From: Scatophagus argus
Taxonomy: Eukaryota; Chordata; Actinopteri; Scatophagidae
Reading direction: 5' to 3'
NCBI RefSeq assembly: GCF_020382885.2
Contig: NC_058513.1
Span: 3,301,408 to 3,365,407, forward strand
DNA: 64,000 nt
Shown one piece after another: positions 1 to 64,000 of the stretch. The position numbers were made by a program, and so were the translations under genes. Position 1 is the stretch's first letter; every line of letters starts with the position of its first letter. Under the pieces are notes generated by a model, which worked only from the letters and a program-made list of their open reading frames with translations, searched no databases and was not told the DNA's origin.

Positions 1-3000
1 CAGAACCACCGGTGTTACTGGTATTGAGCTGAGGCATAGAAATGAGCACTGAAATACTGATTAGGAAGATTAAAGGGAGCTGACCTCTAAAACAAAACTA
101 CATATTCTTCATTTTACCTGTAGTTTTTATCCATCTAGACTGTGTGAGCTGTCCACTTCTTGCGCTCAAAGCACCAAAAAATACACTTGAGAAACTCAGT
201 GGCAATGTCTCTTTCCATTAATCATGGCCCTGTTAATTAAGATAAGCCGCAGACCTTGTTGGGAGCAGTTTTATGTCAGAACTATTTTATTTCCAAGGCA
301 TGCTTCTACTCATTTATGAGAGGTGAGTTAACTAAGTTAATTAAGCTAGCTAATGTTACAGCTCAGCTGAGTAGGTCACCGATAATGTTTACATACCACA
401 CTGTCATGGATGAGAGCGTCTGGTCCATGACCTGACGCACATTTCCACATTTCCCAAACCGCCCACAACAAGGTCTTTGGATTATCTTGAGTAAGTGTTG
501 AAGTGTCGTCTAGTTTCATGATAATCCAGAGAAGGCAGACATCTCTACAGCCAATCTCTCCAAAACTCGGCAACTCACACCAAAGCAATCAAGATAGATC
601 AACTTTACTAAAGGTAAGACGAAAAATGTACATTTCTGATTTTGAGGTAAAGTGTCCTTTTAAGGTTATAAGGCTACTCATATATAATGTAAATAGTAAC
701 AGCAGGATCTGTGTGTTGTCTACATTGAATTCCTTAAATCACAAGGCCTTGTAATAACAGACTTGTAATGCAACATGCTACACTGCAAACAATCAGCTAT
801 GGCCTAAATACACAATCCAAAGGAACTAATGTTTCTTGCAGAGAGCAATTGCTTGCATTTACACTCTATGCCACATTCAGTCAATCTTCTTTTATTTCTA
901 TCCAGACCTAACAAGATTCTACAAGTAAAATTAGCTTCGAACTTTCAAAGTAAAACAACAAAATGTGGTTTCCTTCCCTGGAAAAACAGATGTGAGCTGA
1001 TTTTCCACAGTGAGATCTGAAGAAGAAAATGTTTAAAAGGAAAAGCTGTGTTACAGAAACACACACACACGCACACAGAAAAACCTGTTGCTGCTTGAGC
1101 GCTGGTGTCTGTGCCACTGGAAAAGAACTGTCATTAGCTCAGCACTCTGAACCCTGACAGTGAATTTACCTCTCAAAGCTGACAAACTGTACATTCTGTC
1201 AGAGGGGAAATTAGACAGGGAAATGCGAGATCGTCTTTCTTAAGTGAGCAGAAGTAATTGCCATGTTGTCCAAATAAGATTTAGGACATGTGCTTTAAGC
1301 GCCATGAGAATCTGCCCACTGACACACCTGAACTTCCATTGCCTATAGTCAGTTTAAACACACAATATATTTACCTGTCAGTGCAGGATTTACCGTTGCA
1401 CTCAACATCAATCTGCACACTTGTGCCAAAAAAGCAGGGGAAGATAAATGTGACACATCAATGGTTCACCTTTAGCATGATCACAGGGCTCAAGCTCTTA
1501 AGCCATCGCTATTGTAGAGAATGCACAAATTAAATGCTCTCTTTGTTGCAGCACAGTCCTTCTTTGTATGATGATGTGAGTTACAAGCAAAGCTTTCCTG
1601 TTTTGACTTGAAGCTTGGAGATTGTTTGTCTGATCAAACCTGCAGAGCAAAACAGACACATACTGGACTTCTCCCAGTAAAACAAACTTTCCAACTGTTC
1701 GCCTGATTCGCAGCTCTGTAAAACCTGTTTCTACTGAGTTAAAGATATGATGTTTTTTTCTGCATTTTTCCTAAATGCTGCATGCAGCAGTTTCCAGAGA
1801 AACTCCCTCTTCTTCTGATTCCTGGCATTCCTGGTATGAGTCGAGGAAACTGGCAGATTAATCCCATGATCTTCATTTTTTTCTTTCATTTGAACAGCTT
1901 TTCACTGTTTCAACTACTATTCACACCTGCTGATGGCTTCAAGTTCTTAGGTGATGTATTGGTGTAGATTATCGCAAACATATGAACAATTTTTGAATGA
2001 GAATGTACAAAAGCGATGCTAATAAGACAGTCTCTATCTGGAAGCGTTAATGCTCACAAACAATCTTTTTTTTTTTTAGCAAGCTGCAGAAAAGGAAAGT
2101 ATAAATTCTGCTGAGAAGTGCTTTAGACTTACAGCCGTAGGTTGCCACTACAGGAAAAGGAAGTAATAGTCTTCAAAGTTTACATTTAAACACCTGTTCA
2201 AGCAAGAAAGTGGCAGACGCTATTAGCTTGTTGACACAGTGACTAATCACAGGACTATTATGTCAACTGCTGTACCAGATGAGCTAACAGCTAATATGAA
2301 GCCAAGTAGGAACAGGGTGTCGGTCAATCACAACAGCTTTGCAAGCAAGCTAGCTAGGAAACAGTCACTTAGCAAGCTAGCTAGTGTGTTTAATGACATT
2401 AAAGTTAATTTAAGACTGAACAAAAATCTAACACAGTTTATTCAGATGTATGCCTTATGTCTGTTCACTGTCTCCAAGCCATGCTAGAGAATAAACTGCT
2501 GAAGCACGCTGCAATACATTCTCTCTGGTTCTTTGTTGCTATTGCAGTCAAGATGGTGAGTAAGTGGCCCAAACATGAACACTCATGGATTTACTTCACT
2601 GCCACAAACAGAACAGCTGACCACTTCGTCTCCACTGAGATTACTAAATTACATTTTACTGTTGTAAACGCTGGTGTGATTGGGTCATTACATGCTGTGG
2701 AACAGCAAAATTTTAACTGTAAGATTTGGATTTTAAAGAAACATATCATTACAATAAATCTCTTAGTTTTGGTTTATTTTCATTTGCATGCAAATAGAAC
2801 ACAAGTAATAGAAATCACAGAAATGTCTTTTCCTTTTTCCCCACAGAAAAAAAAGCAGAAACTACAGCCCCAACACACACAAAAAACTGACAACCCTGCA
2901 AAATTTTTTCACATTGTGTAATTTGACAACTTTAGCATTTTAAATGCTGCTTCATTTTGTGTGCAATCTTTGTCCCACATTCAGTTTATTAAATGTTATT

Positions 3001-4619
3001 TAACAAAGAAACTGAAATAATTGGGTTTTGGGAAGATGGGTGACAAATTGTAGTTTTACCACATTGATAATGATAAAACATCTGAAACGGTGGATCTATA
3101 ACTGTGAAGGTTAAGAACTGAAGCTCTCCGTCTTTGCAGGTCGATTATATTGCCTGTTTTTGGGTGCATTGCATCAATCACAGTGTGTTCCTGTTTCCTT
3201 TCAGTTGCTGTGCTGCATGTGTGCAGAGGAGTGTTAGTACTGTGAACAGTATAACTTGAAACTCTAGCATCCAAACTACTCTCAGGTGAATGGACTGCAG
3301 AATGAAGCCTGGCCTCTGGCTGAACTCTGGATCCAGGTCATGGAGGAAGGCACAGCGAGCCTTTGATCAGTGAAGCACCTCACAGTTCACTTTACACTCA
3401 TGTGGTCGACTGACTGCAGGTCAGGTAAAATAACAGCAGCTTATAAATCATATCAATGACATGATTGTTGTCGGGTATTTGCACAGGAGAGATAACCATC
3501 GACATTATAGCTTCTCCTCAGCGCCAGTTATTGTCCTGATAGGGCTGATTAAAATACCTGACATAGATAGACTGCAGTACAAGTAGATTACAGACAACAC
3601 TAAGCGTGTTCAACTGAACAGACCTCAACATAGTACTTTTATCTGTGAATCACTGGTATTCCTTTCAATTTAGCACCATTCAAATTTCTTATAAGATAAA
3701 AGACACATAATGGTTCAAAGAACTGTCCTCATCCCCTGGCCCACATGCAGCATCATCAAAGGAGAAGAGTACACTGCTTTTCATGTCTTTGTTGCCAGCT
3801 GAGCATATGTGTGTATGTGTGTGTGTGTGCTGCATCAGACATCATCTGCCTACTGAAAGAGCCATCATGCTCTACAGTGGAGAGAAGGTGGTCAATGTCA
3901 CACAATCGATCATAGACAAAAGACAAAGAACAAGCCAGCACGCCATACACAGCAGTAAATGAGACACACACACAAGTTTGTCATTTGATACTGGACTTAA
4001 GGTTCTGAACCTTTTTCACTCCTTCTGCAGAAATGCTTACTACTCATCATGGTTGGGGGAAAGTTAAGAAAAGGCTAAAATTATATGCAAGCATGGTTTA
4101 TTTCCCAGCCTGGTAATCATGTTGGGACCCCTTAGATTTGTCTCATGACCCGTTAGGAGGATCCCATGTTGTGAACCACTGCTTTAACCACAGCTGTATT
4201 AACAAGCTAGTGTAAAACCCACAATGGATTTGTAGAGATCCAATGGTTGCTTTAGTTCTTATGATACCCAAGACTTGTCTATGAGCAAAGTCCATCTGCT
4301 GGTGAGGACCAGCGGGAAGAAGATGGGGCTGAAAGTTCAAAAACTACTATTCCCAAGCTCAACAATGAACTTTGACAGTCAATTTAAAACCGTATTTCAC
4401 AGGACATTAAAATATCCAATGAAACAAGAGTTAATGAAGCTGATGGAAATGTAAAATAACTTCACAGTAACATTACAGAAAAAGGGGAAAACATTAAAAT
4501 GCCTCCTAAAATCTTTTTGTAGCCAGGGCAGTGAACCAAATTATTGGGAGATGTTTCTGATAAGGTCGGAATATGAGCCAGTATAGCGGCTAAATATGTA
4601 ACCCTACTCTTTAGAACAA
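1..4619. other. intergenic, no gene recognised
   Basis: I see no exon with conserved protein content on either strand. The stretch is AT-rich with short random frames; the longest, at 2457-2921 on the plus strand, is low-complexity and matches no family I know. A direct repeat built on GCTAGCTAG lies around 2340-2390. The sequence near 4110-4190 resembles the tail of a dispersed fish repeat. Confidence 0.5.
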
Positions 4620-4830
4620 CTTTAAAGGTACACTTTCTTGGGAAATATATTTATTTGTTTTCCAGAACTAGAGAATCCATACCACTCTCATGTATATGTA
4701 CTAGTTACTGAGCACAAGCCAGTTTATCTTAGCTTAACACAACAACTTAAAGCAGGGGGACCCGGCTAGCTTTTTCAAACAAATATTAGACTACCAACAC
4801 CTCTAAAGTTCACTAATTAGCATTAATGCA
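4620..4830 (+). repeat. dispersed teleost repeat, copy A
   Basis: The segment keeps the recognisable order of an abundant percomorph interspersed repeat: a 'ttgggaaatat' start, then 'ataccactctcatg', a 'cagggggac..ggctagc' centre and 'cacctctaaagttcactaatta'. A diverged copy lies in the opposite orientation near 11.5 kb. No coding capacity is visible, so it is probably a non-autonomous element. Family identity is from memory of fish genomes, not a database search. Confidence 0.6.
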
Positions 4831-5522
4831 GGTGCAATTCACAAGGTAACCTTCATGGATGTAGTTTTCCTCTCAGAACTGTTTGAAAGCTGATGAAATT
4901 TACTGCTGTAGTGTTTTCAGCCCGTCTTTAGTCTATGTGTAGGAGTCTGCATGTGTTAGAGTAAAAACAGAGGCAAGTGTAGAAGCATTAGCAGCGCTTT
5001 AAAAGTGATTTACTCACAGCTGAAACTCTGGGAATTATTCTTATGCAGAAACCAGAAATCCAGAAAGGTGAAATGCACAGCCACTTCAGCAGACACATAC
5101 CACATGTCACTGCAGCAAACACACATGAATGATCCCGCACACTCTGACGCCCCCTGTTGAAAAACACTGCTCCTCTTTCTAGGAGGTGAGGGCCTACAAT
5201 GAGGAGGAGCCCCGCAACACGCTGGGGAACACAGTGACAAAAAGGGTTCACAAATCGAAGAAGAATGAGTCAGACAGGAAGAACATATAAAGACGGAACT
5301 TTAGAAAGAGAAAGAGAATGAGGGACAGAAAGACACATTAGAAGGAGTGTCAGTGGAGGAGAAGCAGGTTCCTTACATGTGCCAGATGTCTGCTGTGCAG
5401 GGCGATGGTGGGTCTGTACTGGTGGAAATCAGTCTGGATCACACACACTCTCCTCTCCATCCTCACAGCTCACAGCTGCCCATGCTGTCTTCACCCAAAT
5501 GGGCTCTGCAGAAAGAGTGAAG

Positions 5523-5524
<2 letters not shown>
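4831..5524. other. intergenic, no gene recognised
   Basis: No supported gene. A CTCF-like 'cgccccctgttg' string lies near 5148, but the same string is also common in fish repeats. Confidence 0.4.

Positions 5525-5590
<66 letters not shown>
5525..5590 (+). repeat. compound (TG)n(AG)n microsatellite
   Basis: About 17 TG units run directly into about 11 AG units, followed by a degraded AG tail. The overlapping open frames with Thr-His or Arg-Glu runs are artefacts of this repeat. Confidence 0.97.
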
Positions 5591-5591
<1 letters not shown>

Positions 5592-5828
5592 CAGAGGGTG
5601 TGTAACTGTGCGTGAAAGTGTGTTACGCCTGCTACCTGACCCTGACAGGAGGGAGGGAAGGAGGGAGGTGACGAGCAAAAAGAAAACACGAACGAGCTTG
5701 AACAGTCCCCCTCATCCCACACACATACACACACCTCTCCTCCCTCTGCCTAAAGCCACGCCACCTTCTGACAGCAGTATAACACTGGGAGACAGACTGC
5801 CAGCCTCCAGCAGAACAATATGCCAATG

Positions 5829-5858
5829 CGCGCGCGCACACACACACACAAACACACA

Positions 5859-5898
<40 letters not shown>
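5829..5898 (+). repeat. (CA)n microsatellite with a CG start
   Basis: A short (CG)n start passes into a long CA run with two AA interruptions. Alternating purine-pyrimidine DNA of this kind can adopt Z-form. All frames crossing it are spurious. Confidence 0.97.
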
Positions 5899-5901
<3 letters not shown>

Positions 5902-6095
5902 GTGTTTCCATCACTTTTGGGGGCATTACACAGACTTACATTCATTTCCTAGAGGCTTAACCACCACCTAACCATAACAATAAACATTACTTGCCTAATC
6001 CTAACTCTAACCTCAGCCTAACCTTAAAGCAACTCTTCACCTTAATATTCACTGATTTACATCGTGGGGACTTGCATTTTGTCCCCATAGGGAAG
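5899..6095 (+). repeat. dispersed fish repeat next to the CA tract
   Basis: The 'tgtttccatcacttttggggg.attacacagacttacattc' start, a 'cctaacc' rich middle and the 'ggggacttgcattttgtcccca' end are a common teleost interspersed repeat that is usually linked to a CA microsatellite. The call comes from recognising the sequence pattern only. Confidence 0.5.
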
Positions 6096-6520
6096 GGGGC
6101 TCCTCATAATAAGACTACGTAAACACATTTTTGTCCACACAATTACAGGTTGCTAAAAAGGAAAATAAAAAGTTTTGTACAAAAAAATATGACCTCACGC
6201 TACAAAATCAAGATTCACTGTTAAAAGAAGAATTAAATATTACTTATTTTCTAAAGGAAAAGTAGCTTACACTGTGTGCATGTATTATCAGCACAATGAA
6301 CCACACTGACATTACCACCAGTAAGCAAAATCTTGTGCATTGTTTTCAACACAATATACGTTATTAGCCGAACGTCCAAGTATCTCATAACTTAACTACA
6401 GTGTTGAGTAAATGTACATTTATACATTGCTAAAATTAAGCCTACAGTCATGTTAGGATCTCTGTCAGGCTTTAGCACATCTTGTTTGGTATGTTAAATT
6501 TGCTACTCCACACTAACCAT

Positions 6521-6646
6521 GGGGCAGCACGGTGGTGCAGTGGTTAGCACTGTTGCCTCACAGCAAGAGCTTCGAATCCTGGTCTGGGCCCTTCTGTGTG
6601 GAGTTCGCATGTTCTCCCTGTGCCTGTGGGGGTTTTCTCTGGGTAC
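6521..6646 (+). repeat. tRNA-derived SINE-like repeat, 3' truncated
   Basis: This begins with the GGCAGCACGGTGGTGCAGTGG head of a very common fish repeat. An A-box-like 'TGGTGCAGTGG' lies near 6532 and a B-box-like 'GCTTCGAATCC' at 6569-6579, so it resembles a Pol III promoted, tRNA-derived retroposon. It breaks off near 6646. A second copy lies on the minus strand at 47940-48232; it keeps the 3' half but lacks the B box. Confidence 0.7.
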
Positions 6647-6659
6647 TACCTGGTTCAGA

Positions 6660-7794
6660 TGAAGAAAAGATCATGAGTTAGGTTAAAATAAGTGTGTTAT
6701 TTTTCAGTGTGTGTGTGGCATTAAATGTAATACATCCATTAACTCCTGGATTTAACTTCAAACAAGTCAGCGCTGATTTTGGTTTCACATGGACCTAAAA
6801 CTGCTTCAAAACACATACTATACAAGTAAAAACAAGAAAACATTTTGTTCTTTAAAGTTATGTTACATGTCAAAGACTGCAGTGGTCCTGACAAGTCAAA
6901 GAGCTCCACAGCATCACAAACACCAATATATCAAGGGGGCAGGCTGCACAAAAAGACCAAATCTGCTGAGACAGTATTTTGTTAAAGCCTGTGAAATCAA
7001 ATTATTCATGTGGAATTAGCAGGTCTCAGAGAGGATTCATAAAATAATGAGCTGCTTTTAATTCTTAACCCTTCCCTCAGTCCTTTTCATTTCCCTCATT
7101 ATCTGCCTGCATATGCCAGTGTGTCAGTTAGCCATCTCCTCAGCTAAAGATCTGTGGCATCCACTGGCCGCAGGCAGAAGGAAATCACGCACGAAATGAT
7201 ATGTTTACCTTGCAACAGAGGAGAAATGACAGCAGAGGGTAATTTATCTCGTTTCATCTTAGGGGTACGAAGAGAACAGGTCATTTAAGTTTTTAATCAG
7301 GCTGGCAGTGGAAACTTGGGATTTTTACGGGCTTATTGTCTGACAGGAGATCAGATGACAGTCGGTTTCTGGCTTGTGTTTCGAAAAAGTCGAGCGGATG
7401 TCAGCATGTGTGCAGTGCTCAAGAATTTGACCTCGTGCTCATGAAAACATGTACTGTATGTCAAAGTCAATTTATTCTTTACCTGTATGTACAGTATGGA
7501 GGCCCACTAAGCGGTGCCACGACCAATGCAGGTCATATTTACAATTAATTTAGATTTACAGAGTTTGGAAAAAATACTCATCAACACAATATCTGAGCAT
7601 TTCCTGTGCTTTTTATGATGTTTTTTGGTCCCAGATCTACTAAGTCTAACTGATCTCATCTTTTATTTGGAGTTGCACTACTTGCTTTTTTTAAATAAGC
7701 AGTGCATCAAATGACTGTGTTATGTAAAAAGGGACACATAGTGACAAATTCACGTAATTTCCATCCAACTGTGCAGGTCACTTAAGGCCAAAAC
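6660..7794. other. intergenic, no gene recognised
   Basis: No supported gene, RNA gene or clear repeat beyond a few short AT-rich runs. Confidence 0.4.
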
Positions 7795-7799
7795 GTCAA

Positions 7800-7937
7800 C
7801 ATTGCATATGTGCTTTTTATCCATGCCACATATATTTTCCAACATATATGCACATATTCCAAACTGCCCCCCTACATATATGTCTTTCAACTATTTGTAC
7901 ATATAGTATACATACATATATTCTTTCCATGTGGGAT
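7800..7937. repeat. left ACATATATG cluster
   Basis: Degenerate, irregularly spaced copies of ACATATATG and its complement are packed into about 140 bp, ending in 'ttccatgtggga'. A second cluster with a similar ending ('tttctgtgtggga') lies at 8672-8957. The pair brackets the GC-richer THAP remnant. Confidence 0.7.
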
Positions 7938-8309
7938 CATTTTGACACCAAAGCCGACTGTTTGAGGAGAATCTCAGCAACTTCTCGACGCAGTGTAAAG
8001 TGTCTTTAAATCATAAAACTATTTAGAAACAACACTATTAACAGCTAACAGCTCTGTGAGGCTCAGCAGTGCTTTAAGCCAAATGCTAACGCTGTGACCA
8101 TGCAAAAATACTGCGACAATGCTAACAAGCCAAGGTGGCGTGAGGTCTTGTTATTGTTATAACCTACTTGTGCCTTTACAAATAAATACGTTATAATAAC
8201 TAGGACTGTGACGTTCACCACCATGTTATCGAGTTTGAAATGTTTCACTAAACAAACCCACAAACGTCAGCCTCACGTTGTATGAAAAGTCAAGGCTTCA
8301 CCTTCACTA

Positions 8310-8438
8310 AGGACCGTTCCGAGGTCCTTGGCTTTGCTTCCACGGTGGAAATGGGAAAAATCTCAGCCTATCGTTTATATTTTACCGAAGCCATCATGTG
8401 AACGATTAACGGTTAACGACACAGCACGTTTGCACCAT
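8310..8438 (-). pseudogene. decayed THAP-domain first exon
   Basis: Reading the minus strand from an ATG at 8438 gives MVQTCCVVNR, the typical start of a THAP zinc-finger domain (Met-Val-x-x-Cys-...-Cys-x-x-x). In the same frame, after three stops, comes RLRFFPFPPWKQSQGPR, which matches the Arg/Phe-rich 'FxxFPxWKQSQG' block of fish THAP proteins. The frame then ends at TAG. The later THAP Cys/His pair and AVPTIF-type tail are not found, so the DNA-binding domain cannot form. THAP domains occur in host regulators and in P-element/Kolobok-like transposases; the flanking repeat clusters favour a transposon origin, which is inference. Confidence 0.65.
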
Positions 8439-8532
8439 CTTCTAACTTGTTTAAACAAAACAACAGAACACAAGAGCAGCGTCGCGCACGCAGCCGGCTT
8501 ACGCACACTTTAAAACACAGTTGCCCGCGAGG

Positions 8533-8548
8533 CCCATAATGCATTGCG
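8533..8548 (+). promoter_or_regulatory. ZNF143/STAF-like promoter motif
   Basis: CCCATAATGCATTGCG resembles the 3' part of the vertebrate ZNF143 (SBS) element. It lies in a CpG-containing patch about 95 bp upstream of the minus-strand THAP-like ATG, which is a normal promoter distance. Binding is not shown. Confidence 0.45.
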
Positions 8549-8671
8549 GTTTCCGCCCCTCCGCTACCTGTCTCGGTTCGGCTTTATGAGTCCGTCGCCG
8601 CAATATGGATCGAGATGATAGATGATCTGCATTGAATGAAAAGAAGTACAATCATAAATACATTTCGTTTG

Positions 8672-8957
8672 AACATATATGCATATTACATCATTTGCAA
8701 ATAAAGTGAGATATAGGCATTATGTATGACATATATGCAACAAGTCAGACATATATGAGCTAAATATAATGCATTATGTATGACATATATGCACCTGACT
8801 GTGACATATATGTGGATATATATAAGTTATATATGACACATATATTTCCTATATATATCCACATATATGCACATATATGACCCAAAATATGGCATACAGG
8901 CAACATATATTCTGCATATATCTGGATATATGTTCATATATTTCATTTCTGTGTGGG
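8672..8957. repeat. right ACATATATG cluster
   Basis: About 285 bp dense in ACATATATG-like units. They include the twice-repeated 'gcattatgtatgacatatatgca' theme around 8719-8791 and end in 'tttctgtgtggga'. It pairs with the 7800-7937 cluster. Confidence 0.7.
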
Positions 8958-9017
8958 ACAGGAAGAGACAAAGTCAGCTGACTTTTGACACGACCTTTTT
9001 TGGTCACATGAGCTACA

Positions 9018-9095
9018 GTCACAGTTTGGTTAGGTTTAGGCAGAAAACCACTTGGTTACATCTAGGAAAGAATGATCACAACTTGTGTGAAGCTT
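9018..9095 (+). repeat. short dispersed repeat (TTAGGTTTAGG type)
   Basis: The 'gtttggttaggtttaggcagaaaaccacttggtta' motif belongs to a common fish interspersed sequence. A related piece in the opposite orientation ('aagcctaacc...cctaaacttaacc') lies at about 25994-26033. Confidence 0.45.
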
Positions 9096-9927
9096 ACGTA
9101 CACGAATTCTTTACATATGTGATGTTAGTAAAATATTACATAAGTTATATTTCGAACGTAAGTTAAAATAGGTGATCAGTGACTTTTGGTTTTACACAGG
9201 ACAAAAACACTGGACTCTTGGGTGAAAGTCCTGTATTTGTTAGATGCATCCACCACCCCAACCTTCATGTGTAGGCTTTTTTGAGTTTTATTCTACTTCA
9301 CTCAACATTTTTTCCTCTGTGACATTTGGGTCCAAAATGACAAGAGAAAAGCTTAATGAAGACAAATAGCAATGACAAATAGCAAAGAAATACATTGTGG
9401 TGACATGCAAAAGAAGTTAAGACTTTGGCATGTTATTCATACAGCATTTGTTGAGACGCGGCTGGTTCGTGATGTTGCGCAACAAGCCAGGACAAAAAAC
9501 AGGGAGGCCACTAACAATGGATGAGGAGAATTTAGAAAACCTGCAACCAGGCACTAATTTTGAATACTGAATACTAATTTTGCTTTGTGTAGCTCTTTGT
9601 CAGCTCTGACAGCTAGTTACCTTCACCTTAAACATCACGAGTGTCACTACTAAAAACTTTCCCAGTTTCCCAGGCCACTTTTTCTAAACCAGCTCTACAG
9701 TAAAAACTAATGACCTTGTGAAAGTGCTAATATCAATCAAGGCATTCTTACCAGAGTCCTTTCACAGAGCACTTGTTTCTGTAAGAGCTTTTCAGTTTCA
9801 AGAGGAATTGCTGTGTTGCACTCCTGTAGAGCTTATTTTTGGTAGGATTTACTCTGGCAAGATGCCATGTCTCAGAGAAAGCCACCTACTGTTGCTGGGA
9901 GTGTGGTCATCCCATAAGAATTAGAAG
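9096..9927. other. intergenic, no gene recognised
   Basis: No supported coding or RNA gene. Confidence 0.4.
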
Positions 9928-10280
9928 GAGAAGAATCAGCTTTATTGACAGTATATATATTTTTACATACACACACTGAATTCGTCTTCTACATTTGACC
10001 CATCCTTAGTTGAACACACACATGCAACACCCGGCAAATTACATGCAGTGAAACACACACAGGAGCAGTGGGCAGCATCAAGCGCCCGGGGAGCACATTG
10101 GGGGGTTAAGTGCCTTGCTCAAGGGTACATCAGCCGGCTAATAGAGGGGGAGGGGGGCATTTTTAGCATTAATCACTCCACCACACCCAAATTTTTCCTG
10201 CCTGTCCGGTGGGGGAATCGAACCAGCGACCCTCCGATCACAAGCCGCTTCCCCAACCTCTAGGCCACGGCTGCCCCCCC
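9928..10280 (-). repeat. tRNA-derived SINE, minus orientation
   Basis: Read on the minus strand, the element starts near 10280 with a tRNA-like head. It has an A box 'TGGCCTAGAGG' (within 10251-10267) and a perfect B box GGTTCGATTCC (10224-10214). It ends near 9930 with 'caataaagctgattcttctcc'. The head resembles tRNA-Ser, and the tail resembles the AATAAAG end of the LINE at 57 kb, as expected for a SINE mobilised by an L2-type LINE. A partial copy is at 45620-45770. Long G and C runs mark the head end. Confidence 0.75.
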
Positions 10281-10286
10281 CCCCCT

Positions 10287-10341
10287 AAAAAAAAACTTCA
10301 GCCACCCAAACAGGGTGCTCTACCGACTGAGCTATCCAGGC
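10287..10341 (-). pseudogene. tRNA-Lys-like 5' half with T9 tail
   Basis: On the minus strand, GCCTGGATAGCTCAGTCGG and the following TAGAGC match the acceptor and D-arm part of vertebrate tRNA-Lys. It then forms a small hairpin (CACCC...GGGTG) in place of a normal anticodon arm, lacks the T arm, and runs into nine Ts (10295-10287), a strong Pol III terminator. It starts only nine bases after the end of tRNA-Arg on the same strand. Confidence 0.6.
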
Positions 10342-10350
10342 TCTTAAATA

Positions 10351-10423
10351 CGACCACGAAGGGACTCGAACCCTCAATCTTCTGATCCGAAGTCAGACGC
10401 CTTATCCATTAGGCCACGCGGTC
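10351..10423 (-). tRNA. tRNA-Arg (anticodon TCG)
   Basis: The 73-nt minus-strand sequence folds as a complete cloverleaf: acceptor GACCGCG paired with CGTGGTC, D arm GGCCTAATGGATAAGGC, anticodon arm CTGACTTCGGATCAG with TCG at the anticodon position, and T arm with GGGTTCGAGTCCC. It matches the usual vertebrate tRNA-Arg-TCG and has intact A and B boxes. No T4 terminator follows directly (the next bases are TATTTAAGAG), so transcription probably runs on to the T9 run at 10295. Confidence 0.95.
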
Positions 10424-11504
10424 TGACTGTCCATATGAACACTGACAAAACCACTATGAGTCCATCACTGTAAGGTAACTGAAAAACACTGCAAACCACT
10501 GATTCTTAGCTAAAGCAAACATGGACTAAGGGTGTAACCTTTGTGTTTAAGATTGTTCTATTTGCCAAGGCAATTAGGGGATTTAATCTGACCCACCTGC
10601 CTTGCTACAGGCTAAATACACTTAAAAATAAAGCTCCTGTCAGAACACAAAAGCAATCCTAAATCAGGATCATAAGGTGAAAAATACTTTTCCATGAAGC
10701 ATCAGGATAACCACTGGCTTTTACCTTTAAATTGCAGTAATCCAGCAGCCTTCTATCAGAGCGTAATTATAGAGTTTGATTTGTTGTGCATCTACCCACT
10801 GCACTGAAAAGTCCGTCTACACAGCCGTCTTTGGGTGCAGATCTGGGATCAGGTAACCTTTGCCACAGTAAGAAGAAGAGGAAAGCTGATTTTGATCTGG
10901 AATCAGAGTTACGATGGGGCATCTCGCTTCTTTTCGTCTTGCTCCAGCTTGTCCTCGGCAGGTTGTCTGTCTGTGCATGACACATGTTTATGGAATTTGA
11001 TTAATTAAAGGTTTGAGTTGGCAGCTAAATCTTGACATAAAGATTACAACTTTGGCACAAAAAAAAGAGGGGCCCCCTTGTTATAAGTTATGTATGTGCA
11101 TTCAGTGACATTTCACACATGTTGTGGTCTGAATTCACAAAGGCATTCAAAGGATTACACGACACCTTAACAAGGAAGGAGGTCTCTAGCAGTGTGGTTA
11201 AAGGAACAGGTTGACATTTTCCAAAATACATGGCGTCTTGCTGGGTGCTGGATAAGATCAAGACCACCCTGTTAAATATCACGCTACAACCAGCAGGGAC
11301 CCTTGGTCTGTACAGAAGGAAACAAAAGTGACCTACCAGCACCTCAAAGTGTGAAAACAACACATTTTTGAAGACTTTGGGAAATCACTGCTCCTACCAA
11401 CAACTAGCATGTTAGCATCGTCACTGTGTTGACATTAGCTGCAAGCACTGTTGTATACAGCCACAACTGTTAGCATGACTTTAACCTCTCATGTAAGACT
11501 TCAG
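10424..11504. other. intergenic, no gene recognised
   Basis: No supported gene. A short segment at 10840-10915 carries two related 'gatctggRatcag' words, of unknown meaning. Confidence 0.4.
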
Positions 11505-11700
11505 TTTTTGCACAGATTAAACAAACAAGAAATAAGGTGCTAATTGAGTTTTAGAGCTGCTTGTAGGCAGATTTTATAACCTTCATACAGATCAAGGCAA
11601 GTTTCCCACTGTTATGCTAAGTGAGTTGGCTGCTTGCTGTAGCTTCGCAATTACAATTATAATTAATGTACAGATACAATAGTGGTGTCTTAGTCTCTCT
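11505..11700 (-). repeat. dispersed teleost repeat, copy B
   Basis: The reverse complement follows the same order as copy A at 4.6 kb: 'ccactattgtatctgtac', 'cttagcataacagtgggaaac', 'ctgcctacaagcagctctaaaactcaatta', then 'cttgtttgtttaatctgtgc'. It is well diverged from copy A, so both are old. Confidence 0.6.
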
Positions 11701-13176
11701 TATCTAAAATGGCACATGCAGATGTAGTGGCCGGTAGCATCTTCAATTTATTTGACTTTATTTATTTGAGTTTATTACTGTAACATGTATAACCTATGAG
11801 AGAAATACACTCATTGGTACTGGAGAAAGAGGCATGGGGTATGGATTGAGTGCAGCAGATTTTCTGTATTTTAGCTCAGGACTCCAGCAGAACATAGTGA
11901 GGCTGATTCTTTGTTTAAATCAATGATGTTTGCTTCTCAAAAGCAGGCAAAGATGATGGACTTTCCCAGACGCCATACTTTTAATGTAAAGGTGTCGACC
12001 ATATTATCATCACTAAACTGCTGCTGCTGTTTACATTTACACCTCAAATTTAAGAAAGGCAAATTTAAAAAATGCACTACAGAATTAATTTGTGCGTGTG
12101 TACGTGCATGTATACAGTATGTGTATATAAGTAACTGTATGTATTGCAATGTTTTATTTTTTAATCATATTTTATATTTAAATGTGATAACCTGTGCATA
12201 TTGGTGGTATGGTGTAGCATGAAGGAGACTCCAAACTTTCATTTCCAAATTGTTCTGGAAAATATCTATTGCACTGGAATATAGCTGAGAAGTTGAAGTG
12301 AATTTCATGAGAAATGGCCTATGCCAACATATCAGTAATAACACAACTTGCAATGCACTATACCTTCCATGATAAGTTCTATTTACACTGTGATTTCCTC
12401 CTGAAGTTTTTCAAGCCCCGCAGAGACTGCAGTTACATGTCTGCTCTGCTGAACTCTGGGTAATGAATCAGATTGCATATGTTATCCTATGTCTGGAAGA
12501 CAGAGTACCTGCCTGCTGCTACTGACTGCTCTGCAACAGCTTTACACAGCCGTGACAATTATCTCCATAAATCACATGGATCCGTTTCTGCACAATGGAC
12601 TATATATGCGGAGACAGCTGGGAAATATAGAAAATGACGTTCATCTCTGGAGGAGCACATTTCTGTTGATAAAGAATTTAACACTATCTGTCCTGTCAGT
12701 GTTGCTGCATAAGAAACTGATTTTCTGACCTTTTTGACTCAAATCAACATGGGAATGTGAGGTCAGTAAGTTTTTCTGGATCCCAAAGGCAAATACAGGA
12801 TTCTCCTAGACATATATATATATACATATGTCACCCTCTAGTGGCTAATCATTCCCATTACTTTTGGCAAAAGAATATCACCTCAAGGGGCATTATCAGC
12901 TGTTCTGAAGCTCTGAAGCTTTTGATCATACCTTATGATCATCAACAGCAATGAGAGTTGAGTGAGTTTGGCCAGTGGTTCAAATATTCATTTTTTTCCT
13001 GAGCGCATTAAAAGTAGACATCAGTGGGTATGCAAATTTTGGCTTTGTAACTACAAATAATTTTGCTGACTGTTTTTAAATGAGTGTTGCACAGTTTAAG
13101 AGTATTTTTTTTTAAATTTAAAAGAATGGATTTGCTATGACTAAGAACGTGGCCTGTAAGCCTAGTAAATGGGTTG

Positions 13177-13178
<2 letters not shown>
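11701..13178. other. intergenic, no gene recognised
   Basis: No supported gene. A CTCF-like core is at 12832-12844 (see separate entry). Confidence 0.4.
12832..12844 (-). promoter_or_regulatory. CTCF-like core motif
   Basis: The minus strand reads CCACTAGAGGGTG, close to the vertebrate CTCF core CCACNAGRGGGC. It lies about 2 kb beyond the pts stop codon. This is a motif match only. Confidence 0.3.

Positions 13179-13216
<38 letters not shown>
13179..13216. repeat. (AT)n microsatellite
   Basis: An uninterrupted run of about 19 AT units. Confidence 0.97.
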
Positions 13217-13220
<4 letters not shown>

Positions 13221-14350
13221 CTGGTATGGTGAATCTGGCCCCAAGGATCATGTAATATCTGTTTGTTGTCTGTTAACTTTTGGTCATACGACATGATCTT
13301 GAACAGCAGACTTTGCCCAGTTTCATGTACAGAAGTCACGTATGCAATAAGCTACTCTTGCTAGTAAGCACCAGTGACACCAGTCAGTTATTAAACCAGT
13401 TATTATTATTCTGTAAATGTACATGCAGGAGCCATTTCGGCATTGTTGTATTGGTGAAATGTTTGACTTTATGGAGATTTATGGACGCTGGTTATGGATT
13501 CTTGCATGTAACAAAATGAAGAACTAACAGTGAGGAGTAAACATTTGGACAGTATCACGAGCATGTTAGTTATTAACCTGTCTGTGATAGTAAGTTCAGG
13601 CTTAGCTGCTACAGCACATAGTAAAATTACATACTGAGATCATATTCACTGAAATGCCATGTCTTCCTAATCAAATACGGCTTTAAAAAATCCTGTCTAC
13701 ACCTATTGTTCATAATGCTGATTAGCTGTTGCATCTAAGATGTTACTGAAGAATGTGACTAATGGTCTCAAGTGGCTCTTAACATGCAGTATTTTCTTGT
13801 AAAATGTTTATCTTTATAGATTAATTTTTATTTGGTGACTATTTAGTGAGTCTAAGTTTAAAATTCACATTTAAACATCAGGGAAATTAGATGTATGGGA
13901 CAAGTAATGCAAATTTCAATGTTCTTTGACGAGATTTAATCAAAGGCTGTCAATTAACTGTAACTTGAAAAAATGACCTGCCACAAAAACAATAAACAAG
14001 TCACGAATTCATTAACTTGAAACACACTCATTTTCAATTAAAAAAAAATCAAAAAAAAAAAAAATCTCACTTTTATTTAAAGAGACCGTTTTATCACAGC
14101 ACTGGTAGAACTCAGGTTTAATGCAACGAATTGAGAGGGACAGTTTTGTACCACTAGGTGTCACTGTTTTACAAAAGTGGGATCTGAGCTATACAGAAAA
14201 CTGATTCAGTGTTGTCATTTGTCTTTCTCCTATCCTACATTTACAAGTCAAACACTGTTGGCAAATTTAGCGTAAAAGAGCCTAACTTCCCAAAATGAGG
14301 ATAAAAATTATGTGTAAAACGTAAAATTTGATTCCACATATATGAATGGT
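13217..14350. other. intergenic, no gene recognised
   Basis: No supported gene. The end of this stretch may belong to the pts 3' region. A CTCF-like core is listed separately at 14151. Confidence 0.4.
14151..14164 (+). promoter_or_regulatory. CTCF-like core motif
   Basis: CCACTAGGTGTCAC resembles the CTCF core CCACTAGGKGGCRC with one mismatch. Motif match only; the site is downstream of pts. Confidence 0.3.
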
Positions 14351-14355
14351 TTATT
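14350..14355 (-). terminator. candidate pts polyadenylation signal
   Basis: AATAAA on the minus strand, 562 nt beyond the pts stop codon. I noticed no nearer canonical signal, but I could not test which site is used. Confidence 0.25.
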
Positions 14356-14514
14356 AGTAGTTGGGGTTTCTTCGGACAGTTTAGGGTTCCTGTGAAGGTC
14401 TACATAAAGGTTTACCAAACCTGAGGGTTGGCACCCTGAAAGGGTCACCAGATAAAGCTGAAGGGGTCATGAGATGAAGCAGAAAACACTTATGCTACTT
14501 AAAAGACATATTCC

Positions 14515-14564
<50 letters not shown>
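14515..14564. repeat. (TAA)n microsatellite
   Basis: About 15 TAA units, inside a larger sequence ending in 'aaaaggctgagaatcactt' that resembles a dispersed fish repeat. Confidence 0.95.
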
Positions 14565-14916
14565 ACAAAAATTGCTATTTGGTTGACTTGGTTACAGCCA
14601 ATAGAAAAATGCACACTGTAATTACACCCAAAAGGCTGAGAATCACTTGTCTAAAATAAGAATTTCCCCTTTATAAGAACAGAAATTCTATAAGAATACA
14701 AAGATGTAGATTCACTACAAAACATTTGGTCCATAAAGTGCAACTGTCACAATATTAACCCCCAAATATGATCGATCAGCCTTCATAAACCTTCGTCAGT
14801 TCACCTAACCAGACACCAGTGGGCAAACAGTGATGTTAGATAAACAGCAATTAATTGCACTTGTACATGTCCATGGCTACCAAACCAAACTTCACATTCT
14901 ATCAGCACTGGGACGT

Positions 14917-15040
14917 CTACTCTCCTCGATATATAACAATGTTCTTATCTGTCTCATGAATCTTAATCTCGTAGAGCAGATTGGGTGGGAGCACCTTCAC
15001 CATGTTGTCCCAGATATAAACAGCCAAGTTCTCCGTTGTG
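14917..15040 (-). CDS. pts: pts exon 6 with stop
   Basis: 124 nt encoding [19 protein letters not shown] through YRGE and TAG. It carries Glu138 of the IHETD motif. The acceptor is CCATTAG|C. Confidence 0.95.
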
Positions 15041-18000
15041 CTAATGGAGCCAAGAAAAAAATGAAGAAAGAATCAGAATACACAAATGCGCGCATGATCT
15101 GTGGAAAGTGCTGTTGAAAGCAGGTGAGAAGGGCACTCACCTGACAACAGTGGAAAAGTATGGCACATCCTTATCCAGGTTTTTATGGTCCAGTGGAGTC
15201 ATGATGACATCCTACAGGAGCAAATCAATTCATCAATTAATCAGTCAATAAAAAGTGTAGGTCTGGCAAGGTGTGAAAGGAATTGGACATGTTTACTCTA
15301 ACCTGATGTTATACAAGAATAGTTCCACAAATACTTTTTCCATGTCAAGGAAAAACCATTACACAATTTTAGAATTGTATAAGTGTGTCTGAGAGCAGCC
15401 TGCACAGAGTGGGAAATCCCCTTTAAGACGAAAGTAGGAAGTGATTTATTCCCATGTTTTGAACGACAAGACGTGTGACATTATACTGTGTTGAAATAAA
15501 TTAACAAAGCATCTGGTGTGTTTTCCAGTTGTTCTGACTCATTCACGGTCTTTTAACATTATTGTTTACACCATTAGTGGTGTCGTTAACAGGCAGCTCT
15601 CTTTGTGCTTCCTCTGAGAAATAATGTCGACTAACGGATTGAACTAATGACCATTAGCTGACAAGGAAGATTTTAAGTCGGGTGCAGCAAACAAAAGCCT
15701 TCAGCTGTCCAAACAGGCCTTGTTGATATCGGAGGACATCTGTGTCCACAGTGAGAATCTCTTTGATGGACAGAATATAAATCTGTGAAATGCTGAAGCA
15801 ACATTCAGGATCAGAAACCATTTTAAAACTGTGCTTACATCTATCTCACTTTAATACTGCTCTCATCGATCAGTTTGTTTGCACAAATTTCCACGTTTTC
15901 TTTCACAATGTAGAAATAAAATTGTTAAAGACCTGCATTCAAAATGTAATTTACTAAAAATGTAATAAAAGTCCACTATGATCAACTATTCATTCAGAAT
16001 TAGGACCCATTTTAGATTTATACATATAAGTTTATTATAAGCAGCGATGCATTACATATAAGAATCACCTTAATGTTACAGCTGGTGAAGGTGGGCTGAT
16101 ATGTTGGACGCTGCAATAGGGTGAGTTTTGTCCTCGAAGCTATTGGATGAAATCCCACTGAGGAGAAAACTGTGCTGTTCTAACAATCTCACCTCAATGC
16201 ACCTCTTCAAGTCAGTTAAGTTCATGACCATACCAGTGACACGATCAATCTGTGGACACACACACACAGATACACACACGGTGAAGGTTAAACAAGTGTA
16301 TATGTGACCATGTGACTAGCTTCCAGCTTTCTGCATGCTTCACAGCATGACAGTAATCAAGTAGTGTCTTCGCTATGTCCTGCATGTCAACACATAGCCA
16401 GTTGTTCAACTGAAATGAAACAATGTATACACAGATAGAGAGACAGATAGATATAGATATAAATAGATGTTATTTTCAAAGCTAAGTCCTATTTATTTAA
16501 CCCCAAAATAAATTACTTGTATAAATTTTGGTCCTCCACAAATGGTATGGAAATAATAACAATAACAATAATAATACTAAACCCCCAAATCAGTTCTAAC
16601 CAGTAAAGAAGTGATGAAGCTTGTTTAAGAGAAAAACAGTGACACGTGCTGTCACTCACCTTTCCACGCACCGTTACCTCCACTGTGGACAGAAATGAGA
16701 CCACTGAATGAATGTGTGACAGAGCAGCTGTGTAACATTTCTCACTACATGTATTATGTTACACAACAGGGACGAATGACAGCTTGTCAAACCTTTGTAG
16801 TTGTGTCCGTGACCGTTGGGATTGTTGCATTTTCCATAAACTCCTTTGTTCTCCTCATCGCTCAAGTGAATGCTGAAAAGAAGATGAAGCAACATTTATC
16901 AAACCCTGCGGCTCACACCGTCTCTTTGCCGTCCATCATATTTGTGACACAAGTCAAACAAGGAAAAATGTGCCATGGGTTTATTGACGCTGCTGCCTTC
17001 AGGTACCCTTCGGAGACTCAAACTTCTAAGTTTTAATTTGTAAATTTGAGCAACAAAAGAATAAGAAAACAAAGCTTAAAATAATTATTATATTGCCATT
17101 ATAGACCAGTTACTGGTTTATTTTTCGTCGTGTGACTTATGAGCAGGAACTAAACAGAATGACTCAAATGGCAATTTGCAGAATATACATGATAAGCTCA
17201 TCTGTGACAATGCAAATATTCCCACTGTGGGACTAATAAAGGATTACCTTATCTTAAGCAAATAACACATTAGCCTAATTATTGATTTATTTTCGTCTAT
17301 AACACTTGTCATTTTGTTTCTCCATGTGTACACTTTGTTATTACAAAAAATAACAATAATATTATTAAAAGAACAAATAGAACAGAGAATATGCTTACAA
17401 TCGAAACTGAACATGGGCTAATAAAATATTGGTGAATGCTATTTTTGTTTACAAATTTGTATTACTTAAGAAGAATGGTTAAAAAAATCAGATACTGACA
17501 ATGTAGTTAGCACATTAAATTCACAGCCTTATTACTGTTTCATATCTTCTTATGTAACTTTGCCCTACATTTGTATCTCGGTCTGTATCGGTTACACAGA
17601 AAGTAAAACTTCACAAGGAGCGTGCTCTCTTGTACGACAACATCTGAAGGCAACACCAATAAACTACAAATCCTACGAGACTGACGCCATTTTCGCCGTT
17701 TTTATCGTTCAAAATGTGCGACTTACAACATTTCTACAGCTCTATGTTTAAATAGGCAGTTCGGGTACATTGTCTTTTTCTTTTCCATCCAGAGGACCGT
17801 CGCTCGTCAGCGAGTCTCTGTCGAAAAACCTTCATCATCTTTCAATCTTAGCAACGCATACAACAGCTGCTTCAGCCTATCATAATATGTTAAACTGCGC
17901 AACAGTGCTCTTAGCTTTTTGGCGACTTGACCCAATATCGGTAATGGAGTCAGAATTTGGAAAGAAGAAGCCTGCTGCCCATCTCTAACGGTCTGACTAC

Positions 18001-18111
18001 AAAGCGGACGGACTACCTGTGGAGTCGGTGACAAGCGCTGAAGCACTGCACCCTGGTGATGTATCCGATGCGCTCCGTCGCGCTGTCGCTCACGCAGGAT
18101 GCAGCCATCAT
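14917..18111 (-). CDS. pts: 6-pyruvoyl-tetrahydropterin synthase (6 exons)
   Basis: The enzyme converts 7,8-dihydroneopterin triphosphate to 6-pyruvoyl-tetrahydropterin, the second step of tetrahydrobiopterin synthesis, in the cytosol as a homohexamer. Joining 18017-18111, 16793-16872, 16660-16682, 16193-16249, 15141-15211 and 14917-15040 on the minus strand gives 450 nt, 149 codons plus stop, with all introns GT-AG. Human PTS is 145 residues. Visible residues are zinc ligands His28, His53 and His55 (in [13 protein letters not shown]), catalytic Cys47 and the Asp93-His94 pair (PLDHKNLD), and pterin-binding Glu138 (ETD). All sit at a constant +4 offset from the human numbering. Two ATGs stand in tandem; the second has the better context (A at -3, G at +4), so the product may be 148 residues. 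A CCAAT box lies about 100 bp upstream. glp2r lies 5 kb upstream on the same strand. Confidence 0.96.
15141..15211 (-). CDS. pts: pts exon 5
   Basis: 71 nt encoding [19 protein letters not shown] and STVVS. It carries Asp93 and His94. The acceptor is TCCTGTAG and the donor CAG|GTGAGT. Confidence 0.95.
16193..16249 (-). CDS. pts: pts exon 4
   Basis: 57 nt, phase 0 at both ends, encoding [19 protein letters not shown]. The acceptor is GTCCACAG and the donor GAG|GTGAGA. Confidence 0.95.
16660..16682 (-). CDS. pts: pts exon 3 (23-nt microexon)
   Basis: Exactly 23 nt between TGTCCACAG and GTGAGTGAC, coding VEVTVRGK across the junctions. Human PTS also has a 23-nt exon at this place (VVVTVHGE). 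Skipping it shifts the frame. Confidence 0.95.
16793..16872 (-). CDS. pts: pts exon 2
   Basis: 80 nt encoding [20 protein letters not shown] and the following GHNYK. It carries Cys47, His53 and His55. The acceptor is TTTTCAG|C and the donor AAAG|GTTTGA. Confidence 0.95.
17212..17257 (+). repeat. LINE 3' tail fragment in pts intron 1
   Basis: 'cccactgtgggactaataaaggattaccttatctta' is the typical 3' end of a fish non-LTR retrotransposon (a GGGA-TAATAAAGGAT stem and a short TATCT-type tail). Nothing coding precedes it. A similar tail is at 41355-41396. Confidence 0.55.
17660..17715. promoter_or_regulatory. promoter-like patch in pts intron 1
   Basis: The plus strand has ACTACAAATCCTACGAG, resembling the ACTACA half of the ZNF143/SBS element. 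It is followed by GACGCCATTTTCGCCG, whose complement AAAATGGCGTC is a YY1-type element normally found at transcription starts. CpG density is raised. No coding exon for this start could be recognised. Confidence 0.35.
18017..18111 (-). CDS. pts: pts exon 1
   Basis: Encodes residues 1-31 and two bases of codon 32. It includes FSACHRLH with zinc ligand His28. It begins ATGATGGCT and ends CACAG|GTAGTC. Confidence 0.92.
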
Positions 18112-18240
18112 CTCGATGTTTCTGACAGGAAGACGAGTCAATGAGTAATATACTGACAGGCCGGAAAGAGAGGACACAAACTCCAACCCCCGTGACTCAC
18201 GCTGCCTAACCATTGGTTCAAATCAGCGCGTAGGATTTAA
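18112..18240 (-). promoter_or_regulatory. pts promoter / 5' UTR region
   Basis: Upstream of the pts ATG the minus strand shows a CCAAT box (18216-18212, GAACCAATGG), a GTGAGTCACG element and a CTTTCCGG ETS-type site, with raised CpG content. No TATA box is evident, as usual for a housekeeping enzyme. The transcription start is not resolved. Confidence 0.5.
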
Positions 18241-18891
18241 TGCTACTCACATGTCTCAGATGCAATATTAAAAGCCCTCAAGCTGGATGGGACTAAGTAG
18301 CCCTAATGGCAAACACTGAAATACACACTGTAATATTTTGTATTAAACTGTCGATTTTTATTATTATTATTTTTTTTTTTTGTAAATCACCAGCAGAGTA
18401 CAGGCCAAAAGGATTAATATTTTTTATCATTATTGCAATTTATTTACAACTGTATCATTATTTCCACTTCAAAATGTGCAGTTATTTCTGTGCCGCATGT
18501 TTAAACCTGAGCACCACATTTCCCCTCTGTGGGATAACCTGGCACGAGTGTGTGTGTTACGTAAGCAGACTCAGCAGGCGTCTTGACTTCCCAAAGGTGA
18601 AAATTAACTCATAGTGCTCTCCATATCACAAGCAACTCACGCTAAATTTATATATATACAAAGACAAATAACTCAGAAAAATGAACTCCTAATAACAAAG
18701 TCAAAGGTTGTCCTGTATTTTTATTTATTGTCATATGCACAATATCAATATAGGGTTGAGCAATGAAATACTTGTGACACGGCAGGCAAGCAACTCCAAG
18801 TGGACATAACATAGACAAATAAAGAGCTAAAAAAATAAGTAAAACAGATTTCTACATATACATTATATATTATATATTACATATATATGCG

Positions 18892-19424
18892 GTCCAGTGT
18901 AATGAACCGCACACTGGGGAGAACAAACAACTGCTCCACATGCACAAGACTCAACACAGGAGGGCCAACCGCACTGGCCAGGATTCTGCAGTCCATCTAC
19001 ATCATAAGGAGAAGGGACATTCATTTGAGGGAAATAATGTCCACATCTTGGACAGGGAAGACAGATGGTATGAGAGAGGGGTGCATCTATCACGTGCAGC
19101 CTTGAGATCCCTCCCCCAGGAGACTTTCACCTCACTCCCCCTCAGGACCCATGTGACCCTTACAAGCCACACTACAGCTATGGGGAAGCGAGAGTCGCTC
19201 ACACCTGGACACATGACACACTAACAAGTCACATGATGGCTGTGTGGGACAACGACCCGGTCAGCCCCCTTGCAGTCACAAATTGGCTGGGTCTACCATC
19301 TAGCCAACAGGTTTAATACCTGGAATTCTAACCGTTTATCAGAACTGAAGAAACCTTTTGGATGAGAGGTGAAACGTCTTTGTTTCAAACTGAAGTCCAG
19401 TTGCCCCCCACTTAAGCTCTTCTA
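18892..19424 (+). mobile_element. Penelope-like element, 3' end with GIY-YIG fragment
   Basis: The plus-strand frame from 18892 reads through HTGENKQLLH to QHRRANRTGQDSAVHLH, then KEKGHSFEGNNVHILDREDR and WYERGV. This is the C-terminal GIY-YIG endonuclease segment of fish Penelope-like (Poseidon/Perere type) retroelements, where the motif normally reads YIGETKQ. The frame decays after WYERGV (about 19083). The 3' region ends with 'ggatgagaggtgaaacgtctt' and 'aagtccagttgc', the characteristic terminus of these elements. The reverse transcriptase domain and 5' part are missing, so it is a dead 5'-truncated copy. Confidence 0.85.
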
Positions 19425-19796
19425 CTTACACACTATACTGTTTGCTGTAGTTATCTTTAACTGTAGTTATAGCTACCATTAGCTCAGTAAGCTGTGGAAC
19501 TAGTCGATCTATAGCTTCCTGGATTGAGCCCAGACCACAGCCTCGGGTAACGGAGGGGGTCATAGTGGACTGGAGGGTTCAGCTCAACTAGACTGAGTAA
19601 CCTCCCAGTGAAAACGACTGGACACCTGACTGGGACTGAACACAGCCAGCCAGGAGAAGGTGGGGAAGCAAAGTTATCTACTGTAAACTGCCTTACACTA
19701 GTATCAACAATGTATAACTATGCAAATAACAACTGTATGTCATTGTTACGGTAGGGTCCACTCTGATGTTTCTGCTGGTGCTCTCTCTGTTCTCAG

Positions 19797-19937
19797 CTCA
19801 CCGGATTCCAAGAAGAGCAGGTCATTTTAACAGGTGTAATTGCGCTGCCTGTTTACGGGGTCATTAACATTGTGATGAATTTGGTCCTAGATGAACTACA
19901 CAGGACTGCGCTTGTGCCCTGCAGAGCAATGCTCCAG
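19797..19937 (+). other. exon-like segment of unknown gene
   Basis: A 141-nt plus-strand segment (47 codons, phase 0 at both ends) is flanked by a good acceptor (TGTTCTCAG) and donor (CAG|GTATGC). It translates as LTGFQEEQVILTG, a hydrophobic stretch VIALPVYGVINIVMNLVL and DELHRTALVPCRAMLQ. No family is recognised and no partner exon was found. It could be an orphan exon, part of a repeat, or chance. Confidence 0.25.
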
Positions 19938-21789
19938 GTATGCTGAGGGTATGGAAATTGTAGTAAACCAGGCTGTGGTTATCAAGTGTGATCAATCATC
20001 ATGATTGAAAAAAATATGGAGAAAATATAGCTGCAGGAGGCAATCTAGAGTTAATGTGATGTGGACGGCAGAGAACTGAAATTTGGTACAAATTGGATTT
20101 TATGATGAGAGCAAAGTAATTAAGAGCCAGATCTACTACAGGAAGTCATATTAATAATATTTATCATTGACTAGAGGCACAAACCATCTGATTTCAATAT
20201 ATACATGCAGAAGAGAGTCAAATAAGGTGGTCTGTTAAAGAAAAAGAAGAAAAGGCAGAAATATAAATGAATCTCTGTGGAAAGTTGAGGAGAATAAAAA
20301 GACAATATGGTTTAATTGTTGTTTAATTTGTGTACGTATATTGTTGTGAGACTGACTGTGAGACATGTACAAATCATGTGATGGTTTTACCCGTACAACA
20401 AAGCCTTTGTTACATTTTTAGCTTCATAAGAATGAAACATGACAAGCCTGTAAAACTTGCTGCACATAGAGCCTTTGCATTATTCACATTCGGACAACAA
20501 ATACATTGTATTTATATGCACATTTCGATCCAGATGTTGTGTCATATGGATATTTCTATCTAGTCTGACATAATAAGATGTTACATATTTTACATGGTAA
20601 ATAAAACTTTGAAAAATGCTTACTGCTGCTGTGACATTTGTACAGTATGATATTACATGTGAGGTTTACTGTATGTACAAATACGCAAAGTGAAAATTAT
20701 ATGCCTGCAAATGTATACAATTCACTGTACATTTACGCTGTAACTGTAGAGCAGTCATCAAGGACAACTGTTAATAAACTCAGAATAAGGCCTTCATCCA
20801 TTACACTGGATTGGTGCAAAAAGGAATGATTCAGTTATTTGGAGAGTAAACTTCTTTAACTTTCCATTTTTAATTGAGATTCTTTGGTAAATCTATATAT
20901 ATGTATTTCTGCTTTCATCTCAATAATCAGTCTGCTTAACAAATGTAAATAAAGTTGTTAAATACATTCTGGTTTCATATGCTGTTTGCCACTGGCCAAA
21001 TGTTCTGTAACTCCCTTATATACCCCGAAAGCAGTCTGAATCCCCACACTCCCAGTTTGAAGTCAACCTCACTTCGCAGGATGATTCAGAAATTCCATCA
21101 GAAGTGAGAACAAAGCACAGATGGGTTAACCCGTTAGGGGCCCCTCAGTAACAAGCTGACTTGATCAAACCTCTCACCAATTGTGCAGTGTGTATCTACC
21201 CTGTTGTCTCCATGTTCAGATTAAACATCCCATGGAATGGGGACTTAAAGCTCCAGTGACCTATGATGTAGTTAGTGTGCCTGAAAAGTCTCATTAGATC
21301 TCACAAACTTTGCAATGGTCTCATTCTTCTGGTTGGCATTTTTTTTTTGTTTCAGAGGCAGACAGGAAATGGAGTGTGGGGTAGGGGTATGACATGCAAC
21401 AAATGTCAACAGCTCAACAAAGTTCCTGGAGCCATCTGGAATGCGGTGTAACCATTTGGCTACCACATGTTAGAATACATGTGGCAACTTCAATATTTGC
21501 ACCCAGAGACAGACAAGCCTTAATCAGTTCTTAACGTCTGGTTGCAAGGGTGAAATTTCACGTCAAAATAAATTAATTCCAATACGTAATCAGCAAACTC
21601 AACCTTCATTCAATAAGTTGCACAGTTGGCTCATAGCAAACCAAACTAAAAGTGGTGAACACTGAAATAACCTAGGACAGGAGAGTCCATAGTGGAGGAA
21701 GCTATCAGCATTGTTTATTAGCTGTGCTGCACCCTCCACTTTTATTTACACTTGGTCTCCTCTGTTGGAGATTTTTGTGGTACAAATAC
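19938..21789. other. intergenic, no gene recognised
   Basis: AT-rich, with no supported gene on either strand. Confidence 0.4.
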
Positions 21790-22570
21790 ACCTCTTGTAT
21801 GAAGAGGGAGGATCCTTCCCCTCTTCACATCAAAGGAGTCATGGTGGAGAGGGTCAGTGACTTCTAATTCCTGGGAACATACATCTCTCAGGACCTCACA
21901 CGGACTGTTAACACCATGGCTTTTGTAAAAAAAAAAAAAAAAGAAAAAGGCACAGCAGCGTCCGTACTTCTTATGGTCACTGAGAAAAGTAAATCTGTCC
22001 CTGAAACTGCCGTTGTCTTTCTACAAATGTTCAGCAGAAAGTATCATCAACCATGGCATTCTGGTGTGGTTCAAAAGCTGGACCGTGGCCCACAACAAGG
22101 CTCTGGAGAGTCATAAAGTGAGCACAGGACATTGTAAGGTCAAAGCTTCTCTCTCTCACTGAGATATGAGCCAGATGCCTGCGCTGAGCAACAAATATAA
22201 TCCATGACTGCTCCCACAAGGGCAACGGTCCGCTCGAACTGCTGTCTGCTGAGAAGCGCTACTGGTCCACTAAGGCCCGCACCTCCAGACTCTTTTCCCA
22301 CACAGTTTTTATCCAAGTGATGTAAAAGAACTTAATTCTTAATTAAGTTTTGGGACTGTGAAATAGAAATACTTGGGACAGTGCGATAGATTTCATTTTA
22401 TGCATTTTAGCTTGCTACTTATTTATTCCATTCTTGCTACTTTTTTTATGTCAAGTTGTTTGTTGTGTGTCGCTCACGTCTTTCATCTTGCACCTTTATC
22501 GATACCTTATTCCTTTACCACAAAGAGTTGCATTTGATTTGTGTTGTACAGCAGTGCAATGACAATAAAG
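21790..22570 (+). mobile_element. decayed L2/Rex-type LINE, 3' end
   Basis: The plus-strand frames, interrupted by stops and a poly-A run, read VERVSDF-FLGTYISQDLTRTVNT, then STMAFWCGS, then NIIHDCSHKGNGPL.LLSAEKRYWSTKARTSRLFS. This is the order of the LINE C-terminus also seen intact at 57.2-57.7 kb ([18 protein letters not shown] ... [19 protein letters not shown]). It ends near 22560 with 'gcaatgacaataaaggcatcc', a LINE tail. It is an old, 5'-truncated copy with no active domain. Confidence 0.8.
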
Positions 22571-22953
22571 GCATCCTAAATCAAGACAACGCTGCTAACG
22601 TGACATCATCTAGCGACCAGGCTAGCAAGATTGCTAACTGACAATTAGAAAGCTAGCAAGCAGGGAGATTGCTCTTGAATTAAATGATGTACAATCTGAG
22701 CAAAATGGATAAGTGGGGTACACAGCTTGATAGTGTGTTAGTCATAGCCTATTTTGCAGACACTTTCTAGTGTAACCAGCCCTTTAGGTTGTCTGTATGT
22801 AAACTAGTTTGAGGTGGCTTTACTTAGGAACACACAACCTTTGAGCACAATGTCAGCACTAGCTAATGAAGGTCTACATTTTAACACATGGCCCATCTAC
22901 CATAAAGGGACACAAGACCCATCTCAGTTGTTGCTGCACTTTGGTGGCCCACT

Positions 22954-22959
22954 TTTATT
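22954..22959 (-). terminator. candidate glp2r polyadenylation signal
   Basis: AATAAA on the minus strand (within 'aaaataaaag'), 204 nt beyond the glp2r stop codon. Its position fits a short 3' UTR; use is not shown. Confidence 0.35.
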
Positions 22960-23162
22960 TTATGTCCCTACCAAATTTCAAATTAATCAAAATTACCACA
23001 AACTAACTGACACAAAATAAATCTGGGGCACCTGGGGTCTGAGCTCCAGGTAACTCTGGCCAGCTGATAATTCAGCTTTGGAAGAATATGTCTCTCAGTT
23101 ACTATTTCAGTCTTTCTAAGGTGTTTGTTGAGCATGCATGCATCCACGTTTTGTGATGAGGT

Positions 23163-23531
23163 TCAGAACTCACTCTCTTCCAGAATCTCTTCCATGGTCT
23201 CCCCAAGCGTTATCTCTCCATCACTACTGGACAGACTCTTCCTGGTGAGAAAGTCTAGTCCGGCTGTGTCACACCCCTTAAACCCTTGACCCTTAATCTC
23301 TCCAACTCCAAACCCCCCACCTCCTCCACGTACAGCCACCTGGAGCAGGTGTGGGTGCGTTGTGGAGGTGCCGCCCTCGTCGTAGGAGTCACTCTGCCGA
23401 GAGCACTGTTGGCGGTGCCCTCGAGTGCATTTCCACAGGTGCTTGAGAGGCACACCCTGAAAGCAGCTCCTGACCTGGAAGTGGTTGGTGAACAGGAAAA
23501 GCTGCCAGCGCTTCTTCAGTTCAGTTTGGAC
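23163..23531 (-). CDS. glp2r: glp2r exon 13 with stop
   Basis: 369 nt encoding the cytoplasmic tail (413-534), [14 protein letters not shown] onward. It includes a Gly-rich stretch (GGGGGFGVG) and ends [20 protein letters not shown] plus SEF and TGA. Confidence 0.93.
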   Translation of the reverse strand, partial: VQTELKKRWQLFLFTNHFQVRSCFQGVPLKHLWKCTRGHRQQCSRQSDSYDEGGTSTTHPHLLQVAVRGGGGGFGVGEIKGQGFKGCDTAGLDFLTRKSLSSSDGEITLGETMEEILEESEF

Positions 23532-26500
23532 CTAAAATCCAGCATAAAGAAAAATGTCAGCAGTTATATCATTACATGTATAAGTGTGTACTGTAGTTAT
23601 ACCTCTGGACAACATGGTCACGAATGTTGTCAGTGTAGTTGAGGACCAAAACGACTATATAAAAGAGTCTAAACCAACAAGAGTTGACCTCTTCACCATG
23701 ATCAAAGCCTCTGAATCATGATGAAGCTTACCAGGGATGTGCGAGTACATCATTATCTGAATCCGTTCAACCAACTAAATTACATGGGTTGATCAGCAGT
23801 TGCTAGATTTATTATTTATTAAAAAAACTATTTACAAAACAGCCTCAGATCTGAGCTTCAGATTAATGTTTTGGATTAAATAATGACAAGTATTTACAGT
23901 TTCTTATGGACTTGAATGAATGAACTTCAGAAAGCCTCACAATTTTACAAATATTACATCACACAATACTTGTACTAATGAAAAGTACATTATTTCAGCC
24001 GAGTACTCGCTCAGTCATTTAGCCTACAAATATGATTCTACTGCAAAGATCAGCTGAAAGAATCACAATACATAAAGAGGAAGAAACATACCTCTCCATT
24101 CGCGAAACAGTACAGCACAGCAACCAAAAATCCCTGAAACATTAGATGTTACACCTTATGGTTAATGTGGATTTAGATCAAAACTACTCTTGTGAGGCAT
24201 GTAATTAACTTTACAGGTGATACCTGAAATGAGCTGAGGGTGAGGTTGATGAAGTTCCTGGCATAGCGACTGCTGCCTTCCACACATTCATCTATCAACA
24301 CGGTGAAGACCACTTCATGGATCCCCAGCAGAGGAATCAGAACCAGTGTTGCTCTGGCCAAGCTGAAGGTTATAAACAAAAACATACAGTTATGTATCAT
24401 TACAAACTGCTGGGCTGTAACTTTTATACTGGCCCATGATTCAAAGAGCCAAGGACAAAGTAGAGGAGAAAGGAAAGCTTTGTAAATGTATGCATGAGCT
24501 TCCTTCTTGCAGTGACATTTATGGTGGAGTGAAGAGGCCAAAGCTTATGGGGGTGACATTTGAATTGGTGGGGAACGTGGGAGTGATTAACATTTAAATG
24601 TTAAACCAAGAATGTCATGTACTGTTTAAAGACACCATTTAGGAAACAGCTCTCAAGGTCGAACATATTTCCTGACATTTGGATTTGGAAGCAGATGTGA
24701 GTGAAGGCAGGGGGAAATACCTGTATCTGTAGTCAGTAAATTTCACCTGATCTGCTTTCAGCTTGGACAGCAGCAGCATCAGAATCTTGATGAATATGAA
24801 GAAAATGACCTGAAACACACATCCAATTTAGATCTAAAGGAACTGCATCCAACAAAACTTGTGACTTAGTGTCTCACAAGATGAAATTTACATGAAAATC
24901 TGCATCTGAGAATGCTTCTGTCACCGAGAAATTAGTAATCAGTCATGCTCCTGACTACTACACGACAGCTTCATCATCACATGCCCTCACAAGACAGGGA
25001 GCGGTAAATGCAGTATGAAATGTACTTGATTGCTGGCACCAGAGGAACAAGGTTCACAGGAGCATGATGCACGTGACCTAACTAACGTGATTATAACGTT
25101 GAATAACTGTAGGTTCTTGGAAAGGCTTTCAAATATTGTTTCAGAAGTATGACTTACCAGCACAGATAAGGTAATCGGGCCCCTTATTATCCACCAGAAC
25201 CATCTGTTCATAATTGACCAGCATCTTAGGAACAAAATGAATTTAAAATCAAGTCACGGGGACAATTTTAATTGAAGCAATTTATTTAATGTGAAGTAGT
25301 GAAACACTCACCCTGTGTTTTCATATAAAATCTTGACCACAGTCCATGGTGTCACAAACAGGACAGGTGTTCCTAAAGATGAACATGTTACCGTCAGCAG
25401 ATCATATGAATTTATATAAATTCATTGCAAATGTTTGCATTATATTCATCCTCTCATCTATGTGTCATTTTTGCCAATTGGTCTAACTGTTTCTGGGTTG
25501 GATTGGTGGTGTGGGGGACTCATTCATTGCTATCTGCCAAAGTGTTTGCATTCGATTAATTTGATTCATATTTATGCATGGTATCCTCATTTGACATTCA
25601 TATGGAAGTAAAGTAAAGACATGAGCAAAAGGACTAACGAAATACATTAATTTTACAGTTTGTGTGTGTTGGCCATTGAAAAGTCAAAAGCTCCCATTAT
25701 TCTAGCGTTTTCTTGTTTTAGCAAATCCCATTAAAAGACCAAACCAACAATGTGATAGTCCATCCTTCAATACTTTATGACTTTCGTGCCCTGTATGCAG
25801 CTCTCAGCTCCAAACCCATTTGTTCTCAATAGCATATGCATAAATATTTAAAAACTGACAAATACAACTTACAACTATGACTCTATGTGAATAAATAGAG
25901 TAGACATGACTTTCATAACCAAACACGACTTTCACCCAGATGAACTGAGTTTGATTCCCGTCTTAATGGAAACTCCTGGTACTGATCTTTTCCTAAGCCT
26001 AACCATGTGTCCTTTGTGCCTAAACTTAACCAAAGTGGCATTGAACATTAAGCATGTGTTCAGGCTTTGTGGGTCAGCCACAGATGCCAAAGGCTGCACG
26101 ACAAAGTGTCAGTATATGACAGGGGTGAGAACATGTGGACATTTGGAGCAGCAGATGGTGTATGTATGTATGGAGTGTATGTGTTCACGGTGATTAAGAA
26201 ACATGTCACCCAGCGTAACACTGTGGTTCATTGATGTATTTTTAATAGTTTTTGGTCAACAATGGAGCTCTATGGCACAGAGGAAGGTATATAAAGCTCT
26301 GATAAATACACAATGCTTGCTAATAAGGTCTTTTCATGGGATTTGTTGACAAGGAGATACAAATATTAGGACAATTTACTTCACACACACACACACCAAA
26401 ACAGTTCATTGACACTTTACCCCATCCCAGCAGCATGTATTTCTTCAGCAGACGTCTCTTGGTCAGCACAGCTGTGAAGAGCAAAGTGTGGAGGAAAATG

Positions 26501-29500
26501 GCCTCCACCAACAGCCAGAAGTAGTTACAGGCCACAAAGTATTCCATGCACACTTTGGAGAATTTGCACATCAACACAATCTGTTGAGAAATATTATGAA
26601 TTAGTCTTGCAAATATTTTGACTGATTTTATTAATTAACAGTTTGTCTTGAAAGAAAGGCCCAGTGCTCATGTATCTGGTAATATAAGTAATAAGGTAAC
26701 TTTATAATATCTTTTTATACCGCAGAGGTTGAGTATGAGTTCCATCCAGGGTCGTCGTTGGGTAGGTTGGAATACATGATGTATAATATGATTTCTTTAG
26801 AAATGACAGCCATGGCTCTCAGGATGAATGACACAAACAGATTCATGTGGATGTAGTTCCTGGTACAGTGGAGCTTCCTGGTAAGCAGATACAAGAGCAA
26901 TTTGAGCAAGACATTGATTGCTGTAAAACTGTAAATCCATTACTGAGAGCAACAGGGATTGAAAAATGATCATGCAGCTACATGGAAATGCTTCCTGGTC
27001 TTTATAATGTCATTTGTAATGACTGATGATCCCTCCAGTCCTGTAAACATGTCTTTAAGCCTTCTCTTCCTAGAGGGCTCTCTCCAGTACTGTGAAAGGC
27101 TGCATATCATCAGTATAAAGCCAGTAAACCTGTCCCACACATTATTGATTGTCTATCACAATGAGTAATAGAGGCTGCAAAGTGAAGGTCAAGTAGCTGT
27201 TTAATTGTCAATGAAGCTTCAGCAGTGGTTGCTTTAGTACTGTTAGTACTGTCAAGCTTCTTAGTGTCCAATTGGAAGATCCTCCAATGAAACAGCCTTT
27301 AAAACATATGATTAAAAAAGGAGACTAAGGTGGAGATGCAGGTACTTTTTTATTTTTGCAGTTTTAACAGCTTCACACACATTTCATGTTTTACAGACTA
27401 AGATGTGTCCTGTGGAGTTCTAATAGCACCATCGCATATATGTGTGTCTGCTTGGTCAATTCATGCACACACATGATGACACACTTTCACATCATGTGCA
27501 TGAGGGTGATATATGGTCTGGTGTATGGTTTCATGATATTCAGCTTGGCTGTTCGTGACTGAAAATTGCCGAGAAATGCAGCAATGCACCATGAAAAGGC
27601 AGCGATGGAGAAAAACAATAGCAATCACATAGTTGCATTTTGATGAGAAACAATGTATTGCAAATTAATGCAATGTAAACTTTGCTAACAAAAATCTATG
27701 GAGTAACTTAAATTTCCAATATGAAATAATTACTTTTGTTGACATTTATTATTATCATAAATATTATTATTACAATTGTTGATTAGGTCTGCAAACATCT
27801 ACTGTACCACCCAGACAGATTCAAATAATAAGGGTTCATTATTAATTACAAGTTGTTACAAGGTCTTATTCACAGCAAGTTATTTTGGCTTTGAGTCCTA
27901 ATGATAACATTGTACTCACAAAGTTGTTAAAGTCTGGGAAGAAGGGCCATGAACACAAGCAGTTCCCAAGGTTTGCAAAACTTATTGGTTAGAGGAAACA
28001 AATTATTCCCACAGTTCATTGGTTTGACCTTCTGGCCACAGTTTTTCAACATTTTGGGCACACTCACTTTTGGGTTTAGAAATTTAATTATTATTGGAGC
28101 CAGTTTTACTTTCTTGAAGTTAATATCTGGGTATTTGCTCTTCTGGCCAGTAGGGGGCAACAACATCATAGTGACCCTAACAAGTATGCATTACAATGCA
28201 CTTGTGAATCAAGGCCGAGTGAAGAGTGCTGTTACCCAGTCAGTTTAAAAGTGACCCACCTTTATGACACTAAAAACCCAGGTTTTAGGTTCAATATACC
28301 CCACTAGTCCATTATCTCGTGGTGGTACACCTCTCTGACAGCTCGTATTTGTTGCTGTGTTGTTCTTGTTACTGCTTGCTCAGACCTCAACAATTTTATC
28401 ATTATTGATGGAAACAATGGCCAGAACTGCACAAATAGGATCCACCTTGTAGTAACCCCAAATATCATTTATCTTCTTCACATAAAATGCAATACATTTT
28501 TGACCATAAGAAACCCCCACTGACCTCAACATGCCCATCAGGAGAGTGGCCAGTGTGAGAGAGGACAGGGACAGGGAATAACCAATAACAGAGATCAGCC
28601 TGAGGGCTGTCTGGCGATGCATTTCATCCTCCTGGACACATACATGCAGACACAAAAATTGATGGGAAGAACACAACACCTCTTCAGATGTTTCTAATAA
28701 AGACAGATATTATCAGAAAAACAATCCCTGGTTTTTGTATACTGTCTCAGGGTACATGAGAAACTGCAAATCAACAAATACATGTTTGGTTTTCAGTTCC
28801 AGCACTAAGGGGCAACAGAAACTATGTATTTAACACCCTCCTCCTCCTCACCTTGTCTTTGAAGTAATGGTCCTCCTTACATTCTGAGTCATCCCTCCAA
28901 AGATCGGAAGAGTTTTCCCTCTGTCGCCATCTCCCATCGGCTAAACATTCTCGATGTGCCCTCCTGGTGTCATCTGCAGATAATTGAAAGACATTCTATT
29001 ATCCATGGTAAGATGGAAGTCTGACTTGGCAGTTTACCATTTTATGTTTGTCATGAATATTTATCATGTTCACCATCTTACTTTAATGTGTTACCTTGCT
29101 AATATTTGACATATCTGATTCACCGTCATCCACTCTATAGTTGTTGAGACAATTCACTCAGAACGTGAACTGTCAACCACATGATAGTGCTGAATTAGGA
29201 ATGATGAATTTTCATGAAAATCCATCTAATAGATGTTGAGATACTTCAGCCTGGACCAACTGACTGACTGACATCCTGCCTGGAGCCCAACATGACTCAT
29301 AACTAATCTGAGATGCCAGATTAGGTTGAGTTCTTATCAGTGGTTGCAGCTGACATGGCCAGCGGCAGACTACTGCTGCACATTTAAAGCATGACTGACA
29401 TGTAAATAAATGTTTCAACTTTTAACTACACTGTTAACCACTTGATCCTGTGATGAGTCTTATGATTCAATCAGTGATCAATTCTCAACTCTCAACTCAA

Positions 29501-32500
29501 ATCACACTCAAGTCTCCAAAGTACAAGAGTGTGAGGGCTGAGAGAGCTCAACGCATGACAGCTTAAGGAAACATGTGCAAATAGCCAAAACACAAGCAAA
29601 TTTATAAAGTCATTATAATGTCATCTCAACTTAAAATACAAACTTGCTACAAATACACAAAATAGCAATGAAAACGTTTCAAGAAGACACTAAACGGTGT
29701 TGAACACAACTTAGGCACACTTGTTGTTCCCGAGGTTGGGGGCTTGGGTTATTGAAGCTGGGTTTGCATATCATCCATTTATGTTTATGACTTTCTGACT
29801 CCTACATTCTCTCTACTCTCCACACAGACTGAGAGTGCACATCGCAGACCTTGCAGCTCAGAAAAGCGAAATTCTTTTTAATGATTTAATTATTTGTGAG
29901 GAGATTATGTTTAGGATAGACCTTTACTACAATACCACAGTGTTATGGTTATTATCTGTGATTAACAGCAGTTATCCAATGTTATTGTTTCAAATTACTT
30001 GAAAGTTACTATGATTTACAATCTTGAAAATCTTTGAATTTGTTTGCTCCAGCAAGGTTAGCACAAAATTACAGAAAAACAATTTGCATGCGCTTTCTTA
30101 ACTTGCAGTGTATTGACCTCTCAGTATGGCCAAAGCTATAATGATAGTTATTTTGAAGTGGTAAAACATACTACCATCGCTGATCCACGGTAAATAAGAA
30201 GGACAGGGGACTGACACATTCCCAGGAGTTGAATGGGGCCAACACACAAACATATCAAATGTTCCCTTACAGTAGATTCCTGTAAAATAAGAATAATATG
30301 GATTTAAGGTAATAACAGGATAATGAAAACATTAAACATTAAAAAACAAACAAACAAAAACAAAACAAAAACAGGAGCCTCACCAGTTTCTGGAAGCGTG
30401 CTGAGGGTTCTGTTGCAGTTCTCCAAGTACTCAGTCCGTTTAGCTATTAGATTTTCAAGCACTGATCCTGTTGCCTGCACAGTGATTTTAAAAGTGAGAA
30501 AATTTGTTGTGTGTATAATGTGAAAGGTTACAGTAAAGAGAATGGTGGCATTCAAGCGACTCTAGACTCTTAGGAAATTACTGACACCTAAACTGTAAAA
30601 ATAATATGAAAGGCTGCCATATAGTTGCAGTAATAAAGTTGTGTTTCTGCCCACTCCGTGCATATCAGCCGTGTATTTTCTCTTTTGATGCTGGGCATTT
30701 ATACTGTGTGTCTATCTGTGTCTAAGATTAGTCACTATAAACCACAGCCTGCTGTTTATTAATAGGACTGGAGTTTGCAAGCCAATAAATGAATAAATAA
30801 ATAAAAAGAGTGAAAATAGGCTAAAAAGCTCAGTATAGTCGCAGAGTAACTATAATTCTCTGGGGTTTTATCTTTACATTACACCTCATTTGGTTCAATA
30901 TAAATATAAACATTTTGATATGTACAGTAAATACTTGAAAAGCAAGAATAATAAGATGGCAAGTCTATATCAAAATACTACTGAACAATTAGCTGTAGTA
31001 AGAAATCCTCACCGACATCACATATAATGCAATAAGAAAACAAACAAACAAACATACAAAACAGTGTAGACAGTATTAACAAAGTCAGCTATCTATGCAC
31101 TATCTAGTGACTGAGCAGGATGAGGCAGACACAAAATGCTTATCAATTTAAGCCACCCATCAGAAATAATAATAAAATTATATTTAAAACAGGTGACTAT
31201 GGGTTTGCATTATTTTATAATATAACAGGTCATTAAATTAACTCATTGAGTAAACTTAAGAAATTAGGTTTAGTCAGTGACGCTCAGTTAGACGTATGGC
31301 CTCCTACCTAATCACAACATTATTTGTAATTCATGACAAACATTCCTTGGAGGGAAAGAATGTGAGGTTTGCATCAGTTACATTTTGATACACTGACCTG
31401 CCTTTCAACCAAAGTGTACTGTGAAGTATACTATCAAGTCAGCAATGTTAATTTAATGTGTTAAGTGCATCAGTTGGACATTCAGTCACCATTTTAATCT
31501 ACGAGGCTGAACTCACTGCACAATTAATTACAAGTCGGAGTAACTACACAATGTATGCCTTAGGAATGACAATCTAATCTGTATGAAATTGATTTAGTGA
31601 TATACTATGAGTTGATTTAATGAAATTAATTCTACAATTTTACAGTGTGTTAGCTCATCAGCTCATTTCACTGTATCTGCAGCTTCTGAACAGATGAGAT
31701 GGGCACTGGATGTTGCAGTATTTGTATTTACCCACTTGGTGGGAGTATTTAATAAGGACCACCTTCACTTAAGCAGGGAACATTTTCACCTGCGTGTAAT
31801 CTGTAATTAATAGAGACAATTTGTCAACCTGGCTCTCCGCATTAGTGTGATGCCTGCAGCAATGCAAACATACCTCTCTGTTTATTCTTGATATATAAAT
31901 GATATGAACACTCTGTGGGTGTGTCCCCGTCTAAAGGTTATACTATTTGACAGCTACCTCATTAATTAACGCTCAGTTATGATTCTTCCTTAATTTGCTG
32001 TCAGCAAAGAGACAAATTTCTTTTATTATACAAGCAAACTGCAGTTCACAGCTTCCGTCTCTGTCATTCATAATTCAGTAATTCACTGTCACAGACAAGG
32101 ACAGTAGCTTTCCTATCTCAGCCAAACAGTCCCAAATTTCACACCCCAGTGAGAAAGCGGCTGAACTCTGCAACCTCTTTGTGTCTCTTTGGCCGCCTCG
32201 TGGCTCATCCACCACCTGTGTCACAAAGATTTCTCATGTGAGCTGGCTGACTGAGGACGTTTCAATCCTCTGAGACTCTTCTTGTCAAGACCCTGTCCAG
32301 ATCGGTATCACCAGTGAAAGAAAGACAATAGCTGCTGTCTCCCCAGCTTCTCTGTTGTCTCCCGTGAGACCAGACCTGTTTCAAATCCAGCCGCAGACTC
32401 AGCTCCCTTGATAATTTCCCGCATTATAATGTGGAAGATGAAAGCGAGTTTACACAAAACTTAAAAGTGCTCTGTGATCTTACTCATCATATATTTTAAG

Positions 32501-33017
32501 TGCTTCTCTGCTTTTTTCTTTCACCCCGCAAGAACGTATCGCTCTCATATGAAAATCAAATGAATCAATTAGTTTCTAAGCATGTCACCAAACTACAATT
32601 TTCAGGCAATGATTTCAGCAGTAGTTTCTGCAGAACATGCATATGAGCAGTGGAATATCCTGTAGCCAAAATTCTGTAGAACTCAAGAAACAACTACATG
32701 GTGTAGTTTTTATTTCTCCACACTGAACTGTCAGCAGCAAGTTTCATGAGAAAGACAGTGTGTTAAATTGACTTCTTAAATTGAGTTCTTTTGTGAATCC
32801 AAGCTCTAGTGAAAAAATCAAAATTATTCTATAAAATTCTATGTTTAAGACACTTGAATGTGAGTTCATTGAAAGGCCTAATGTGTGTGTACATACATCT
32901 GTATGTTAAGAATTCATTTACCTGGTGGTTGAACATAACAAGGAAGATTAAGAGCAGGAATGTGTGTCCTCCTGTGGTCCACCTCCTCTTGTGCCAGGTT
33001 GGCAGCAGGGTTGGCAT
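23163..33017 (-). CDS. glp2r: glucagon-like peptide 2 receptor (13 exons)
   Basis: Class B1 GPCR of the glucagon receptor family; in mammals it binds GLP-2 and signals through Gs in gut and brain. Thirteen minus-strand exons join in phase to 534 codons plus stop (human about 553). The signal peptide is residues 1-32. The ectodomain has six cysteines (52, 66, 75, 88, 107, 129), [20 protein letters not shown], and N-glycosylation sites at 53, 83 and 118. The seven helices span about 145-412, with [14 protein letters not shown] before TM2 and [14 protein letters not shown] in TM6. The tail ends [11 protein letters not shown] against human [11 protein letters not shown], which separates it from the glucagon, GLP-1 and GIP receptors. 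Oddities are EAIFLHTLL for the usual EGLYLHTLL in TM3, and Ser352 where the family has Arg before LAKST. pts lies downstream on the same strand. Confidence 0.96.
24092..24133 (-). CDS. glp2r: glp2r exon 12 (TM7 end)
   Basis: 42 nt encoding [14 protein letters not shown] (399-412), the conserved end of TM7 in glucagon-type receptors. Confidence 0.95.
24224..24362 (-). CDS. glp2r: glp2r exon 11 (TM6/TM7 start)
   Basis: 139 nt encoding [20 protein letters not shown] through LTLSSFQ (352-398). The first codon is split AG|C, giving Ser where relatives have Arg. Confidence 0.95.
24721..24809 (-). CDS. glp2r: glp2r exon 10 (TM5/ICL3)
   Basis: 89 nt encoding [20 protein letters not shown] and QVKFTDYRY (323-351). 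It ends TACAG|GTATTT. Confidence 0.94.
25158..25224 (-). CDS. glp2r: glp2r exon 9 (ECL2/TM5)
   Basis: 67 nt encoding [20 protein letters not shown] and VL (301-322), matching the family motif W-x-x-x-x-x-x-x-WWIIRGP. Confidence 0.95.
25312..25372 (-). CDS. glp2r: glp2r exon 8 (TM4)
   Basis: 61 nt encoding [20 protein letters not shown] (280-299) and part of Gly300. The donor is GG|GTGAGT. Confidence 0.93.
26421..26580 (-). CDS. glp2r: glp2r exon 7 (TM3)
   Basis: 160 nt encoding residues 227-279, with [20 protein letters not shown] and the start of TM4 (KKYMLLGW). Cys231 is the probable disulphide partner of the second extracellular loop cysteine (Cys301). Confidence 0.95.
26721..26877 (-). 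CDS. glp2r: glp2r exon 6 (TM2)
   Basis: 157 nt encoding residues 175-226, beginning [20 protein letters not shown], almost identical to human GLP2R. It ends GCG|GTATAA. Confidence 0.95.
28147..28159 (+). promoter_or_regulatory. CTCF-like core motif in glp2r intron 5
   Basis: CCAGTAGGGGGCA fits the CTCF core well. It lies in a 320-bp stretch that happens to be open on both strands. Motif match only. Confidence 0.35.
28525..28631 (-). CDS. glp2r: glp2r exon 5 (TM1)
   Basis: 107 nt encoding residues 139-173, with the TM1 stretch [20 protein letters not shown]. The acceptor is GTGTCCAG and the donor GAG|GTCAGT. Confidence 0.93.
28852..28973 (-). CDS. glp2r: glp2r exon 4
   Basis: 122 nt encoding residues 98-138, including [10 protein letters not shown] and LWRDDSEC (Cys107, Cys129). 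The donor is AAG|GTGAGG. Confidence 0.95.
30175..30279 (-). CDS. glp2r: glp2r exon 3
   Basis: 105 nt encoding residues 63-97 with [19 protein letters not shown] and [11 protein letters not shown] (Cys66, Cys75, Cys88). The acceptor is TTTTACAG and the donor G|GTAGTA. Confidence 0.95.
30384..30474 (-). CDS. glp2r: glp2r exon 2
   Basis: 91 nt encoding residues 33-62 ([20 protein letters not shown]...), the N-terminal ligand-binding helix with Cys52 and glycosylation site NRT. The acceptor is CTGTGCAG and the donor G|GTGAGG. Confidence 0.9.
32922..33017 (-). CDS. glp2r: glp2r exon 1 (signal peptide)
   Basis: 96 nt, 32 codons, starting [20 protein letters not shown] and continuing into a hydrophobic LLLIFLVMF core. 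It ends CACCAG|GTAAAT in phase 0. The ATG at 33017 is the first in frame; the N-terminus is much shorter than in human GLP2R. Confidence 0.8.
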
Positions 33018-33559
33018 GGTGCTGAGTGTTTACATTGACGGCAGCTGGTTTCTTGCTTCTCAGCTGGTTTTCCACCTCATACCTTACCCTTGCACTCACA
33101 AGGCCCCAAACTCATCCTTGTTTTATCTTCCCCCATCCACTCAGCACAGGTGTCCTTGCCTTGCCACACCAGATACAGTTAGTTTGAAGTTGATCTCCTC
33201 AGTTAGCTCCAGAAAGGTTTATTCAGAATATTTCAGATGAATCTGGAGGATGATTTGCAAGAACAGAAAGGGTTCTTCTCAAGTTTGCGATGTTGTTGTC
33301 CTGTCATTTTCCCAATTGTCACCAGAACCTTCTTGATCTTTTCCAACAGTTTTCCAAGAATCCAACCTACAATATTGCTCTTTCAATGTGCTGACCTTCG
33401 ACTTGTAAAACCTCCTAATGATTTCATTTGGAAGGTTATCTTAGGTGAAGAAGTTGTCTGCTGCAGTTCCAGTCCTCCTGTCCATGAAGAGCTCTCAGGC
33501 CATGAAGGATGTTTGTACTCCCTATGGACGCAGCGCAACTGAGAGCGCCTGTGGATCCT

Positions 33560-33640
33560 CACCGACAGATCGCCTCTCCCACCCCGTCCTCCCCTAACCA
33601 ATCAAGATAAGGCTCGGCGAGAGCCGGCTGTATAACAGGA
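33560..33640 (-). promoter_or_regulatory. possible glp2r promoter
   Basis: About 550-620 bp upstream of the glp2r ATG is a short GC-richer patch with an ATTGG (inverted CCAAT, 33602-33598), a GGGGTGGGAG GC/CACC-type box and a GC-rich near-palindrome (ggctcggcgagagcc). The position suits a promoter, but an intervening 5' UTR intron would be equally possible. Confidence 0.3.
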
Positions 33641-36600
33641 CTAACTTTGTTGTCCAGGAAAATTGATCACATTGGAGGGCACATTTGATAGCTCTAATGT
33701 TCCAACAGCCATGATCAGCACATATACACACTTAAATACAAGAACATGTGTTGAAAATAATAATATGTACATACATGCACAAGTAAATACCACCTGTACT
33801 GTAGACAGAGACGGAAGGCACGGAAGGCTGACCCCTCCCTTTTGTTTAGCTATCTCACACAGTAACTGGGCATCACTCGGGATTTCTGACACTAATGGGG
33901 ATCTAGTGTAAACTAAGAGCACTGAAACCAAATACAGGCAAGCAAATGGGATAGCAAGGAGCCAAAGTTGCCAGCAAAAGTCTTGTGCCCTGCATGATGC
34001 CTGTCTCACAACATATTTCTAGCAAAACTCTTTCATTTCTATGTTTGTTAGCAAGGAACGGAAGTGTGGGATGCTTTTTGTTGTAACCAATCTAATAGTA
34101 AATTTAAAAAAAGTTAATTTTATGGCCAGGAAGGAAGTAATAACATTACAGCTTTCTTTTAATATTGATAGTTATTAAAGCTGTGTGATTTTTGCATGGT
34201 ACTTAGGGCCAGTGGACCAGGCTAAAAAAAGCTGATAACATCTGATATATTATTATCTCATAAAATTGCTAATGAGCCAGCAACCAATTGACTATCTCCA
34301 CATGTAGATAGTGTGAAATTACAGTTTATTTCTAGTCGTATTTCTTCACCCTTGAAGGCTAATATTCACCCGCTTTTTTGAAGAAAACCACAACGTTAGC
34401 TCTATAGAGCTGCAGAGCTGGAAGATTACTATTACAAGCACCAGAATTCACATTACGCACAATCGTTTGATTCAGTGCTAATATAAAAATATCGATCGGC
34501 GCAATTTTAAGTCACAGTGGCTTTTACAGTAGGGTTATGCATAGGCTAAGGAAAAAGTCATTTAAGAAATGACATCTGCATAAACAAATAATGGCTGTTC
34601 ACTAAACGAAATATCTTGAGCTCCACGTTATGTCCTTTCTGTTGACGGTAAAATAAGGGAAAAGGCAAAATCATTAGAAGGCAACAGCGCTATGCGGTAT
34701 GAATAGGAATATTTACTGTTTTGGACTGAAGGAGCTAAATTCAGTGATGCATCATGTTGAATTGCAATTGTGTTTTATTACATGGTCATTTAGCTTTTGA
34801 ATGTCCCAGTTGTATGGATGTGACAGAATCCATTGCAGAGAAAATACACAGAACATTATTTTGTTTCAGGACCTCATATACAGTGCACCAAGCATGTTAT
34901 TATTTATGACCACGATGTACAAAAGAACCAGTGAAATTCAATTTTTTCTGCTCCACAAGCATGACAGTATCCAGCTGTGACAGGGCAATACGTCCACATT
35001 GTGTCCTAACTAACCGACAGTAAAGATGAGGTTTAGAGCAGAGTGAAAATACATATATCAAAAGATTTCACTGTAATTTGAAAAGATTGCAATATGGCTG
35101 TTTGAAGCAGACATGGCCTCAGGGTGCTGGTATGGCGGGGATCTCATTTAAAGCTGGACTCAGCAGGAAGGGAAGAGGCTGAAGAGGATGAGGAGAGGGT
35201 AATGTGAGAGTTCAAGTGTACCCATTTGAAACCACCCTAATGGTTTTAATGGTCAAAACCTGTTCCAAGGTCTATGCTCTGTTAGGAGAGGATATTCATC
35301 AAAGCTTAATGTGAGTGTAATATTAAAGGGGTCCCTTGAGACAAGCACACAGGGAATCTGTAGCCCCACTCAGCTCTACAGAGTGTAGAGCGTTCATCAG
35401 ATCATTGTTTTGGTTTTACTGCTCACAACTTTACTGTTTTTGTTCTGCCTCACTGCTCTCATCAACCTTGTTTCCAGCCACAGCAGGCTGCGTCGTTTTC
35501 AGCAGGCGAAGCCTTGATAAATCTACTTAATGGTTCCCACTCAGTACCAAATTGCAGACCGCGTTACCAACTAAAATCGCAAGTATTTAAAGGTACAGAG
35601 TATAGGCTTTAAGGGGATTTAGGGGCAGAGATGTAATATAATATTAACAAAAATGTAATGCAATATTCATAATTATTTTTTCACCAGCATGTAATCACCT
35701 GAAAGTAAGAGCTGCTGTGTTTTAGCTACCTTAGCCTGAGCCTTTTATATCTACAGAGGAAGTGGATCCTCTTGAACAGAAACTGCCATGTTGTACTGTC
35801 ATGTTCCTGCTAGAGTTAAGTGAGTACTAGTCTCAAAATAAAATCCTCAGTGGGTACCGGACGGCAGTTTATTCCTTCAAGCTTACAAAAGACTTGTTCT
35901 GTGAATAGTTCTCTCATCCTCTCACTCAAAAACATTGATCTGAATTCTCTAAATGATTTTCAAATATATAACAAATGTAGTAACTGCTGATCAACTCATT
36001 TCAATTTCAGGCTTAAATAAACAACTTTTGGTTAGCCCCACCCACTTCCTGATGGATACGAGTGTGTTCTGCTGCCCACATGTCCAAGAACATGTTTTTG
36101 ACACAGGTAGTGTTTTACATTGTACATGTTTTACATACATTTTACTGACACGTAACTAGCTTTTGTTAAATTAACTTTTGTTTTTATTTTTTTATGTTCC
36201 TGCAGCAAAACGCCCCAAGAGGCATGTCCCACAGCAAAATGTGGTTTGACATAAGGTGAAACAACTCAACAATGCCATTTTGAGTATGGTGAGCTACACG
36301 GTGACGTGTCTAATGGATCAGACAATGACACAGCTCTTTAGCTCTTTATTTGTACTCATTACAGCGCATATAAATAAAATGACTCTACTGTTACATAAAA
36401 ATAGAGCTGATCAGCGACAGTGTAGTAAAAAGGGCAGCTGGTCTGGCAGGACGCCTTGGAAAAAGTGTTTTGTCATTGCAAAAGAATGACAGGCAGGAGC
36501 TGGCTTATTTAATTTTTAACCAGCTGCAGAGTTGTACTCAACACAGTACCGTCTGTCATAACTTGCGTTCGTAGCATTCAAAACATTATGTCAGAACCCA

Positions 36601-36808
36601 CAGCAGGATATATAAGCTCAAACTGTGCAGTCTGTCAGTCTGTCTGCTACTTAAATCCACACAGACATTAATACTTGGATTTACCTTGTAGTATAAATAT
36701 GCATAGTTGTACACTTGATGTGTATTAAATGCAGAAGCACGTGCAGGAAGTCTGATCTCATTTCAACAGTTTCATAGCAAACCATATTAAATTTGTGTGC
36801 ATATATAT

Positions 36809-36811
<3 letters not shown>
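33641..36811. other. intergenic, no gene recognised
   Basis: AT-rich. Only short unconserved frames on both strands. Confidence 0.4.

Positions 36812-36862
<51 letters not shown>
36812..36862 (+). repeat. (CA)n microsatellite
   Basis: About 25 CA units flanked by TATATA. The overlapping Thr-His frame is spurious. Confidence 0.97.
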
Positions 36863-36864
<2 letters not shown>

Positions 36865-39800
36865 ATATGATTGTCACAAGAGTACTATACAGTTCACTTT
36901 TTGCATTTCAGGCTGTATGAAACATAATATTTTGTCTCTCTTTTCATTATCATATGTTTGGGTCAGGGACACTGGATGGAGTAATAGTTTGTTCTCACCA
37001 TGTAATCAGCAAAAACATGAGAGCAAAAGATGGAAGAAGTACCATGTAGAAGGAACAACTATTGTTTCATGTTTTTAGCTAGTTGTTAAAGCTGCATCAA
37101 TCTAGATTTGGCCACATGAGGGCAAGAGAAAGAGTTGCAAACAGTGACACATTATCACCTTACAGTAATTGCAGTGTTGCTGCAAAAAGTCAAAACTAAA
37201 TATATAACTTATTTTGTCACTTATTCTCTGGCTGATTTGAGCCAGAGCTTAAAAGCTCTATTGGAGAAACTGAACTCAGTTTCTCTTCTTCCTGTGCATT
37301 ACTTAACAGTCAGCATACACAAAAAGGTCCAAGTACTCCAAATTATAGTGCAGTATTTTTTTTTAATGATGGTGCCAAATTTATGTTTGAATTTTACCTT
37401 TCAAGGTCAGGTTTACTGACCTTTTAAAAGCAGCTGAAAATCTTCACAAAGTCAGAATACAGTTAGGTAATGTCTTCAGTTTCCCACCAATCAAACTTGC
37501 CTTTAGTCATGAATATGTTACATAAAGTTCACCTCAGCTTATAAAATAGCCATAAATTCAGTGAATTTCAAGAGAAAGTTGAAAGAGGTCAGCCACATTA
37601 ACATGCCTTCGCGTATCCCTTCATTGGACCCCACCTTAGTGCAGGTCTGTCTTCAGCTAATGTGGGGGGTGGTGTTCCTACACGTATTAGGTAAACACAG
37701 CACTACAGATGTTTATGATCCCGTGCAAATGGGTCTGAAAGTGTTTAGCAGACGGGACAGGTGCTATGTGGAAGGTTAAACAGGTTGCAGTGCGGGTGCA
37801 TAAACTGTTTGGGTCTCTGATGCCTGCAGGTCTGCCCTGCTGTGTTTGGGAGTTGCAGCTTTGGCCATTTTTCAGGTGGAGAGTACAAACATTTCTTGGT
37901 AAAGAGGCGGCTTGGTGTGAAGATGCTGTAAAGGTATCAGCTCTTTAAGATTAAGCAACAAAAAAACACAAATAATATTTTGGAATATCTGACAGTTAAA
38001 GTAGGGTTGGGTAATGACCTGTAAGCTATGGCTCCATGGATTAACAATATTACAATAACATGATCACTGTACACTGCAGAGAAGTGTTTTTCTTTTGAAA
38101 CAATGCATATACAGCACATACAGACCATATGCATGCATCCTTCATGTGTTTACATTTTTGGTGAGGCAGAGTGATGGCAGGGGAGAAGGGGGCGAATGGC
38201 AGCTCTCAGCCGGAAAAACAAACAGGCTGAGGGAGCCCATGGCCGCGGAGGAACATCCTGTCCAACGCTCTGCGTGGGTCAACACAAGACACAGCTCCGG
38301 GCGCCACATCGCTCTGTCGCCAAATAACAGCATCAGAACCACGTCGGGGTGGGGAACGTCCCGAGGGCCAAGGTTGCGCAGGAAATCAACAACATAGAGG
38401 AGAAAGACATCAACGTGGTATGATCTGTTAAGGCTTTGAAGTTGCTGGTTTTCCTTTAAGTCTGGTTTGCTGGTTTTCCTAGAATTTTGTCACTAACTCA
38501 AATACAAGGGAAAAATACAAGCCATTTCATGATATGGTGAAGATTTTCTGCACAGATGCACACAATGTGATAGTGACACTAAATGTAAACATTTATGTGT
38601 TTTTGAGACAACTCTACAGGGAATCTTTAACTTTGAAAGGTGAATTTGTGCTATTTACATCGTGCAAACCATCTTGACACAGTGTCATCTTTGAGCCTGT
38701 TCCACTTGTGGTGACCAAATTTAGTCATCAACAGTTCAAAGGTGGAATCCTTTACATGCAAGTTCCTGTTTTTTTGTTTGTTTGTTTTTTAACTGTAACC
38801 TCTGAAGGGTTGTCCCACAGTAGAATTTGACAACGTCAGTGCTGTTTTGGCTACAACTTCCTATTAGACTTATTAGTGTGAACAGGAGAGCTGGCTGGAT
38901 TTGTTTGCTTGGACTGACTGTTTTCTTGCTGTTCTCTCCGTAAACATTTGGACCTTGCTCTTTTACTTAATGTGTCTGACACCAGTTTGTGCCACTCTGT
39001 GTCTGCCAATGAATCAGTGTAATACATCACAGAATACTGCACCACTCAAAGGACTACTCAAGAATGTGTTTGGGATGCGAGTGCATGAGCGCAGAGGCTA
39101 TTTTTTTAAAAGTTGAGTGTTGAAATAAATTGTTAAAAGTTTAAGCTAAAATTGAAGATAATTTTTCCTGTGTGTAGAGCGAGTGGTGAGCTCACTGTCA
39201 CAGAAAGTGATTGTCATTCACGTTCACGCACTTACATTTTGGCCTTTTCATAGAAGCATGTACAGCATAGAAACTGCCTGTGAGTTTCACTGGAATGAGC
39301 TGATGGAGATAAAAGACTAAGCAAACAGAGAAATCATTTACTTGGGTAGTCATGACACCACATTTCCTGGTCTGACTCATTAGCGACAAAGGATTAGTAA
39401 ATAAAACACATGATGAGAAAGCTGTAGGAGGAACAAAGAAGACCTAAATATACATCACAGATTGGTCGGTTACTTTTCCTATGCTGATGTAAAGTTCTGT
39501 CACGCCTCAGTATCATAGGTAGTAGTTAGGGTGTAATACTGGCTTGAAATGTCTCTGGTTTAAACAATGTCTTTTCTACCAAAGCTGGTATTCTTTCTAG
39601 CTTATGGACACCTTTTCTAAACCAACAAGCTGAAGGCGCTTTTCAATTGCAGTCAGGCTCCTGCAGCGGGACAGAACATTGGCCATTGAGGAGGTTAACA
39701 TGGCTGTGACACAGGACTCAACCCTGTAATTCCCTTTAAACAGTTTTATATGTCCTTAGGCTTGGATGAAGCAAAATGAGAGATACTTCAAATGCTGCAC

Positions 39801-41354
39801 CATCCGTCACCCCCCGCCCCTCCCCGCTCCCTCATTCCTCTCTGCACATTCAAGTGGATTTTCTCTCCTTTTTTTTTCATTTTTTGTTGCGAATTTTAAA
39901 TATGCTACAATTACTTGTAATGCAGATTCACATTATTAACAGCCGTGCATGTTTTTGGAGGAGGCCCGCTGGAGATGGAGAGCGAGATTAGCTCTGGTTA
40001 AGGAAAACAGAAAGGGGGGGATATGTCAGGCCAGCATTCTAAAGATTTATCATCCATTTACATTCTCCCAAACACACACTCAGCACCAGAGTCTAAACAC
40101 AGGGCAAAGATTCCTAAATAACTTCACATCTACAATAGAACTTTTCCACTATAACTTTTGATGTAGTCACGCATTAGTGAATTTATTAATAAAATGGGGA
40201 CAATGGCTTTTTTATAACTAGCAAATTAAAAAAAAAAAGGTATTTGAGATTAAAACCATAAATGATAATTTATTAGAATTAGCAATGGTTGTAATCAAAC
40301 ATGTTTATTCATCTGGGTAGTTTATATTTCAGAGAGGGGTCATGAAAAGTTTCTGACATGTTTATGTAGACAAAAGATAACACGGACATGTTCAAGCAGG
40401 TGTAAGGTTTGGTTTGGATGTGTTCAACTGAGGTCATTCAAATATTCAACATAGTTTGATACTACAAATCCTGAAGTCTGTCAACATATCATTCAAGTTC
40501 TTTAAAATCATATGTGCGATTTATTATCTGTTCTGTAGCTTTGTGTATTTCAGTTTCTCTCAAGTATGTCTCGTTCTCCCTCCATTACCGTGAAAGCATG
40601 CTAACGGAGGGAGATTGTTTTTCTCTAGCTGGCAGATAACGATCAAATAATTAATATTTCAAACGTTTATCTACTTCTTGTGGCAGCTCTGTATACACAC
40701 ACTCTACATTTTTTGGCCGCTGTTTCACCACAGAAACTTTCTCTGTTTTGTTTGTTGCAAGTGATAACAACAGTCATACCAAAGCATGAGAATGCAGAAG
40801 GAAAAAGTCAAACAGACACCAAGCAAACACGATACTAAGGAAGAAATGATTTTACTGGTGCAAGGTCATTGTGGTCCAGTGAAGGCTACTACAATAATCA
40901 TGTCTTATATTTCAAGTTCTGCGAGCGCAGGTATTAATCAGTTCTGGGCTGGACTAAGCAGGGCCAGTACGCTGTTGACCCTTACTGATCAACCAGTTTT
41001 TTTGTTTGTTTTATTTTAAAAATCTTTTTAAAAAAAAGAGGCAGCAAATGCTAGTTCAGCTTTTGGGATAAGTGGGGACACCATTGTCTGAATCGGTACC
41101 TACTTTAAAGGGCGGGATTAAACTGGAGGTGGGTGGAGACTAAACACGAAGTGGATGGAACTAACTGGAAGTTATTCATTTAAGCCTGAAAGTGTGTGAT
41201 GATACTATGTGACTATACAATAAATGAAAGCTACAGCTAGTGATCTTCCATTGTTTCCCCTACTTTGCATGCATATCTGTGACTTGTTAATGATAGCCAG
41301 CATTAAATAAAACATTTAAGGGTTGTATAACATCAGGATATTCTCTATAAATCA

Positions 41355-41396
41355 ACAATTTCCTGCGGGATCAATAAAGTTCGTATCTTATCTTAT
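41355..41396 (+). repeat. LINE 3' tail fragment
   Basis: 'cctgcgggatcaataaagttcgtatcttatctta' is a typical fish LINE terminus with a TATCT-like tail. No coding part is attached. Confidence 0.55.
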
Positions 41397-44300
41397 GACT
41401 GGGAAAAGACTTAACATCAAAAGTTGCAGCACTGCTGCTATGATACTGCACTGAAACCAAGTTTGCCGTGTATTCACAAAATTACAGTGCAAGCTAGCTA
41501 GGCTAGCCGGCTCTTACATTTTTGTTTGGGAAGTTACATTTCTGCTACTACGTTTCTAGTCTTTAAACTAATCTAAGCTGATTAGCTGCTTCAATTGAAA
41601 ACTGAACTGAACTGAATTGATATTGAAGTGTGCAGTTTTGATGTGCTTCTAATATGAATGCAGAATTGACCAGACCAAACTAAAAACTGACAGTTCAGTT
41701 GTAAAAAATTTTTTTTAACATCCATCTTGTTGTTTTATCCACTCTTGATAGTTAAAAAAAAACCCCCAAACATTAAATTTTAAATTAATTCAGATGAAAT
41801 GCTGTTATTTCTGAAAGTGTACTTCACTGGACTGCAGACTGTGTGAAACAGAACCAATACTTTTCACATCCTTCAGAAATGACATGTGTGACATTAACAA
41901 ATACACTGTTACTCGGTGAATCACAGAGTAACAATGTCACAAAACAAAGTGTATTTCTGTAAGTGTTATGAAAAAGTCCTTGGCTTGAAATTCTGTACTT
42001 GGCCTGTGGAGGAAGCCATGTTAGCATGGACTGCTTCAGATAAACACTGATGATGCTTTCTTCTAAATAATGATTCTAGTGTTCTTGTTTTGCACATTTA
42101 GCAGTCCAGCAGTAGACTGCACACAGGGTCCCAGCGGTTGCGTTCATGCTAATGATTAAAACCATTTCAGGCTCGTCCATCTCCATGGTCGATTAACTCT
42201 GCAGACTGGAGAACATGTACACCGTGGTAGGTTTACAGCAGGGAGAAAAGGTGGAGTGTATGCCACGAGTCACTTTAAACAATGAGAGAGAGCAGAAACT
42301 CTGTCATACACAGGGATCACAGAGAAGTAACCACAACTTCAACAAAGATGCGTCCAAGGTTTGGATGCTATTGTAAGCACAAGGTTGTGGCTGTGTTATA
42401 CTTTGTCAAGTTTAGTTTGGTTTTATTTTATTACCTTGGCAGTTCACATAAGCCCAGACATTAAAGGTGCACAAGGTAATTTCTTACACTGGCAACACCA
42501 AATTGTTTTGATTTTTCAGTGCAGGGTTATTACTTTGTGGGACACCTATTGTCTCCTCTCAAGTGGCTGGTGAGTTTGGAAGTGCTGAAGAGTCTCAGAC
42601 ATTGTATATGCAAATTTGTCTGAATGGAGAAGTTGCTCACTGTAATACATCACAAAGTTTGGTATTTCATTCTTAAATCATTATTTTGAAGTTGCAAATT
42701 CAGTACTGTTTACACTTTCTCAGCTTGTGTCCAACAAGTTATAAAACTGTTGCCTTAGTTACGCATCCAGCAGATACAAAGCAACATGAGCAGTCATGTC
42801 TGGGGCCAGCTGACAAATATAAGGCCAATATTCACTGCCCTATTGATTTTTACTTTGGTCTCCAACAACTCATGAGGGAAATATCTGCCTCTGTAACTAC
42901 AAATATATGATCACCAGATGGTTGCTATTTCGTGAGTGGGCTGTTTAGTACTGGACACGTAGTGAACACTATTTCAGCACTTAATACAAGGTGTACCAAA
43001 CAACGCTAAGCTGTGGGCTGTAAAAACAAAAACAACAAGCTGAAAGAGGCTAAAACAGTCCACAGAGCTGAGAGGATATTACACAACAGAACCAGCCTAA
43101 AAATATATTTCAATTCATAAGCGACAAATTAATTAATTTATTACATTTTTAACTTTTTTCCTTAGATGAATGAAAATACTCTTGAAATTGAACAATCTTG
43201 AAATTGAACGAACACCCAAAATGCAGAAGAAACTGAGCATTGCAAGGATTAGTAACCCTAAAGTAGTAAGAGCCCTAAAGCCTAAAAGTAATTGTCACTG
43301 ACAAAAGTCCAGTGGTCCAGAGCTCAATGAACTGCAACTTAAAAAAAGGAAACAAGACGCATAATACACACAACACAACACATTACAGACATGCCCTACA
43401 AATACAGAAAATGACGACAGAAGTGTTTTGAGAGGACATTAGCACTGAACACAGTTTGTTGCTATGGTTGTGTTTGCTATGGTTTGTGACTTGTGCGAGG
43501 ATCTCAAAGGAATGGCTTGCCCTCCTCTGTCTCGAACAGGATATTGTGAGACTAACCCCAACCCCCATCACTGCTCTTGCCTAACCTAACTAATGCAACC
43601 AATTAAGGCAACAAGTACACGGGTCATTCCTTCACCATTTCTTCAATAGAAAATCAGTGATGACCTAATTAACTTCATCACAACAGTCACAACATGTAGG
43701 AACAAGAAGCGTGTCTTCTGTCTGTGGATCATCTAGACTAAGAAGGACACTTTTTTCCATCGGGAGAAAGTTAAAGTTGGATTTCGGAAATTTTTTAATG
43801 GTGTGAAATTTCAAAATTTTGGAAAGTCAAACTGAAACCCTTGGCTTATCCAGGTAACATATTTTTTAAATATAATTATGGATGAACTTATCTTTTGGTT
43901 TTTCTTTCTTTCTCTCTTCTAATTTTAGATGTCTTGGCCACAATGAACTTTTAGCCCCTGTGCCGAAATATTTGTTCTTCTTTGATTGGCTCTCCAATAC
44001 TGTCACAGGAGATGGATTCAACACCCTGTTAAAAAAAACTTCAGGAGAAATGTTGATACAAATCAACACACATCCTGCATCCCTTCAGAATTCCCCAACA
44101 TAAACACTATCAATTTTGTCACCGTTTTTCGGGCTGAGGTCCAAACCCCATTTTGGGGCTCTGTTCATGTTGTTTCTCCCATCCTGCCCAGATTTGGCCA
44201 CAAGTGTCTCCCATTTGGAAACAGGAAGAAGCCTCTCTCTGTCTCTCTTTCCCTCTGACTAACCTCAGTTTGTCCCAGAACATGACCCTGACTGCAGACA

Positions 44301-44855
44301 TGACTAAGGACGTGTCTACTTGCAGGAATCCCTCCATTTAGAGTGGAAGGTGGGGCTGAGCTCCAGCTGACTCCACATTCTTCTCTTCCTAGAAGGATTA
44401 CAGATTGAGGATCCAGTGAAGGGTACGTTCCCATTACATAATGGCAGGTTTTTTTTTCCTAAAGAGGAAGATAAGATCCCACGCCAACAGACATGTTCAC
44501 ACAGACAATACACAGACCTGTAACAGTGTCAAATGTCAGCGTTCGACTCTTCCAAACAGTCCTTTGGTGCTGCACTGCATCAACCAGCATCACCATCACG
44601 TCAATTTAGCTAAGAGCAGCGCGGTAGGTCTCACTGCTTGTTTTGCCATGATCTTGTTTTTCACATTATTGCTCAAGTGGAAAATCACTGATTTCAAACA
44701 AAACCTTTACAGGAAGCTGTAAAGACCTCACATCAGCTGAGAAGGACTCGCCCATGGTATCAGTTAAAGGTCAGCCAGGTTTGTCTGATTTATTTCAAGC
44801 CCCTGCAGCCCTTGAACTCTGCGATGACGTCTATCTTAGTTACATCAAGAACAGC

Positions 44856-44869
44856 AGTGCCACCTACTG
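44856..44869 (-). promoter_or_regulatory. CTCF-like core motif
   Basis: The minus strand reads CAGTAGGTGGCACT, close to the CTCF core. Motif match only. Confidence 0.3.
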
Positions 44870-45619
44870 TGCTGTGTGCAAGCTTTGGAAAGTCAGAACG
44901 TGACTGTCATTTGACAATGCATCATTAATGACAAGCGACGACAATCAGTTATATTCATTTGACGGCCATGTATGTATACAAAAGGAGAGATTTTTGGGTT
45001 TGTGTTTTGAGACCATGTAAATGATCCACATTGTCCAAAATGTAGGCTTTATTTACCCCAAGATGGGAAAACAACCTTAATATAAAATACAACCTCACAA
45101 CCTCAATATTCAATATAGTGGCACTTAACGTATAGTATATTCCATGTATTTTAAGCTAACTAAATGCACATGCTACGTCCAGGAAAAAAACAATCTCTCA
45201 GAAGTGATAATAAATCAAATGCAAAATCCAATGAATTGTGTTTACTGTTGATCAAATGCATGCTGACTGTCAGTGAATGAAAACCTGATTGAGTACAGAG
45301 GTAAAAATGAAAGTGGAAATGTGTGGTTGAGTGGACATGATGCTACCAGTACATCTACCAGAGGTGTGGCCATGACATCTTTATGCTGTATATGATTTTG
45401 TGTGATCAAAGAGTCTTTTTGCATAAAAGTACTGACATCCTGCGGGACACTTCGTTACAGATACAGTCTTTCATGCTGATCATTAGTGTATCATTTTATT
45501 ATCTTTTTCTCCTTTTATCTTTCTCAAACATATGCATTTTATTGTGTGTAAGTAGTAGAAGTAGAATATTTCAAAATGTGTCCCATATTGTTTTTATGTA
45601 TATATTAGAGCCATAAAAC

Positions 45620-45770
45620 TTCAAACTTTATTTTGTCAGTATATTTTTTTGAACACACTGAAATTCTTTCTCTGCATTTAACCCATCACTGATTGAAACA
45701 CACACACACACAACATGCAACATGCAGTGAAACACACAGGAGCAGTGGGCTGCCACTTCATGCGCCTACT
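45620..45770 (-). repeat. partial copy of the 9.9-kb SINE
   Basis: It shares 'ctttatt.tgtcagtatat', 'catttaacccatcactgattgaaacac' and 'atgcagtgaaacacacaggagcagtgggc' with 9950-10070 in the same orientation. The tRNA-like head is missing. Confidence 0.65.
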
Positions 45771-45944
45771 ACTGTATACTTCCACTTCACTACAATTCAA
45801 TACATTCGCTACATTTATTTGAGTGCTATTGTTATAGATATAGATATATGTTATAGATATGCTGCTGTTTTTTTAAATAGTTTATTATTACTTTTGGCTT
45901 ATTTCCAGCTAAGGTGAAATCCTAATGCTCCAGGATTCAATGAT

Positions 45945-46150
45945 CCAAACCAGTGTGTTTCCAACTCTGTGGCAGAAAGCTGTGTTTGGTCTCTACCTGT
46001 TTCAGCATGACAGTGGCTCAACCCCATCCAGCACCTTTGCGGTGAACTGAGTGCCGGCTGTGAGCCAGAAAAGTGGAGGCCATTCTAACAGCAGAGTAAC
46101 TCCAATGCATTTGGGATGAAATGTTCAACAATCATACATGTGTGTTATGT
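45945..46150 (+). mobile_element. Tc1-like transposon remnant 1 (internally deleted)
   Basis: A plus-strand frame reads FPTLWQKAVFGLYLFQHDSG, matching the LPTLWQQ...PFLFQHD block of a Tc1-like DDE transposase. A shifted frame gives GELSAGCEPEKWRPF. 'ttgggatgaaatgttcaacaa' marks the 3' end region of the same family. The stretch between the catalytic motifs is deleted, so it is inactive. Confidence 0.6.
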
Positions 46151-47929
46151 TTAATATTCAGCCTGCAGACTCATCCTCAGTGTGATGCTGATTTTGTTTT
46201 GTGCTCAGACCTATTTTAATGTGCTCACTATTTACTTTCTCTATAAGGGCCAGAGCTTCGCCATTACAAATGAGCAAGTATACAATAAGGACATGTGGAT
46301 AATGTAATCTTTGTGTGTGCCCCATGATCAGATAGTGCAACTCTCTGTGTGTCTCTCTGTGTTTCTCTGTGTTCAAACAAGCTACAGGAACAGAGAAAAT
46401 GAAATACTGATGCAACCAGAACTATCCAGCCAAATCAACTTTTTAGTGCTTGTGAGCTGCTCCTCTGCTTGCAGACAACAAACAGAGGTGTGATCTGAAG
46501 GGGGCAGTGTTGTACCTGTTGTTTGAATACAGGATGGGACTGTGTTGCTGTGACACACACAAACTTCGGTTTGATAGTCACCACATTTAGCTTCTCAAAC
46601 TGTCATTTGAGAACCCCAGACTTATAAGGATAAAATGATAATTCTTTCCCCCTGCCCTTCATTTTGACGTTTAAATTACCTGCTCTTGATTGTGTCCAAA
46701 TTAGCCAGCATAATGAGTAATTATGCGCTGATTCAGAAAGTTATCAAAGGCAATGTCATCAGTGACACACAGGCTGTGAGTTTACTGAAGCTGCAGCGTG
46801 AAGCCATTCCCCTCCTGCTTTAATTGTAGTCATTACAATTAGCAGCCAAGCACGCATCTTAAGTACTCCTCAAAATAACTCAGTAAACATACATACAGTA
46901 GTCAAGTAAAACACAAGGATGCAAGATCAAGTGAAGCAAGTGGAGTGAAAGACAGGAAACAGACTGAAATGAATGAATATCTCTCCAGTGTTGGTATATT
47001 GGATTAATATACAGTCATGGCCCTGATAAAAGGTTAGAGGTTGACACTTGATGAATACACTGAGGTTGAGGTAAGATGTATTCGCTGAGGGGAGTGGTAA
47101 CATGGTGCTCTGGTGGTGTAATTACTTGATCTCTCTGTGGCTGCAGGGATAATGAAAGAAGATGGGATGACAGATGAGAGAAAGCAGAGTATGTGAGGAA
47201 GATGCGTGTGGGTGCGTCTTCTCCATTAAAGTGGAACAAAGGTATTCTTCCAATCCATCAGCATGAAAGAGTGCCGAGCTAATTGTTTCTGATTTAAGAT
47301 CTTGAAGCTGAAGCACTTATATCTCCTCATATCATAACACTACAGTGATGTAAGTATTGGTGCAATCAGTGTTTCTGTTTGAAAATGGAAATTAGGATTC
47401 AAGAGATGAAGACAAACCACAAGATTATGTGCAAGAACATGGAAAAACTGGAACGATTGCCTTGCAGTTATATGCTACCACTCAGTCAAGTTGCAGTTCA
47501 TATCCATGTCTGTACAGACTCACATCATATATGTCATTACTTTAATGGAATTAAATAAAAGGTGTTAAATTGCCTTTTTGGTGAAATGGAAGTTATTACT
47601 GTACTAACATGTACGATTCCAGGACACACAGTTTTACAGAGGATTGATAGAGAGCTTCATCACAAGGTGCAACAACAATCATCTGAGGCTCAGTGTCATC
47701 AACATCAATGTAATTGTGGTGGCCCACAATGCTTCAAATATGGAGGTTGCTGCAAAGAAGCTACAGATTCTTAAACATGGGTGCTTCATATGCTTATGCA
47801 TATCTTCAACCTGGCAACACAGAAGATCCACACACTCAACACAGTTTCAAGATGGACCAATTCACCAATTCAATATCTGACCAAATGTGAAATATGGTCA
47901 CAATCCGCCCTTCTGTTACAGAGTTATGG
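46151..47929. other. intergenic, no gene recognised
   Basis: No supported gene. A frame at 47644-47730 faintly resembles a LINE segment but is too weak to call. Confidence 0.4.
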
Positions 47930-47939
47930 TGTTGAATCA
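47930..47939 (+). repeat. target-site duplication, left
   Basis: TGTTGAATCA, repeated exactly at 48233-48242 on the other side of the SINE-like element. Confidence 0.7.
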
Positions 47940-48232
47940 GCGTGCTGGGAGGGTGAAGTGTTAGCAGCTTATCCGTCAGGGTCGCGGGAGAGCTGGAGCC
48001 TATCCCAGCTGACTACGGGCGAGAGGCCTGGACTGGTCGCCAGTCAGTTGCAGGGCCAACACACAAAGACAAACAACCACACACTCTCACACTCACACGT
48101 AGGGGCAATTTAGAGTAGCCAGTTAACCTAATGTGCATGTTTTAGGGATTGTGGGAGGAAGCCGGAGAACCCGGAGAAAACCCACACAGGCATGAGGCGA
48201 CAGTGCTAACCACTGCACCACCGTGCCGCCCA
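47940..48232 (-). repeat. SINE-like retroposon with target-site duplication
   Basis: Read on the minus strand, it begins GGGCGGCACGGTGGTGCAGT at 48232 and continues through 'gtgtgggttttctccgggttctccggcttcctccca', 'ggttaactggctactctaaattgcccc' and 'agctgggataggctccagc...cgaccctgacggataagc'. It has an A-box-like head but, compared with the copy at 6521, lacks about 60 bp including the B box. Exact 10-bp repeats flank it. Confidence 0.8.
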
Positions 48233-48252
48233 TGTTGAATCATGTTGAATCA
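48233..48252 (+). repeat. target-site duplication, right, in tandem
   Basis: TGTTGAATCA occurs twice in tandem here (48233-48242 and 48243-48252), while the left side has one copy. Confidence 0.7.
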
Positions 48253-51200
48253 TGGACAGAAAACATTATGATGTCACAGTGGATGACAAAATGTCATGGC
48301 TTTTGTCCTATCAGACATTTGTGTGAACTGTCATAATTAGCACATATATTCTAGAGTTCGTCCTTCTCCAAATGGACATTTGTTCCTGATGGAGGTTCAC
48401 TGAAATACACTGGTTTTACTTAAACTTCAGGTGTCAGGTTGAGGCCAGTTTTAAAATGATATAATAATAAAGCCAAAAAGAAATAGAACTGATAAAGAAA
48501 CTCTCACAATAAAAATAACTGTGGCTATAGAAAAATAATGCCGTCTTCTTATTTACGACTGCAGAGGCTCACTGAACATCACACACATCATTTATGACCA
48601 TGACCACGTCTCAGTCAGTCAGTTTTTTTGTTCCTGTGTAGCCAGCAGTGCTTGGATTGTTGTAAGAGTATCCACATGCACCTCATGTTCACACGAATAT
48701 GAACAAATCAGCAGCTATATGCAACCTCTTCTGTTGATGTCTGTCCAACAACTGCAAAAGAGCATAAAATGATGATTCCTCTGATTCCTGTTGGTGTACA
48801 GTGTGATGTGTGAAAATACGCCTGTTTTTGAGGTGCTGTGTGAGAAACAAGTGAAGAACATAGAACTGAAGCCCCGCAGGTTTCAGGAGGTTTATGTAAT
48901 TGGAAGCTCCAGGCTTACAGGTTGTTAGAGCTGCACTAATGAATATTTTATATGAACAATGGGTCAATGACTGTGTGTAATGTGAAAAGTGCTGCTCGCA
49001 GTTATGAACCCAGAGAGATTTATCATCTGGCTGTACTTTACTTCAGCTCTACAGAGCTTTTTAATGCTGGATTAAGTAAAATAAATCAACTATGCAGCCT
49101 TTTGAAGGCTAGACAAGGCTGCATGCAAGTAAAACCTTTAAATACAGAAAATGGAAGCCAGATATTAAAAGGTAAAATAAATATATAAAGACAGAATTGT
49201 TCAAAAATACTTGATATGATGGAAAACATAGTCATACAGTCATACAGCCTGAAGTTGTAGTGTAGTAGGACCATCATTGCCACAAATCCCAGTACCCAAG
49301 GCTTGCCGATATGGCAGTAAGTATGAGTAGTTATTCTGTCTCAGCTGCATTAAATGTAACCCCTTAGTTAGAACTTGTGTTATAAAGTTAGATGGAAAAT
49401 TTTCACTTAATTAAATTAAACTAATTAAATTCTAAAATTCAATTTGGGCGTAATTATTTTTTCAGTGTGGATACAGAGTGGTGCATATGTTTCTCAACTG
49501 AAAATAATACAACACAGCCTGGAACAGTGGTTGAACTGAAGTGAGAGTATCGGATTTGAGAGGAATAAATCCTGTCACAAATTCATTTCCTCTCCCTAAA
49601 ATCACACCTGATTACAGGTGATTCCTTCTGCATCATCCTCTCAATCATCACGCACAATTAGAGAGGGGAGGGAAATGAAATCAGACCACATTGTGCTGGA
49701 GGTCGTGAGACAATCAGAGAAAACAGACTTACTGAGGTTAGACAGGAAAAAAGGTCATTCATTCATTTGTCAGCTTTTTCATACACTAAACCATAAGGAT
49801 ATTTGCAATCACTCTTCTTTTCCTCAAAGGACTAACTGATATCAGAAAGTTTATGAATAAGACAAGAGTCTGAGCTGTGCGTCCATGACGGTGCCTTCAC
49901 TTGACACTCAACACAGAAACTCCTGACATGTTTTGAGATATCTGACATGAGGAAATTATTAATGTCATCTGGAGCCTTTGAATATGAGATTATAAAATGT
50001 TATGTAAATGATGAATGGCATTCCCCGGGCTATAACCACTTCCGAATCTCTTCTTAATATTGCATCATAAGCTGATGCATTTGCTTCATAACATTTAGCA
50101 GAGGATTTGAACTATAAAGCATGAGCTCCACCATAGCGTTTATCAGTTTTTATGACTTCTGTATTGTTGCTTGTGTATTCGAGATCATTAATTTTGTGTT
50201 TGTGGTAACGTTAAAGGTTGAGTAGTGCTGCATGTGGGCGTACCATCGTGATGCCAGTAATGAAGCAATTGTTATGGGAGAAGAAAGACTCATCATAGCA
50301 AAGAAGAGAACTCTATATATTGCTTCATCAAATATTAATTTTCTCTGTGTGCAGGAAGTTTCTGCACATCTTCTATTTTACACTAATTACATCAAAAAAA
50401 AAAAATAAACAGTTGGTCCAGCTGGTTCAGCTGGACCAATTAGCCTCCACACCATAGATGTGATGTTTTTGTCTGTCTCATTACATTAAACTTACACTTA
50501 ATAAGTGGGCATCTGAAAAAAAAGCATGGCAATTTCATTGAACTTGTGGTCTATTTATGTCATATATATGTATATGTGTGTGTGTGTGTTAGCGTAACAG
50601 CAGTAACAGACTGCGTAACAGCAGTGCGCTGTCCCAGTTTGTCCCAGGTGACGATAAACCAAATCAAATGGCTCTACTTTCCACTACCCATACTACCATA
50701 CTTTTCAGTATGCCAAAAAAAGATTTAGTATATAGTTTGTCAATTACAATATACTAAAAATACCAGGATGTCCTCCTGTATCTGGTTGCATTTTGCAGTA
50801 TGTAAGCGAGCATCCTTTTCTGGCTATTTTGACCCTCAATCCTCTGCGCAGCATCACATCACAGACAACAGACAGATGACAGCTCATTACAAATGACAGA
50901 AACTGCAACAGGTGACAGCACATTCTACTAAGAATATACAACGTTATAATGAATGTATGTGTGTCTGAATTGTATGCAAACTGAATGTGTGTTAGTGTTA
51001 GTAATACTTGTAAGAGTTGCTGCGGTACATAGTAAAAGTACAATGAGAAAGTATGATTTGGAATGTAGCATCTTCCTCAGCCATGGTGGTGCGTTCACAT
51101 CAAAGTCATTCATCTTGAAAGTCATTCTCTGCCAACTACAAATTTCTGGCCTCATCACCAATACTTTATTTATTTACTTATTTTTTTATGACTTTGTCAA

Positions 51201-51479
51201 TATTCAGTTATGATTTTTCTGCAATGACTAGTGCTAAATCCACTCTGAAAGCCTTGTCACTAGCTCCAAGCTACATAACCTAGCCATGCTATGCTCATGA
51301 GCTATAAGCAGCTTATTCTTCTGTTTTGTCCAATAACATTACCAGATTTTTCTTTGGTCAATATGAAAAAACCTTGTAGTTTTCTCTCCTGAATTTTCCT
51401 CTGCACACTGGTACTTCAAAACACTCTCTTTGACTATGAAATAAAACTCAAGTTCTCCCTCCACTGTGTTGTGATAAAT
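48253..51479. other. intergenic, no gene recognised
   Basis: AT-rich, with no supported gene. A short (GT)n lies at about 50575-50590. Confidence 0.4.
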
Positions 51480-51655
51480 TCAGGGACTTTACCAAGACAT
51501 TTTGGACAATGCTATGCTTCCAACTTTGTGGCAACAGCTTGGGAAAGGTCCTTTTCTATTCCAGCGTGACTGTGTCCCAGTGCACAAAGCAAAGTCCATA
51601 AAGACATGGACAAATGCTCTACTGCATGAATGGGCAAAAATTTCCACAAAAATGA
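51480..51655 (+). mobile_element. Tc1-like transposon remnant 2 (internally deleted)
   Basis: The plus-strand frame YQDILDNAMLPTLWQQLGKG, then PFLFQRDCVPVHKAKSIKTW, matches a fish Tc1-like transposase around its second catalytic block (family: FQHDNAPVHKA). It is joined directly to TNALLHEWAKISTKM, which in the intact family follows the PDLNPIEHLWDELE block. An in-frame deletion therefore removed the third catalytic residue region. The His-Asp-Asn signature reads Arg-Asp-Cys here. Dead copy. Confidence 0.75.
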
Positions 51656-53867
51656 CCTTTGTCTATGTAGTGTATGCTATCAAATTGGTATGTCTTTATG
51701 TGGTTTTGTTTTGTCTGTTAACATATTTCTTACATGATATACAGGGATATTCCTACCTTAAACCATTTGCATATAATTCTACTGCTTATCAGTGTTGAAT
51801 TATGGGAAATTTTAATTCTAATGAGCCTTTAAGTTACCAGTTTGAGTCAAACATCCAAGCTGTGTCCTCTGGTTGTATCTGTGTTTTTCCTGTGGTTGGT
51901 TTGTAAAACAAAGAGCCACCAGAAGTGCAGATTCAGAGTATTGTTTGCCCAACAAACACACAGAACTGCCCCTTCATGAGCAGTTAACAGCCTCAGAAAG
52001 AAGTGACCCCGAGAGGAGCAGCAGCAGGCCTGGCATGAGAGACTGCCACAGCTGAATTGGTCCATGTTTTTACTGGGGAAAGTACAGTTCACAATCAACT
52101 CACACTGCATCAGCACTGCTACTGGATGTTTGTTATACAGACCAACCAAGAGGAAAACACAAACGCTACCATGGATCTTGTATAAAAAGCAGTGGGATCC
52201 ATAATAATGCAATAGCCATGAGGCTGCTGGATACTTAGGGTAGTACAGACTGAATTCCACTGGAAGGGAAATTATGTGGAGACCCAGCATCGCCAAACAT
52301 CAGCCAGGTGTGAGCGCATATTCTTTAGTCTTACCTGTTAGACATCCTCAGAGGGTAGGAGTAGATGAAGAATTTTTGTTGGTTGGTATAGTCAACAACA
52401 GAGGGATTGGTTTGCTTTGCTCATCATTCACTATCTTCATGCTACTAGGGCTGAACTAGGAATGGTGACTATGAGGTAGATTCGCTGTATTCAGTTGATG
52501 GGACGGTCACCTAACTCCAGGTCCTATAAGACTTCATGTCTTGAAAAGGCAAATATGACGTTTTCACATCTTCTAAAAGGTTCAGCAAACCAAAGAGGTA
52601 GAAGATGATCTTTTTTTCTCTCATATTTTGGTGGTCTCTGGACAGAGTGAGCACACATATTATTGGTGAACATACATTATATCGTCGCTGCCCTGTGAAA
52701 AAAAATCTCCAAAATTCGTTTTTTTTTTTTTTTTTTTTTTACTATGCGCTCCAGTGACGTGCGGTTTTTTATGATCCTCCGGTCTCATTTTTATGTCCCA
52801 TCAAACTTGAGTGCAGGCTATTCTACATCTCCACTTAAGGCATTACGCTAACAAAAGCTTTTGGTTCGCCTTTTATATTGAAATCAAGATAAATCATGGG
52901 CAAATAGTAATCTGATATTAATGTGCACACATCAGTTTGACTGACGGTCGTATGAATGCCCAACACATCAGTTGCCAGGGAGGAATGTGGACAATGTAAA
53001 ATGTCAAAAACGTAAAAAGTGGAGATGCGTTTTTTCATTGGACAACAACGATATGTTACCCTTAACATACAGTCATCAACCTCATTTATATGTACATAAG
53101 TACATTGTTTAACCAACCAAATTTGTATCTGTATCTGTACCCGTAAGGCGTGGAGCTTAAACAGCAAATCTTTTCTTCATCATGAGGACAAAAAAATGAA
53201 GTAACTGGACTCGATATTTGTTTCAGTCAAGTACTTGCTCAACCCTTCCCATTTATGATTCAACAGATAGACTCTTGCGGTATGAGATTCCTTTCCAAGG
53301 CTCTGGACTGTGTTTCTCAGGCTTGGGATAAAACAAACTGCAGCCTCGAAGATAAGCAGCACAGCCTCGCAGAAACAGGAGGGAAATGCTTCAGTGTGCT
53401 GTGGCTCGCTTATCTGAAAGAGTGACAATCACTGAAGGGAAATCTTTACTTAACAGCATTTAGTTTGTTTCTCAACAAAACACAGCCAGGTCATTCACCA
53501 TATGTGATCACCGTCAAACCCCCTCAACATGCATTATTTGCATTTGCAAGCACTACTTTCCTCATTCAAGATGATTATGATCCTGTCAAATATTGTTGTA
53601 GGTGTTTCTAAAGGCTTTTCATAAGTCTAATGGAAAAACTATAAAAACTCTGTTTACAGTGGAGGAAGAGAAGCTTTTCCTGTTTGGTTCATCAAAGCAA
53701 CTCAGTAAACTTACCCCAAAGTTTGACCTGGTGTAACATAATTGTATAGTAGAGGATAGCATCAGCTGCCAAGCCTCAAAAGTCTTTAAAATTGCAGAAT
53801 CAACTTATTTAAAGTTGTATAATGTCTAAATTTATGTTGCTATTTCAGTATCTTTATTCATTTCAGA
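51656..53867. other. intergenic, no gene recognised
   Basis: No supported gene. A 22-base T run lies at 52719-52740, possibly the A-tail of a minus-strand retroposon. Confidence 0.4.
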
Positions 53868-54190
53868 GGTGTGGACAGGAGCCACAACTTTGACGCGAAT
53901 CAGTCTTAAGTCACAATGTAGTTGACTCTAGTCTCAACTTTGGAAAAATTGCAAAAGACCAGGACTTTAATATGACTCACGACTCAATGTGAAGCATGCT
54001 TCCAAAGTCCAAAGATTAAGAATTATGTTAAGATTTATGCTTTTTACTGTCAGGACATTCACTTAACATTATTATTGATATAACCTACCTTTTTCCAGAG
54101 GAGGATTCTCCTGGACAACCCTACAGAGGTCCAAACCAAGACTCAAATGTCCTCAAATCTGAAAAAAAAACACCCTGTACTTGGGAGTTT
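53868..54190 (+). repeat. dispersed fish repeat (GGTGTGGAC...GAGTCAC type)
   Basis: 'aggtgtggacaggagccac.actttgacgcgaatcag' followed by 'ctctagtctcaactttggaaaaatt' and 'gactttaatatgactcacgactc' follows the order of a common teleost non-autonomous element rich in ACTCGAGTC-like words. This is recognised by pattern only. Confidence 0.5.
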
Positions 54191-55141
54191 TAGCAAGGTC
54201 ATGCAGCCTGCAAAAATAATTTAACTTAAACTTACTTAAACTTTTAACTTCAACGCTGAAACTTTATCAAAGTCCAAATATACATGAATTTTTTCGCGAG
54301 AATGCTTGCAAAATGTCCTGACGCTGGAGGAATTTCTTTATCCTCATTAAGGGCAGCTTATGCGTAGCTCCTGCGAGAGTTAACAACACTGCTGTAGTGT
54401 GTTTTACAGCGGCTGGGACGGCTGGTGCAACAGGTAATTCAGATGCAGCTGCTGAAGCCAGCTGAACATAAATATTTGAAGGAGTTTTATGAACAAATCT
54501 GTACATATTTTTCAAAGGAGGAAAAAAAAATGTGTCAGCGAATAAAGTCAAATTCTTTCACCTGATTAGGTTTTAGTTTACACCTGTGTAGGCTTACTTA
54601 TTGTGACTGTGAACTTCAAAAGTCGAGTTTAACTATAAACATGAACTAGTTCATTTCAATTTTGCGTGAAGTGAACTTTGAGCTACTTCTTATGAAGCAT
54701 GAGTTTGTACAACACTGAAGACAGTTAATGGACCACACTTCCAAAATATGTGTAAACCTTTGGCTGCATTGGAAACATAACATATGTGTATGGTGCAGCA
54801 AAATAAATGAAAGTGAGTTGATCAAGACCCGAAAAGGGGAAGCCCTGTTTTATACAAAGTAGTCAATATATGCTAAGCAGACTATCATTTAAGTTAAAGA
54901 AAAAGATGGTATTTCATTAACTTGTTAGTGTTATGGAAACTAGTAACCAGACTAGTTGCCCATTTGTCAATAGCCACAAAGCAACTTCATTCCCGCTAAC
55001 ATTAAATACATATTTCATGTAGTGAACACATTTTGTATAAACTTTTTTACTGCTGTAAATAGGAGGAAGGCCCTCAGCCTGTTCCTGCTACTGAAGGGAA
55101 TCAACAGGAGGAGGAAGAGGAGGAGGAGGAGGCTAATTTGA
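54191..55141. other. intergenic, no gene recognised
   Basis: No supported host gene. A Glu-rich frame with acceptor- and donor-like edges at 55064-55189 (EEGPQPVPATEGNQQ then acidic) is probably incidental. Confidence 0.35.
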
Positions 55142-55342
55142 GTGGATTACATCAACCAGTGCGAGAGAAAACAAGATGCTTTTTATCAGGTGTTTGCAGA
55201 GCTGCAGTGTGAAGGTGAGCTTCACTGCAGCTACTTCTGGATAAGTCCACATCAAATGGACCATGTCCTCTCAATTACAGGCACAGAACTTGAGAGGCAA
55301 AACCTTGAACCTAAACAATGGCTTACTGTAGCATTGCGGTAA
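55142..55342 (+). mobile_element. PIF/Harbinger-like transposase fragment
   Basis: The open segment reads VDYINQCERKQDAFYQVFAE, then LHCSYFWISPHQMDHVLSIT and GTELERQNLEPKQWLTVALR. Order and spacing resemble the N-terminal part of Harbinger (HARBI1-type) transposases: FxxYFRMS..FDxLLxxxGPxLxRQ....I.P..RLA..LRYLA. It stops where the family continues with YLATGDS. The DDE catalytic part was not found downstream. It is a fragment, with a moderate match by eye. Confidence 0.5.
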
Positions 55343-56945
55343 CTGACTTAATTTCACTTGTTTATAAAATGTCTGTAGGCCTATAAACTGTCCTATCCAT
55401 ATCCATGGGCTTCACTGTAGAGGGGACAGAGGTGTGTCTTTGTTTCTCAAAGCCTGTAGTTGATTCTTTTGGCTGGCTATGTCCCCACTGCAGGTTAAAG
55501 GTTAGGGACAGTTATGGGCCTATTTCTATGGGAAGTTCCCTCTCCGTCCATCCCACCACTCAAACCCGTATTTTCCCACGAATCATCTGGGGCACAGATG
55601 ATCTATTTGTATATTCTATTAAAGAATCCCTGTCACTCAGTGGAAATGTATGCCAGCTCACAATAAATATAAGATGTTGAAATACAAGTATTTCAGCATT
55701 TTTTAATATAGCGTGAACATCTGACCCCAGTTGGGCATTTCTGTAGGTTACAATTTGCTTAAAGTATTATATGTACAATATGTGTAGTGAAAATCATGGG
55801 TTAGCACCATTTTGCAGGTTCCCAGCAATGACAAGATTCATTCAGAGGCTGACTTCAGGAAATCTGCAGCAGCCTCAGTTTACACAACCTGCAGAGCAGT
55901 TATGAGGCTGTAACGAGGGAGGCCAAAACCCAAAGCCATTCTTTATGGTGGGAGATGATGCCTTCCTTTATTTGATGGGGGCAATGATGGCTGTATGCGT
56001 TCGAAATTCTATATGCTTTCAAAATTCACGTGACACAGTTGAGGCAGCAAAATTTGCATGTTGCCCTGTCATGTAGACATAGCAGCGATGGCAACATGTA
56101 TGTCCTATTACATCCTAAACCCAACAGAAAACCAGAGGCACACAGAAGAGAGAGGGAGACAGCTACAAGGTATGAGGCATTTGATTTACTGCCGTTGTTC
56201 GGCCATTTTTTCAGCACCCCTGAGCGTCCTGTGGAGGGACAGAATGATTTCCTGAACCTAAAATCCAAGGCCATTCCTCCCATATGGCTACAATTTCATT
56301 GGCTAAATGACATGGCTTGGCACAGCATCAAACATAGGCCAAATATGAACACATATATATGATTTATAACAAATGTATGCTTATGTCAGAGCTGAAATGT
56401 CAGTCCTGACTGCTGTCACTTTGGCTCCGTTTTATTTAAGGCAGGTATGAGAATTACTGAATTGTTTATTTAATAGTGCTGATTATTTAATTAATTAATT
56501 AGAAAATTATAGCAAATAATAATGATATAATAAGAAGAAAAATGGTAGATGGTCCACAAGGCAGATGTGGATAAGATGCCATTTAATAAAGGATACATGA
56601 ATCAAAAAATGTTTGTACACGTGAGAGCAGTCTTAAGTGTTTCCAAATACAGGATTCTTTTCATTCCAACACTGTTTTAACTAGTCTGGAGACAGTGAGG
56701 AACAAGCATATGAATTGTCACTTAGCTCATCCTTTCTTTTTTTAATTTACCCTTATCGTTTCCCTGTCATTCAGTCTGCTATTTCCATCCCTCTTGTCAG
56801 CAATCTCGGAACCTGTTTGACGCCTCTTTAGCCTCTGTGTGGGGGCTATCACTGTAGCCTGCGGATGTCCGCTTGACTGATAATGGCTGTCTGGGCCAAA
56901 ACTTCCTCTTCTGTGCATCAGTCATTGTTTACAGCCCGATTAGGA
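55343..56945. other. intergenic, no gene recognised
   Basis: No supported gene. The frames at 55405-55680 and 56030-56362 show no convincing family match. Confidence 0.4.
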
Positions 56946-56954
56946 AACTGAGAT
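56946..56954 (+). repeat. target-site duplication, LINE 3' side
   Basis: AACTGAGAT, identical to 59680-59688. It directly adjoins the LINE tail; its AGAT part overlaps in sequence with the AGATTCA tail unit. Confidence 0.75.
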
Positions 56955-59581
56955 TCAAGATTCAAGATTCAAGAGTCTTTATTGTCATTATGCAAGCATA
57001 ACGAAATTTTGTGCAGATTCTCAGCTTCAAAACACACTTATAAATAGGAAAATAAAAAATTGCACACCTTAGAAGAAAATATAAAAATATAAAATACAAA
57101 GTACAAAATGCAGAATACAGAGTGAGGTAGATAAAACAAAGTGCACTAGTGCCAGACTATGTGTATGAGTGTTTCACTGTAGGGGGGTTATTGCTTTAAC
57201 AGCTCTGGGGAAGAAGCTGTCCCTGAGTCTGTTGGTGCTGGTTTTAATGTTCCTGTACCGCTTTCCTGATGGAAGCGGTACAAACAGTTTGTTGCCCGGG
57301 TGGGTGGGGTCTGTGGCAATGCGTCTTGCCTTCTTCTGGACTCGGGCAGTGTAAACTGAGTCCAGATCTGGTAGACTGCAGCCCACAATCCCCTGTGCTG
57401 TCCTCACCACCCGGGCTAAATCTTTCCTGTCCTGTGCTGTGCAACTGCCATACCACACAGTCACACTGAGACACAGGATGCTTTCGATCGTGGCTCTGTA
57501 AAAGTTCACGAGCAGCTGAGTAGACAGTCCAGTCCGTTTCAACTTCCTGAGAAAGAAAAGCCGCTGTTGGGCCTTTTTCACCAGGTGTGAGGTGTTCACT
57601 GACCAGGAGAGGTCAGAGGAGATGTGGATGCCCAGGAACTTGATGCTGTCTACCCGCTCAACCGCCTCCCCAAGTATACAGACGGGAGCGTGATCAGTTT
57701 TCCTGGATCTCCTGTAGTCTACTATGACCTCCTTGGTTTTGCTGATGTTCAGGATGAGGTTGTTCCTGGAACACCACTGTGTCAAGTTCTGGACCTCATC
57801 TCTGTAGTGGGTCTCATCATTGTTAGATATGAGACCCACCACAGTGGTGTCGTCCGCGAACTTGACGACCATGTTTGTGGGGTGGATAGCAGAGCAGTCG
57901 TGTGTGTACAGTGTGAATAAGGCAGGGCTGAGTACACAACCCTGCGGCGTGCCAGTGTTGACGATCAGTGGGGCTGATGTAGACTCCCCTATCCTCACCA
58001 CCTGGGGCCTGTTGGTGAGGAAGTCCCTGATCCAGGAGCAGAGTGAGTCTGACAAACCCAGGTTGTGGAGTTTCAGGGCCAACATGTCCGGGGGGACAGT
58101 GTTAAAAGCCGAGCTGAAGTCCACAAATAGCATCCTGACGTAGGTGTTAGGATGCTCCAGGTGAGTCAGTGCCGTGTGAAGTGCTGTCGAGACGGCATCC
58201 TCCGTAGAACGGTTCTCCCTGTAGGCGAACTGCAGACTGTCCAGGCCAACGGGGATGGCGTCCTTGATGTATCTCAGGAGGATCCTCTCGAAGCACTTCA
58301 TAATAACCGGGGTCAGAGCGACAGGTCGGTAGTCGTTGAGACAGGTGATGGTTGATTTCTTTGGAACAGGCACAATGATGGAGGACTTCAGACACACCGG
58401 GACCATGGACAGCTGTATGGACAGGTTGAAGATGTCCAGGAAGACTCCTGCCAGTTGGTCAGCGCATGACTTCAGTGTGCGCCCTGACACCTTATCTGGA
58501 CCTGCAGCCTTGTTGGTGTTGACTCTCCTCAAAGCGGAGGTCACTTGGTGCAGCTGCAGGACGAGAGGCTGCTGCTGCACCTCTGGCTGAGGAAGGTCAG
58601 CAGTTCTTCTGCTGCTTGGAGAGTCGAAGCGTGCAAAGAAGCTGTTTAAGGTGTCAGGTAGGGTCAGGTCATGGCTGACCTGCTGGTCATTCCGCTTGTA
58701 GTCCGTGATGGTCCTGATGCCTTTCCACATGTTACGTGGATCGTTGTCATTGAAGTGCTCCTCAATGCGCTGCTTGTGCCTGTGTTTAGCCAGCTGGATG
58801 CCCTTTTTCAGTTCTTTCCGGGCCCTGCTGTAAGCCAGCCTGTCTCCTGACCTATAGGCTGCATCCCGGGCTTTTAGCAGGGGCCACACTGTGCCGTCCA
58901 CCCATGGTTTTTGATTAGGAAAAACCGTGATTGTCTTTGTGGGTAGGACAGCATCAGTACAGAAGTGAACATAGGACAACACAGCTGACGTGTACTCGTC
59001 CAGGTCAGCGTCTGCTTTGAACACTCCCCAGTCTGTGTGCTCAAAGCAGTCCTGTAGGGCTGAGGAAGCCTCCTCAGTCCACACCTGGATGGTTCTGGTG
59101 GTGGGTTTGGTCCTGCAAATCAGAGGTCTGTAGGCAGGGATCAGCTCCACAGAGATGTGATCTGACATGCCCAAGTGAGGAGCTGCTACAGCCTTGTATG
59201 CCCCTGGAATGTTACAGTATACCTGATCCAGTATATTGCAGTCTCTGGTCGGAAAGGTGATGGATTTGTGGAATTTGGGGAGAACAGCCTTTAATTCTAC
59301 ATGGTTAAAGTCCCCAGCCACGATCACAGCCGCCTCTGGATTAGCGTCCATTTGGCTGCTAATCAGGCAGTATAGCTCCTCTAGCGCTAGCTTAGCGTTA
59401 GCCCTCGGTGGAATGTAGGTCGCTATGATCATGACCGAGCTGAGTTCTCTAACCAGTTTAAACGGTCTGCACTTCACTGCTAGATATTCCAAGTCGGGGG
59501 AGCAAAAAGTTCCTATTATGTTCGTTGCTGTACACCACGAGTTGTGAATGTACAGCGCCAAACCTCCGCCTTTGGTCTTGC
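56955..59581 (-). mobile_element. L2/CR1-type LINE, 5' truncated, frame intact
   Basis: A non-LTR retrotransposon on the minus strand. Its 5' end near 59581 lies inside the endonuclease domain. Its 3' UTR ends in 'aataaagactcttgaatcttgaatc', a short heptamer repeat used as tail. The 5' truncation is the usual result of incomplete target-primed reverse transcription. The absence of any stop over the whole remaining ORF suggests a recent insertion. Its 5' end is joined to a tRNA-Leu sequence, and the direct repeat AACTGAGAT encloses both. Confidence 0.92.
57174..59579 (-). CDS. LINE ORF2: endonuclease (partial) and reverse transcriptase
   Basis: The product nicks target DNA and reverse-transcribes its own RNA. 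The frame runs uninterrupted for about 800 codons; the usable start near 59561 is only a TTG, because the true N-terminus was lost by 5' truncation. Numbering from that TTG, the apurinic-type endonuclease C-terminal part has [19 protein letters not shown] at 83-86 and SDH at 133-135. A linker follows. Reverse transcriptase blocks are IIVPVPKK (395-402), [11 protein letters not shown] with catalytic Asp481, TPQGCVLSP (538-546) and KFADDTTV with Asp570 and Asp571. The C-terminal region has the FLGIHIS and LPSGKRYR motifs of the L2/CR1 group. All RT residues are intact, but endonuclease catalysis is lost with the missing N-terminus. No promoter of its own remains. Confidence 0.93.
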
Positions 59582-59589
59582 AAAAGTTT

Positions 59590-59672
59590 TGTCAGAAGTG
59601 GGATTCGAACCCACGCCTCCAGGGGAGACTGCGACCTGAACGCAGCGCCTTAGACCGCTCGGCCATCCTGAC
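59590..59672 (-). tRNA. tRNA-Leu (anticodon CAG)
   Basis: The 83-nt minus-strand sequence starting GTCAGGATGGCCGAGCGG is a complete class II tRNA. The acceptor GTCAGGA pairs with TTCTGAC (one G-T pair), the anticodon arm CTGCGTTCAGGTCGCAG carries CAG, there is a long variable arm, and the T arm has GGTTCGAATCC. It matches vertebrate tRNA-Leu-CAG almost completely. There is no encoded CCA and no intron. Seven bases (ATATATA) precede it, and AAAACTTTT follows, like a Pol III leader and terminator. It lies inside the repeat that brackets the LINE, so it may be a retrocopy and not an ancestral gene; internal promoter boxes are intact, so it could still be transcribed. Confidence 0.95.
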
Positions 59673-59679
59673 TATATAT

Positions 59680-59688
59680 AACTGAGAT
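59680..59688 (+). repeat. target-site duplication, tRNA side
   Basis: AACTGAGAT, the partner of 56946-56954. It lies seven bases outside the 5' end of tRNA-Leu. Confidence 0.75.
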
Positions 59689-59974
59689 GTGAGAAGGGAC
59701 ACGAGACAAGATTTCAGCCTATCTCTGTAAAACGGCTATCTGAATAAAAATGAAGATAAATTAAAAAATAACAATAATAATCATTAATTAATTAATAATA
59801 ATAATCATTATCAGACAACAGCTGATAGGCCAATGCATTCCACTGCTTTTGCTCTCTGCACAGACTTTGAAGCTGCATTCAGTAAAAACCTGCTCAAAGT
59901 AGATGGCCAAAACTACTGGAACTACGAACAGACTACAAAGGGAAATCAGAAACCATTTTCTGATACCAAAGTCT

Positions 59975-60240
59975 TCAATTTCAATTCAGTTCAATTCAAT
60001 TTTGTATCAAGTGCCAAATCATAACAGAGTTCAAACTCAAAACACTTTACAGGTGTGTAAACAACACATTCAAAAAGAAGAAGAGAATCAGAGAGAAACA
60101 GGTCCCAGGGCAAAACCCCACACTGAGTAAGCATTTGGCGACAGTGGCGAGGAAAAACTTCCTTTTAACAGGCAGAAACCTCGAGCAGAACCAGACTCAG
60201 TGTGGACGGCCTTCTGCTGCGACCGGCTTGCCTACAGATT
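59975..60240 (-). repeat. abundant teleost retroposon tail
   Basis: Read on the minus strand: 'ggtttctgcctgttaaaaggaagtttttcctcgccactgtcgccaaatgctt', then 'tgttatgatttggcacttgatacaaaattgaattgaa'. This is one of the commonest fish interspersed sequences and ends in a TTGAA repeat. No coding part is attached. Confidence 0.7.
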
Positions 60241-63200
60241 CTTCCTTCATATGCAGCTACCTGTTTATGAAAAAATATATCTTGCTAGCTATTATCAAAG
60301 GATGCAGGAAACAGGAAGCTGATAGTTTAATAACAAAAACACCCACCACATTTCTGTGTAAAGAGGCCACACACACTGCATTTAAAAAACAATAAGTGGA
60401 ACACTGGCCTTTATTATTTTTTACATTTGCAGAGCAAATCGCTGTTGCCCATATCAGGGCACAGCACATGCTCTCTGTGGACAGTTTCATTGACCATAGT
60501 GGACATGTAGTGCTGCAGCAGCTGAATGTAGCCAAAGGGAAAAGGTTTCAAGAAATACAAAGAAAAAGGTGCAGTAATAGATAGTGCTGCTGCTGTTCTC
60601 CCCTGCACTGGGAGAACCTAGATGCATGTTATCCTCTCTCGGTATCTTGTCAGTGTCTGGCCGAAGCATTAGCATAAAAATGGGAGCATGTTTCGGGGGC
60701 AGAGGGACAGAGAATGAGCCATACACCTACATAGTGTTAAGGTGCATCAGAGGAAGTGATCTACATATTAAACTCACTGAAGCCACATGGGTGCAGGGAG
60801 GCTGTGACAAACCTTTCAGAGACACACTGAAGACACAGCACAGGCCAGCAATTGTTTAACCTTCTTGTCTCGTACCAAAGTGTTTCTTCTTATTGCTCTG
60901 TAGAACTTACACGCCCTGTGAATTTTATTTGTCTCATTACATGCCACCAATTTTGGTGCTACAGAAATGAATAACACAGGCGTCTCTCTGATCTTGAGGT
61001 CGAATTTAAAGATGCTGCCTGACAACATTTTACGCCTGAATTGCATAAAGCCTGGCTCTTATTTTCAGAAAGCAGGGCAATTTCACTTTCTGAAAATACC
61101 ATTTTCGATGCACAAATCTATAACTTTGGTGTAAGAGCAGGTACTCAACATGTTTTGTGTTGAAGACATCGAACGCGAGATGTAATGAACATGAGAGGCG
61201 AGGATCAAGTCAGCACCCCCATTAGTTCCCTCCAGCCGCCTTACACAGATCTCTGCCCAGCTGTGTCTCTGCACTCTGACAGATGTAGTCTGACCAGAGC
61301 CATTTTGTGCTGAGATGAGTTAAGTATTGATTTGTGATTATTCCCCTACATCAAGGACGTGAAACAAACCATGCAAGCAGGAAAGCATTCTCACCACAGT
61401 CAGTGTAATGTCAGCGTGCTCCGACATCAACTACTCATGTGGACCTTGATAAATACAGATACATTTTTTATGTCATCTGGCGCTCCCTGAGGAGTGGTTG
61501 CAGGCCTTTAATCAAACATCAGCCAGCATGAAGTATTCTCGGTATTCTGTTTATACCTGTGGCAAGAAGAAGATTAATGGATTTTTGTCTATTTTCCCCT
61601 GAAAAGCACTCTGGGCACATTGCTATTCCGAAAATGTCTGTTACCAAAATTAGGAACATATAAACATTGTCTTGTGGAAATTACAATGTATCAGCAGATA
61701 TTATTTTGTTAAGTGGCAGAAAGCTGAAATGTAGAAATTTGAGCTTGTGGAAGGACGGGTGCTGGGCAGGTTGACCAAAGCGTAAACAAAATAAGTTAAT
61801 TTTTTGCTCTTTTACATTACACACAGCATAATTTTAAAGCTGTATTAATTGAAAATGTTTTGCCACTTGGAGGCAGCGTAACAAGCTGAAAACAAACAGT
61901 GACATAATATAAGTTTAAGGCTTATAGCCAGTTGTCTCTGACATATTTGTCGTTATTGGTGAGCGGTCTGTAATGTCCCTTGGTTTCCACTCTCGGCCTG
62001 AGAGGAGAGGTACACAGGTAGGTCGCTAATGCTATATCTGAACAGGAGGTCTATTTTCAAACATATTTTCCACATGTGTGAAAATAACGCCTACAACTAG
62101 CTACGTAGGACGACACATTTAATTTGACTGCAGTCACTGGATATTTGACCTCTGTGTCGGTCAAAGGCCAAAAGACTATTCTAATCTTAATTAATCTGGT
62201 CTACTTTAAAGTACCTTCTCTGGGCTAAATGACTGGGCAAAACTAAATCACTTTAGCAGGAAGATCAGAACACTGTTGCCAGAAAACAGGTAGAGAGGGA
62301 AAAGGGTCAGATCACAAGTTCACAGGGGAAGGCTGAAGGAGAGAAACTTTAGCCTGACACCTGACTGCACTGAGGTGATTACTCACTCTCACAGGGTCAG
62401 GAATGACAACTGCTGTGCCGACTCCTCACTCACTGTGATATTCCAACTAACTCTCCTGCAGTGGGCAACAGGAGTAAGAAGCAGGTTTTAGCTGAAATGT
62501 TTCCAAGCATATATCAAAATTACTTTGACAAACATATTCATACAAAGTCTCAGCATTTTTAGAGTGTTGGAGTTAAAATTAAACCAAAGTAAATGAGCAA
62601 GAAGACACCGACTCACTGAGCCTCCAGGCACCAGGTTCAGGGACAGATTCAAATAACCCTCCTCCCTCACGTATTGCATACCACCTCTGCAGGACTGAGA
62701 GGGGGTATATTGGGGAATATTTACACCATAAGTTTTAAGTGTCTGTGGCTGTGTGTTCATAACTTATGCACATCCTGTAAAAGTGAGCATTACCAGGGCA
62801 GGTGTAAGTGAGGGCCATGTGGGCCTCTGCTCTGAACACATCAGCCAACAGACACTTTTTTTTTTCTTCCGTGTTGTTGTTGAAGTGGATGTGACTCCAA
62901 CCTCCACAAAGAGTAAAAGATGAAACACATCTGTTGAGTGAGTGGGTGTGTGTGTGAGTGTGTGTAGAGGTGCTGCACCTGATGAGCTGAGAGCCGGAGG
63001 TGAGAACTCCATACTTACACCGTGGAGCTCCTGAACAAAATGAGTCAGCGTCAAGAGGCCCTGCAGAGGCTAGAGTCAAACAGGGTAACGTCAGTATAAG
63101 TATGAAGTGTAATTTCAATCAGATTTTTAATCTCAAAATTGCTTCAAAATAATGAAATCGTTTAGTGAATTTTGGGTGACAGCATACTAATGGCTCATGA

Positions 63201-64000
63201 CTGCTACAACATGACTGGACCCCTTGGAAATTGTGTTCATGCCTAAAAGAAAATTGGGGAATGCATCAAGTTCTCCTAAATTAGTCGTACAGGCCACTTG
63301 GGAACCAATCCATTTGTACGAGTGGTTCTGAGAGCAGTAGAGCTGAAGGGAGCTGCACAGTGATCATTTGTTGTGGCTTTGTCACTACTAGTAACAGCGT
63401 TCACATTATGCATTGTCATTTTTTTTATCAGCGTGACTAGAAAACTATTCATCACTGCAGCTGTGATTGGATGCACATGAAGCTGACTTGTCATCCACCC
63501 TGTTTCTGTTGTACATATATATCTCGTTTTTATCTTACAGTAACTTCTGCAAAAAAAACTGTTGACGACATCTGACTGTTCCAAACCTATACTTGTCTAA
63601 AGTCATCTAATCTAATATTCTAGATGCTTAAATTAAATCACAACAGTCTTCCTGACCTCAACACTGAGTCTCAGCTGATGTTAGTTAAGCAGTCATGAAC
63701 ATACAGACTTTACTAGATTTAACCAAAGAGTGTTTTAGAAATTCATGTTGAGGGAGGACTGCAGAAGAAAAGTGATCATTGACTTGAACCTATTTAGCCC
63801 CACAGGGTGCTTAGTTCTTCTCCATAGAGACATTGTTGTTATGTTTGCAATTTCTTTTCTTTCATCTTTTGTACTGAGTGCAACAGGTCTTAAGAACAAA
63901 ATAAGGCCAAATAAGCCCCAAGAACTTGGGTTAGACACTTTGATATTGCAAACAACAAACACAACTTTTTCCCTTTATTTTTGGTTTCACCCTTTATTGA
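60241..64000. other. intergenic, no gene recognised
   Basis: No exon with recognisable homology. A spliced-exon-like patch at 63003-63063 on the minus strand is discussed in the findings. Confidence 0.4.

Follow-up and report, generated by a model that had tools for sequence, protein, structure and literature searches.

In the usual model, a tRNA-derived SINE acquires its LINE tail through a switch of a LINE reverse transcriptase between LINE RNA and a tRNA-type RNA, and several kinds of RNA/LINE hybrid have already been described. A survey of the human genome, as far as its text was covered here, lists 21 tRNA/LINE-1 chimeras that typically contain tRNA halves, predominantly antisense (Law and Burns 2026, PMC13174262). 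Twin priming is suggested for the antisense cases, and the target-site duplications measure 9-19 bp in eight checked examples (PMC13174262, same portion). U6 RNA has been found joined to L1, L2, and RTE elements, and the sections consulted of that work link template switching to the origin of SINEs (Mol Biol Evol 2015, PMC4476161). Among 40 platypus U6/L2 chimeras in the same sections, 72.5% have duplications of 1-9 bp; the vertebrate table begins with Xenopus in the part covered, which names no fish. In the passages seen of another study, zebrafish L2 in chicken cells mostly generates short duplications, with some short truncations and also, according to unpublished data of its authors, template jumps; within zebrafish, 3' microhomology is reported for about 80% of the ZfL2-2 elements (PMC2666801). 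A published fish tRNA/LINE fusion was not found in a literature search of thin coverage, which took in little of the subscription literature.

The locus considered here lies in a stretch of 64,000 nucleotides of the Scatophagus argus genome (the window). Exact 9-nt copies of AACTGAGAT are located at 56946-56954 and 59680-59688 on the forward strand. Read on the minus strand, the order is ATCTCAGTT, ATATATA, an 83-nt tRNA-Leu(CAG), AAACTTTT, a LINE, and again ATCTCAGTT, with the following features:

59680-59688, minus strand: target-site duplication, copy at the 5' end, ATCTCAGTT on the minus strand.
59673-59679, minus strand: 7-nt leader ATATATA of the pre-tRNA, between duplication and tRNA, presumed to be transcribed.
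59590-59672, minus strand: complete tRNA-Leu(CAG), 83 nt including the discriminator A, without CCA, from ARAGORN and Rfam, with A-box-like and B-box motifs.
59582-59589, minus strand: 3' trailer AAACTTTT with a Pol III-type T-run at its end, from the sequence.
56955-59581, minus strand: 5'-truncated LINE, about 525 nt short of full length, ending in (TTGAATC)n, from sister alignments.
57174-59591, minus strand: open reading frame, 805 codons long and containing RVT_1, from ORF and domain match.
56946-56954, minus strand: 3' copy of the target-site duplication, an exact repeat that abuts the LINE tail.

The first-pass annotation had described this arrangement of repeats, ATATATA, tRNA-Leu(CAG), T-run, and immediately following 5'-truncated LINE, and its coordinates are borne out by repeat placement, ARAGORN, Rfam, and the sister alignments. 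Its T-run stands, but the first A of AAAACTTTT is the discriminator base of the tRNA (59590), so the trailer is AAACTTTT. Without a spacer, the second RNA is followed by a 5'-truncated LINE that runs in the same direction, as in template-switch chimeras, and the junction lies at the natural end of that RNA, directly after the T-run of the trailer.

A single insertion, in which the LINE reverse transcriptase would have jumped end-to-end onto a primary Pol III pre-tRNA-Leu, is the favored reading, with a probability of roughly 80%. It is supported by the LINE boundary, which falls exactly at the end of the T-run, by a duplication that makes sense only for a single insert of tRNA plus LINE (9 versus 2 nt), and by the resemblance of trailer and leader to a Pol III primary transcript. 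The annotation had proposed the same event, and this half of its reading is well supported; its other half, a snapshot of SINE birth, is taken up below. The tRNA and LINE together appear to be a rare and unusually clean case of a known hybrid-forming route.

Like the human tRNA/LINE-1 chimeras, the locus has its tRNA at the 5' end of the LINE and both parts within one target-site duplication; unlike those treated in the covered portion of that survey, the tRNA is full-length and sense, it has a leader and a Pol III trailer, and the LINE is a fish element not of the L1 type (PMC13174262). Twin priming was considered and rejected, since it would give the opposite tRNA orientation (PMC13174262, same portion) and the tRNA here is sense. 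With U6/L2 and U6/RTE chimeras the locus shares the union of a Pol III RNA and a LINE whose tail is a simple repeat, as well as a similar duplication range (1-9 bp in platypus), but the RNA is a tRNA instead of U6, and the platypus U6 parts are almost all 5'-truncated in the sections consulted (PMC4476161). The MINE and tripartite chimeras of Magnaporthe likewise involve a template jump from LINE RNA to another RNA, with direct repeats around the whole, although, in the text available, they consist of a fungal LINE and an unrelated non-coding RNA and occur in many copies (Gogvadze 2007, PMC2104539). Pre-tRNA retropseudogenes also represent unprocessed pre-tRNA copied into a genome, yet those cases are human, depend on L1 machinery, and are retropseudogenes, not LINE fusions (Schmitz 2004, as cited in the covered part of PMC4476161). 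In the parts covered, a full pre-tRNA in sense orientation on a fish LINE is a combination described in neither PMC13174262 nor PMC4476161.

The junction was searched for in 570.7 Mb of the genome (48 contigs) using a query of 281 bases. With 40 of 80 candidates scored, 42 matches were obtained, two of them the window's own locus; among the 40 others, LINE homology begins exactly at 59581 (query position 180) in 36 and further inside the LINE in four (query positions 181, 193, 194, and 211), and none reaches the trailer or the tRNA. At the 14 other loci for which the junction was displayed, the LINE continues upstream, typically as CTTCAG/GCAAGACC, in place of the window's CTTTT/GCAAGACC. The two parts meet at the base directly behind the T-run, where the LINE starts with G (59581), and the joint exhibits neither microhomology nor an extra base. 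The boundaries, the repeat, and the upstream continuation of the LINE in sister copies are thus seen directly.

Twenty of the 40 other junction matches were taken at full length as sisters. Their main alignments are 96.7-99.6% identical, some spanning only part of the LINE, and this high identity suggests that the insertion is probably young. Sixteen of the 20 share, to within a few bases, a start at the AAGATGGCGGC end, which lies about 525 nt upstream of the junction; judged by these alignments, the window copy is a mildly 5'-truncated member of a probably young family. The full-length copies (16 of the 20 sisters, L031-L050) start near (T)CCAAGATGGCGGCGCGGG, which presumably resembles the YY1 site at the beginning of human L1.

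The LINE part spans about 2.6 kb and its tail is (TTGAATC)n. Its frame contains a full-length RVT_1 match, and about 801 of the 805 codons are wholly LINE; the tRNA end and the trailer supply all or part of each of the first four. Protein relatives at 78-80% amino-acid identity are found in Xiphophorus, Oryzias, and Merluccius, on which basis the host was assigned to the teleosts. The make-up of the element, namely its reverse transcriptase domain, simple-repeat tail, and short or absent duplications, suggests a place in the L2/CR1 group. An identity with Rex1 was also tried and is not supported, the match to what we take to be the Rex1 primers being poor, with 7 and 8 mismatches. A long-shot search among viral contigs found no relative of the LINE.

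The complete tRNA-Leu(CAG) is called at 59590-59672 on the minus strand by both ARAGORN and Rfam (54.8 bits). A-box-like and B-box motifs are present, assigned with patterns that we take to describe these boxes, and TTTT at 59582-59585 lies between the promoter motifs and the LINE. A primary Pol III transcript carries U at its 3' end, and its first base lies slightly upstream of the mature 5' end, by a few positions. The ends of the insert (leader, U-type trailer, no CCA) match such a transcript and therefore look like those of an unprocessed pre-tRNA, as had been suggested earlier from the missing CCA and the terminal T-run; in sequence, both ends fit. The untrimmed state of the pre-tRNA ends suggests that the template was nuclear.

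Seven other tRNA-Leu(CAG) loci occur in the same genome when up to three mismatches are allowed, and all seven are called by ARAGORN. Their variable arm reads CTCCTCTGG in every case versus CTCCCCTGG in the window's tRNA, one base different. The leader ATATATA and the trailer AAACTTTT are absent from all seven, though identical copies elsewhere may have escaped view, and for this reason the absent source gene weakens the case for a joint insertion only a little. Four of the seven are found on one contig (C16) with flanks that are alike (L062-L064 and L066), and probably constitute a duplicated gene group. Elsewhere in the window, a complete tRNA-Arg(TCG) is encoded at 10351-10423 on the minus strand. 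The region 3' of it (10245-10341) contains a piece at 10316-10341 that presumably resembles the 5' half of tRNA-Lys. Beyond this piece come a T-run (about 10284-10299), a G-run, and, at 10245-10274, a SINE head that looks tRNA-derived. At another locus (L061), the T-run of a tRNA-Leu is likewise followed by a similar SINE head.

An intact, gene-like tRNA, with no source locus of the same leader and trailer among the seven others, would also suit a pre-existing tRNA-Leu gene. In that case a 5'-truncated LINE landed just behind the terminator at a later time, and the 9-bp match is due to chance. This explanation, the chief alternative to a joint insertion, is unlikely, as it needs two coincidences. 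The first is a LINE that ends exactly at the T-run end of a tRNA gene on the same strand, which would be expected by chance 0.0003-0.002 times in this genome (a rough figure that uses assumed numbers of LINE copies and tRNA genes). The second is the 9-nt repeat upstream of the tRNA. With tRNA and LINE treated as a single insert, the longest end repeat is 9 nt and stops exactly at the leader; with the LINE taken by itself, it measures 2 nt. When random pairs of window pieces were compared, with a repeat that spans the tail end and may lie anywhere in the 60 nt upstream of the tRNA, at least 9 nt were reached in 0.25% of 20,000 trials.

A third, unrelated copy of the 9-mer is located in the window at 22921-22929 on the minus strand. 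Shuffled windows contain the 9-mer 1.14 times on average, and at least three copies in 13 of 100 shuffles; the word being this common, the evidence lies in its placement, not in the word itself. Because the tail is (TTGAATC)n, the ATC of ATCTCAGTT (56952-56954) is assignable to either tail or duplication, while TCAGTT (6 bp) is unambiguous. The first-pass annotation had noticed that part of the repeat also fits the tail unit and regarded 5-9 bp as informative; the overlap holds, and the count becomes three ambiguous and six unambiguous bases. The three ambiguous bases would also be able to pair the primer with the RNA tail, a property that can be set beside the 3' microhomology of ZfL2-2 in the passages seen of PMC2666801. 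With the flanks joined, the longest frame across the join is 51 codons, and the site is taken as non-coding. The scanned prokaryotic contigs, a long shot, lack the empty-site pattern.

End repeats were also measured around the sisters. Fifteen of the first 20 were used (13 with a full 5' end and two truncated), five being left out as they have no recognisable tail at the expected place. None of the 15 has an end repeat of at least 6 nt, and the lengths are hardly above the mismatched-pair null. The reading that this LINE family never makes duplications, derived from these 15 sisters, was revised in the light of truncated copies from a second set. Among 487 first-look candidates, 40 were retrieved, of which one is the window, 11 were already in the first set, and 28 were taken; 22 of the 28 were used, all 5'-truncated, and six were left out as their 5' end lies outside the stretch taken. 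Repeats of at least 5 nt occur in six of these 22 versus 6% of mismatched pairs, and of at least 7 nt in two versus 0.2%, while 16 have no repeat of at least 5 nt. The longest (9 nt, GATTAATTA) is found at a single locus (L059).

One sister (L055, contig C18, 4706600-4707740) interrupts a SINE-like repeat that the window contains in uninterrupted form at about 10082-10120. The repeat serves as a natural empty-site reference, and the insertion looks blunt by eye, within a run of C. The LINE family seems to make both blunt ends and short duplications, with 9 bp as the largest size observed; a duplication of that size is possible, yet unusual for this family. Since a clear duplication is missing from most of the sisters examined, the lack of one around the LINE alone is not unusual, a point in favor of a pre-existing gene. 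At another of the 22 truncated sisters (L068, contig C12, 6400462-6401781), an inverted LINE piece is apparent upstream, as in twin priming. None of the 48 sister loci contains masked letters. ARAGORN detects no tRNA at the 22 truncated sisters, no RNA gene adjoins any of them, and Rfam gives no match in 40 sister loci (28 of the second set and 12 of the first 20). RNA/LINE fusions are accordingly rare in this LINE family.

The joint insertion favored here would correspond to one retrotransposition event in the teleost germ line. The LINE endonuclease would nick the target after ...AACTGAGAT, and the 3' end of the nicked strand would prime reverse transcription on the LINE RNA tail, where GAT can pair with the terminal AUC. 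Having copied about 2.6 kb, the enzyme would leave the LINE RNA and jump, with no overlap, to the U at the 3' end of the primary tRNA-Leu(CAG) transcript. It would then copy the pre-tRNA to its 5' end, and joining of the new end to the target would leave the 9-bp duplication around both parts. We infer the order of these steps, the nuclear pre-tRNA template, and a template jump in place of prior RNA ligation. The same DNA structure would be yielded by a pre-tRNA ligated to a 5'-truncated LINE RNA before insertion, with the fused RNA copied in one run, and RNA ligation is one route named for U6/LINE-1 chimeras in the covered portion of PMC13174262. Such a ligation is nonetheless very improbable here, as the LINE RNA must first break at this place. 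Moreover, a Pol III transcript with a U-OH end is not a usual substrate of RtcB, the ligase that the same work names for this route.

The proposal that the joint insertion captures the birth of a SINE is weak and, in the form given, not supported. In tRNA-derived SINEs the promoter reads into the LINE tail without a terminator, and here TTTT (59582-59585) precedes the LINE. Such SINEs are short, non-coding, and multicopy, and here the LINE is 2.6 kb long and retains most of the reverse transcriptase gene in its frame of about 801 codons, while the window's own locus alone crosses the junction among the 42 matches (40 of 80 candidates scored). The annotation had suggested a search for other tRNA-Leu/LINE junctions at the same T-run; of 80 candidates 40 were scored, and as these show neither such a junction nor a second copy of the trailer, an amplified chimera was rejected to that extent.

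As an early SINE founder, the locus would be read by Pol III past its 4-T terminator and on into LINE sequence, with remobilisation of the resulting fused RNA via the LINE tail. The tRNA promoter motifs and the LINE tail do lie on one unit, the terminator has just four T, and template switching is proposed as the origin of LINE tails in tRNA-derived SINEs in the consulted sections of PMC4476161. A founder is nevertheless extremely improbable, given the terminator between promoter and tail, the 2.6-kb body with most of the reverse transcriptase frame, and the single copy among the scored candidates (40 of 80).

On present evidence, the event is of the same kind as the proposed first step of SINE formation, and not a SINE in the making. 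A broader proposal, speculative and very improbable, is that the reverse transcriptase of a fish LINE family with its own repeat tail makes end-to-end jumps onto nuclear pre-tRNA as it is being transcribed, and that a weak 4-T terminator, which Pol III might occasionally pass into the LINE, would make this the first step to a new SINE family before loss of the LINE body. Chimeras of tRNA with LINE-1 and of U6 with L2 are already published; what is new here is the sense, full-length pre-tRNA version. A sense, full-length pre-tRNA with intact ends on a fish LINE is the geometry that the SINE model requires.
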